This document shows positions 1 through 45,626 of a stretch of DNA of 45,626 nt, one piece after another. Each line of letters starts with the position of its first letter. The first letter of the stretch is position 1. The notes under the pieces were generated by a model. It was not told the DNA's origin, made no database searches, and was given only the letters and a program-made list of their open reading frames with translations. This stretch comes from an uncultured Acidimicrobiales bacterium (lineage in GTDB: Bacteria; Actinomycetota; Acidimicrobiia; Acidimicrobiales; SHLQ01), in NCBI GenBank assembly GCA_905479685.1, contig CAJQNJ010000174.1:1-45626 (forward strand). Reading direction: 5' to 3'. Both the position numbers and the translations under genes were made by a program.

Positions 1-778
1 GCCAGCCGAAGAACACGCCGAACAGCGGGATCATGTACGCGGTCGATGCAGCAACCGTCGGCGTCGCTCGGCGCACGACTGTGGCGATGAGAGTGAACGT
101 CAAGGCATTGGAAGGGATAGCGGCATAGAGGAGAGGTATGAGTAGACCCAACGACCAGTCGGTTTGGTCCGTTCCCTCGACGATCAGCGCAAAAGGTACG
201 AGCATCGCCGCGGACATCACCAGCTGAACGCCGACCAGCATGATGGGGGAAACGCCACTGAAATCTTTCCATTTCATGTAGACGGTTCCGAACGCCCACG
301 CCAAAGCGCTGACCAACAATGAAACGATCCCAACTGCGGCAGTTGCGCCGCCCAAGGAGGGAGCGGCGAGCACAGCGGCGCCGATGAACCCGACGATGAG
401 ACCCACCTGACCGAGCACACTCGTCCGACTCGCCAGCAAGAGGAGGCTCAGCACGGCCGTGAAGAGCGGCATCGTCGACGACATCAAGGACGCGACTCCA
501 GCGGGAACACGATCCACGCCGTAGACCAGGAGTGCGCTCGACACGGTCGTGATGCTGAACCCCACCACCCATATGTTGATGAGGTCGATTCGACGCGTCG
601 GAAGACGTTCACCTCGCAGCAGGGCCAGGGCAATCAAGAAACTCCCGCCGATCACCGTCCGCATGCTCGCCAGCAGAAAGGGCGTCGTGTGATCGAGAGC
701 GAACTTGAGCGCCGAGAAGTTTGCGCCGATCAGCGCGGCGACCAGGACGACCGTTGCAAGCACGAGGCGGCGGCTCAA
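1..778 (-). CDS. EamA/DMT-family permease, 3' end cut by the window
   Basis: The minus strand is open from a TTG at 778 to the window edge (about 259 codons) and encodes hydrophobic helices in succession. It begins LSRRLVLATVVLVAALIGAN and contains the drug/metabolite-transporter pattern of Pro/Gly-rich helix starts (VPAGVASLMSSTMPLF; SALAWAFGTVYMKW). Family members are ten-helix inner-membrane permeases, usually small-molecule exporters; the substrate cannot be told. TTG at 778 is chosen because GTAGGG lies 8 nt upstream and the first helix follows at once. It is divergent from the ABC-F gene (23 nt between starts). The stop lies outside the window. Confidence 0.8.
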   Translation of the reverse strand, partial: MSRRLVLATVVLVAALIGANFSALKFALDHTTPFLLASMRTVIGGSFLIALALLRGERLPTRRIDLINIWVVGFSITTVSSALLVYGVDRVPAGVASLMSSTMPLFTAVLSLLLLASRTSVLGQVGLIVGFIGAAVLAAPSLGGATAAVGIVSLLVSALAWAFGTVYMKWKDFSGVSPIMLVGVQLVMSAAMLVPFALIVEGTDQTDWSLGLLIPLLYAAIPSNALTFTLIATVVRRATPTVAASTAYMIPLFGVFFGW

Positions 779-789
779 GCCAAGAACCC

Positions 790-795
790 TACGCT
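790..795 (+). promoter_or_regulatory. -10 box of leaderless ABC-F gene
   Basis: TACGCT (TANNNT type) ends 6 nt before the GTG at 802, so transcription would begin at or next to the start codon. It supports GTG 802 over the upstream in-frame start at 721. No clear -35 box is visible. Confidence 0.45.
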
Positions 796-801
796 GAGGC
801 A

Positions 802-2439
802 GTGAGTAGCATTGTTGTTTCCGAACTCGACTACGCCCCTCCGGGCGCCGACTCGTTGTTCTTCGACATCAGTTTCGGAGTCTCTCCGGGAGATCACGCT
901 GCGATCGTCGGAGCGAACGGAGTGGGGAAGAGCACAATTCTCCGGATTCTGTCTGGTGACGTCGACGCTGATGGCGGTGACTTCGCAGTCGGTGGAACCT
1001 TCCTCACCATGACCCAAGACGTTGGCATGGGCCGGCCTGGCGACACACTTCGACAGATGCTTCTGGAGGTCGCGCTTCCCGAGGTCAGAGCTGCTGGTCT
1101 CGACTTACTCGCTTCCGAACAAGCGATGGCCGACGGCAGCGACGATGGCATGCGATACGCCGAGGCGATCACGAGGTGGGGGGAACTCGGCGGGTATGAA
1201 CTCGAATCGCAGTGGAGCGCTGCCGCCGAACGCAGTGTGAAGACACCGGTGGATGACTTCTCCACTCGTCTTGTCGGTGAGCTTTCTGGTGGAGAGCGAA
1301 AGCGTCTTGTCCTGGATTTGCTTCTGAACAGCGGCGTCGATGTACTTCTCCTCGACGAGCCGGACAACTACCTCGACATCCCGACACGCGAATGGCTCGA
1401 GGCGCAGATCCTGGCGTGCCCGAGCACGATCCTCATGGTGAGTCACGATCGATCGCTGCTCGAACGAGTCGCCACAAAGATCGTGGTGCTCGAAGGCAGC
1501 GGGTGTTGGGTCCATGGCGGCTCGTATGCCACGTATCCCGAGGCGCGCGAACATCGACAAGCCCTCCTTGGTGACGCCTTGAAACGCTGGAACGACGAGG
1601 AACGCCGCCTCCACGCCCACATGAAAGTGATGAAGGCTCGAGCCGCTCAGAACTTCAAGAACGCGACGAAAGCGAACGCGGCCGAGACCCGATGGGAGAA
1701 GTTCGTCAAGGCCGGCCCTCCTCCTCCACCGGTCTCCGACCAGCAGATTCACGTGAAGCTCCGAGGTGCCGATTCGGCCCGCCGAGTCTTGAACATGTCC
1801 GAGGTCGGCATCGGGGACCTGTTCTTCCCCTTCTCCGACGAGGTGCATTTCGGTGAACGAGTCGGCTTGATCGGTCCGAATGGCACGGGCAAGACACATC
1901 TACTCCGTGCACTTGCGGGCGAGCTCGATCCCGATGAAGGGTCAATCGGTCTCGGTCCACGCACGTCGGTGGGGACCTTCACCCAGATAAACGACCGTCC
2001 GGATTTTCTCGGCCGCGAGGCGGTCGAGATCGTGCGCGAGCGGTTGCACGACGAAGAGGGCGCGATGAGGGCACTGGCGCGCTATGGGTTGGCCGCACAT
2101 GCACGCCAGGAGTTCGACACGCTGTCCGGCGGCCAGAAGGCCCGTTTGGAGGTGCTCTGTCTCGAGCTGGAGGGCCACAATGTTCTCCTCCTCGACGAGC
2201 CCACCGACAACCTCGACATCGAATCATCGGAGGCACTCGAGCGGGCACTCGATGGATTCCTCGGAACCGTCCTTGCGGTGAGCCACGACCGAACGTTTCT
2301 CCGCGGCCTTGACCGGTTCATTCTGGTCAACGACGACGGTGAAGTGTTCTCGCTTCCCGACTACGAGGTCGCCATGGCAGCGCTCGCTGCACCCGACCAG
2401 GTCGGCACTCTTCGGCTCGCAAAGCCTCTCACCAGCTGA
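802..2439 (+). CDS. ABC-F family ATPase (ribosome-associated type)
   Basis: A soluble protein of 545 aa with two ABC ATPase domains and no membrane segment, the layout of ABC-F factors that act on ribosomes (translation throttles or antibiotic-resistance proteins). Domain 1 has Walker A GANGVGKST (about residues 37-45), signature LSGGERKR (about 161) and Walker B VLLLDEPDNYLD (about 180). Domain 2 has GPNGTGKTH (about 357), LSGGQKAR (about 441) and VLLLDEPTDNLD (about 461). Between them is a charged, Ala-rich linker ending in a run of prolines (about 306-309). The GTG at 802 is preferred because the first domain starts immediately after it and a -10 box sits 6 nt upstream; an in-frame ATG-like start at 721 would run through the divergent permease gene. 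Housekeeping versus resistance role cannot be decided. Confidence 0.9.
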   Translation: MSSIVVSELDYAPPGADSLFFDISFGVSPGDHAAIVGANGVGKSTILRILSGDVDADGGDFAVGGTFLTMTQDVGMGRPGDTLRQMLLEVALPEVRAAGLDLLASEQAMADGSDDGMRYAEAITRWGELGGYELESQWSAAAERSVKTPVDDFSTRLVGELSGGERKRLVLDLLLNSGVDVLLLDEPDNYLDIPTREWLEAQILACPSTILMVSHDRSLLERVATKIVVLEGSGCWVHGGSYATYPEAREHRQALLGDALKRWNDEERRLHAHMKVMKARAAQNFKNATKANAAETRWEKFVKAGPPPPPVSDQQIHVKLRGADSARRVLNMSEVGIGDLFFPFSDEVHFGERVGLIGPNGTGKTHLLRALAGELDPDEGSIGLGPRTSVGTFTQINDRPDFLGREAVEIVRERLHDEEGAMRALARYGLAAHARQEFDTLSGGQKARLEVLCLELEGHNVLLLDEPTDNLDIESSEALERALDGFLGTVLAVSHDRTFLRGLDRFILVNDDGEVFSLPDYEVAMAALAAPDQVGTLRLAKPLTS

Positions 2440-2446
2440 GCGACGA

Positions 2447-3181
2447 TCAGCCGCGTCGGAGGTTGCGGTCGAATAACGCGTGCAGACGCTCCCAATGCCG
2501 TTCGGAGGCCTGCTTGTCGTAGATCGCTCCCCGCTGCGCGAAGGTGAATCCGTGGTCTGTTCCCGGATACCACTCGACGCGACCGTGCGCGGTCGATGCT
2601 TCCAATGCCGCTTCGAAGGTAGCGACTTCAGCTGGCGTGATGTGCTGGTCGTGCTCGGCCGCCGCTACGTACACCTCGGCCTCCATCGCGTCGAGATGCC
2701 GATGCGGCGAATCAGCCGCATCGGTGGCCAACTTCACCCCGTGCATCGAGGCCGCGGCTTTCACTCGATCGTTGTATACGGCCGCAGTCATCAGCGCAAA
2801 CGGCCCACTCATGCAATACCCGAGCGTCCCAACACGGCTCGCGTCTGCGGCAGGGTCTGCGTCGGCGAACGCGATCATCGCGCCTGCATCACTCGTGATC
2901 TTGTCGTTCGAGATCGCGGCCATGAGTTCCCCCAGCCGCTCACGAGTACCACCGAACTCGAACGTGTTGAACTCTCGTACCTGTCGGTAGTAGAGGTTGC
3001 TTGCGATCACGTAGTAGCCGACCGACGCGAGGCGCCTCGACATGTCGCGAATCTCTTCACGCATACCCGGAGCGTCCATGAGAAACAGGACCACCGGGTG
3101 CGGCCCATCTTCCTCGGGATGGACAACGAAGGAATTCATTGCGCCGTCAGCGGTGCTGATGTCTACAAAAGTTTCGATCAT
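2447..3181 (-). CDS. Dienelactone hydrolase family protein
   Basis: A 244-aa alpha/beta hydrolase. The nucleophile elbow GYCMSG places Cys123 where dienelactone hydrolases carry their Cys nucleophile; Asp178 (AEHDQH) and His210 (TDHGFTF) complete the Cys-Asp-His triad. Known members hydrolyse dienelactone in chlorocatechol breakdown, but many homologues act on other esters or lactones, and no aromatic pathway genes are adjacent. It is convergent with the ABC-F gene (7 nt between stops). The start is supported by TAGCTT 7 nt upstream, implying a leaderless message. Confidence 0.88.
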   Translation of the reverse strand: MIETFVDISTADGAMNSFVVHPEEDGPHPVVLFLMDAPGMREEIRDMSRRLASVGYYVIASNLYYRQVREFNTFEFGGTRERLGELMAAISNDKITSDAGAMIAFADADPAADASRVGTLGYCMSGPFALMTAAVYNDRVKAAASMHGVKLATDAADSPHRHLDAMEAEVYVAAAEHDQHITPAEVATFEAALEASTAHGRVEWYPGTDHGFTFAQRGAIYDKQASERHWERLHALFDRNLRRG

Positions 3182-3188
3182 CTGGCGA

Positions 3189-3194
3189 AAGCTA
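3189..3194 (-). promoter_or_regulatory. -10 box of leaderless dienelactone hydrolase gene
   Basis: TAGCTT on the minus strand ends 7 nt before the ATG at 3181. There is no Shine-Dalgarno sequence in the gap. Confidence 0.45.
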
Positions 3195-3283
3195 TCTTGC
3201 AGAAATCCCTGACGCTTGGAAACGGGTGTGGGGTTGCAGGCGAGGCAGCGAGTTGCCGGGCACGTTCGACTCGGCCGATGGCA

Positions 3284-4063
3284 CTACTCAGGCGTCACAT
3301 AGGCGGCCGTGAGTCCTCCATCGACGAGCAGATTTGCACCCGTCACGTATGAGGCCTCATCGGATGCGAGAAACAGCGCCACGTTCGCAACCTCGTCCGA
3401 TTCCCCGAATCTTCCCATCGGCACGTGAACAAGCCTTCGGTCACGCTTTTCCTCGGTGTCGAGGAAATTCATGAGCAACTCGGTTCGGAGCGGCCCCGGT
3501 GACACCGCATTGACTCGGATCCCTTGTCGGGCATGTACGACGGCGAGCTCGCGGGTCATCGACAGCACCGCTCCTTTCGAGGCGGTGTAGGCGATCTGTG
3601 GCGTTGCGGCGCCCACCGATGCGACGAACGAGGCGGTGTTGATGATCGAGCCGCCTCCTCGCCGCTGCAGAGCCGGGACCCCGAATCGACAGCCGAGAAG
3701 CACACCTTTCACGTTGATGGCGAGGGTCTGGTCGATGATCGCCTCGGGGGTGTGTACCGCATCATCGTCACCGGGCAGCATGACGCCGGCGTTGTTGAAG
3801 AGGATGTCGAGCCCGCCGAACTCAGATTCTGCCGCCGCGACCATGGCCTCGACTTCGACGGCCCGGGTGACGTCGACCCGAATACCAACCGCTCGCCCGC
3901 CAGCGTCGAGGACCTGCTGCACCGTTGCCTCGTTGGCATCGTCGGCCACATCAGCGGCGATGATCGCTGCGCCCTCAGCTGCGAACCGAAGAGCTGTCGC
4001 CCGGCCAACTCCGCCACCTGCACCGGTGATGATCGCCACTTTGTTCTCGAGCCTCTGTGTCAT
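3284..4063 (-). CDS. SDR family NAD(P)-dependent oxidoreductase
   Basis: A classical short-chain dehydrogenase of 259 aa: TGAGGGVG nucleotide-binding loop near the N-terminus, ADVAD after the second strand, NNAG, the serine in INTASF, and the YTASK catalytic Tyr/Lys motif. The C-terminal GANLLVDGG is typical of the FabG/glucose-dehydrogenase-like group. The substrate is unknown. It lies about 100 nt upstream of the dienelactone hydrolase on the same strand, but each gene has its own -10-like box, so an operon is not required. Confidence 0.9.
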   Translation of the reverse strand: MTQRLENKVAIITGAGGGVGRATALRFAAEGAAIIAADVADDANEATVQQVLDAGGRAVGIRVDVTRAVEVEAMVAAAESEFGGLDILFNNAGVMLPGDDDAVHTPEAIIDQTLAINVKGVLLGCRFGVPALQRRGGGSIINTASFVASVGAATPQIAYTASKGAVLSMTRELAVVHARQGIRVNAVSPGPLRTELLMNFLDTEEKRDRRLVHVPMGRFGESDEVANVALFLASDEASYVTGANLLVDGGLTAAYVTPE

Positions 4064-4071
4064 GTCACGCC

Positions 4072-4077
4072 ACCGTA
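4072..4077 (-). promoter_or_regulatory. -10 box of near-leaderless SDR gene
   Basis: TACGGT on the minus strand ends 8 nt before the ATG at 4063. There is no ribosome binding site in the gap. Confidence 0.4.
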
Positions 4078-4164
4078 GGCGCAGCGGAATCGAGAACTCG
4101 CACCGCTTCGTGATTGCTGTGACGCACCTGAAAGCATTTCCGAAGCACCCTCGAGATAGAGGAA

Positions 4165-4194
4165 AATTCCGCGCGATCCTGAATCTCGATCGCG
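4165..4194 (-). terminator. Likely terminator of the MFS gene
   Basis: On the minus strand, 10 nt after the MFS stop, CGCGATC and GATCGCG form a perfect 7-bp stem with a 9-nt loop (4172-4194). CGGAATTTTCC follows, giving a short T run. This fits an intrinsic terminator of modest strength. Confidence 0.5.
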
Positions 4195-4204
4195 TGGCAT
4201 GGTC

Positions 4205-5539
4205 TCACGAAGACCTCCCGGTAGCGACGGGGACGGAAACCGCCTCGACTCCCGTCACTCGCGGGAGACCTGCTGGACAACTGGTGTCCACGCCCGCATC
4301 GGAACTCGAGGGCGCAAGAATATCCGCCGCTCCTCCTCGCCTCCGCAGTAACCACAACACGGGAAGCGACAGCGCCGTGGTAGCTCCGCCGACCACGTAG
4401 CCGGCGCTGTACGACCGGGCGTCTGCAATCGCACCAAGTCCGACCTGTCCTCCGACGCCACCGATCGAGGAAACCATTGCGTCGAACGAGACGACGGTCG
4501 CACGATTCTCACGTGCGGTTACTGCGTGCAGGTATGCCTGACGCACGGGGCTGATCACTCCCATGGCCGCCGAGATCACGAACAGCGACACCAGAGCCAG
4601 AGTGAATGACGAGGTCAGTCCGATCGCGATCCCCGACACGCTGCTCGCCGCTCCGGCTCCAATCAGCATGGTCGTCCGGCGAGCACAGCGACGACTCACC
4701 AGCTCCACGATCTGATTGCCGGCGATCGTTGCGAGAGACGCGCCCGCTGTGATCAGCCCCACGATCCAGACGGCATCTCGATCGAGGAGTTCGAGAAAAT
4801 AGGGCTGCGACGCGTAGAACGCCCATCCCAAGAACACTCCTCGGACACTTGCCGAAATCATCAACAAGCGGAGGCTCTTGTCACCCCACCCGGCTCCTAT
4901 GCCCACAGCCGCCTGTTTCCGCATCTGGGCCGGGATATCTCCGATGGAGAGGGGCCTCGGCTCGAATCCCATGTCGTGCATCAGCGTGAACGCAACGCCG
5001 AAGACGATCACGAGCACCGCCGTGCGAGCGATGAACGGTAGAGCCAAATCGACCTGTCCCAAGAAGCCACCAATGATTGTTCCAACGAACATCGCTGATC
5101 CACTCACCTGCTGACCACGCGCAAACACACTGTCCAGCGATCTCTCCGAGGCGACGCTGTGCAATCCGTCGACCACCCAGGCCTCGAGCGCCCCCGAATA
5201 GAACGTGAAACCCAGGCCCATGAAGATCGAGACCACGACAAACACCACAATGCCGGCGCCGACCTGTGCTGCCACGAGATAGAGCACCGTCGTCGCTGCC
5301 AGAATCACAACACTCAACAGGTACGAAACGCGCCGACCAAGCGTGTCGGCAACAACGCCGGTCGGTATTTCGAAGATGACCATACCTGCCGAGAACGCCG
5401 CGTTGGCCAGGAACACTTCGGTGATGCTGAGGCCAGACTCGAGCAAGAAAAGCGTGTTCACGCTCCAGATGAGCGACGCGGCAAGCGTGTACGTCCCGAT
5501 CAGAACCATGTAGCTGCGCGTGATCCGCTCGGTCGTCAT
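4205..5539 (-). CDS. MFS transporter
   Basis: A 444-aa polytopic membrane protein with about 12 hydrophobic helices. The loop 2-3 signature is clear: EIPTGVVADTLGRRVSYL matches the D-x-x-G-R-R motif of the major facilitator superfamily after 'FEIPTG', typical of drug-exporter-like members. The C-terminus is a hydrophilic tail of about 40 residues. The substrate is not deducible. It is divergent from the downstream EamA gene and followed by a hairpin with a T-rich tail. Confidence 0.88.
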   Translation of the reverse strand: MTTERITRSYMVLIGTYTLAASLIWSVNTLFLLESGLSITEVFLANAAFSAGMVIFEIPTGVVADTLGRRVSYLLSVVILAATTVLYLVAAQVGAGIVVFVVVSIFMGLGFTFYSGALEAWVVDGLHSVASERSLDSVFARGQQVSGSAMFVGTIIGGFLGQVDLALPFIARTAVLVIVFGVAFTLMHDMGFEPRPLSIGDIPAQMRKQAAVGIGAGWGDKSLRLLMISASVRGVFLGWAFYASQPYFLELLDRDAVWIVGLITAGASLATIAGNQIVELVSRRCARRTTMLIGAGAASSVSGIAIGLTSSFTLALVSLFVISAAMGVISPVRQAYLHAVTARENRATVVSFDAMVSSIGGVGGQVGLGAIADARSYSAGYVVGGATTALSLPVLWLLRRRGGAADILAPSSSDAGVDTSCPAGLPRVTGVEAVSVPVATGRSS

Positions 5540-5607
5540 GGGTGCACTGTGTCATCAATTCGTCAGTAGGTTCCGGTGGTGGAGCCGAACCCGACCATCA
5601 CCCCATA

Positions 5608-6507
5608 GTGGCGACCAGCAGCGAGAACCTCCGAGGGGCCGGATGGATGACCCTCAGCATGTTCGGGTACGTCGTGAACGACTCGCTGATCAAGCTAGCC
5701 GTCGAGGACGTACCGCTGTTCCAGGCAATCTTCGTTCGCGGCGTCTTCGTCATGCTGATTCTTGCCGCCACGGTCGTGAGAAGACGTCTTCTCCACAACG
5801 TGCGCGATTACGTGTCGGGTCCGCTGCTCCTCAGAATTTCCATGGAGGCCATCGGCACAGTCCTCTATCTGACGGCCCTTTCGAATGCGCCACTGGCCGG
5901 ACTCACGGCCATGCTTCAGGTCGTCCCTGTCGCCGTGACGTTCGTCGCCGCCCGACTCCTTCGCGAACGGGTCAGCTGGAACCGGGTGTTCAGCGTCGTT
6001 GTGGGATTCGTCGGGGTACTCATCATCATTCGCCCCGGTTCCACCGACTTCAATCCTTGGTTCTTGGTCGGGCTCCTTGTTGTGATCACCATCGTCGTCC
6101 GCGAACTCGCGACGACCAAGATCCCGGCGGACACACCATCCGCGATCGTCTCGCTCGGCACAGCCATCGCGATCATGACAGTGGGTGGACTCGGTTCCGC
6201 TGCGCAGGGCTGGGGGACTGCCCGGGTGAACGACGTCGGGCTCCTCTTCGGAGCAGCGTGTTTTCTGACGCTGGGCTACATCGCGAGCGTCATCACCGTT
6301 CGAACCGGTGAGCTGAGTTTCAGCGCTCCATTCCGCTACACCGTCATGGTGTTCGCCATCGTGCTGCAGATCATCGTGTTCGACGACATCCCCGATGTGC
6401 TGACGTTCGTGGGAACGGCCCTGATCACCGCAGCGGGATTGTATGCATTCCGTACCGAGACAAGGGCCGTCCAATCGCCTCCGACCCGCCCGCAGTTGTC
6501 GCGTTGA
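5608..6507 (+). CDS. EamA/DMT-family permease
   Basis: A 299-aa membrane protein with about ten helices and two EamA repeats: the first begins at GWMTLSMFGYVVNDSLIKLA, the second at GLLVVITIVVRELATTKIP. FVRGVFVMLILAA and LLRERVSWNRVFSVVVGFVGVLII are typical of the family. GTG 5608 is chosen because the first helix follows closely; a GTG at 5542 would add 22 polar residues. It is the second EamA permease in 6 kb and not closely similar to the first. Substrate unknown. Confidence 0.85.
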   Translation: MATSSENLRGAGWMTLSMFGYVVNDSLIKLAVEDVPLFQAIFVRGVFVMLILAATVVRRRLLHNVRDYVSGPLLLRISMEAIGTVLYLTALSNAPLAGLTAMLQVVPVAVTFVAARLLRERVSWNRVFSVVVGFVGVLIIIRPGSTDFNPWFLVGLLVVITIVVRELATTKIPADTPSAIVSLGTAIAIMTVGGLGSAAQGWGTARVNDVGLLFGAACFLTLGYIASVITVRTGELSFSAPFRYTVMVFAIVLQIIVFDDIPDVLTFVGTALITAAGLYAFRTETRAVQSPPTRPQLSR

Positions 6508-6596
6508 CGAGTCGAATGTCGAGATGGTGGGCGATCGGCTTCTCGTGATCACCCCTTGGCTGTTGCGCCAACCCGGTCGAGTTCGACGTCGGGGTC

Positions 6597-6602
6597 TATC
6601 GT
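6597..6602 (+). promoter_or_regulatory. -10 box of leaderless GH2-like gene
   Basis: TATCGT ends 7 nt before the GTG at 6610, supporting that start over the in-frame start at 6556. Confidence 0.45.
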
Positions 6603-6609
6603 TGGGGCG

Positions 6610-8706
6610 GTGTCGGCTGACGAGCCCATCGAGACTGCAATCACCAACTGGCGAGCGGCTGCCTCGACAGAGCACCTCCAGCGACAGTTCAGCGATCCCG
6701 ACTTCGATGACAGCGATTGGATACCGATCACCGTCCCATCGCACTGGCAGACCAACCCCGCCTTTGCCGATTTCTCCGGAACACTTCTCTATCGCGCCGA
6801 CATCACGGTCCCGACCCTCCAACCAGGACAGCGCCGCTGGCTTCGACTGAACGGGCTCTGCTACGCCGGAGACATTTTTCTCGACGGCGCATATGTCGGT
6901 CAGACCGAGGGGTACTTCAGCAACCATCGCTTCGAGATCACCGACCTCGTCGCATCAGCAGGTCGAGCGGTCCTGGCCGTCGAGGTTGCGGCTCCGCGCG
7001 TCGATGACGACGGCCCGAAACGAGACCTCACCGGCTGGTTCACCGACGGTCCCGGCATTCCCGCCAACTGGAACCCAGCAGGGATCTGGCAGGCCGTCGA
7101 ACTCGTCGATACAGGACCGGTCGCCATTCGTCACTTCCGAGCATTGTGCACGGCCGCTGATGCACTTCGCGCCGAGGTGAGTCTTCGAGCCGTCCTTCTT
7201 GCATCCGAACCTGGCGAGGTCGAGTTGACCACCGACGTTGCCGGTGTCATCGAGACGGCCACGCACACGTTGGCCGCAGGCGAAAACCAAGTCGAGTGGC
7301 ACGTCAGAATCGAGGAGCCCGAACTCTGGTGGCCAACGGGACGAGGAGATCAGCCCCTTTTCGACCTTCGCGTGACTGCACGGGTGCCTGGTCACGCGAT
7401 CAGCGACCGGAAACATCGCAGGATCGGGTTTCGGTCCACCTCGATGCGCGACTTCATATTGCGGGTCAACAACCAGCGAACGTTCGTCCGCGGAATCAAC
7501 GTCGCTCCGCTTGCGCTCGACATGACAAACGTGTCGAGAGAGACCATGCGCCGCGAGGTCCAGGACATTCGCGATGCCGGATTCAACATGGTGCGAATAC
7601 GGAGCCACGTCACCCGTCGGGAGTTCATCGACGCCTGTGATGAGTTGGGTGTTCTCGTCTGGCAAGACCTCCCGATGGTCGGGGCATATGCACGTAGCGT
7701 CACCGCCCAAGCCGAACAACAAGCGCGCGACATGATCGATCTGTTGTCACATCATCCATCCGTGGTGGTGTGGGGAGGCCACATGCGACCCCACACAAAC
7801 GAGCCGCGATCCAAAGCTTCACCCGACATCCGCCAACAGCAGATGCCGAGTTGGAACAGGACCGTGCTCGATCGAGCGATCCGTCGGACCTTCACGCGCA
7901 ATGACCCCACCCGGACAGTCATTGCACACAGCGATGTGGCGCCCCACCTCCCACACCTTTCCGGGTCTGACGTCGGCCTATTCTTCGGATGGTTGGATGG
8001 TCATGCGTCCGACATCGCCGAATACGCAGCAACCATTCCGCGCCTCGTCAGGTTCGTCTCTGACATGGGGGCCCAAGCGCTTCCCCGAATCGTCGACCGT
8101 GACCTCGACGCCCTCCTCGACGTGCACGGCGCGGAGTCCGACGCGCTCCGTCTCCGGATTCCACCGACCACATATCCCGATGTCGATTCGTGGATCGAAG
8201 CCATGCGACACCACCAGGCAGACGTCATCAAGACGATGATCGAATCGTTGCGGGTCCTCAAGTATCAGCCGTGCGGGGGATTCTTTGCCGGCGTGTGGCG
8301 ATCCACCGCTCCGGGCCTCACGCGTGCACTGAACGACGCCGACGGAACGCCGCGCCCGGCGCGCATCACCGCGAAACGAGCGCTACAACCGATCCTCGCG
8401 GTCCTCTACCCGGCAACCGCGACCATTCCTTCGAGAACCACCACGCGACTCGCGTTGCACCTCTGCAATGACAGTGCCAAGGATGCCGAGGTGACGATCG
8501 TTGCGCTCATCACCGACCAACGTGGACAGTCGACCCGGACATGGTCGGGAATCATCCCAGCCGACGACGTCGTCTTCATCGACGACGTCGCCATTCGGGG
8601 TGGGCGAGTCCGGGCCGAAGCCGAGGTGGTCATCGAAGTATCTGACAGCAGCGTCTCGCCGCACGAACATCTGTCGACCAATCGGTATGTGTTCGTTTCA
8701 TCCTGA
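6610..8706 (+). CDS. Glycoside hydrolase family 2-like protein with altered catalytic motifs
   Basis: A 698-aa protein with the GH2 (beta-mannosidase-like) order. The N-terminal jelly-roll includes VPSHWQTNPAF, a typical GDIFLDGAYVG strand and NPAGIWQAVEL. An Ig-like domain ends at ELWWPTGRGDQPLF. A TIM-barrel begins near residue 280 (VNNQRTFVRGINVAPL), and a C-terminal beta domain follows. There is no signal peptide, so it would act in the cytoplasm. The acid/base site, normally W-x-G-N-x-E after HPS, reads HPSVVVWGGHMRP (W388): Asn and Glu are missing in an ungapped reading, although an N397-E398 pair lies a few residues on. The nucleophile Glu (S-E-x-G-x-Q) is Asp485 in VSDMGAQ. It may be inactive or chemically divergent. 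Confidence 0.82.
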   Translation: MSADEPIETAITNWRAAASTEHLQRQFSDPDFDDSDWIPITVPSHWQTNPAFADFSGTLLYRADITVPTLQPGQRRWLRLNGLCYAGDIFLDGAYVGQTEGYFSNHRFEITDLVASAGRAVLAVEVAAPRVDDDGPKRDLTGWFTDGPGIPANWNPAGIWQAVELVDTGPVAIRHFRALCTAADALRAEVSLRAVLLASEPGEVELTTDVAGVIETATHTLAAGENQVEWHVRIEEPELWWPTGRGDQPLFDLRVTARVPGHAISDRKHRRIGFRSTSMRDFILRVNNQRTFVRGINVAPLALDMTNVSRETMRREVQDIRDAGFNMVRIRSHVTRREFIDACDELGVLVWQDLPMVGAYARSVTAQAEQQARDMIDLLSHHPSVVVWGGHMRPHTNEPRSKASPDIRQQQMPSWNRTVLDRAIRRTFTRNDPTRTVIAHSDVAPHLPHLSGSDVGLFFGWLDGHASDIAEYAATIPRLVRFVSDMGAQALPRIVDRDLDALLDVHGAESDALRLRIPPTTYPDVDSWIEAMRHHQADVIKTMIESLRVLKYQPCGGFFAGVWRSTAPGLTRALNDADGTPRPARITAKRALQPILAVLYPATATIPSRTTTRLALHLCNDSAKDAEVTIVALITDQRGQSTRTWSGIIPADDVVFIDDVAIRGGRVRAEAEVVIEVSDSSVSPHEHLSTNRYVFVSS

Positions 8707-8799
8707 TTCGTCAACTGAAGCAGAGCTCAACCGTTACACGATCTCTACATTGCGTCCGCCGTTCTTGGCTCGTATCCGGGCAAACTCTGTGTGGCCGGT

Positions 8800-8833
8800 G
8801 GCCGCACCACCTCACTAGGTTGTGGGGGCGGCC
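8800..8833 (+). terminator. Hairpin between the GH2-like gene and sdhC
   Basis: GGCCG-CAC-c-ACCT (8800-8812), loop CACT, and AGGT-t-GTG-gggg-CGGCC (8817-8833) form an interrupted stem of about 12 bp. No T run follows. It could end the GH2 transcript or sit in the sdh 5' leader as a control element. Confidence 0.35.
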
Positions 8834-8868
8834 GATTGGCTCAAAAGAATTCTGCGAACAGGAGCGTC

Positions 8869-9719
8869 ATGGCGCAGGCAATGCCCAACCTTCGGGATCC
8901 ACAGCCGATCAGAACCCGGAGAGAACCCCTCCCATTCCCACTCAACATCTGGCAGTCAGCGGTGGGAAGAAAATGGATCATGGCCGTCACCGGACTCGGC
9001 CTTCTCGGCTTCGTCCTCGCACACATGATCGGCAATCTTCACGTCTACGAAGGGCCCGTCGAACTCCACGAATATGCAGAAGCCCTGCGGGAACTTGGCG
9101 GCCACATCATCCCTCGCACGGTCTTGTTGTGGGTGCTGCGCCTCGGTCTGATCGCAATGTTCGGCCTGCACATCGCGGCGGCGTACACCACCAAGGAAAT
9201 CAGCCGTCGCGCCAGTGACGACGCGAACTTCATCGACGGGCAGAAGAACTACCCAGGTGGACGTGACTACATCGCCGCGAGCTACGCAAGCCGGACCATG
9301 CGCTGGACCGGTCCAATCATCTTGTTGTACCTGATCTTCCACCTCGCCGATCTCACGTGGGGCCTCCTCCCGCACACCGACTACGTCCGGGGCGATCCGT
9401 TCCACAACCTGTCGACCAGCCTTTCGAACCTGCCGGTTGCGATCATCTACATCGTTGCGAACGTGGCACTCGCGGTGCACATCTTTCATGGAACGTGGTC
9501 CATGTTCCAAAGTCTGGGTCTCAACAACCCACGCTTCAATGACGCCCGAAGGATCCTCGCCGCCGGACTCGCCGGTGTCATCCTTGTAGGGAATCTGACA
9601 TTTCCGATCCTCACCCAAGTCGGTGTGATCGACCCAGACGACAACCCATGCGAGGGCTCGGGGAGCGAAGCGGCAGCGCTTGAATGCTTCGAGGCCGAGA
9701 TCGAGAAGGCAGAGGCGTA

Positions 9720-9720
<1 letters not shown>
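8869..9720 (+). CDS. sdhC: Succinate dehydrogenase cytochrome b subunit (type B)
   Basis: A 283-aa membrane anchor with about five transmembrane helices, the single fused cytochrome b of type-B succinate:quinone oxidoreductases, which replaces separate SdhC and SdhD. His residues suited to binding two hemes appear in helices: [28 protein letters not shown] and [12 protein letters not shown] 8869 has AGGAG 4-5 nt upstream; an in-frame start at 8791 lacks this. sdhA starts within its stop codon (TAATG), so translation is coupled. No sdhD follows sdhB, consistent with the type-B layout. Confidence 0.93.
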
Positions 9721-11669
<1,949 letters not shown>

Positions 11670-11685
11670 GTAGGTAGAACAAACA

Positions 11686-12465
11686 ATGAGCGAGAACACC
11701 ATCAATCTCACCCTCGAGGTGTGGCGGCAGAACGGCCCGACCGAAAAGGGGCGATTCGAGACCTACGAGGCAAAGGGCATCAGCCCGGACGCATCGTTCC
11801 TCGAGATGCTCGACGAGGTCAACGAACGGCTCATCGACGACGACAAGGTTCCTGTCACCTTCGAGAGCGACTGTCGAGAGGGCATCTGTGGCACCTGTTC
11901 GCTGATGATCAACGGGCAGGCACACGGTCCGAACAAGGGACAATCGACGTGCCAACTACATATGCGCACATTCTCCGACGGCGACCACATCACCATAGAA
12001 CCGTTCCGTGCCACGTCCTTCCCGATCATCAAGGACCTTGCGGTAAGCCGGGCAGCGATGGACACGATCCAGCAAGCGGGCGGATACATCTCGGTCACCA
12101 CCGGCAGCGCCCCCGACGCCAACATGATTCCAGTTCCCAAGCCAGCGGCCGACCTCGCAATGGATGCAGCAGCGTGTATCGGTTGCGGCGCGTGTGTTGC
12201 AGCTTGCCCGAACTCGGCTGCACAGCTCTTCACGTCGGCCAAGATCCAACAGTTCAACCTCCTTCCGCAAGGGCAACCAGAACGTTGGAAGCGCACTGAA
12301 GCAATGGTTGACACCATGGAAGATTTCTTCGGTACCTGCACGAACCACGGTGAGTGCTTCGAGGCGTGCCCCAAGGAGATCAGTCTCGACTTCATCGCGT
12401 TCATGAACCGCGACTACGTCAAGGCCAAGGTGAAGAACCGCAATCTCTCCGGCCAGAAGAGTTAG
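11686..12465 (+). CDS. sdhB: Succinate dehydrogenase iron-sulfur subunit
   Basis: A 259-aa subunit that carries electrons from SdhA to the heme/quinone subunit. The N-terminal ferredoxin domain has the [2Fe-2S] cysteines in DCREGICGTCSLM plus a later Cys in STCQLH. The C-terminal domain has CIGCGACVAACP and a second cluster motif CTNHGECFEACP, together enough for the [4Fe-4S] and [3Fe-4S] centres. It lies 16 nt after sdhA in the sdhCAB operon and is convergent with the next gene, 9 nt between stops. Confidence 0.96.
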   Translation: MSENTINLTLEVWRQNGPTEKGRFETYEAKGISPDASFLEMLDEVNERLIDDDKVPVTFESDCREGICGTCSLMINGQAHGPNKGQSTCQLHMRTFSDGDHITIEPFRATSFPIIKDLAVSRAAMDTIQQAGGYISVTTGSAPDANMIPVPKPAADLAMDAAACIGCGACVAACPNSAAQLFTSAKIQQFNLLPQGQPERWKRTEAMVDTMEDFFGTCTNHGECFEACPKEISLDFIAFMNRDYVKAKVKNRNLSGQKS

Positions 12466-12484
12466 CTGATCGTTTCAGCTGGCC
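12451..12484. terminator. Bidirectional hairpin between sdhB and the beta-propeller gene
   Basis: AGCTGA (12464-12469) and TCAGCT (12475-12480) pair around a 5-nt loop. GGCCAG (12451-12456) and CTGGCC (12479-12484) offer an alternative outer pairing. The element overlaps both stop codons and has no T tract. Confidence 0.3.
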
Positions 12485-14025
12485 GGCAGATCGACCTTGA
12501 ACATCGAGTTGCCGCCCTGGGCAAAGACAACGTCGTTGTCCGCGTAGAGCATCCACGGGAAGCCGGGGCGATTGCCCCCGCCCATGTCCTCGCGCCAACG
12601 TTCTTCGCCAGTGCGCGCGTCGATAGCTGTCACCCGCGACGAGTCGAGGTGAATCAGCTGCGAGCCATCAAGGGTGAATCGCACTGCTGCCTCATCGTCG
12701 ACTCGAAATCGGAGGGCAAGGATCTCGGTCCACTCGCCAGTGTCAATATCGATCGCCGTCACCGTGGAACCGATCAGGAGCAACATTGCTCGGCCGGTGA
12801 TCAACGGTTCGGCCCGTACCGAAAGCAAGCTGAGCACATCGATTTCATCTGGAACGGGAAGCCGAACCGGACCGTTCGAGCTCTGGGGATCCGAGACGAC
12901 CAAAGCAGACTGGCCAGCGTCATCGAAGTCCAGGAATTCCACACACGCGGACTTGTCGAGCCAGAGAGGTCTCGAGAAGTCGATCGCCACAACGGTTCCA
13001 TCCTGTGCGATCGAAGGTTGGACGAGTAGGGAGTTCGCGTCAGCAAGGTGTTGGGTCGTGAGGCCGCGATGGGCCACCCAGAACGAGGAGTCGCTTGCTC
13101 CATTCTGACTGAGAAACACCGCGCACTCGCGCAGGAGCCCGAAGCGATCGGGGTCGATCGTGTCGGCCGCATCGAGCAGCACGATGTCGCCAGACGTGCA
13201 GAAGTTCAGCGACAGACCGCCATCGGCTTGTGCGTCGGCCCAGCACACGCCGTCAAGATCCACGCCGTCAGCGACCTGCTCATCGAGAAGTTCCTCGAGG
13301 GGTATGTTCACCGGCGACGTCGGCTGCGCGAGATACACGAACGAGTTCGCACCGTGCGAAACAACCCGGGGGAAGCCGTCCACGACGTCCACCGGTTCAA
13401 ACGATGAGTCGGTGCTCCAGAGGGCCCCATCGGGTGAGGTCAGCCTCTCTATGCGAACCGCCGATGGCGAAAGATCTCCATCGGATTGGACCCAAACCGT
13501 GGTCATCAGGAGCGCGTAGCCGTCGTCCGTACGAATCAACTGCTCAAATATCCGCTCGAATTTTCCTTCTATTCGCGCCCGAGCGTTCGAATCATCAAGC
13601 ACGACGTCGACGGCCGACCAATCGACCCCATCGGCAGAACGCACAACGTTGGGAAGTTGCTGAGCGCTCTGATCCCATGACAAACCGAGGAACCCGCCCG
13701 GCGCACGAATGACGGACTGCAATTGCGAGGTGCCCGAGGTCTGTTCGAACAGATCGGCTGAGATTTCGACGTCTGCGCTCATCGCGACGGATTCTGCCAC
13801 AGTGGTCGATGGCGGTACCGCCGACGTTGTGCCTTCGGCTGCTGGTTCATCAGTTCGTAGCGCGAGCACCATCAAGAACGCGACGAGTCCCAACCCGACC
13901 GCGCCCGAGGCAATGCCAACCTTTGATCGGTTGGCCGATGTCTCCACCTCTGGAGCCTCCGCGGTCCAGCCGGACTCAGGCTCCACCTCGACCCGTACCG
14001 AACGAAGATCGGGGTCTTCCGTCAT
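12475..14025 (-). CDS. Membrane-anchored PQQ-type beta-propeller-like protein
   Basis: A 516-aa protein of no recognised family. It has a polar N-terminus (1-35), one transmembrane helix (about 36-56, VGIASGAVGLGLVAFLMVLAL), a Ser/Thr/Pro/Ala-rich linker and a long extracytoplasmic domain. C-terminal repeats of the type VTAIDIDTGEWTEIL and VTAIDARTGEERWREDMG, then DNDVVFAQGGNSMFKVDL, are typical of PQQ-like propeller blades, so a propeller is likely. Topology should be N-in, C-out. Function unknown; sensing or scaffold roles are possible. It is divergent from the selenoprotein gene, 49 nt between starts. Confidence 0.75.
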   Translation of the reverse strand: MTEDPDLRSVRVEVEPESGWTAEAPEVETSANRSKVGIASGAVGLGLVAFLMVLALRTDEPAAEGTTSAVPPSTTVAESVAMSADVEISADLFEQTSGTSQLQSVIRAPGGFLGLSWDQSAQQLPNVVRSADGVDWSAVDVVLDDSNARARIEGKFERIFEQLIRTDDGYALLMTTVWVQSDGDLSPSAVRIERLTSPDGALWSTDSSFEPVDVVDGFPRVVSHGANSFVYLAQPTSPVNIPLEELLDEQVADGVDLDGVCWADAQADGGLSLNFCTSGDIVLLDAADTIDPDRFGLLRECAVFLSQNGASDSSFWVAHRGLTTQHLADANSLLVQPSIAQDGTVVAIDFSRPLWLDKSACVEFLDFDDAGQSALVVSDPQSSNGPVRLPVPDEIDVLSLLSVRAEPLITGRAMLLLIGSTVTAIDIDTGEWTEILALRFRVDDEAAVRFTLDGSQLIHLDSSRVTAIDARTGEERWREDMGGGNRPGFPWMLYADNDVVFAQGGNSMFKVDLPAS

Positions 14026-14062
14026 TGCTCCATTGTTACCAGCATGGCGACGAGTTGGCGGC

Positions 14063-14068
14063 TACGTT
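14063..14068 (+). promoter_or_regulatory. -10 box of leaderless selenoprotein gene
   Basis: TACGTT ends 6 nt before the ATG at 14075. No Shine-Dalgarno sequence is present. Confidence 0.4.
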
Positions 14069-14074
14069 CACCTC

Positions 14075-14551
14075 ATGCACATTCTCGAGAACGGTACGAA
14101 ACTGCCTTCGATCATGGGCGTCGACCACGAGGGCAACGCTGGCGACATGGTCGCCCGTGCCGCTGGCTCTTGGGCCGCGGTCCTGCTCTATCGAGGTCAT
14201 TGGTGACCATATTGCCGTCAACAGTTGGTTGACTTCGCAATCCATGGCATGCCCCTGATGGAGCTCGGCATCAAGGTTGTTGCCGGTTCCGTCGACTCTG
14301 TCGAGCAGACGGCCGAGCTGCGAACCAGTTTGCGCATCGGATTTCCGATGTACGGCGAACTCGATGCTGCGACCGTTTCTGCAGACACCGGGGCGGCCTT
14401 CCAGACCGGCGACAGGACCAACCTGCATGGAACCGGCTGGTTGCTGAATCCCGATGGGGAGATCAACACGTCGGTGTATTCAACCGGCCCGATTGGTCGC
14501 TTCACGGCCAGCGACATCATCCGCAAGACACTCTTCGAACAGAAGCACTAG
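14075..14551 (+). CDS. Peroxiredoxin-like selenoprotein, in-frame UGA read as selenocysteine
   Basis: A single frame of 158 codons with one internal TGA (codon 44, 14204-14206) and a normal TAG stop at 14549-14551. Before the TGA: MHILENGTKLPS...WAAVLLYRGHW. After it: PYCRQQLVDFAIHG...NPDGEINTSVYSTGPIGRF. Together they make a complete AhpC/TSA (thioredoxin-fold) redoxin whose active site would be W-U44-P-Y-C47; relatives have Cys at this place, and UxxC Prx-like selenoproteins are known. Such enzymes use the Sec/Cys pair in thiol-dependent redox reactions, probably peroxide reduction in the cytoplasm. A hairpin with bacterial SECIS geometry begins right after the TGA. The start has a -10 box 6 nt upstream and no Shine-Dalgarno. 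A nonsense mutation or read error (TGC to TGA) is the alternative; the intact downstream frame and the hairpin argue against it. No sel genes are in the window. Confidence 0.85.
14207..14247 (+). promoter_or_regulatory. Putative bacterial SECIS element
   Basis: Directly after the TGA: CCAT, ATTGC, c, GTCAAC, loop AGTTG, GTTGAC, ttc, GCAAT, cc, ATGG. Three helices of 4, 5 and 6 bp stack with a 1x3 internal loop and a 2-nt bulge, 41 nt in all. The apical loop has G at its second position, followed by U, and begins 16 nt after the TGA. This meets the bacterial SECIS consensus (G among the first two loop bases, loop 16-37 nt from UGA) and matches the size of the E. coli fdhF element. The bulged U of fdhF is not seen on the 5' side. 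Confidence 0.75.
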
Positions 14552-14623
14552 TCACCCAAAACCGCCGTCTAGGGTCAAGTCCCAGCGGTCTGCGCAGAAC
14601 GCGCGCGTTTCGAGGAGTCTCCG

Positions 14624-15160
14624 ATGAGTGACATCACTGACACGCAGAACAGTTGGCTGGCCGACGATGAGATTGCCACCATGCGCGGCAAGATGCCCAT
14701 CATCTACATCAATGCGATTCCGGTGATCACCGATGACCTGGGAATCGTGACCCACATCGGCCTGCTCCTGCGTCTTGGCGCTGATGGTGATGTGAACCGG
14801 GAGATCGTATCGGGTCGAATTCTTTACGGCGAGCGGGTCCGTGATGCCCTGCTACGCCACCTCGAGAAGGACCTGGGGCCACTTGCCCTTCCTCAGATTC
14901 CGGCGTCGCCGCAGCCGTTCACCGTTGTCGAGTACTTCCCCAATCCTGATATCACCGGCTTTCACGATCCACGGCAGCACGCGGTGAGCCTCGCTTATGT
15001 CGTGCCCGTCGAGGGTGACTGCGAACCAAGCCAGGATTCACTGGACCTCGTATGGCTGCGTCCAGACGAGGTCACGAGTCCAACCGTGGCCGCAGAGTTG
15101 TCACCCGGTCACGAAAAACTGGTCCGACGCGCACTGGCCTACGTCGGCCGCCTGCCTTAA
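14624..15160 (+). CDS. DUF4916 family protein (NUDIX-like)
   Basis: A 178-aa protein matching the actinobacterial DUF4916 family: NSWLADDEIATMRGKMPIIY at the N-terminus, SGRILYGERVRDALLRHLEKDLG, LPQIPASPQPFTVVEYFP, and FHDPRQHAVSLAYVVPV with LVWLRPDEV near the end. The fold is related to NUDIX hydrolases, but the canonical GX5EX7REUXEEXGU box is not visible, so pyrophosphatase activity is doubtful. The biological role is unknown. ATG 14624 has GAGGAG 8 nt upstream. A 39-bp direct repeat with internal hairpins follows its stop. Confidence 0.85.
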   Translation: MSDITDTQNSWLADDEIATMRGKMPIIYINAIPVITDDLGIVTHIGLLLRLGADGDVNREIVSGRILYGERVRDALLRHLEKDLGPLALPQIPASPQPFTVVEYFPNPDITGFHDPRQHAVSLAYVVPVEGDCEPSQDSLDLVWLRPDEVTSPTVAAELSPGHEKLVRRALAYVGRLP

Positions 15161-15162
15161 CA

Positions 15163-15280
15163 CGTCGGGACTTCCGCCCGACATCCCCACTCAGCCGACA
15201 CGGTCGATCGCCTCCGGCTCACTCCCCCCGCAACGACGCACCGGGACTTCCGCCCGACATCCCCACTCAGCCGACACGGT
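15163..15280. repeat. Two perfect 39-bp direct repeats with internal palindrome
   Basis: The 39 bp at 15166-15204 recur exactly at 15242-15280 (period 76, spacer 37). Each starts CGGGACTTCCGCCCG, whose CGGG/CCCG arms pair across 7 nt; in the first copy the stem grows to GTCGGG/CCCGAC (15164-15169 with 15177-15182). The pair fills the gap between the convergent DUF4916 and ilvA genes. No further copy was noticed in the window. It resembles a REP-type intergenic repeat and may also end transcription. Confidence 0.8.
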
Positions 15281-15283
15281 GGC

Positions 15284-16507
15284 TCACCAGTCAAGCAGTT
15301 GAGCGCGGAGGCCGTGGGAGCGAAGGGCCTCGAGAACACGATCTGCGTGGTCGCTGTCCAGGGTGTCGATTCGAAGCTCGAGAACAGTGCTTCGGGCACC
15401 GGTCGATCCAAGGCCATCATGATCGACTTGGACGACGTTGGCAGCAGCGTCCGCAATCAACTGCGAAACCAGGGCGAGCCTTCCCGGCGTGTCATCGAGT
15501 TCGACACGAATGCGGCTCAGTCGGCCTTGATTCGCCAAGCCCCGAAGCGTGACCACGGCAAGGGTGCGCGGGTCGATGTTTCCGCCACAAAGCACAACTC
15601 CAACCTTCTTGCCAGCAAAGACGTCTGGGTACTCCATCATCGCTGCGAACCCCGCTGCCCCAGCACCTTCGACGACTGTCTTTTCGATCTCGAGGAGCAT
15701 GGCGATTGCCTCCTCGATGGCAAATTCAGTGACCACGAGCATTTCGATGTCATGCTCGGAGAGGATCGCCGTCGTCAACTCCCCTGGTTCGGAAACCGCA
15801 ATGCCATCTGCGATCGTCGATCCGCCAATTGCCGTCGAGGGCCGCGATTCCAAGCGGTCAGCCATCGAGGGGTAACGCTCGGTCTGTACGCCAATCACGT
15901 CAACCGGACGGTCATGATCTCTCGCAACGACAGCGGCGCCCGAGGCCAGTCCGCCGCCGCCGACAGCCACCACGATCGTGTCCAGGTCAGGCTCATCCTC
16001 GAGCATCTCGCAGAAGATGGTGCCCTGGCCGCTGATGACCGCAGGGTCATCAAAGGGATGAATGAACTCGAGATCGCGCTCCAGCGCAAGCTCGCGTGCG
16101 CGCACCGCAGATTCCATGACATCAGCCCCCACGAGTTCAACGTTTGCGCCCAGATCTCGCGTGCGAGCCACCTTCACGAACGGCGTGTTCTCCGGCATGA
16201 CGATCGTCGTCTCGAGACCCAGGAGTGCACCGTGGTGCGCCACCCCCTGCGCATGGTTTCCCGCCGACATGGCAATCACGCCTCGGCCTGGCTCGACGTC
16301 GAGCAGCCTGTTGCGCGCCCCTCGACCCTTGAACGAGCCGGTGTATTGCAGATTCTCGAATTTGAGGAATACCTCGGCTCCAACGATCGATGACAACGTG
16401 AACGACTTCGTGAATGGCGTCCGAATCAATACCCCTTCGATGCGCGATCGTGCGGCCCGGATCGTATCGATCGTCACCGATCCAGGGTCAACGGGAGTCG
16501 GACGCAT
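15284..16507 (-). CDS. ilvA: Threonine ammonia-lyase (threonine dehydratase) with ACT domain
   Basis: A 407-aa PLP enzyme that converts threonine to 2-oxobutanoate and ammonia, the first step to isoleucine. Lys60 in YTGSFKGRGARN is the PLP Schiff-base lysine, with SAGNHAQGVA and the glycine-rich phosphate loop VAVGGGGLASG. The C-terminal 80 residues (RIRVELDDTPGRLALVSQLIADAAANV) form a single ACT domain, as in the short threonine dehydratases; the long biosynthetic E. coli IlvA has two. Regulation by an amino acid ligand is likely. Its start overlaps the end of the upstream GT2 gene by 20 nt, so it is probably in the same operon. Confidence 0.92.
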   Translation of the reverse strand: MRPTPVDPGSVTIDTIRAARSRIEGVLIRTPFTKSFTLSSIVGAEVFLKFENLQYTGSFKGRGARNRLLDVEPGRGVIAMSAGNHAQGVAHHGALLGLETTIVMPENTPFVKVARTRDLGANVELVGADVMESAVRARELALERDLEFIHPFDDPAVISGQGTIFCEMLEDEPDLDTIVVAVGGGGLASGAAVVARDHDRPVDVIGVQTERYPSMADRLESRPSTAIGGSTIADGIAVSEPGELTTAILSEHDIEMLVVTEFAIEEAIAMLLEIEKTVVEGAGAAGFAAMMEYPDVFAGKKVGVVLCGGNIDPRTLAVVTLRGLANQGRLSRIRVELDDTPGRLALVSQLIADAAANVVQVDHDGLGSTGARSTVLELRIDTLDSDHADRVLEALRSHGLRAQLLDW

Positions 16508-17255
16508 CCAGGGACACTAGCTCTGCGGTGTCGCGCAGTTTGCGCTGCACACGGACCTTGATTCGAGCAACGTCGAGCAGGGCAGTCGCGTACGCACCAG
16601 GTCGCACACGCGAATCGTCTCGATGTTCCCACGTGACCGGCACTTCGAGGATGTGGTATCCGAGTCCTCGAGCCAGTGCAAGAGCCTCGACATCGAAGGC
16701 CCAACCGTTGCTCGTGCAGCGTCGAAAAACCGCATCGCTCGCATCGCCAGTGAAGACCTTGAAGCCTCGCTGCGTATCTTCGATGCCAGGGAGCACCAAT
16801 CGTTGAATGACCCGGTTGCCGATACGACCGAGCGTCGCCCGCATCCCCGGTTGGCGAACTGCCACAACCGAACCGTCAACGGCCACCGAGCCGATCACGA
16901 CCGCTGGTTCGATCGGTTCCTCCGCGGCTGCGGCCATCAACCGATCGAACTCCCGAACGTTGGTTGAGTTGTCGGCATCGAGGAACAGACGCTGTCGTCC
17001 TGTCCCGGTCAGCATCCCTTTTCGGACTGCATGGCCCTTCCCCAAGTTCCTGGGCGACTCGAGCACGACCAGACGGCGAAATCTCGGCTTGTACGACTCG
17101 ACCACTGCGATGGTGTCGTCCAGTGAACCGTCGTCCACCACGATCACCTCATCATCGAGCCGACGCTCTGCGAGGAACTCGGCGATCGAATCGAGGGTCT
17201 CACCAATGCGCTCGGCCTCGTTGTAGGCGGGGATGATGATCGAGAGGTCGCGCAT
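16488..17255 (-). CDS. GT2 glycosyltransferase, DPM1/ALG5-like
   Basis: A 255-aa GT-A enzyme starting MRDLSIIIPAYNEAERIGET, with VVDDGSLDDT, the metal-binding DAD in LFLDADNST, and DTQRGFKVF, characteristic of enzymes that make polyprenyl-phosphate sugars (dolichyl-phosphate glucose/mannose synthases). No transmembrane helix is obvious. It should transfer a nucleotide-linked hexose to polyprenyl phosphate at the inner face. ATG 17255 overlaps the GT87 stop by one base (TGATG), so translation is coupled; the next gene uses polyprenyl-phosphate sugars as donor, which supports the call. Confidence 0.87.
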   Translation of the reverse strand: MRDLSIIIPAYNEAERIGETLDSIAEFLAERRLDDEVIVVDDGSLDDTIAVVESYKPRFRRLVVLESPRNLGKGHAVRKGMLTGTGRQRLFLDADNSTNVREFDRLMAAAAEEPIEPAVVIGSVAVDGSVVAVRQPGMRATLGRIGNRVIQRLVLPGIEDTQRGFKVFTGDASDAVFRRCTSNGWAFDVEALALARGLGYHILEVPVTWEHRDDSRVRPGAYATALLDVARIKVRVQRKLRDTAELVSLDASDSR

Positions 17256-18577
17256 CAGGTTGCTCCAGTTGGTGAGGAATCGATCGATGGAGTGCGCGTG
17301 TTGCTCATGGACAACGTGCGCCAGACAAACGCGCCGAAACAGATGAAGACAATGAGCGCGAGCGGTGTTGCTCCAAAGCCATCGGCGGCAATGTGCAGCA
17401 ATGCGGCTGCCCAAACCAGAGCGAGGGTCTTCAGCGCGCCATCGACTGATCGTTGCTCTTCGGAACTGTGGCCGCCAGCGAGAATCGCAGTGCCGGCCAG
17501 AATCATCAGACTGGCGTCATAGAACATGGTGTGCGGACTGATCAGGAGCACCCCGATTGCCAACGCACCCATCCGATTGGCAAGAGAGAAGCGCTCTGGT
17601 TGGGACCACAACCACATCAGCGTGACGACAACCGCCGCTGCCCCGATGGCACCCACGACGACGGCGGGACGTTCATCTGCGCCCCATGCTGCCTGTAGAA
17701 ATCCGAGAATTGACACCGAGTTCGAAGCATTCACGTCGGCATCTCGCTCGACGAATGGCACGACCTCGCCAAACCAGGCCGATACCCAATCAGCGCCAAG
17801 GAACACTGCAGTCGCGCTCCATGTAACGACTCCAACCACCATTGCCCATACAACCGCTTTCCTCTGACGCGCCAGGAGCAAGAGTCCGATCACTGGCAGC
17901 GCATACTGCGGGCGATACAGCAACAACCCTGCAGCGATGCCGGCCAGCGCGCCTCGATCCTCATCGAGTGCGCGCCAGATGACCGCCAGCAACAGCAGCG
18001 TCAGTGGAGCATTCTGGCCTCCACCCACAGCGGTGAAGAGCGGATAGAAGGTGAACCCAGCGGCCAGAATCGGCCATCTCCAGCGTCGCAAGATCGGAAC
18101 CGGCTTCGAGAGGATCTCGATGGAAGCCACGAACGCTGCCGCCATGAGAATCGTGTGGAACAGATAGGCGGTGCGGAAGTCCAGTAATGAAAGCGGCGCA
18201 TATGCAGCAGCGACATGAGGTGGGTAGGCAAACGCGAGATACCCGTCGAGGCCGAGCTCGACCTGCTCGATCTCCTGGCGGGCAGGATCGTAGAGCGAAC
18301 CACCATCTCCGGACCGGACGATCGAACCTGCTGCGTAGAACGCCGGAAAGTCGCCACCCAGCCGACCGCCATCAACCGCGGATGCCGAGCGAGCGTTGGC
18401 GTCCCCGAGCCCCGCTCCAGCGACAACCGCGAATCCGACGGCAAGTCCGAGCGCGAGCAAGACCGCACGCGCCAGCCGGCCAACACGTGCCTCGATTTCG
18501 CTCAACGGTGAATCAAATTGCGTTCGACCACCAATGAACGAATCCTCTGTGGAGGCGACACTCGTCGAGGTATCCAT
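17255..18577 (-). CDS. GT87 family polyprenyl-phosphate-dependent glycosyltransferase
   Basis: A 440-aa integral membrane protein with about ten helices. Near the N-terminus are GGDFPAFYAAGSIVRSG, SLYDPARQ and LAFAYPPHVAAAYAPLSLL, the pattern of GT87/DUF2029 mannosyltransferases such as mycobacterial PimE. The Asp in DFPAFY is the expected catalytic residue. It probably adds a sugar from a polyprenyl-phosphate donor to a lipid or glycan on the outer face of the membrane. ATG 18577 is preferred over the TTG at 18583. First gene of an operon with the GT2 and ilvA; divergent from the SGNH hydrolase. Confidence 0.82.
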   Translation of the reverse strand: MDTSTSVASTEDSFIGGRTQFDSPLSEIEARVGRLARAVLLALGLAVGFAVVAGAGLGDANARSASAVDGGRLGGDFPAFYAAGSIVRSGDGGSLYDPARQEIEQVELGLDGYLAFAYPPHVAAAYAPLSLLDFRTAYLFHTILMAAAFVASIEILSKPVPILRRWRWPILAAGFTFYPLFTAVGGGQNAPLTLLLLAVIWRALDEDRGALAGIAAGLLLYRPQYALPVIGLLLLARQRKAVVWAMVVGVVTWSATAVFLGADWVSAWFGEVVPFVERDADVNASNSVSILGFLQAAWGADERPAVVVGAIGAAAVVVTLMWLWSQPERFSLANRMGALAIGVLLISPHTMFYDASLMILAGTAILAGGHSSEEQRSVDGALKTLALVWAAALLHIAADGFGATPLALIVFICFGAFVWRTLSMSNTRTPSIDSSPTGAT

Positions 18578-18723
18578 TACCAAACTGATCGGTGAATAGG
18601 CCGAACCGCCCAGGGGCCAGATGGCCCTATTCGAACACGCTGGTCAGTCCATCCGTCGGCGAACTCGGCTTTCTGGGTCACCGGCGCGTTGGATCACTCG
18701 GGGAATCCGGCGACACTCAATCA

Positions 18724-19437
18724 ATGGACTTCGCACCGATGCATCGACGCGAAACAGGTCTTCTCAGCAGAGTGCTATCAAAGGCATCACCGGCGGTCGA
18801 ACGGATCGAGATGCAACGAGCACCGCGTGCCGACTTCTGGGATGCATGGAATGCCGATGCTGCAACGTCCGACGGACCGCTGTGGGTTGCTCTCGGGGAC
18901 TCGACGTCGCAGGGGATCGGTGCAGCTGATCCACTCGACGGCTGGATTCCCAGACTTCTGGATCGCTTGCGATCGGCAACCTCGGACCCGTGGCGCGTCA
19001 TCAACCTCAGCATCACCGGTGCCCAGTTCAGTGACATCATCGAACACCAGTTACCGCGGCTCGAGGACGTGCAGCGTGCCGGTCAGGCACCAGCCTTGGT
19101 GACACACCTCGCCGGAGCGAACAACCTGATGGCGCCTGCCAGTTGGTCCAGGACTCTGCGAGACGTCCGCACGATTCTCGACGCACTTCCCGAGCACTCC
19201 GTGGTGGCCCGAGTCGGCGTTTCTTCCCGGTTCAACAGCGTGATGGCCCGTCAGATCAACGGGGTGATCGAGGATCGAGCGAGAACGCGCCCCTTCCATC
19301 TCTTCTGGCCATGGGACTGGCCTTCGCGCGATGGCATCGGCGAGGACAAGTGGCATCCGGGGCCGAAGGGGTACGGCTACATGACCGACGTGATCTTCGA
19401 GCAGGTACGGACATCACTTGCTCGCTCGAGCCGCTGA
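18724..19437 (+). CDS. SGNH/GDSL-family hydrolase
   Basis: A 237-aa protein with the SGNH blocks in order: GDSTSQGIGA (catalytic Ser), GAQFSDI with the block-II Gly, AGANNLM (Asn), and DKWHPGPKGY (Asp/His). Family members are esterases or lipases, often acting on acetylated sugars or lipids. No signal peptide is visible. ATG 18724 is a guess from where homology-like sequence begins; an in-frame GTG at 18592 would add 44 low-information residues, and an ATG at 18739 is also possible. It is convergent with the dynamin-like gene, 2 nt between stops. Confidence 0.8.
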   Translation: MDFAPMHRRETGLLSRVLSKASPAVERIEMQRAPRADFWDAWNADAATSDGPLWVALGDSTSQGIGAADPLDGWIPRLLDRLRSATSDPWRVINLSITGAQFSDIIEHQLPRLEDVQRAGQAPALVTHLAGANNLMAPASWSRTLRDVRTILDALPEHSVVARVGVSSRFNSVMARQINGVIEDRARTRPFHLFWPWDWPSRDGIGEDKWHPGPKGYGYMTDVIFEQVRTSLARSSR

Positions 19438-19439
19438 GC

Positions 19440-21005
19440 CTAGCTACCCACGGATCGACACAATTCTTCGAGCGCTTCTCGGTCTCGGACGACCTGCATG
19501 ACGGGTTCGATCACCCGAGTTGTCGCATGTCCACGAACCTGGTGCTCGATCGCCTTCTGGGCCCGCCGACCCCTGCGCCGTGATGCCACTGCCAGCGGCA
19601 CACGCATGAGAAGACCAAAAAGCAAGCCAAGCAGCACACCACCGAGCAGCAACGCCGAGGGAAGTGGTATCCAGTCGGCGCCAGGTGTGGGTGGCAACAA
19701 CGGGTCGGTGGCGAGTTTGAAGAAACCACCGAGAACGGCAACGACGATGAGCCAGCCGAGTCCAACGACAGCGGCCCCTGCAAAGACTCGCTGAAGCCAA
19801 GCCACCGCGCTCCACCATCTGGAGCGAGCTCCAGCCGCCAAGGCTTCTCGGCCGACGCTGCGACGGAGATCATCGAGGAGTGCGTCTCGATGTTGGCTCA
19901 CGGCGCTGCGAAGAGCGCCCGGCCATGGGGCCTCTGCATCGCCGGCCACATCCTCGGCATAGTCGCGTAGGGCGAGATCTGCTCGGGGCTCCGCGGCACT
20001 GTGACGGCCAGGACCAGGAAGGTCGGCCAACGGTTTGCGGGCCAGGCGACGCAAGAAACGTGTGAACGGCCAGCCCATCGCCAGGCTGCCCTGGCGTTTG
20101 TGGTGGTTGGCCGCAACCCGTGCTGCTTCGGCCGAGCCGGCGGCTTCGGACAGACCAGCAACCAACCGCTCCTCCGCTTCCCCAGCGGACCGCATCGCGC
20201 CGCTTCGACCGAAGCCCGCTGCGGCATCGGCGAGATCGACTTCGACGCGTTCGAGCATGGCAGTCCGTTCTGCAATCGCGCGGGCGAGAACCGCCTCCAG
20301 CTGTCCGAACCCATCGCCTGTCAGCGCGGAGACGGCGATGATCTCCGCGTTCGGGATTCCGTCATCGTCCAACAATCGTGCGAGGTCCGCGGCAACCGCG
20401 GAACCCCCGTCACCAAGGCGATCGATCTGGTTGAGAACGAATCGAAGCATGCCTGCATGTGTGGCGAGCGGCTGAATGTATCCATGGTGCAGCGCCGCAT
20501 CGGCGTACTTCTGTGGATCCGTCACCCACACGACCACATCCACGAGCTCGACCAGTCGATCAACCTCGAGTCGGTGCTCGACCGCCGTCGAGTCGTGATC
20601 GGGTAGATCGAGGACCACAAGCCCATCGAAGTCCGCGTGTTGCATCTCGATCTGATGGCGACGAGAGATCTCGAGCCAATCGAGGAGGGGACCCGCGTCG
20701 GCTGCACCCCATATGACCGCATGTGTTGCCGACGTCGTCGGACGACGGACCGAAGCTTCGCTCAGGTTCGAACCGGCGAGTCGATTCACGATGGAGGATT
20801 TTCCGGACCCCGTGGCGCCCGCGATCGCGACGACCGTATTGGCCGTTCCGTGTCGTAGGCGTGATCGAACCTTTACACGCACGAGGTCGAGTCCCTCGAC
20901 GTCGACAGCTGCGAAGTACTGCGCAGCGATCTCGCGAGCCTCGTCGAGTGCGTCGAGTCGACTCAACAGAACAGAATCGACCACCTCCACGCCTGAATCC
21001 TTCAC
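19440..21005 (-). CDS. Dynamin-like/YfjP-type GTPase with C-terminal membrane segments
   Basis: A 521-aa GTPase: G1 GATGSGKS (63-70), a G2-type Thr in RPTTSATH, G3 DLPDHD (133-138) and G4 NQID (192-195, in place of NKxD). Two strongly hydrophobic stretches lie at about 400-470 (VFAGAAVVGLGWLIVVAVLG and PSALLLGGVLLGLLFGLLM), followed by a basic tail. This resembles actinobacterial membrane-bound GTPase pairs of the dynamin superfamily, used in membrane remodelling, septation or membrane-stress defence. Its ATG overlaps the stop of the upstream GTPase by 4 nt, implying equimolar partners. Confidence 0.82.
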   Translation of the reverse strand: MKDSGVEVVDSVLLSRLDALDEAREIAAQYFAAVDVEGLDLVRVKVRSRLRHGTANTVVAIAGATGSGKSSIVNRLAGSNLSEASVRRPTTSATHAVIWGAADAGPLLDWLEISRRHQIEMQHADFDGLVVLDLPDHDSTAVEHRLEVDRLVELVDVVVWVTDPQKYADAALHHGYIQPLATHAGMLRFVLNQIDRLGDGGSAVAADLARLLDDDGIPNAEIIAVSALTGDGFGQLEAVLARAIAERTAMLERVEVDLADAAAGFGRSGAMRSAGEAEERLVAGLSEAAGSAEAARVAANHHKRQGSLAMGWPFTRFLRRLARKPLADLPGPGRHSAAEPRADLALRDYAEDVAGDAEAPWPGALRSAVSQHRDALLDDLRRSVGREALAAGARSRWWSAVAWLQRVFAGAAVVGLGWLIVVAVLGGFFKLATDPLLPPTPGADWIPLPSALLLGGVLLGLLFGLLMRVPLAVASRRRGRRAQKAIEHQVRGHATTRVIEPVMQVVRDREALEELCRSVGS

Positions 21006-22693
21006 CGCTGGCCCATCGCACCACGCAGCTCGCCGGCAAGACCTCGAAGCGGATCTCCCGACGGCGTCATGTCGCCCAGAAGCCGGTCGAATCGGGTGCG
21101 ATCTTGGTGCAGCAATCGTTCGAGCCGTTCGATCAGGTTCATTCGTGCATCACGTGCGAGATCGCGGACAGCTTGTTCGCCGAAGACGGCGGTCAGCACC
21201 GCCTGAGAGACCGCAGCTGTCCCAGTGGCCACGACGGCCTCTCCACCTGTGATGCCGCCCGTTTGACTGAACACGGCAACCATCAGGGCCACCCCCACAC
21301 CATTGATGCCGGTGGAGAGCGTCCGTGCCAGTGCGACCTTGTCACCGGACTGATCCCGTATGAGGTCCAGAACGTATTCTTCCCATGCCTTCAGCTCGTG
21401 TTCGATTCGTTCGGTCAGTTCTTTGGACGCGCGCTCGATGCCACGTGGTGCATTTGCGAGAGCTTGCGAACCAGCAGGGCGACCCTCCCACTGCTCGACG
21501 ACATCGATCGCTGCTCGATCGACTGCGTCGCGAGTGACGATCACCAGGTTCGATTCGAGCTGTCCAGCAGCCTGTTGGTCTGGTGTCGGTCCCGGCCGAA
21601 AAATGCTTCGGATCGAATCGCGAACACGGCTGACCCCCGACTCGAGCTTCGACATCAACGCACCGGTTCCGACGAACTCACGCCATTGATCGAGCACCTC
21701 ACCGCGCAACAGGGTTCCACGATCGAGCTCGATATCGATGTCGACGAGCGCTTGGGCGTACCGCCGGGTCGCTACTTCTCGTAACGACTCGATGCGTTCT
21801 GCTTGCTGATCGAGTGCGAGCGACACGCGCTCGACTCGCTCGGGGATCGAAGCGAGCGCTCCGTCAAGAGTCCCACGGACGAGCTGCTGTCGCTCGCTGC
21901 TGTCGGCCGCAAGACCATGGAGCCACTGCCGAACAGGGTCGAGCTCGGCACCGATCCGGCCGTCAACGAGTTGGCCCTCGCGAACACGAAACACCGTGGT
22001 CTCGCCGAGGCCTCGCTCGCGAAGCATCTCGCCGAAATGGTCCGCGACCTCGTCCTCGGAACCGGGAGGAATCCGATTGATCAGCACGGCCAATGCCGCC
22101 GACCGCTCCTGGGCCAAGGTCAGGTACTCCCACGGCACAGCGTCTGCATATCGAGCTGCCGTTGTGACGAACAGCCAAAGGTCTGCCGCACCGAGTAGCT
22201 GCGCTGCGAGATCGTGGTTGGCCAGCTCGACCGAGTCGATGTCGGGTGCATCGAGGATCGCGAGCCCAGGATCCATGTGGGCAGAGGTGACGAGCCGAAG
22301 TCCGACCGTTCCAACCTGCCGCTCGCTCGTCCACCGAGGGAGACCGGACAACACGCCATCTGGATCGACGAACCACTCGAGATCATCTTCGTGACAGACG
22401 AGCACCGGAGCCCTCGTCGTGGGCCGGAGAATTCCTGACAGGGTGACGTCGGCGCCAACGAGACTGTTGGTGATGGTGGACTTGCCTGCTCCGGTTGATC
22501 CGCCCAGCACTGCCAGAAGGGGCGCGTCGAGCCGACGGAGCCGAGGCAAGAGATAGTCGTCGATCTGGTCGATCAGCTCGACTCGTTCGCGTCGCGCACC
22601 GTCACTCCCCGGCAGGTCGAGCGACAGGTCCGCTGCCGCCAACTCGTCTCGAAGTCGCTCGATGACGTCCGCCGCATCAGGCGAACGTGTCAT
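21002..22693 (-). CDS. Dynamin-like GTPase, partner of the downstream gene
   Basis: A 563-aa protein with G1 GGSTGAGKST (about 64-73), a G2-type Thr in RPTTRAPV, G3 DAPDID and a degenerate G4 (INRIP). After the GTPase domain comes a long helical region rich in Arg/Glu/Gln with coiled-coil character (SLALDQQAERIESLREVATRRYAQ). A late hydrophobic stretch (GINGVGVALMVAVFSQTGG with GTAAVSQAVLTAVFG) may insert in the membrane. Pairs of unequal dynamin-like proteins that work as hetero-oligomers are known (Streptomyces DynA/DynB, mycobacterial IniA/IniC). It is 25 nt downstream of the acyl-CoA ligase gene. Confidence 0.82.
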   Translation of the reverse strand: MTRSPDAADVIERLRDELAAADLSLDLPGSDGARRERVELIDQIDDYLLPRLRRLDAPLLAVLGGSTGAGKSTITNSLVGADVTLSGILRPTTRAPVLVCHEDDLEWFVDPDGVLSGLPRWTSERQVGTVGLRLVTSAHMDPGLAILDAPDIDSVELANHDLAAQLLGAADLWLFVTTAARYADAVPWEYLTLAQERSAALAVLINRIPPGSEDEVADHFGEMLRERGLGETTVFRVREGQLVDGRIGAELDPVRQWLHGLAADSSERQQLVRGTLDGALASIPERVERVSLALDQQAERIESLREVATRRYAQALVDIDIELDRGTLLRGEVLDQWREFVGTGALMSKLESGVSRVRDSIRSIFRPGPTPDQQAAGQLESNLVIVTRDAVDRAAIDVVEQWEGRPAGSQALANAPRGIERASKELTERIEHELKAWEEYVLDLIRDQSGDKVALARTLSTGINGVGVALMVAVFSQTGGITGGEAVVATGTAAVSQAVLTAVFGEQAVRDLARDARMNLIERLERLLHQDRTRFDRLLGDMTPSGDPLRGLAGELRGAMGQR

Positions 22694-22718
22694 CGAGCAC
22701 GTTCCATGAACACCGCGT

Positions 22719-24266
22719 TCATCGATCTCGAAGTTCGCGGCGAAGGATCTTCCCCGATGCCGACTTGGGGATCTGGTCGATGAACTCGAGCAAACGAATC
22801 TGCTTGAATGTTGCGACCTGCCCCGCCACGAACTCCTGGATCTCTTCGGCAGTGGCCTCTGCTCCCGGCTTCAACGTGATGAAGGCCTTGGGTATCTCAC
22901 CTGCTTCGTCATCGGGGACGCCGATCACCGCCGCATCAGCCACCGCTGGGTGCGTGAGCAAGAGTCCTTCGAGTTCTGCCGGTGGCACCTGAAAGCCCTT
23001 GTATTTGATGAGCTCCTTGATCCGATCCACGATGAAGATGTGGCTGTCGTCATCGAAGTGTGCAACGTCGCCGGTGTGCAACCATCCGTCGGGGTCGATC
23101 GTTGCCGCGGTCGCCTCGGCGTTGTTGAGATATCCCTGCATGACCTGTGGACCGCGAATCCACAATTCCCCGTCTTCGTTCACCCCGAGATCGTTGCCCT
23201 CGAGGTCGACGATGCGGCATTCGGTGTTCGAGATGGTGATACCTGACGAACCTGGTTTGCCTTCTCCCACGATCGTTGCGTGCGAGACCGGAGACATCTC
23301 GGTCATGCCATACCCCTGGATCACGTCGCAGCCGAGCCGCGCGGCCGCCTCGTCACCGAGCTCTCCCGAAAGTGGAGCTGCGCCCGAGAAGATGACCTTG
23401 ATCGAGCTCGTGTCGTACTGATCGACCAGTGGATGTTTTGCCATGGCCAGGACGATCGGTGGAACTGCGAAGAACCACGACACCTTGTGCTCCTGCACGA
23501 TCGACAACGCCTCCTCGAGATCGAACCGAGGCATCGTCACGATCGTCACACCATTTGCAAGCAGACCGTTCATCAGAACCTGCATGCCGTAGATGTGAAA
23601 GAACGGCAGGATCGCCAGGGCGACGTCGTCGACGCCGTACGACAAGATGTGTCGACATTGCTCGATGTTGGCGGTCAGATTGTCGTGGGACAACACAACA
23701 CCCTTGCTCCGTCCCGTGGTGCCCGAAGAGTACGGGAGGACGACGGGAACCGAGCTCGTGTCGACCGGCACCTGTTCGGTCAGAGGTGGGCTGGTCAGCA
23801 GGTCGAACATCGACGGCAACCCCTCGACGGGATCGATTGTGAAGATCTCCTCGACCGAGGTCCCTTCGCTCGCTTCTCGAGCGACATCGAGGAACATCGA
23901 AATCGTCACGAGGATCGTTGCGCCGGAGTCGTTCAGCTGGTTACGTACCTCGCCCGCGGTATACGTCGGATTGATCGTGGTCACGGTTCCACCGGCGTAG
24001 GCGGCACCGTGAAAGAACGATGCGTACTCGGGGATGTTTGGTGCCATCAGACCGAGCGTTGAGCCTGGCCCGAAGCCACGCGCTGCGAGGCCTCCCGCAA
24101 TCAACTGAATCCCGCTGCGAACCTCGCTGAACGTCTGGGTGCGTCCGCTGGGCCCATCGATGATGGCTGGTCGATCCCCGAGTTCGTCGACCATTCGAAG
24201 TGTGTAGTCCGTGATCGATATCCCCGTAGGGAGCTCGACGTCGGGCAGAGGCGAGGTGAACACCAT
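22719..24266 (-). CDS. Acyl-CoA/4-coumarate-CoA ligase family AMP-forming enzyme
   Basis: A 515-aa adenylate-forming enzyme that activates a carboxylic acid to acyl-AMP and then acyl-CoA. Motifs: YSSGTTGRSKGVVLSH (P-loop-like), GYGMTEMSP, WLHTGDVAHFDDD, KELIKYKGFQVPPAELE, and KSASGKILRREL with the catalytic Lys near the C-terminus. The order and sequence match the 4-coumarate-CoA ligase/fatty-acid ligase branch; the acid substrate is not predictable. ATG 24266 is chosen because homology begins there; the in-frame extension to 24503 would cross the palindromes upstream. It leads an operon with two dynamin-like GTPases. Confidence 0.88.
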   Translation of the reverse strand: MVFTSPLPDVELPTGISITDYTLRMVDELGDRPAIIDGPSGRTQTFSEVRSGIQLIAGGLAARGFGPGSTLGLMAPNIPEYASFFHGAAYAGGTVTTINPTYTAGEVRNQLNDSGATILVTISMFLDVAREASEGTSVEEIFTIDPVEGLPSMFDLLTSPPLTEQVPVDTSSVPVVLPYSSGTTGRSKGVVLSHDNLTANIEQCRHILSYGVDDVALAILPFFHIYGMQVLMNGLLANGVTIVTMPRFDLEEALSIVQEHKVSWFFAVPPIVLAMAKHPLVDQYDTSSIKVIFSGAAPLSGELGDEAAARLGCDVIQGYGMTEMSPVSHATIVGEGKPGSSGITISNTECRIVDLEGNDLGVNEDGELWIRGPQVMQGYLNNAEATAATIDPDGWLHTGDVAHFDDDSHIFIVDRIKELIKYKGFQVPPAELEGLLLTHPAVADAAVIGVPDDEAGEIPKAFITLKPGAEATAEEIQEFVAGQVATFKQIRLLEFIDQIPKSASGKILRRELRDR

Positions 24267-24440
24267 TTTGTAGTCTTTCGTTTGGTGGATCAGGACAGCT
24301 GATCGATCTTCGACGACAGCGAGTGTAGACCTGATCCCGCAGTGCACGGGTAGCAAATCGGACCCGACTTGGCGGTCCGCGCCGTGCTCAGATGTTCTTC
24401 TGCCCGCTCGAGCTTGACGAAGTGTGCTCGTTGGTGCAAA

Positions 24441-24473
24441 GTGACAGGTGTCACCAACCGTGACGGAGGTCAC
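24441..24473. promoter_or_regulatory. Tandem operator: two GTGAC-N4-GTCAC palindromes
   Basis: GTGACAGGTGTCAC (24441-24454) and GTGACGGAGGTCAC (24460-24473) are 14-bp palindromes with centres 19 bp apart, close to two helical turns. Both fit GTGA-N6-TCAC, the core of Crp/GlxR-type sites, and would also suit a TetR-type dimer. They lie about 175-207 nt upstream of the acyl-CoA ligase start. Confidence 0.55.
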
Positions 24474-24606
24474 AACTGCTGCCACGTCAGAACAAACAAC
24501 CACAAGACCTCGACTGGGTCACGAGCCATTTCCCTCAAGTTCCCTCACCATCGGCAACAACACTGCCAAACGGAACAGCATGAGATTGACTCAAGTATCC
24601 GTCGAC

Positions 24607-24648
24607 GAGAGGCCCGCCCCGATCACCTTGGGCGGGTCTCTTGCTTTT
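24607..24648 (+). terminator. Intrinsic terminator on the plus strand with no annotated gene
   Basis: CCCGCCC (24613-24619) pairs with GGGCGGG (24630-24636), extended by GAGA/TCTC across a GG bulge, and is followed by TTGCTTTT. The T tail points to plus-strand transcription, where no gene is known. On the minus strand it could only serve as a T-less hairpin after the alpha/beta hydrolase gene. Confidence 0.55.
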
Positions 24649-24662
24649 CCGCTGACTGTGGT

Positions 24663-25559
24663 TCACTGACTGGAACGAGCACGTTCGCGAAGCCGCGCGA
24701 ACAAGTCGACCAACTGCGGGACGAATCGCGCGGGCAGTTCGTGACCCAGGCCTTCGATGAGGGTGAGACTGGCCCGCTCGAGCTGTTCGGCAAGCGCCTG
24801 ACCATGCGCAACTGGGTACACCGGGTCAGCAGTTCCATGGACGACCATCGACTTCGCGGTGATGAGCGGTAGTTCGTCGAATCGGTCTTCGGCCTCGACC
24901 ACAGCATGTCCGTGGCCGTTCGGTCCGCGCCACATCTCGGAGACCTCGGCAAACACCGCCCGCGCGGCTACGACCCGATCGAAGTCGAATAGTGGCCCAG
25001 AGAACCACTCGAGCTGATCGATCACCCACTCCACCCGTTCGACGACGCCCTCGGGCGGGTCGCCGTACAACCGCTCGGTCATCAGTTCGACCAGCCACCG
25101 CTCGGGTAAACCGAACTCTTCACGCCGACCCGGGGTGCTCGAGAACAGCGATAGTGAGGTCACGCGTTCGGGCGAATCCATAGCCAGGCGCTGCGCGACG
25201 ATTCCGCCCATCGAGCGTCCAAAGATATGTGCGGACGCAACATCGAAGGAGTCGAGAACGAAACGAGCGTCAGCTACGAGGTCGTCCATTCCATACGGTT
25301 CCTCGAGCCAGCTACTTCGACCGATGTCTCGCGTGTCGAAGCGGATCACCGCACACCCCAGGGCTGCAAGCCCTTCGATGAAACTCTCTGGCCAGCGCGT
25401 GCTCGGGGCCTCGGCCTCGGACAGGAGCAGCACGACATCACCCGCAGGTGCTGCTGCTGCGCGCAGATCAACGAAAAGCTCAACCCCACCGTTGTCGATG
25501 CGGCCAGAGGTATTCGAGAGAAACGGCACAGTGCCACCATTGTTCCAAGCAGAGGTCAT
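24663..25559 (-). CDS. Alpha/beta-fold hydrolase
   Basis: A 298-aa hydrolase. The nucleophile elbow GRSMGG (Ser116), the acid in HGTADPVYP and the His in GLGHELP form the triad; RFDTRDIGRSSW precedes the elbow as in many epoxide-hydrolase/esterase-like members. The substrate is unknown. ATG 25559 has GGGG 3 nt upstream; in-frame alternatives at 25592 (ATG) and 25613 (GTG) would reach into the divergent popT gene. A hairpin lies just past its stop. Confidence 0.8.
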   Translation of the reverse strand: MTSAWNNGGTVPFLSNTSGRIDNGGVELFVDLRAAAAPAGDVVLLLSEAEAPSTRWPESFIEGLAALGCAVIRFDTRDIGRSSWLEEPYGMDDLVADARFVLDSFDVASAHIFGRSMGGIVAQRLAMDSPERVTSLSLFSSTPGRREEFGLPERWLVELMTERLYGDPPEGVVERVEWVIDQLEWFSGPLFDFDRVVAARAVFAEVSEMWRGPNGHGHAVVEAEDRFDELPLITAKSMVVHGTADPVYPVAHGQALAEQLERASLTLIEGLGHELPARFVPQLVDLFARLRERARSSQ

Positions 25560-25580
25560 GACCCCAACGCACTCGGCCGA

Positions 25581-25586
25581 TAGATT
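25581..25586 (+). promoter_or_regulatory. -10 box of leaderless popT gene
   Basis: TAGATT ends 7 nt before the second of two adjacent ATG codons (25594), which favours 25594 over 25591 as the start. Confidence 0.4.
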
Positions 25587-25593
25587 CTCCATG

Positions 25594-26538
25594 ATGCTGT
25601 CGCGCCTGTTCACTCAATTCGCTCGTGGTTTCACAATGGGCGCATCCGACGTTGTTCCAGGCGTATCTGGCGGAACCGTTGCCCTCATCCTCGGCATCTA
25701 CAACGACTTGATCAGCAACATTGGCATTGGGTCCAAGGCGCTTGGTCGACTGGTCCGAGGTGACTTCTCCGGCTTCATCGACCGGCTACGAACTGTGGAT
25801 TGGCTCTTTCTCGTTCCTCTGCTCGCTGGCATCGGTGCGGCCGTTGCCGTATTGGCCGGAGTCATCGAATCCGCCCTCCGTGAATACCCAGAAGCCATGG
25901 CTGGCCTGTTCTTCGGGCTCGTCATCGGGTCCATCTACGTCGCACGGAATCTCCTTCAATCAGCCAACTCCACGCATGCTGCCATCGCGGCGGGCGTTGG
26001 CCTACTCACGTTCTTCCTTCTCGGCTTCCAATCCGGTCCGATCGCCGACCCAAATCCCATCATGCTCGTATCTGCTGGAGCGCTCGCCATCTGCGCAATG
26101 ATCCTTCCAGGGATCTCGGGGTCGTTCGTCTTGTTGATGATCGGTATGTATGCCTCGGTCCTCGATGCCGTCAATGACCGAAATTTCGGACAGATCGCGT
26201 TGATCGGCTTCGGAGCGGTCATTGGCCTGGCGTTGTTCTCATCTGCACTCAACCACCTCCTGGAACGCCACCACGACGTCGTGATGAGCTGTCTCATCGG
26301 TCTCATGCTCGGCTCACTTCGTGTGCTGTGGCCCTGGCCGAACGGCGTCGGGATCATCGATCACGACGAAACGATCTCTGGCACGGGGCTCGACCTACCG
26401 AACGGCGCACCCTGGATTGCTTCGGTTCTACTCGCCGTTGCTGCGGCAGTCGCCGTGATCGCGATCTCTGCCCTGGCCCAACGGGGCCCTGAGCCAGCAG
26501 AACGAGCACGGCCGGTACAAAGCAACACGCCTCGCTAA
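25594..26538 (+). CDS. popT: DUF368 membrane protein, undecaprenyl-phosphate translocase (PopT type)
   Basis: A 314-aa protein with about nine hydrophobic helices. DUF368 proteins (PopT) recycle undecaprenyl phosphate from the outer to the inner leaflet for cell-wall and glycan synthesis. The family motif appears twice: GASDVVPGVSGGTVALILGIY near the N-terminus and AMILPGISGSFVLLMIGMY near residue 170, an internal repeat with a shared PG[VI]SG core. The first 11 residues are amphipathic. The stop overlaps the convergent gene's stop. Polyprenyl-phosphate-using enzymes occur elsewhere in the window (GT2/GT87). Confidence 0.88.
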   Translation: MLSRLFTQFARGFTMGASDVVPGVSGGTVALILGIYNDLISNIGIGSKALGRLVRGDFSGFIDRLRTVDWLFLVPLLAGIGAAVAVLAGVIESALREYPEAMAGLFFGLVIGSIYVARNLLQSANSTHAAIAAGVGLLTFFLLGFQSGPIADPNPIMLVSAGALAICAMILPGISGSFVLLMIGMYASVLDAVNDRNFGQIALIGFGAVIGLALFSSALNHLLERHHDVVMSCLIGLMLGSLRVLWPWPNGVGIIDHDETISGTGLDLPNGAPWIASVLLAVAAAVAVIAISALAQRGPEPAERARPVQSNTPR

Positions 26539-27317
26539 CGCACGATCTCGAGCCAGCCGCCACCACGCTCGTCGACCAGCATGGCTCGGGCATGTCGACG
26601 ACCACCACCGCCCGCAGGCGCCCATCCCGCCACCGTCAGTCCAGGATGAACTTCACCAACGGGCAAGCTGTGCACAATCGCATCGATATCGAGTGTGAGC
26701 GGACCGCCGTCGCTGTTCACGACAGCACCGTCGAGGCCAGCCCAGGCTCGCCAACGAGCCGAACCGTCTGGCACACCCCACCAATGATCGCGAACACCGA
26801 CACCTTCGAGCTCCCATCGCTCCTCGTCGATGAGGACCTCGCCATGCATCTGCCCGACAAGCCGGTAGCCCGTGGTGCCCGCAACCGGCGAGGGGCCAGG
26901 CGTGCCTTCGGTGTCCCAGTCGAGCTCCAGGCCAACGGCAACGCGATCACCGAATGCGCCCGCCCACACGTCGGTCGGTGAGTCGATGGCAACCCCGAAC
27001 GCCTCGAGGTCTGTCGTCAGATGCTCGAACGGACGAAGGACCGTCGTCTCGGTCCACAATCCAGAGGATCGCAGCTCCATCGAGCCACCAGACGGAAGTG
27101 GCAGGTCGTCAGCCAACACGGTGATCAGCGGGCGGCCGAGCCCCACGACCGATGCCCAGTACCAGGCAACTCCATCGAAGGGTCGAATCGTCAGCGTGAC
27201 ATAGCCACCGACACGGTCCTCGGGGATCACGAACCAGTTGTCCCACACCTCGACCCAGCCAGGATCGCCATTGCTCTCATGGAGAGTCTCGGAACCGACG
27301 GGAAGCGAGTTGGACAC
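26535..27317 (-). CDS. Hypothetical protein with CrtC/AttH-like lipocalin-type motifs
   Basis: A 260-aa protein, Trp-rich and mostly beta. GVGVRDHWWGVPDG resembles the G-x-RDHSWG motif of the hydroxyneurosporene-synthase/AttH-like and DUF7064-type proteins, which bind hydrophobic ligands in a double-lipocalin fold; this is a motif-level resemblance only. There is no signal peptide or transmembrane helix. The GTG start at 27317 is inferred from where coding-like sequence begins (SNSLPVGSETLHESNGD) and from the divergent gene at 27355. Function unknown. Confidence 0.6.
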   Translation of the reverse strand: MSNSLPVGSETLHESNGDPGWVEVWDNWFVIPEDRVGGYVTLTIRPFDGVAWYWASVVGLGRPLITVLADDLPLPSGGSMELRSSGLWTETTVLRPFEHLTTDLEAFGVAIDSPTDVWAGAFGDRVAVGLELDWDTEGTPGPSPVAGTTGYRLVGQMHGEVLIDEERWELEGVGVRDHWWGVPDGSARWRAWAGLDGAVVNSDGGPLTLDIDAIVHSLPVGEVHPGLTVAGWAPAGGGGRRHARAMLVDERGGGWLEIVR

Positions 27318-27354
27318 ACGTGCAGTGTCGCAGCGTGGTGGGCAGACTGTGAAC

Positions 27355-27705
27355 ATGAATGAGTTCGCCACGCACGCGGCCAACACCCTCTCCACCCTGG
27401 CAACTGACGCAGTTCCCCCGGACGTCCACCTCACCATCGAACAACGAATCGTCGACGGCGATCGCATGATCGATCAGTTTCATGTGCGATTTGCCAATGG
27501 CACCGTCGAAGTCACCCCAGGGCCCGCGGCCGAGCCCGACCTGACGATCCAGCAGGATGTCGAGACAGCGCGGGCCCTCCGAGCGGGCGAAATCCATGCA
27601 CAGCGAGCCTTTCTCACCGGTCGGCTCTCGATCGATGGAGACATAGATTCGTTGCTGACACACGGCGAACTTCTTGCGGACCTCCTCCGGGGTGGAGATG
27701 CCTGA
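27355..27705 (+). CDS. Small SCP2-like protein
   Basis: A 116-aa cytoplasmic protein. The pattern FHVRFANGTVEVTPGPAAEPDLTIQQDVETARALRAGEIHAQRAFLTGRLSIDGDID matches SCP2 (sterol carrier) domains: a strand with a ligand-lining region, then the G-x-[LI]-x-[IV]-x-G-[DN] motif. Such proteins bind lipids or acyl-CoA, though small bacterial ones often have unknown ligands. The ATG has no Shine-Dalgarno. It overlaps the Fpg gene start by 8 nt, so the two are co-transcribed. Confidence 0.75.
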   Translation: MNEFATHAANTLSTLATDAVPPDVHLTIEQRIVDGDRMIDQFHVRFANGTVEVTPGPAAEPDLTIQQDVETARALRAGEIHAQRAFLTGRLSIDGDIDSLLTHGELLADLLRGGDA

Positions 27706-28540
27706 GATCGGGGAGATCACTGCGCACGCCGAGCGCATCGATGCCGAATGGTCGGGCAAGACCCTCGAGAGGTTTCGGCCTATCACCTTCTACGTACTCA
27801 AGACGTTCTCACCCGATCCGAGCACGGCCCACGGCGAGACGCTTCGACGGGTCACCACGCGAGGTAAGTACCTGCAGCTCTGGTTCGACAGTGTGGTCTT
27901 CATCATCCATCTCATGCAGGGGGGCAGGCTACGTCCCGACGAGAAACAGACCGCCAAACCAAGGGGCGGACAAGCGCGATGGATCTTTGCTGACGGGACC
28001 GCACTTCTCCTCACCGAAGCCGGCACTGACAAGCGGGCTGGCGTGTGGGTGATGCCAGTCGATGCGGACTTCGACGCGGAGGGTCCGCTCGACCAACTCG
28101 GTCCCGATGTCGACGGACTGGACCTCGACGCGCTTCGCGAGATACTCGACCAACACTCGATGCGGCTTCACGGACTCTTGCGCCGCCAGACCATCATCGC
28201 CGGCATCGGACGGCGACTTGCCAACGACGTCTGCCACGAAGCGATGATCTCGCCGTTCGCATCGACGTCGAAGCTGAGCGAAGATCAGGTTCGCAACCTC
28301 TTGCACGCGATCGAGAGCTGTGTGTCATCGTCTCTCGAATTCGAACGAGCGCAGTCCGAGATCGTCGCGAGTGCCAAACGCCCCTCCGCCGTGCACAACC
28401 GGACCGGCCAAGCGTGTCCCCGCTGTAGCGACACCATTCGTGAGGTCGCGTACAACAAATACACCGTTCACTACTGCCCAACCTGCCAAACGAACGGCAA
28501 GGTCCTCGCTGACAACACCACGTCGAAGTTCCTGAAATAG
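27698..28540 (+). CDS. Fpg/Nei family DNA glycosylase
   Basis: A 280-aa DNA repair enzyme that excises oxidised bases and nicks the abasic site. It starts MPEIGEI, giving the catalytic Pro2 (after Met removal) and Glu3; Lys in TRGKYLQL fits the conserved lysine near residue 57. A helix-two-turn-helix stretch (IIAGIGRRLANDV) and a C-terminal zinc finger (CPRC...YCPTC) follow. In E. coli Fpg an Arg lies five residues before the third zinc Cys (R-A-T-F-Y-C); here that place is Tyr (KYTVHYC), so lesion binding may differ. The ATG lies within the upstream gene, which ends at 27705. Confidence 0.87.
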   Translation: MPEIGEITAHAERIDAEWSGKTLERFRPITFYVLKTFSPDPSTAHGETLRRVTTRGKYLQLWFDSVVFIIHLMQGGRLRPDEKQTAKPRGGQARWIFADGTALLLTEAGTDKRAGVWVMPVDADFDAEGPLDQLGPDVDGLDLDALREILDQHSMRLHGLLRRQTIIAGIGRRLANDVCHEAMISPFASTSKLSEDQVRNLLHAIESCVSSSLEFERAQSEIVASAKRPSAVHNRTGQACPRCSDTIREVAYNKYTVHYCPTCQTNGKVLADNTTSKFLK

Positions 28541-28552
28541 GCGCGAGCCGAC

Positions 28553-28582
28553 GGCGTCGTGACGTCATCACGTCACGACGCC
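28553..28582. terminator. Perfect 12-bp hairpin between fpg-like gene and mdh
   Basis: GGCGTCGTGACG (28553-28564) and CGTCACGACGCC (28571-28582) pair perfectly around TCATCA. The convergent stops lie at 28540 and 28599, so it suits a bidirectional terminator. No T run is present on either strand. Confidence 0.6.
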
Positions 28583-28598
28583 TACTGAATCGTGTTGA

Positions 28599-29585
28599 TC
28601 AGATCAGACCAAGCTCGGCGACCGTGTCTCGCTCGGACACCAGCTCGGCCGTCGATGCATCGATCCTGCCGCGACTGAAGCCGTCGATCTCGAGCCCCTG
28701 CACGATCGAGTATTCACCGTCAGCGCAGGTCACGGGAAAGGAGCTGATGATGCCTTCGGGCACGCCATAACTCCCGTCAGACGGGATGCCCATCGACACC
28801 CAATCGCCTTCGGGCGTACCGTGCGTCCAGTCGCGCATGTGACCGATAGCGGCGTTCGCCGCCGATGCTGCCGAAGACAGCCCGCGAGCCTTGATGACCG
28901 CCGCACCACGCTTTTGAACAGTGGGAATGAACTCGTTTTCGAGCCATGCCTGATCATCGATCATCGCCGCAGCGTTCGTTCCGTTGACGTTTGCGCGGAA
29001 GATGTCGGGGTACTGCGTCGCCGAGTGGTTGCCCCAGATCGTCATGTTGGTGACGTCGTTGACCGTGGTAGCGGTCTTTTGCGCAACCTGCGTCTTGGCT
29101 CGGTTGTGATCGAGACGCATCATCGCCGTGAACTGTTTGGGATCGAGATCAGGAGCCGCCGACTGCGCAATGAGGGCATTCGTGTTGGCCGGATTTCCGA
29201 CGACGAGGATTTTGACATCCTTGCTCGCATTGTCGTTGATCGCTTTACCCTGCGGTCCGAAGATCCCACCGTTGGCTTGCAGCAGATCGGCTCGCTCCAT
29301 GCCGTCCTTGCGGGGCATCGCTCCGACGAGCAATCCGTAATCGGCATCGCCGAATGCAGCGTTTGCGTCATCGGTGCGCACCATGCCGGCCAGAAGCGGA
29401 AACGCGCAGTCGTCGAGCTCCATAGCGACACCCTCGAGCGCTCCGAGCGCTGGTGTGATCTCGAGCATCTGCAGGATCACCGGCTGATCATCGCCAAGCA
29501 TCTCACCGCTGGCGATTCGGAACAACAAGCTGTATCCGATCTGTCCGGCTGCTCCGGTGACTGCGATGCGTACTGGGTCCTTCAC
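28599..29585 (-). CDS. mdh: Malate dehydrogenase
   Basis: A 328-aa NAD(P)-dependent enzyme of the TCA cycle interconverting malate and oxaloacetate. It has the Rossmann start [17 protein letters not shown], substrate-binding Arg in [15 protein letters not shown] and RLDHNRA, and the catalytic His in [12 protein letters not shown]. This is the group-1 (cytosolic-type, longer) bacterial malate dehydrogenase, not the lactate-dehydrogenase-like group. The start is GTG with GAGGAG 6 nt upstream. Confidence 0.95.
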
Positions 29586-29706
29586 GGTGACTCCTCAGGG
29601 GTGGTTCGACCGGTCCCACGATACCCCCGCAGCGGCGATGGGGTCGCTTCACGCGACCTACCGAACACGACGATCTTTCGGTTCGTTCTGTGGAACGGCG
29701 GAGACC

Positions 29707-29958
29707 TCAGCCTGGTCGAAGCCAGCCCTGCTTGATCGCGAACCACATGATTCCAGCGCCAACAATTGCAGCGACGATGACGCTGAGAATTGGGTCGTCA
29801 GCGAGGCCCTGAAAAAGGACGCTCACGACCAAGTTCGAGAGGATTCCGAGGCCAATGGTCTTGGGAAGACCGATGTCCTGACCCCCTGGAAGGATCGCCC
29901 GTGCACCGTATCCGATGATGGCTCCAACGATGATGGCTCCGATGATTGCACCAATCAT
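29707..29958 (-). CDS. GlsB/YeaQ/YmgE family stress-response membrane protein
   Basis: An 83-aa protein with three hydrophobic helices: IGAIIGAIIVGAIIGYGARAI, LGILSNLVVSVLFQG and ILSVIVAAIVGAGIMWFAI. The Gly-rich first helix and ILPGG loop match the transglycosylase-associated (PF04226) family. Its role is unclear beyond association with stress; members are small membrane proteins. AAGGAG sits 7 nt before the ATG. Confidence 0.88.
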   Translation of the reverse strand: MIGAIIGAIIVGAIIGYGARAILPGGQDIGLPKTIGLGILSNLVVSVLFQGLADDPILSVIVAAIVGAGIMWFAIKQGWLRPG

Positions 29959-30045
29959 GTGGCAGCTCCTTCTGTTGGTGGGGTTCGGTGGGTGACGAAC
30001 GCAGGCAACGTGTTAGCAGTGTCGCCATCGATCAGGCGAGTCAGC

Positions 30046-31842
30046 TCACGCTTGTTGCGTGTTTCCGACCCAATCGCGATGAAGTGCGGCATATATGCCA
30101 CCTTGCGTGACCAGATCACGGTGTGGTCCCGATTCCACGATTCGACCGTCATCCATCACGATGACCAGATCCGCGCGTTCGGCTGTCGACAGCCGATGTG
30201 CGATCGACACCGTTGTCCTGCCCCTGCTGAGACGTTCGAGCGCTGCCGCCATGCGTACCTCGGTCTCGGGGTCCACGGCGCTCGTTGCCTCATCAAGGAT
30301 CAACAGACCGGCGTCGGCCAATTGCGCACGAATGAGCGCAACGAGCTGCCTCTCGCCAACAGACACTCCTTCACCACGCTCACCGGCCGCAGTGTCGAGC
30401 CCTTCGGGCAACGAACCCATCCAGTCACCGAGCCCGAGTGAATCGACGGCGGCGTCGATGTCGATGTCGGAGGCACCTGGTCGACCAAATCGGATGTTCT
30501 CGCGAAGCGTTGTGTCGAACAGAAACCCATCTTGGGGGACCATTCGGATCGTTTGATTCCTGCTCGACGTCGAGACCTCCCGAAGATCCACGCCAGCTAC
30601 GAGGACCGATCCATCGGTTGGGTCAGCCAGCCGCGTGAGGAGCTTTGCCATTGTCGTTTTGCCGCTTCCAGTTTCGCCGACGATGGCAACCGATGCTCCC
30701 GAGGCGATCACGACCGACACATCGTGAAGAACCTGGTCTCCCGTGCGATAGGTGAAATCGACGTTTCGGAGCTCGACTTCGGGAGCCCCGTAGTCGAGGG
30801 CCACGCCGGGCGATGGCTCGACGACATCGATCGGCACATCGATCATCTGGAGGATCTTCCACCATCCCGCCAATGCCGTTTGTGTCTGGTCGAGCACCTC
30901 ACCGAGCTGCGATATGGGCTGTATCAGGATCGTGACGAGGAAGAGAAATGCCGTGGCTTCACCGACGGTCAAGGTGTCCGGCCCGAGCAGCACACCGACA
31001 ACAGCGACCGCGCCGGTCGCGACTCCGCCGAAGAAATCCATCGTCGGAGCGAGAACCGAGAAGAACTTGTGTGCGTGCGTTTGTGCGGTGACGAGTTCTC
31101 GATTTGCTTCCTCGAGCCGATCCCCGACTTCTTCTTGATATCCATAGGCACGAATTGTTGCTGCACCAGCCACTGCCTCAGAGGTACGTCCGAGTGTCTC
31201 AGCGGTCTTGGTACGCACATCGTTGTAGGCACGTAGCTGGCGACCCTGGATGGCTCGAAGAATCGGGAGCAGTGGGATGTACACCACGATGGTCAACAGT
31301 GCGAGTTGCCAGCTGTAGAACGCCATGACTGCGAGCGTCCCCACGATCAGCGACGAGTCGACAACCCACGCCAATGCTCCCCATTGGGCGAACTGGGCGA
31401 GCGTTTCGACGTCGCTCGTCACCCGTGCCGTCAGAATGCCTTTTCGACTCGAGGTGTGCTCGGCCAGGCTGAGATGCTGAATGTGTGTGAACGTTCGAAG
31501 CCGTAGCGCGAGCAGGGTGTTCTCGGCAGTCTCGATGACTCGGCGATACGTCAACGTGGTGAGCACGTAGATCACACAAATCAGACCGCCCGCCGCCAAG
31601 GCCGTGCGTACGACAAACGTGACGTCGACGTTGCCTTCATCGAACCCACCGTCGAGCGTCTGTTGAATCAAAACTGGAAGAACGAGGCGAGCCACTGCGC
31701 TGAGCAACGCAAACACCACGGTGACGCGCAAGCCCCGCCGGAGCTCCGGACTCTCCCGCAGCCCACGCCGCAAGATGCCGAGTGCCGGCGGCTGCTCTTC
31801 CTCGATCAGCTCCAATCCCCCGAGCATCACTGTCCTCGACAT
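30046..31842 (-). CDS. ABC exporter half-transporter, catalytic-Glu subunit of a heterodimer
   Basis: A 598-aa protein with six transmembrane helices (about 40-320) and a C-terminal ATPase. Walker A is VGETGSGKTT (389-398), Q-loop Gln437, Walker B LLILDE with catalytic Glu518, and the H-loop His in SIAHRLST. The signature is degenerate: VSVGERQ (493-499) in place of LSGGQ. With the upstream partner's intact LSGGQ, one consensus site can form, so the complex should be an asymmetric type-IV exporter (TM287/288, BmrCD class). Substrate unknown. It starts 55 nt after the partner's stop; no clear ribosome binding site. Confidence 0.9.
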   Translation of the reverse strand: MSRTVMLGGLELIEEEQPPALGILRRGLRESPELRRGLRVTVVFALLSAVARLVLPVLIQQTLDGGFDEGNVDVTFVVRTALAAGGLICVIYVLTTLTYRRVIETAENTLLALRLRTFTHIQHLSLAEHTSSRKGILTARVTSDVETLAQFAQWGALAWVVDSSLIVGTLAVMAFYSWQLALLTIVVYIPLLPILRAIQGRQLRAYNDVRTKTAETLGRTSEAVAGAATIRAYGYQEEVGDRLEEANRELVTAQTHAHKFFSVLAPTMDFFGGVATGAVAVVGVLLGPDTLTVGEATAFLFLVTILIQPISQLGEVLDQTQTALAGWWKILQMIDVPIDVVEPSPGVALDYGAPEVELRNVDFTYRTGDQVLHDVSVVIASGASVAIVGETGSGKTTMAKLLTRLADPTDGSVLVAGVDLREVSTSSRNQTIRMVPQDGFLFDTTLRENIRFGRPGASDIDIDAAVDSLGLGDWMGSLPEGLDTAAGERGEGVSVGERQLVALIRAQLADAGLLILDEATSAVDPETEVRMAAALERLSRGRTTVSIAHRLSTAERADLVIVMDDGRIVESGPHRDLVTQGGIYAALHRDWVGNTQQA

Positions 31843-31897
31843 TTCCGGCCGAGCACTGCGGCACCCGACACGATCGCTGGGAGAACTCCGCTACACA

Positions 31898-33610
31898 TCA
31901 CGCTTCCTCGTATGCCTGGACGAGGGTTCGATAACCGTCTAGTCCGAGTAACTCGTTGTGGGTCCCCGTGGCCACGATCTTGCCCTCGTCAAGAAAGGCG
32001 ATGCGGTCAGCAAGCGCAATGGTCGAAAGTCGATGGGCGACCATGAGAATCGTCATCGGTCGACCATCGAGTCCACGAAGAATTTCGGCCTCGACGCTCG
32101 GATCGAGCGCCGAGGTCGCATCGTCCAGCAGCAGCAACGAGGGGGCCCGAAACAGCGCTCGGGCCAACGCGACGCGCTGTCGTTGTCCTCCCGACAACGT
32201 CACACCTCGTTCCCCAACAACGGTGTCGTAGCCATCGGGTGTTTCGAGAATGAAAGCGTGTGCGTTGCTCGCTCGCGCCGCCTCGAAGACTGCATCATCA
32301 TGTGCAGGATCGCCCATCGTGATGTTCTCTCGAATGGACTCGGCGAACAGAAACGTCTCTTGGAAGACCACGCCGAGTCGAGCCGCCCTTGCGAGCGGCA
32401 ACAGATCGTCCTGACCGACCCCGCCAAGCGCGATCGTTCCCCGATTTGGCGAAATCAAACCAGCTGTGAGCTCGAGCAAGGTCGTCTTGCCACTCCCTGT
32501 GGCCCCGACGAGTGCAAGGGTCTCGCCAGCTCCGATCTCGAGGTCGAGTTCATCCAGAACGATGTTGGCTCCGTGCGCGAACGACACGCCATCGAACCGG
32601 AGCGGCAACGGACCCTCCGGTAGCGCGTCGACGTTGCCATGGTGGGCCTCTGGAAACGGCAGGTCGAGTACACCATCGATCCGTTCCAGGGCGACGACGG
32701 ACGCTGGCATCGACTGCAAGAAGAATCCGACAATCCTGATGGGAAGAGAAAGCACCGAGAACAACGACATCGCGCCCACAACATCTCCGACGCTGATGGT
32801 TCCGTCGTCGACCAACCGTGCGCCGAGGAGCAGAATGACCACAACACCCAGGCTCGGAAGCGTCTCGAGCAGTGGTTCGAATATGGCACGCAAGCCTCCC
32901 ACACGAAGTCGTTTGGACCGCAGGTCTTCGGAGGCTTCACGCATGCGTGCAACCTCGTCGTCAGTACGACCAAGCGTCTTGACGACCATGATTCCGTCGA
33001 AGCTCTCGTGGGCAACATTGGTGACCTCGGCTACCGCCTGTTGCACCTCGGCGGCAGGACCTGCCACTCGAGACGAGTACGCCTGATTGATGATCATCAA
33101 GATGGGCAGAAGCACGACAGCCACGACGCCGAAGAGAGGGTGGACCAAGGCCAGACTGATGATGGCAAGAAAGGCCAACACAACGGTCGCAACCGCAAAT
33201 GCCAGAGGCTTGAGAACAATCCCCGCCACCACCAGATCATTGTCGGCATGTGCCAGCAGCTGCCCCGTCGGGGTCGAGCGGTGAAACGAGAGTGGCTGTC
33301 GAAGGTACTGTGCGTACAGCTGCGCCCGCCATGTTCCGCCGGTGCGATACTCCGCCATTGCAAGGTAGTACCGGCGCACGACCGCACCTGCGCCACGAAC
33401 CAGCGCGATGAGCAAGATGATGAGGAAACCGGTGAGCAACTGCTGGTTACTTACGCCATCGCCGCCGAGACCGGGCACGATCAGCTCGTCTGTCACCCAA
33501 GCAATTGCTCGGCTCAGCGCCACAACCGATACGGCGAACAGGATCGCTCCGGTGATCGCAATTGCGTGAGGAATCGGGTGCGCACGAAAACTTCGGCCGA
33601 TCAGCCGCAT
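31898..33610 (-). CDS. ABC exporter half-transporter, degenerate-Walker-B subunit
   Basis: A 570-aa protein with six transmembrane helices (to about 310) and an ATPase: Walker A VGATGSGKTT (368-377), canonical signature LSGGQRQR (472-479), and Walker B LLLLDD in which Asp497 replaces the catalytic Glu. This fits the non-hydrolysing half of a heterodimeric exporter whose partner is the next gene. The ATG at 33610 follows AAGGGG (close spacing) and begins just before the first helix; the longer frame to 33730 would overlap folD by 94 nt and is rejected. Confidence 0.88.
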   Translation of the reverse strand: MRLIGRSFRAHPIPHAIAITGAILFAVSVVALSRAIAWVTDELIVPGLGGDGVSNQQLLTGFLIILLIALVRGAGAVVRRYYLAMAEYRTGGTWRAQLYAQYLRQPLSFHRSTPTGQLLAHADNDLVVAGIVLKPLAFAVATVVLAFLAIISLALVHPLFGVVAVVLLPILMIINQAYSSRVAGPAAEVQQAVAEVTNVAHESFDGIMVVKTLGRTDDEVARMREASEDLRSKRLRVGGLRAIFEPLLETLPSLGVVVILLLGARLVDDGTISVGDVVGAMSLFSVLSLPIRIVGFFLQSMPASVVALERIDGVLDLPFPEAHHGNVDALPEGPLPLRFDGVSFAHGANIVLDELDLEIGAGETLALVGATGSGKTTLLELTAGLISPNRGTIALGGVGQDDLLPLARAARLGVVFQETFLFAESIRENITMGDPAHDDAVFEAARASNAHAFILETPDGYDTVVGERGVTLSGGQRQRVALARALFRAPSLLLLDDATSALDPSVEAEILRGLDGRPMTILMVAHRLSTIALADRIAFLDEGKIVATGTHNELLGLDGYRTLVQAYEEA

Positions 33611-33636
33611 GCCCCTTCGGAAGATTGTTGCGTCGT

Positions 33637-34494
33637 TCAGGGGTGCGCCCGTTCGGCAGCGGCAACCGTGTTTGCGAGCAGCATCGCCACGGTGAGCGGC
33701 CCAACGCCGCCAAGGCGCGGCGTGATCCAAGAGGCCACCTCTCCGACGTCCTCGTTGACATCTGGAAGAAGTTTCTTTCCTTCCCAGCTGATGCCTCCGC
33801 TCACGACGACAGCACCCGGCTTGACCATGTCCTTCGTGATCGTTCCGGGACGGCCGACCGCTGCGATCACGATGTCGGCCTCGCGCGTGTACTTCGCGAT
33901 ATCGGGAACACCCGTGTGAACAACGGTTGTCGCCGCGTTTGCTCCGGCCTGCTTGGTGGTCATGAGCAGCGCCATCGGTCGTCCAAGGGTCGTGCCTCGG
34001 CCGACGACGACCACGTTCTTGCCGGCGACATCGATCTCGTAGAACTTGAGCATTTCGATGATCCCCGCCGGTGTACAGGGGAGCGGACCAGGCTCTTGCA
34101 GTACGAGCTTGCCGAGGTTCTCGGGGTGAAGACCGTCGGCGTCCTTCAGCGGATCGATCAATGCGAGCGCTGCGCTTGCATTGAACCCGTCGGGCAGCGG
34201 CAGTTGGAGGATGTATCCGTGCACGGTTGGGTCGTTGTTGAACTCGTGCAGCGCAGCGATCAGGGCAGCTTGGCCAGCCTCGGCGGGAATCGCCTTGTGA
34301 TGTGACGTGATACCCACCTGCTCACACGTCTCATGCTTCTTCTTCACGTACGACGCAGACGGCCCGTCGTCACCAACAAGAATCGTGCCGAGTCCGACAG
34401 TCACACCCTTCGCTCGGAGCGCTGCAGCGCGTGACTGGACATCGGCAAGTACGGCTTCGGCCACTGGGCCACCGGCAAGAAACTGTGCGGTCAT
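33637..34494 (-). CDS. folD: Methylenetetrahydrofolate dehydrogenase/cyclohydrolase
   Basis: A 285-aa bifunctional enzyme of one-carbon metabolism converting 5,10-methylene-THF to 10-formyl-THF via methenyl-THF. The catalytic Lys is in SASYVKKKHETC; GYILQLPLPDGFN, VVVGRGTTLGRPMALLM (NADP site) and PRLGGVGPLTVAML are FolD hallmarks. ATG 34494 has a TAGCGT box 7 nt upstream and no Shine-Dalgarno; the in-frame extension to 34689 is rejected. It is 26 nt upstream of the ABC exporter pair on the same strand. Confidence 0.95.
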   Translation of the reverse strand: MTAQFLAGGPVAEAVLADVQSRAAALRAKGVTVGLGTILVGDDGPSASYVKKKHETCEQVGITSHHKAIPAEAGQAALIAALHEFNNDPTVHGYILQLPLPDGFNASAALALIDPLKDADGLHPENLGKLVLQEPGPLPCTPAGIIEMLKFYEIDVAGKNVVVVGRGTTLGRPMALLMTTKQAGANAATTVVHTGVPDIAKYTREADIVIAAVGRPGTITKDMVKPGAVVVSGGISWEGKKLLPDVNEDVGEVASWITPRLGGVGPLTVAMLLANTVAAAERAHP

Positions 34495-34501
34495 CCCGCA
34501 A

Positions 34502-34507
34502 ACGCTA
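34502..34507 (-). promoter_or_regulatory. -10 box of leaderless folD
   Basis: TAGCGT on the minus strand ends 7 nt before the ATG at 34494, so the message should begin at or near the start codon. Confidence 0.5.
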
Positions 34508-34616
34508 GTGGACAACGTGGCGTTCCCAATCCCTGTCCAGCGCGGCCAACTGAACTGCGCTCGCGTGTCCACACAGGATCCCCAAGGCCTATAGACGCTC
34601 GATGCGGCCGACGTGA

Positions 34617-34622
34617 GATACT
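34617..34622 (+). promoter_or_regulatory. Possible extended -10 box of the membrane-protein gene
   Basis: TGA-GATACT gives an extended -10 (TGn plus GATACT) 36 nt before the ATG at 34659. No -35 match stands out. Confidence 0.3.
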
Positions 34623-34658
34623 GGAAGCCAACCGCACTGCGAGCTGACACCCAGGACC

Positions 34659-35333
34659 ATGACCACCTCGACGAAGAATCGACTGCCATTTCTTGCCATG
34701 GCGCTTCCGATCACGGGCGTCGTTGCCACCGTCCTCACCTGGCAAGTACACGTCCGATCGGGCGATGAAACGTTCGTGTGCGACGGCGAGACCTGTGTGC
34801 TCGGCTCGGGCGCGAGTTGGTTGTTGACCGGCATCACGGTGCTCGGCCCATTCGTCGCGCTGATGGGTTTCCTGTGGACACGCCGACTTCACGACCGCGA
34901 TCGCCTCGGCCCGTTTGCGCGCTGGGCAATTCCCGATGGTGAAGAGATCTTCGAAGTGCTCTCGGTCCTCGCAGCTGGCTTGGCCACGTACTGGCTCGTT
35001 CGAAACGGGCCGTCGATCGAGGCCGTCGATGTGGGTCGCCCCAACAGTTGGGTTCTCGAACTGCGGGAGTGGACCGTCGACGACGGAGTGACGGCCAGCC
35101 CGCTCGTACCGAGTCGCGCGACCTGGTTCGCCGTCGGGGCAATCCTCTCGGCACCATTTGCCTTGAGCCTCGGCTCGATGCTCGGCCGAGAGTGGTACGG
35201 GCGGCAGCGGCGAATCGAACAAGACGCCGCTGATGCGAACAAGGACATGATCGATCTGACCGAGCTCGATGCGCCTGCGGTCATCGACCTGCGAGAAGCA
35301 ACGCCGCAGAAGACCGAGATCGACGAGACCTGA
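34659..35333 (+). CDS. Membrane protein of unknown function
   Basis: A 224-aa protein with about four transmembrane helices (10-28, 52-72, 95-112 and about 155-172). A short extracytoplasmic loop after helix 1 has two Cys in VCDGETCVLG, able to form a disulfide. The C-terminal 45 residues are charged and cytoplasmic (EQDAADANKDMIDLTELDA...). No family is recognised. The ATG has AGGA 2-3 nt upstream. It is divergent from folD. Confidence 0.7.
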   Translation: MTTSTKNRLPFLAMALPITGVVATVLTWQVHVRSGDETFVCDGETCVLGSGASWLLTGITVLGPFVALMGFLWTRRLHDRDRLGPFARWAIPDGEEIFEVLSVLAAGLATYWLVRNGPSIEAVDVGRPNSWVLELREWTVDDGVTASPLVPSRATWFAVGAILSAPFALSLGSMLGREWYGRQRRIEQDAADANKDMIDLTELDAPAVIDLREATPQKTEIDET

Positions 35334-35354
35334 CCGCAACTCCACAACACGGTT

Positions 35355-35397
35355 CTGTGCAGGTTGAGATGCCGATATGGCCGCTCCCACTGCACAG
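35355..35397. terminator. Weak hairpin between membrane-protein gene and icd
   Basis: CTGTGCAG (35355-35362) and CTGCACAG (35390-35397) are a perfect 8-bp inverted repeat with a 27-nt loop, between convergent stops. No T tract. Confidence 0.3.
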
Positions 35398-35415
35398 ATC
35401 CGATTGATGTATGGA

Positions 35416-37641
35416 TCAGATGGCGTCGATGATGGCGTTGAATGTTGCGCTCGGGCGCATCTCAGCCGTCGCCTTGTCGATATCTGGCTCGTAGTATCCG
35501 TTGATGTCAACCGGGCGTCCCTGGACGCCAATGAGCTCGGACACGATGTCTTGCTCAGCGTTCCCGAGCGACTCGGCCACAGAACTGAACACTTCAGCCA
35601 GACCGAGATCATCGGATTGTGCAGCGACTGCCTGAGCCCAGTAGAGCGCGAGATAGAAGTGGCTTCCACGATTGTCGAGTTCGTGGACTTTGCGCGATGG
35701 GGACTTTCCATTGTCGAGTAGTTTCTCGGTCGCCAGATCAAGGGCATCTCCAAGAATCTTCGCTGTGGCATTCCCGGTTGCCTCCGAGAGGAAGTCGAGC
35801 GAAGCCGCCAGCGCAAGGAACTCGCCGAGCGAATCCCATCTGAGATGGTTCTCGGCTTCGAACTGTTGGACGTGCTTGGGCGCAGAGCCACCCGCCCCTG
35901 TCTCGAACATTCCACCGCCATCCATGAGCGGGACAATCGACAACATCTTCGCACTCGTGCCGACCTCGAGAATCGGGAACAGGTCGGTGAGGTAATCGCG
36001 AAGGACGTTGCCGGTGACCGAGACAGTGCTTTCCCCGGCCTTCACACGCTCGAGTGAGAACCGGGTCGCTTGAGCGACGTTCATGATCTGGATATCAAGT
36101 CCCTCGGTGTCGTGCTCGGGCAGGTACGCATGCACCTTCTTGATCAGCTCGGCGTCATGTGCGCGATTCTGATCGAGCCAAAAGATCGTCGGCCAGCCTG
36201 TCGCGCGGGCCCGCTTCACACCGAGCTTCACCCAATCGCGAATTGGCGCATCCTTGGCCTGGCACATTCGCCAGATGTCTCCGACACCAACGTTGTGTTC
36301 CGAAACCACTGACCCGTCGTTCGAGACCACCCGGACGACACCTTCGGACTCGATCTCGAAGGTCTTGTCGTGCGAGCCATACTCTTCGGCCTTCTGCGCC
36401 ATCAGTCCGACATTCGGTACGGTGCCCATGGTCGTTGGATCGAACGCGCCGTGTTCCTTGTGAAACGCGATCGTCTCTTCGTATAGATCGGCGTAGCTGC
36501 TTTCCGGAATGACCGCCTTGGTGTCCTGTTGTTCGCCCGCAGCGTTCCACATCTGCCCAGAGGTGCGGATCATCGCAGGCATGGACGCGTCGACGATCAC
36601 ATCACTCGGAACGTGCAGGTTCGTGATTCCCTTGTCCGAGTTGACCATGGCAAGACTCGGTCCGTTCTCGAACGCCGCCGCGATGTCGGCCTCGATGGCA
36701 GCACGGGTCGCGTCGGGAAGTCCGTCGAGTGCACCGAGGAGGTTTCCGAATCCGTTGTTGGGATTCACGCCCGCCTCGGCGAGGACGTCGCCGTGGTTCT
36801 CGAACACGTTCGCGAAGAATGCGCGCACGGCGTGGCCGAAGATGATGGGGTCGGACACCTTCATCATCGTTGCCTTCACGTGAACGGAGAACAGGACATC
36901 CTTCGCCTTCGCGTCGGTCAGCTGTTCGGTCAAGAACGCACGGAGGGCCGCAGCGCTCATGAAGGTCGTGTCTACGACTTCGCCGGCCAGTACGGGAACC
37001 GACTCCTTCAGGACCGTGACCTGACCATCGAGCCCAACGTGTTCGATGCGCAGCGTCCCATCTGCATCCATGGTCGATGACACCTCGTTCGATGCGAAAT
37101 CACCATCGGCCATCGTGGAGACGTGTGACTTCGACGTGCTCGACCACGCTCCCATCGAGTGGGGATTCTTCTGTGCGTACTTCTTGACCGCACCCGGCGC
37201 CCGACGGTCCGAGTTGCCCTCACGGAGAACAGGGTTCACAGCTGAACCCTTCACCTTGTCGTACCGTGCCTTGGCATCGGCCTCGGCATCATTCGATGGC
37301 TCATCGGGGTAATCCGGAATATCGAATCCCTTCGCCTGCAACTCTTCTATCGCGGCCTTCATCTGTGGCACCGAAGCGCTGATGTTGGGAAGCTTGATGA
37401 TGTTGGCTTCAGGGGTCTTTGCGAGCTCGCCGAGTTGCGTCAGGTAGTCGGGAACCTGTTGGTCGGCGGGAAGTCGATCAGGGAACGAAGCGAGAAGGCG
37501 GCCAGCAAGTGAGATGTCGGCCGTGTCGACCTCGATTCCCGCCAGTGACGTGAAGGACTGCACGATTGGGAGCAGTGACAAGGTCGCAAGTGCGGGTGCT
37601 TCATCGGTCCAGGTGTAGATGATCTTGGATGCATCGCTCAT
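35416..37641 (-). CDS. icd: NADP-dependent isocitrate dehydrogenase, monomeric type
   Basis: A 741-aa enzyme of the monomeric IDH family, converting isocitrate to 2-oxoglutarate with NADPH formation. Typical regions are [21 protein letters not shown] at the start, [23 protein letters not shown] (substrate-binding Ser/Asn/Arg), [23 protein letters not shown] and [15 protein letters not shown]. Length and sequence differ from the dimeric 415-aa Icd. ATG 37641 follows GAGG. The long minus-strand leader region (to about 37840) has no other gene. Confidence 0.95.
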
Positions 37642-37840
37642 TGATTCGTGTGCCTCGTTCGGTCGAGTTGACGACACAGACCGGTGCCCCGTGTCGACTA
37701 GAGGTTATCGAGCTGCGAAGCCACTGATCAGCATCTCGGTGAAGTCGATCGATCAACTCGCGTAGCGGCGCAGTGGAGCCACCGCTCCCCTGTTCGGGAT
37801 CCGGCGATGGACGCCAGAGGTCCGCCAACTCCCGTCAGGT

Positions 37841-38665
37841 TTACAACTCCCAGCTCGTCACATCATTCTGGCCGTTCCAACATCGGACCCGATGCGGCGT
37901 GATCTCGATCACCTCATGGGTTCCCGCTCGTTCGTTCGCCGGGTCCCACTCGTACTTGGACACGAAGAGACCCCGGACAACGTCGAGAGATGCCGGCGTT
38001 TCCATCGCCCACCCGTCGACGATGACCACATCGAGCGGGTCAGGGATGGCGAGGACAACATTTGGATTCGATCGAATGTTCGCCAACTTCTGTGACGAAT
38101 TCGGAGTCACCAGGTAGATGCGATTGCCATGCACGACATGCCACATCGGAACCGCGTGAGGTCGTGTATCGGCTCGGACGGTCGACAACCACGAACAGGG
38201 TTCAGCGGCGAGCCGCGATATCGCGGCACGAAGATCGGGATCATCAGGGACCTGTAACGGTCCACTTGCCACCGATGGCCGATCGAACCAGTCGCCAGAC
38301 TCGATCCTCGGAGCCTCGCTCGTCTGAGTAATGGGCGCCCAGTACACCCACGCATCGACGGGCGCCCCGGATGCGAGCCGGACGGTCTCGAGTCGTCGAG
38401 CGTAGAAGTTCGGGTGGCCTTCGATCCGATCGGCTTCATCCAGCGCATCGACGAGCAACTCGAAAACTTCACCGATCACCGAACCGTTACCTCTCGCGAC
38501 GCCCGGATAGGGGCCGAAGTCGTGAAGTGAAGCGTTGTCCAGATGCGCTGGTTCGGCCGACAGCACGGACTCGGCGATCTGTTGGTGGTAGTGCGTGTCC
38601 GCCGCTGGTCCGCCTGCGGGCCTACGCAACGTGCCATAGACGAACAGCTTCACCGTGTCAGCCAC
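37841..38665 (-). CDS. GGCT/AIG2-like domain fused to a PNPOx/F420-type flavin-binding domain
   Basis: A 274-aa two-domain protein. N-terminal (about 1-120): KLFVYGTLRRPAGGP, the hallmark of gamma-glutamylcyclotransferase-like folds, with EADRIEGHPNFYARR holding the expected catalytic Glu. C-terminal (about 145-274): RAAISRLAAEPCSWLSTVRADTRPHAVPMWHVV and YLVTPNSSQKLANIRSNPNVVLAI, typical of pyridoxamine-phosphate-oxidase-fold FMN/F420 proteins. A linker containing WAPITQTSEAPRIESGDW joins them. GTG 38665 overlaps the upstream GT2 stop by 8 nt; GTG 38653 is an alternative. The substrate is unknown. Confidence 0.8.
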   Translation of the reverse strand: MADTVKLFVYGTLRRPAGGPAADTHYHQQIAESVLSAEPAHLDNASLHDFGPYPGVARGNGSVIGEVFELLVDALDEADRIEGHPNFYARRLETVRLASGAPVDAWVYWAPITQTSEAPRIESGDWFDRPSVASGPLQVPDDPDLRAAISRLAAEPCSWLSTVRADTRPHAVPMWHVVHGNRIYLVTPNSSQKLANIRSNPNVVLAIPDPLDVVIVDGWAMETPASLDVVRGLFVSKYEWDPANERAGTHEVIEITPHRVRCWNGQNDVTSWEL

Positions 38666-39545
38666 GCGGGTAGTACATCCTGCGCACGATCTGCTTTGAC
38701 TCCGAGGGGTCGTCACGGTGCCCAGCCCACGCACCCGCGAACTGCGCTACCCGAAAGGAAGCCGCTGAAGGAATCGCCCCGAACCGTCGGGCGCGTAATG
38801 CAGCCCGGACGTCAGACGTGATGCTCGCCAACGCAAGTCCGGTCGCACTCGACATACTCATCTTCTGCGCGCCGAAGATGTTTCGGTACGCGATCGCCTC
38901 ACGTCGGTACCGGTTGAAGGTTTGGCGGGCCACCTCTTCATGCACATGGGCGATTCGCGCGCTCGGTACGTAGGCGATCCGATGCCCGTCGGCACGAATG
39001 TTGCGTGCAAACGCCATGTCTTCGAGACCGGAGAGCGATTCGTCATAGGGGGTCGACTCCCACAACGAACGACGGACGGCACAATTCGCGTTGTTGCAGA
39101 ATGGGTTCTTCTGATCGGTGGTCCCGCCATCATCGGGGAACCACCGTTTGAGCAGTTGGATCTCGGCAAAGTTGCTCCGGTGGTCACCGGTCTGGCCCCC
39201 ATAGCTCAGTCCGACGAGTCCATCTGAGAACGGCCCGACGAGCTCGACCAACCAGGTGTCGTCGAGTGCGTAGACGTGTGCCGACACAAAGATGAGCACG
39301 TCTCCCTTCGCGGCCTCGCACCCCCAGTTCAGGGCTCTACCAAAGGTGAAATCACCCGGCGGGATGTGCACGATCTGGGCCCCACGCGACTCGGCGATGG
39401 CGACTGTTCTGTCGGTGGATCCGCTGTCGACGAGGACCACCTCGTCGGGTTGTTGGGTCTGGCGTTCAATCGAGTCGAACAGCGCGTCGAGGTGTTCGGC
39501 TTCGTTGAGCGCACGGATGACGATGGACGTCGTCGGAGAAGCCAT
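38658..39545 (-). CDS. GT2 glycosyltransferase, rhamnosyltransferase-like
   Basis: A 295-aa GT-A-fold enzyme starting TSIVIRALNEAEHLDALFDSI with VDSGSTDRTVAIAE. At the usual metal site it reads FVSAHVYALDD in place of D-x-D, common in rhamnosyltransferase-like GT2 enzymes. FCNNANCAVRRSLW and LSGLEDMAFARNI complete the acceptor/base region. It probably adds a sugar to a surface glycan. ATG 39545 has TAGTGT 7 nt upstream. It is divergent from the CMP-sugar synthetase gene and begins the right-hand glycan region. Confidence 0.85.
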   Translation of the reverse strand: MASPTTSIVIRALNEAEHLDALFDSIERQTQQPDEVVLVDSGSTDRTVAIAESRGAQIVHIPPGDFTFGRALNWGCEAAKGDVLIFVSAHVYALDDTWLVELVGPFSDGLVGLSYGGQTGDHRSNFAEIQLLKRWFPDDGGTTDQKNPFCNNANCAVRRSLWESTPYDESLSGLEDMAFARNIRADGHRIAYVPSARIAHVHEEVARQTFNRYRREAIAYRNIFGAQKMSMSSATGLALASITSDVRAALRARRFGAIPSAASFRVAQFAGAWAGHRDDPSESKQIVRRMYYPRG

Positions 39546-39552
39546 GTCGCAG

Positions 39553-39558
39553 ACACTA
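39553..39558 (-). promoter_or_regulatory. -10 box of leaderless GT2 gene
   Basis: TAGTGT on the minus strand ends 7 nt before the ATG at 39545. No ribosome binding site. Confidence 0.5.
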
Positions 39559-39605
39559 TTCGCGTAGCGGCGATGCATGACGCCATAGACGTGTAGAACG
39601 ATTCG

Positions 39606-39633
39606 TTGGCATCGACTCACCGCCAACTACATT
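39606..39633 (+). promoter_or_regulatory. Promoter of the CMP-sugar synthetase operon
   Basis: TTGGCA (39606-39611) and TACATT (39628-39633) lie 16 nt apart, close to sigma-70 consensus. The ATG at 39669 is 36 nt downstream with GAGG before it. Confidence 0.45.
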
Positions 39634-39668
39634 GGCCTCGCCCTCTCTCACCGACCCCAAGAGGAATG

Positions 39669-40346
39669 ATGACCCGAATTGCAGCGCTCGTTCCGATGCG
39701 TCACTCGAGCGAACGTGTTCCTGGCAAGAACTATCGGATGTTCGGGGACGCACCCTTGTTCCATCACATCGTTCGAACCTTGCTTTCGTGCGACCTGATC
39801 GATGAGCTGATCATCGATACAGACAGTCCTACGATCGCGGAGCAATGCGCGGAGTTCTTCCCCGAGGTGATCGTCATCGAGCGTCCGGAAGATCTTCGTG
39901 ATGGTGAGATTCCGATGAACCGAATCATCGAACACGACCTCCAGTTCACGGACGCAGATGTGATCGTGCAAACACACTCGACGAACCCGTTGCTCGAGAT
40001 CGAAGCGATCGAGAAGGCGATCCGCACATTCCTGGACGAGGACTGCGATTCGGTCTTCACGGTCACACGTCTCCAGCAGCGCTTGTGGAGCGAGGACGCC
40101 AAACCCGTCAACCATGACCCAACCGAGTTGCTGAGGACTCAGGATCTCCCGCCGCTCTACATCGAGAACTCGTGCGCATTCGTGTTCAGCCGCGAGCTGA
40201 TCTTGTCGACCGGTTCACGGATTGGTTCGAATCCGCGGATGATCGAGACCGATCCGACCGGATCACTCGACATCGATGAGGAGCCCGACTTCCTTCTTGC
40301 TGAGGCGATGTGGAAGGTCAAGAACCCCGATCAGGCGAGGAGCTGA
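39669..40346 (+). CDS. Acylneuraminate cytidylyltransferase family protein (CMP-sugar synthetase)
   Basis: A 225-aa enzyme that couples CTP to a sugar acid. The N-terminal VPMRHSSERVPGKNYR is the CTP-binding motif (R-x3-S-x-R-x3-KN) of NeuA/KdsB-like enzymes; DTDSP and SIDTD-like LDIDEEPDF near the end bind metal. The sugar (sialic-, legionaminic- or Kdn-like acid) cannot be told, and no nonulosonic acid synthase (NeuB) is in the window. ATG 39669 fits GAGG spacing better than the adjacent ATG 39666. It lies 2 nt before the dehydrogenase gene. Confidence 0.87.
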   Translation: MTRIAALVPMRHSSERVPGKNYRMFGDAPLFHHIVRTLLSCDLIDELIIDTDSPTIAEQCAEFFPEVIVIERPEDLRDGEIPMNRIIEHDLQFTDADVIVQTHSTNPLLEIEAIEKAIRTFLDEDCDSVFTVTRLQQRLWSEDAKPVNHDPTELLRTQDLPPLYIENSCAFVFSRELILSTGSRIGSNPRMIETDPTGSLDIDEEPDFLLAEAMWKVKNPDQARS

Positions 40347-40348
40347 AC

Positions 40349-41281
40349 ATGAAAGCTGCGGTGACATGCACACACCTGATCCGAGACATCGACCGATACC
40401 GGCAACATTTCGAAGATGCGGGTCTCGAGCTCGTCGTGTGCGACGTCCCGGGTCAAGAGCTCGCCGGGGACCCACTCGTGGAGGCGATGGACGGGGTCGT
40501 CGGAGTCGTTGCAGGCGATGACCAGTTCACCGATGAGGTCATGGCCCGGCTACCGGACCTTCGAATGATCTCCAAATGGGGCATCGGCCTCGACGGCATC
40601 GATCTCCCGAAGGCAGCGGAGCGTGGCGTCACGGTGACGAATACTCCGGGCATGTTCGGCAACGAGGTCGCTGAGCAGGGTCTCGCGTATCTCTTCGCGC
40701 TTGTCCGTGGAACGCTCGACGTAGACCGCCAGGTTCGGGCGGGCGGCTGGCCCAAGCCGGTCGGTCGATCGATCGGCTCGCTCAACGCGACGGTGCTCGG
40801 TCTCGGCGACATCGGTAGGACATTGGTGATGAAGCTCAGGGCACTCGGCGTGACCGTTTCGGGGTCCGACCCTTCTCCTGAGGCAGCCGAATGGGCCAAC
40901 GAGCATGGCGTGATCATCGGCGATGCAGCAGAACTTTCGAGCGACGTTGATGTACTGATGATCACCGCTCCCCTCAACTCGGCTACCCGCGGAATGGTCG
41001 ACGCCACGTTCATCAACGGGATGCGTCAGGGTTCCTGGTTGATCAACGTCGGTCGCGGCCCGATCGTCGTCGGTTCGGCTGTCGCTGATGCGCTCGAGGC
41101 CGGACATCTCGCTGGTGCGGCGCTCGACGTGTTCGAGGAAGAGCCACTGGTCGATGAACGCATCCGTCACGCACCGAACTGCATCCTCGGATCGCACAAC
41201 GCGAGCAACACCTACGAGGCCTGTCACCGTACCCACGAGCAAGCGATCAAGAATCTGATCGACGGACTGGGCGCGTTCTGA
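40349..41281 (+). CDS. D-isomer-specific 2-hydroxyacid dehydrogenase (PGDH-like)
   Basis: A 310-aa NAD-dependent enzyme. GLGDIGRTL is the nucleotide-binding loop; catalytic Arg in NVGRGPIV, Glu in DVFEEEPL and His in LGSHNASNT match the family, though the last is normally PH[IT]AG. Relatives oxidise D-3-phosphoglycerate or other 2-hydroxyacids; in a glycan cluster a sugar-acid precursor is plausible. GAGGAG lies 6 nt before ATG 40349, and only 2 nt separate it from the CMP-sugar gene, so they form an operon. Confidence 0.85.
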   Translation: MKAAVTCTHLIRDIDRYRQHFEDAGLELVVCDVPGQELAGDPLVEAMDGVVGVVAGDDQFTDEVMARLPDLRMISKWGIGLDGIDLPKAAERGVTVTNTPGMFGNEVAEQGLAYLFALVRGTLDVDRQVRAGGWPKPVGRSIGSLNATVLGLGDIGRTLVMKLRALGVTVSGSDPSPEAAEWANEHGVIIGDAAELSSDVDVLMITAPLNSATRGMVDATFINGMRQGSWLINVGRGPIVVGSAVADALEAGHLAGAALDVFEEEPLVDERIRHAPNCILGSHNASNTYEACHRTHEQAIKNLIDGLGAF

Positions 41282-41283
41282 CC

Positions 41284-41289
41284 TACGGT
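41284..41289 (+). promoter_or_regulatory. -10 box of leaderless GT2 gene at 41297
   Basis: TACGGT ends 7 nt before the ATG at 41297 and only 3 nt after the dehydrogenase stop, so this gene may have its own leaderless promoter inside the cluster. Confidence 0.4.
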
Positions 41290-41296
41290 CTGTTCA

Positions 41297-42442
41297 ATGT
41301 CGATCGATGTGACCGCCGCCGTCAATCTGCATCGAGAAGGTAGCGCAGCGCTTCCATCGATGATCAGCGCATGGCGTTCGGTGGAACACGCAAGAGCACA
41401 TGGGATCAACGCCGAGCTCTTACTCGTTCTCGATCGATCAGATGATTCGACGACGAGGGTCGCCGATCGTTGGACGTCACGAGGAGCGCGCGTCGTTCAT
41501 GTGGATGTGGGCGACCTCGGAGCGGCTCGAAACAGAGCAGTCGCCACCTGCGGCGACAGCGAGTGGATTGCGTTTCTCGATGCCGATGACCTCTGGGGCG
41601 AATATTGGCTCACTGCTGCACACACCGCTGTATTAGAAAGCGGCGGCGAATCGCAGCACGACGTCTGGCACCCTGCCGTCAACATCATCTTCGGCGATCA
41701 TCATTCTCTACTGCATCACGTCGACTCATCTGACGCATCGTTCTCATGGGCTCGGTTTCGATTGCACAATCAATGGACTGCGCTGTCGTTCGTTCGACGG
41801 TCGACCATCGAGGACATTCCGTACCCACGCAACGATCTCGCGTCTGGGTTCGGGTTCGAGGATTGGAGTTGGAACGAGGAGGTTCTCCGACGCGGTGGCA
41901 GACACCGAGTCGTGGCCGACACGTGTCATTTCATCCACCGATCTTCGAACCCCTCCCTCCTGTCGCAATCACAACATGCGCTCCGAACTCCGTACACGTC
42001 GGACAACACAACGGAATTCAGACGACCCACTCCAGCTGCACGGACTGAAGTGCCGGGAACGTCCGAAACGCACCGAATCGCCGAGATCGAATTGGGGGAA
42101 GCCGTCCGAGCCCAGATTCGGTTGGGCGCCACGATCGAGCCGCGGATTTTGCAGACCGTGCGACCCGACGTTGACCACCAGACACTTCCCCAGAACTTTC
42201 AAATGCACGTCACGCCGGCGCATCTCGCCCTGGAGGAACTCAATGGCATCGCCGCGAATACGTCACCCACCATGAGCGTCGGCGATCTCCTCGACGCATC
42301 TACTCGCCTCCCCAACCTGCCATCTGAACAACGGGTCCGTGTCGTCGCCGAGGTGCTCCTCGATCCCGAGCTGTCCGATCGCCAGCGCGGCGATTCGCCC
42401 TTGATCTCCGAAGCGGTCGAACACTTTCCGCAGCTCGGCTGA
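41297..42442 (+). CDS. GT2-type glycosyltransferase
   Basis: A 381-aa protein whose first 230 residues form a GT-A domain: AAVNLHREGSAALPSMISAW, LVLDRSDDST, and the metal-binding FLDADDLWGEYWL, with GFEDWSWNEEVLRRGG as the acceptor-side motif. The C-terminal 130 residues (from about 245) have no recognised family; they contain ARTEVPGTSETHRIAEIELG and helical Leu-rich segments. It probably extends a surface glycan. It follows the dehydrogenase gene by 15 nt. Confidence 0.82.
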   Translation: MSIDVTAAVNLHREGSAALPSMISAWRSVEHARAHGINAELLLVLDRSDDSTTRVADRWTSRGARVVHVDVGDLGAARNRAVATCGDSEWIAFLDADDLWGEYWLTAAHTAVLESGGESQHDVWHPAVNIIFGDHHSLLHHVDSSDASFSWARFRLHNQWTALSFVRRSTIEDIPYPRNDLASGFGFEDWSWNEEVLRRGGRHRVVADTCHFIHRSSNPSLLSQSQHALRTPYTSDNTTEFRRPTPAARTEVPGTSETHRIAEIELGEAVRAQIRLGATIEPRILQTVRPDVDHQTLPQNFQMHVTPAHLALEELNGIAANTSPTMSVGDLLDASTRLPNLPSEQRVRVVAEVLLDPELSDRQRGDSPLISEAVEHFPQLG

Positions 42443-42485
42443 TGACCAACTGATCAACCTGCCCCCAAGGAGGGCGTCCGTGGCT

Positions 42486-42491
42486 TAACAT
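42486..42491 (+). promoter_or_regulatory. Possible -10 box upstream of the SDR at 42524
   Basis: TAACAT lies 32 nt before the ATG at 42524, leaving room for a short leader. No -35 is evident. Confidence 0.25.
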
Positions 42492-42523
42492 CTCGCCCGG
42501 AACCTCTGCCGAAAGTGGATCTC

Positions 42524-43273
42524 ATGACCCAGCGTTGGGTGCTCATCACCGGAGTGTGTGGAGGAATCGGTCGCGCATCCGCGGCAGCGTTCAAGACGGC
42601 GGGATGGAACGTCATCGGCGCAGATCATGCTGAACCAATCGAACCCCTCGACATAGACAGATTCGAATTGGTCGACGTTTCACAGTCCCAAGAGATCGCG
42701 GATCTCTTCACTCGGTTGAACGCCGACATGAGCGGTCTCCATGCGCTGGTGAACAACGCAGCGATCCAGATCAACAAACCAATCGTCGACACCGAAGACG
42801 CCGACTGGGAATTGGTCATCAACACCAATGTTCGATCCGCGTTCCAATGCATCCGGGGTGCACATCCACTGCTCGCCGCTGTTCGCGGTGCAGTCGTGAA
42901 CGTCAGCTCCGTGCACGCCATCGCGACCTCGATGAACGTCGCGGTCTACGCCATCTCCAAGGGAGCGCTGGTCGCGTTGACTCGGTCTGCAGCTCTGGAA
43001 CTGGCCGCCGATGGGATTCGCTGTAACGCAGTCCTGCCCGGAGCGATCGACACCAAGATGCTTCGAGATGGGCTCGATCGTCGACCGCATCCCGAGGGTT
43101 CCAAAGGAAATCTCATGATCATGGCAGAACGAACTCCGCTCGGCTTCGTCGCCTCCGCTGAGGACATAGCGCCAAGCATTCTCCATCTCGCGGACAACGA
43201 TCAATCGAAGTACACGACCGGCCAGATGCTGGTGCTCGACGGTGGAGCAACGATTCGGTTGTCGACAGAGTGA
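42524..43273 (+). CDS. SDR family oxidoreductase
   Basis: A 249-aa short-chain dehydrogenase: ITGVCGGIGRA nucleotide-binding loop, ADHAEPIEP after strand 2, NNAA, NVSSVHA with the catalytic Ser, and YAISK with catalytic Tyr/Lys. GQMLVLDGGATIRL ends the fold. In a glycan cluster it may reduce or epimerise a sugar intermediate, though this is inference. ATG 42524 is preferred to GTG 42515. Its TGA overlaps the next gene's GTG by 4 nt (GTGA). Confidence 0.9.
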   Translation: MTQRWVLITGVCGGIGRASAAAFKTAGWNVIGADHAEPIEPLDIDRFELVDVSQSQEIADLFTRLNADMSGLHALVNNAAIQINKPIVDTEDADWELVINTNVRSAFQCIRGAHPLLAAVRGAVVNVSSVHAIATSMNVAVYAISKGALVALTRSAALELAADGIRCNAVLPGAIDTKMLRDGLDRRPHPEGSKGNLMIMAERTPLGFVASAEDIAPSILHLADNDQSKYTTGQMLVLDGGATIRLSTE

Positions 43274-44427
43274 CGAAAATGATTCCGACGGAGATACTGA
43301 AACGAGTGGGACGCAAGGCCAAGCGCATCTTCCGGCCAGTGCCGCCCACACCGCCGACCGAGTCAGCCAGGACAGAAGAGGCGCGCCCCGAACCCCCAAC
43401 GCCGACTCGCCCTCCCATCTTCGATACGTACACCGAGCCAGGAGACATCTCCGATCTTGGCGTGTTGTTCATGCCGCTCGCCGAATATCACGGCAAGGAG
43501 CTCGGTGCGATCGCCAACGAGCTCGGTGCCCTCGGAAGGCAATGCAGCTTTCTCGTCCAGGAGCAGTTGGTCGAATCGGTGGATCGCCACCTCGGAGACC
43601 ACCGGCGGGTGCTTGCGTCGGCAGGGTACGACAAACACGACCTCGGTGTGTTCGACGTCTTCGTTGCGATGAATGACTGGGGCGAGCCATCGCGAGAGAT
43701 CTACCACCTCGCTCGGACACGCGGTGTTCCATCGGTCGCCAAGGTCGAGGGCGTGCAGGACTTCACCGATGTTGACACCGGGCGAATTCGCCTCCCGTAT
43801 CTGGCCGCCGACCATGTTCTCGTCCAGGGTCCAAACGACATCGATGCGCTCGATCGGAAGAACCTTCACTTGGTCGGAAACGCGAACATGGAGGCCGCGT
43901 GGGCGGCCGGTCCGGCGGAGAACGAGCGCAACGGTGAGATCGTCGTCAACTCGAACTTCACCTACGGCGTCCTCACCGACGTACGGGACGACTTCCTGCG
44001 TGCGGCAATCGATGCCATCACGCAACTCGGTTTCACCGCAGTGATCTCGCAGCACCCTGCAGACCGTGGTCTCCCCGCCGAACTCGCCCAGCATCGAACC
44101 GAACGTTCGATGTCGTCGATGCTTCCGGTGTGCGAGGCCGTCGTCACGCGATTCAGCACGGTCCCGTTCGAGGCGATCGCCTACGGCACCCCCTTCGTCT
44201 ACTTCAACCCACATCGCGAGCTGGTTCCTACCTTCTCATCACCATCGGATGCATTCGACCACGTGTATTCGATCGATGATCTGCGTGACGCATTGGAGCG
44301 GGCGATCGCGAATCGAGGAGGATATCGAAACCGCGCGGAGGGCTACTTTCGCAGACAGATCGACATGACGGACACCTCGAGTGCCACACGCGCGGCAAAA
44401 GCAATCGCGGAGATCGCTGATTCTTAG
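43270..44427 (+). CDS. GT-B-like glycan biosynthesis protein with Pro-rich linker
   Basis: A 385-aa protein of no firmly recognised family. After a basic amphipathic N-terminus (EILKRVGRKAKRIFRP) comes a Pro/Glu/Thr-rich linker (about 23-50). The C-terminal two thirds look like a GT-B or CDP-glycerol-transferase-like fold: HVLVQGPNDIDALDRKNLHLVGN, AVISQHPADRG, VVTRFSTVPFEAIAYGTPFVYFNPH (nucleotide-site-like Glu in PFEAIAYG). The N-terminus could contact membrane. GTG 43270 overlaps the SDR stop by 4 nt, implying coupled translation. It is convergent with the last gene, stops overlapping by 4 nt. Confidence 0.65.
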   Translation: MTKMIPTEILKRVGRKAKRIFRPVPPTPPTESARTEEARPEPPTPTRPPIFDTYTEPGDISDLGVLFMPLAEYHGKELGAIANELGALGRQCSFLVQEQLVESVDRHLGDHRRVLASAGYDKHDLGVFDVFVAMNDWGEPSREIYHLARTRGVPSVAKVEGVQDFTDVDTGRIRLPYLAADHVLVQGPNDIDALDRKNLHLVGNANMEAAWAAGPAENERNGEIVVNSNFTYGVLTDVRDDFLRAAIDAITQLGFTAVISQHPADRGLPAELAQHRTERSMSSMLPVCEAVVTRFSTVPFEAIAYGTPFVYFNPHRELVPTFSSPSDAFDHVYSIDDLRDALERAIANRGGYRNRAEGYFRRQIDMTDTSSATRAAKAIAEIADS

Positions 44428-45626
44428 CGAGCTTCGGCGATCACGCGCCTGAGGGTCGCCTCCATCGCTGCGAGATCGGGCTCGATCGTTTTCATTCCGA
44501 CTCTCGAGCGCGCGTCAAGTGCTCGCTCCAGTTGTGTTCTGGTTCTGGCGTGATCACTATTTGGTTCGGACGGATCGAAGACCACGATCGGCGCCAATGC
44601 CATCAAGAGATCAAGGTCGTCACACCGTGGCGCGACGATCATCGACGCTGACCGCAGCCGGTCGATCGACGGCAATTCGCTTCGATACCCGCCGAGCGAA
44701 GACCGAATACGTGGATCGGCGATGACCGTGGGTACTTCTCCGCGATCGGCCAGAGCATGCAACGCAGTGGACAGCCAGGCATCGAGCGCTGGGTATCCTT
44801 CGAGCTCTTTTGCGACATATACACACGCGGGCGGGTCATGAACAGGTCGTGGCCACAGAAGGTTTGCGCCGTGGACGATCCGCTGCGCGCATTGGTCCGG
44901 AGTCGTCTGCCACGTCGAGAGATCGACCAGTGTGACGCCGTCCTCGCGTGCCTGCACGTGATCAGCGTCGACTGGCTCGATCCCTGCCAAAGCGAGTGGC
45001 CAATTGTCGAACCACGCCGCTGGTTCAGGGGAGACGACAGCAACTTCGACGTCGATGCTGCGACCCACGTCAACCAGCGCTACCGCCTCGAGCGTCTGCG
45101 CCAGCGTCGACGCCACGACGCAAACCTCACCAGAAGCTCTCGGTGCCGCTCGCCAGAACGACGGTGACACACCGAGTCCAGAGGACTCGAGGTTGGTCAT
45201 GAAGTCGCCCAAATCGTCTGCGGCAGCCAACGGGCTCTCGCCGATCTCCGCGCTGACCGACCGTGCGCCGAGGGCGCCCCCGAAGTTCCCGAGGATCGAT
45301 GGAACAGTCCAGGACATTCGCCCATAGGGCCGTGGATCACGGTCATCGAGCCACGCTTCGAGCGCCCCGCCGTCGGCGATCGAAACGCCGACGCTGGCGA
45401 CCCAATCGTTGATGACGCGCACATGATCGGCCATCACCACGAGCCCATCGCCTCGCAGCATCGAGTCGGGTCGCTGTCGATAGGTCGACACGACCTGATG
45501 GACGGGGACGAAGACTCCCCCCGCTGCGATCATCCGGGCCCACAGCGCAAAGTCCTCGAGCATCCGTAGCCCTTCCGGGAACCCACCGGCGGCAACGACG
45601 GCGTCTCGCTGCACCAGTGGTGCCGA
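44424..45626 (-). CDS. GT2 glycosyltransferase, 5' end outside the window
   Basis: The minus strand is open from the window edge to 44424 (400 residues seen). The first visible residues, SAPLVQRDAVVAAGGFPEGLRMLEDFALWARM, are the acceptor-site motif (GGF-x5-R-x-x-ED-x-x-LW) of GT2 enzymes, and VVSTYRQRPDSMLRG follows as usual. The catalytic GT-A start lies beyond the window. The remaining 300 residues may be a second domain with GT-like strands (VCVVASTLAQTLEAVALVDVG) and no recognised family. It ends at 44424. Confidence 0.75.
   Translation of the reverse strand, partial: SAPLVQRDAVVAAGGFPEGLRMLEDFALWARMIAAGGVFVPVHQVVSTYRQRPDSMLRGDGLVVMADHVRVINDWVASVGVSIADGGALEAWLDDRDPRPYGRMSWTVPSILGNFGGALGARSVSAEIGESPLAAADDLGDFMTNLESSGLGVSPSFWRAAPRASGEVCVVASTLAQTLEAVALVDVGRSIDVEVAVVSPEPAAWFDNWPLALAGIEPVDADHVQAREDGVTLVDLSTWQTTPDQCAQRIVHGANLLWPRPVHDPPACVYVAKELEGYPALDAWLSTALHALADRGEVPTVIADPRIRSSLGGYRSELPSIDRLRSASMIVAPRCDDLDLLMALAPIVVFDPSEPNSDHARTRTQLERALDARSRVGMKTIEPDLAAMEATLRRVIAEAR

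Follow-up and report, generated by a model that had tools for sequence, protein, structure and literature searches.

The closest described counterparts of the gene studied here are Prx-like selenoproteins that carry UXXC instead of TXXU. As far as the available text of PMC1088965 goes, this family, remotely homologous to Prx and with a thioredoxin-like active site, comprised 22 Sargasso Sea sequences, with a bacterial SECIS in the coding region behind the UGA and a small apical loop containing a G. The available portions of two further papers count 8 Prx-like UXXC selenoproteins (PMC1794560) and 32 in 28 organisms (PMC5029168), and an excerpt of PMC13188914 lists a "Prx-like thiol:disulfide oxidoreductase" under PF00578 in Table 1, with WP_010940744.1 as the representative. 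A preliminary description of the present locus, which had called Prx-like UxxC selenoproteins a known type, is borne out by these four sources to the extent of the excerpts. It had also called them rarely annotated in Acidimicrobiia, which fits our limited search of the open-licence literature; within it, no report of the gene in the Acidimicrobiia/Acidimicrobiales lineage was found.

We analyzed a 45,626-nucleotide stretch of DNA (the window) from an uncultured Acidimicrobiales bacterium (assembly GCA_905479685.1, contig CAJQNJ010000174.1). One of its genes agrees with the family as outlined in those excerpts: (i) its in-frame UGA aligns with Cys in homologues, (ii) its active site reads UXXC and not the TXXU of Prx, (iii) the protein is homologous to AhpC/TSA (PF00578) by fold search and by a Pfam match of the joined protein (42.4 bits; cut-off, 26) that covers residues 8 to 103 across the TGA, and (iv) the putative SECIS follows straight after the UGA, with an AGUUG loop at +17 to +21. 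Particular to the present case are close members that, among those studied, lie in one order (Acidimicrobiales) and an apical hairpin whose sequence is nearly unchanged throughout that order. Placed by the published family description, as far as the excerpts give it, the window gene most likely belongs to the Prx-like UXXC selenoproteins. With a probability of roughly 0.9, we read it as encoding a 158-residue Prx-like selenoprotein with SECIS-directed Sec that would serve as a UxxC thiol-disulfide or hydroperoxide reductase.

An in-frame UGA codon shared by close relatives

Translation confirms the frame proposed in the preliminary description, which runs from ATG 14075 to TAG 14551 and has the TGA at codon 44 as its sole internal stop (Table 1). 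The coding character claimed for the part past the TGA is likewise upheld: GC3 is 0.72 upstream and 0.73 downstream, the two parts of the frame have similar GC contents by codon position, and the Pfam match spans the TGA. The start at ATG 14075 is backed by three relatives (L022, L023, and L026) in which the frame is closed 3 codons before the equivalent Met; in a further one (L027), it is closed 3 codons before a Met lying two residues further on.

Table 1. Features of the probable selenoprotein gene and its surroundings in the window
Feature	Coordinates	Strand	Description
Probable selenoprotein gene	14075..14551	+	158 residues + stop; AhpC/TSA (PF00578) fold; in-frame UGA at codon 44
UGA codon (predicted Sec44)	14204..14206	+	TGA in 23/23 close loci; TGC/TGT in distant relatives
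C47 codon	14213..14215	+	Second residue of UxxC; unchanged in the 25 rows of alignment A2
Synonymously constrained codons +4 to +10 (seven codons)	14216..14236	+	23 loci
Candidate bacterial SECIS apical hairpin	14217..14233	+	GUCAAC / loop AGUUG / GUUGAC; 6 bp
3' ORF (108 aa, TTG start)	14225..14551	+	Open reading frame list
Neighbor, DUF4916/NUDIX protein	14624..15160	+	Pfam match, locus comparison
Divergent neighbor, 516-aa protein	12475..14025	-	Weak PQQ_2/BamB match below cut-off
Neighbors, succinate dehydrogenase/fumarate reductase flavoprotein and iron-sulfur subunits	9684..12465	+	Pfam, locus comparison

The separate 3' piece from TTG 14225 that had been foreseen is indeed present as an open reading frame. 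Its TTG sits within the loop of the hairpin (14223-14227), and the frame is an artefact of UGA taken as a stop, which a standard caller might report. A caller of this kind would split the gene, and no NCBIfam model comes near naming the window protein. Termination and Sec insertion compete at UGA, and the UGA could accordingly be pictured as a selenium-dependent switch in which termination is regulated and Sec is inserted only under ample selenium, the fragment from TTG 14225 perhaps being made separately. Apart from this competition, the 108-aa ORF itself speaks for such a switch, but conservation extends to both halves of the protein, which are modelled as one domain, and a TTG inside the hairpin loop has no other support as a start; we regard the switch as improbable.

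Relatives were sought in 197 genomes, own included, and matches were obtained in 67. The close relatives form 23 loci (L020-L042), one each in 23 of the 197 genomes (own included), and represent 7 families, with 8 genera, within one order. TGA occupies the identical codon in 23/23, with WUPYC in 22 and WUSFC in one, and this conservation is far beyond chance. The other 21 Sec rows of alignment A2 show 38 to 79% identity to the window protein. An actinobacterial order known mostly from metagenome-assembled genomes (MAGs) in the collections examined would thereby keep a Sec-containing redox enzyme. A second, partial copy of the gene, 51 codons long and also with the TGA, exists in a congener (G004, contig 2, 13606-13758).

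The preliminary description had named Cys at position 44 of homologues as a check, and Cys was found there: it occupies the site in L043-L046, the next four matches after the G004 partial copy, and more distant relatives have TGC or TGT. The expected W-C-P-Y-C active site of relatives also appeared, as WCPYC or WCPFC, in Cys homologues from Mycobacterium, Streptomyces, Bradyrhizobium, Salinispora, and Ktedonobacter, which share about 33 to 45% identity with the window protein over most of its length. A broader scan of contigs, from which the best 80 of 453 relatives were taken, returned close relatives named Acidimicrobiales, Acidimicrobiaceae, or Acidimicrobiia and the Cys form in the five genera just listed. 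Among these best 80 of 453, the Sec form was found outside the order in MAGs of Tectomicrobia, Nitrospinae/Nitrospinota, Gemmatimonadetes, Verrucomicrobiota, Desulfobacteraceae, other Thermodesulfobacteriota, and Syntrophaceae. In an even draw of the phylum (own genome included; at most 9 candidates scored per genome), matches at E <= 1e-15 were obtained in at least 10 of 396 genomes. When the site was read in relatives, none was obtained for L127 and L142, and false sites were obtained for L111, L118, and L122. A Syntrophaceae Sec form (L117) has an in-frame TAG a few codons past the hairpin, where its neighbor L114 has a sense codon; L117 may be a damaged copy or reflect a sequencing read error.

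These comparisons bear on the simplest alternative, namely, that the codon was originally TGC or TGT and that the TGA is a point change in a pseudogene or a sequencing error. The source assembly is fragmented and 85.3% complete, and Cys relatives do exist, but the same TGA in 23/23 close loci of 23 genomes contradicts this explanation because independent identical errors would be needed in many genomes. The frames are, moreover, open on both sides of the TGA, and there is synonymous constraint past it, so that we consider a pseudogene or an error very improbable. A genome-wide reassignment of UGA, e.g., to Trp or Gly, would also yield a sensible protein by read-through, as is seen here. It deserves even less credence: 6 of 11 window ORFs examined stop at TGA, relatives have Cys rather than Trp or Gly at the site, and tRNA-Sec, selA, and selB are present.

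The distribution of the two forms was followed on a tree of 99 rows (52 Sec and 47 Cys), from which L111, L118, L122, L127, L142, L047-L049, L044, L117, L134, and identical or too-short rows were left out. The Sec/Cys label changes 4 times, compared with a mean of 33.3 for shuffled labels. The 34 Acidimicrobiia Sec rows lie on one side of a branch with support of 100/97. Two Gemmatimonadota Sec rows cluster with two Cys rows from Ktedonobacteria (100/93). A deep branch, comprising 6 rows, unites 5 Sec members with one Cys member. One large Sec clade contains 45 rows, the support for the whole clade being moderate (91/56). From the 4 label changes and the mixed Sec/Cys groups on the tree, it would follow that Sec was probably gained or lost more than once. 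The Sec members of the deep branch (L137, L139-L141, and L143) are Prx-like proteins with W-U-P-[YF]-C-N-G-Q-L and TGA at the site, from other families of the phylum; the Cys member, L138, is nested among these TGA rows.

RNA-level constraint and the Sec-decoding machinery

The hairpin begins ten bases past the TGA. Where two of the 23 loci encode the same residue, their codons agree in 96% of pairs at +4 to +10 and in 52 to 63% at +1 to +3, versus 49% in the remainder of a 72-codon block that surrounds the UGA (without codons 0 to +10). In the window, the seven codons are CGT CAA CAG TTG GTT GAC TTC, of which TTG (14% of its residue), GTT (21%), CGT (18%), and CAA (28%) are minor codons in seven window genes.

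Judged from the aligned sequences, the stem covaries over 50 distinct Sec segments. In these segments, 91.3% of 300 cells are paired (shuffles, 80.8), 31 cells are changed on both sides (shuffles, 7.1), and the covariation score is 0.354 (shuffles, 0.153); each of these values was reached by 0 of 500 shuffles. Two counts on the same 50 segments stand out less, as the 4 pairs with a change on both sides were reached by 127 of 500 shuffles and the 9 further pair types by 38 of 500. When the stem was slid along the alignment, only 5 to 46% of cells were paired. Because the shuffles keep relatedness, the covariation is weighed jointly with the codon result. The underlying alignment (A3) has one row per identical segment, leaves out L047-L049, keeps L117, and includes the deeper branch (L137, L139, L140, L141, and L143), whose fit to the stem is poorer. 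The 23 close loci alone vary very little in the stem and contain one cell changed on both sides, in L038, which 19 of 500 shuffles reach. Conservation of a lower stem beneath the hairpin was not seen in these 23 loci (73.9% of cells paired), and extra upstream pairs around the UGA that RNAalifold proposed for alignment A1 were dropped, since their columns are mostly hardly variable.

At the corresponding positions, five or 6 stem pairs are found in 30 of 37 distinct Sec segments and in 0 of 46 distinct Cys segments (36-base segments); the Cys segments have a maximum of 4/6 pairs, reached in 4 of the 46, and as Cys peptides differ here, this control is partly confounded. It left out L111, L118, L122, L127, L142, L047-L049, L134, N-bearing or too-short rows, and identical segments. 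Taken alone, the window is weak evidence for the hairpin: each of 20,000 synonymous recodings keeps at least 4 of the 6 pairs, and 3.75% of them form all 6. Compared with shuffles, a 47-nt fold of the window is more stable (z, -2.57), and a 73-nt fold is not (z, -0.37); the folds of L038, L039, and L040 gave z values of -0.28, -0.36, and -0.66, and the minimum-energy fold of L038 differs from the hairpin. Rfam, SECIS families included, has 0 matches in the window at the gathering score.

A check for the sel genes in the source genome had been proposed, and it turned out positive for selA, selB, and tRNA-Sec and negative for selD in the 85.3%-complete assembly. The tRNA-Sec scores 65.1 bits, over the Rfam cut-off, and was found by ARAGORN too, with the anticodon tca. 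selA (381.7 bits) lies immediately before selB (280.5 bits) on one contig, and Pfam SelA and SelB winged-helix domains are matched in their products. For selD, the own assembly gave two matches of 36 and 26 bits (cut-off, 125), and a search of it with a congener SelD gave only weak matches, without improvement. Among the congeners G001-G010, selD is above the cut-off in 10/10 and selA in 9/10. Given the incompleteness of the assembly and the presence of selD in congeners, the simplest reading is that selD lies in the unassembled part of the genome. Over all genomes searched, selA is above the cut-off in 21 of 23 Sec-form genomes and 96 of 174 others (Fisher p 0.0006, relatedness uncorrected), and selD is above it in 21 of 23 and 100 of 174 (Fisher p 0.0012, relatedness uncorrected); every Sec-form genome (23/23) has a selA match or selD over the cut-off. 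In two congeners, G010 (L150) and G003 (L151), SelD forms the C-terminal half of a longer frame (about 735 residues), the SelD part having no internal stop and the N-terminal half resembling, by eye, an FAD-dependent pyridine nucleotide oxidoreductase; similarly long frames exist in four other congeners.

SECIS recruits SelB and Sec-tRNA(Sec), which SelA makes from Ser-tRNA(Sec) and selenophosphate, and Sec replaces termination. At the present locus, the ribosome would meet the UGA at codon 44, the hairpin at 14217-14233 would act as the SECIS and recruit SelB with the Sec-tRNA(Sec) that SelA would form from these two substrates, and Sec would be inserted at codon 44 instead of termination. 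The UGA is most likely read as Sec because relatives keep both the codon and the RNA hairpin behind it, and on this comparative evidence, insertion at codon 44 is almost certain. The recoding reading of the preliminary description is strongly supported by the TGA in 23/23 loci, the Sec/Cys exchange, the RNA-level constraint, and the presence of selA, selB, and tRNA-Sec.

Fold, active site, and probable chemistry

The AlphaFold model of the whole chain, built from a 25-row alignment with the window protein first and Sec modelled as Cys, has a pLDDT of 96.0 and a pTM of 0.91. The 50 Foldseek matches listed are all peroxiredoxins or AhpC/BCP-type proteins, and the best PDB matches include 3hjp Bcp4 (TM, 0.86). 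The protein is thus predicted to share the fold of classical peroxiredoxins (AhpC, BCP/PrxQ, Prx6, and the Sec form PrxU), and it scores above the cut-off of Pfam AhpC-TSA. Unlike them, it has no PxxxTxxC/U motif; its motif is R40-x-x-x-U44-x-x-C47, with R40 and U44 at the Pro and Thr positions. In alignments to classical peroxiredoxins, U44 coincides with the Thr of TxxC, while the peroxidatic Cys corresponds to C47. NCBIfam models, which include PrxU, Uxx_star, and SelL_rel_redox, do not name the protein: the top score is 23.9 bits (AhpC; cut-off, 272), PrxU gives 18.8 bits (cut-off, 270), and 0 of 12 listed families reach their cut-off.

ResA/TlpA-type oxidoreductases provide the other comparison, as the W-C-P-H-C of ResA aligns with W-U-P-Y-C of the window protein. 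However, the alignment of the C-terminal half extends further with Prx than with ResA, visual inspection shows no signal peptide, and the Pro-Thr pair of ResA aligns, by eye, to Ala/Gly-Thr. Invariant in the 25 rows of alignment A2 are R40, G41, W43, residue 44, C47, and R142. The peroxiredoxin-like UxxS family cd02970, listed in the excerpt of PMC13188914, was ruled out, as the window protein has UxxC and C47 is invariant in A2.

In the alignment with archaeal Prx, R142 falls on an Arg. R126 of ApPrx, which we take to be the catalytic Prx Arg, aligns by eye to His118 of the window protein. Position 118 was counted over distinct rows, with the deep branch L137-L143 left out. It is His in 45 of 48 Sec rows (44 by pattern and L082 by eye) and Gln in two Gemmatimonadota Sec rows (L076 and L084), L117 being not readable; the 47 Cys rows have Gln (44) or Glu (3). 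Since the Gemmatimonadota Sec rows have Gln, His118 marks the main Sec clade and not Sec itself. The Cys homologues differ from the window protein in having Cys for Sec, no more than 4 of the 6 stem pairs, and Gln/Glu instead of His118. Together with the near-invariant SECIS, the Sec/Cys contrast and the His versus Gln/Glu difference lend themselves to comparisons of what Sec contributes to a UxxC enzyme.

The protein could still be a selenoprotein and yet a true peroxiredoxin, reducing peroxide at C47 with Sec44 in a resolving or activating role. Its Prx fold, the position of C47 on the peroxidatic Cys, and that of R142 on the Arg of archaeal Prx agree with this. Nevertheless, U44 replaces the Thr of TxxC, His118 stands where ApPrx has R126, and the order UxxC/WCxxC is the one seen in ResA and other thiol oxidoreductases, which makes a true peroxiredoxin rather unlikely. 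A UxxC thiol oxidoreductase is the more probable assignment from the residues at the active site, because Sec stands where classical peroxiredoxins have Thr; such an enzyme, able to reduce disulfides or hydroperoxides, is also what the name of the described family suggests. Of the "peroxidase or oxidoreductase" suggested earlier, the second half is therefore favored, and the first is less secure with U44 on Thr and C47 on the peroxidatic Cys. As an oxidoreductase of the UxxC type, the W-U44-P-Y-C47 product would act as a thiol-disulfide or hydroperoxide reductase: the Sec44 selenolate would attack a disulfide or peroxide, C47 would resolve the selenenyl intermediate by forming an Se-S bond within the molecule, and the enzyme would be regenerated by a thioredoxin-type reductant.

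Only tentatively do we suggest that this actinobacterial order may have kept, over a long time, a distinct type of Sec enzyme, with a near-frozen hairpin that would dictate the peptide RQQLVDF behind the active site, an active site retuned for selenium, and a chemistry that is neither classical Prx nor classical Trx. The suggestion draws on His118 (aligned with a Prx Arg) in the main Sec clade versus Gln/Glu in Cys forms and on the replacement of the Prx Thr and Arg.

Neighboring genes and a second probable selenoprotein

The DUF4916/NUDIX gene lies immediately 3' of the selenoprotein gene also in L020, L024/L056, and L025/L057, and within the wider region in L027 and L058. The succinate dehydrogenase/fumarate reductase genes are upstream in four congeners as well (L055, L056, L057, and L058). 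Any window neighbor was matched in 12 of 43 loci (window locus included, some genomes counted twice); because these 12 all belong to the own genome or to congeners, synteny was not used as functional evidence. Relatives of the 516-aa neighbor, at 22 to 26% identity, flank the selenoprotein gene on both sides in L021 and L026/L058, which suggests that it is a member of a small local family (two congeners).

A covariance model of the hairpin region (R1) was run on the own genome, where it matches the window by construction, as the window is in its training set. Its next best match, on contig 11 (19.9 bits, E 0.003), led to another probable selenoprotein of this organism (L155; contig 11, 12000-15000). 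In L155, a TGA at about 12693 is preceded by 62 and followed by 348 open codons, and the resulting frame of about 410 residues is Prx-like, with W-U-P-W-C in ...HRSADW-U-PWCRAQLVEL.... The minimum-energy structure of its 50-nt fold is not a simple hairpin. Four weaker R1 matches (L146-L149) gave no convincing read-through protein by eye. On visual inspection, L155 is similar to two frames with a TGA in relatives, L047 and L049. Such Prx-like frames of about 400 residues (L047, L049, and similar ones) are found with W-U-P-P-C or W-U-P-Y-C in several genomes of the order, and those of the L047/L049 type carry a long C-terminal extension.
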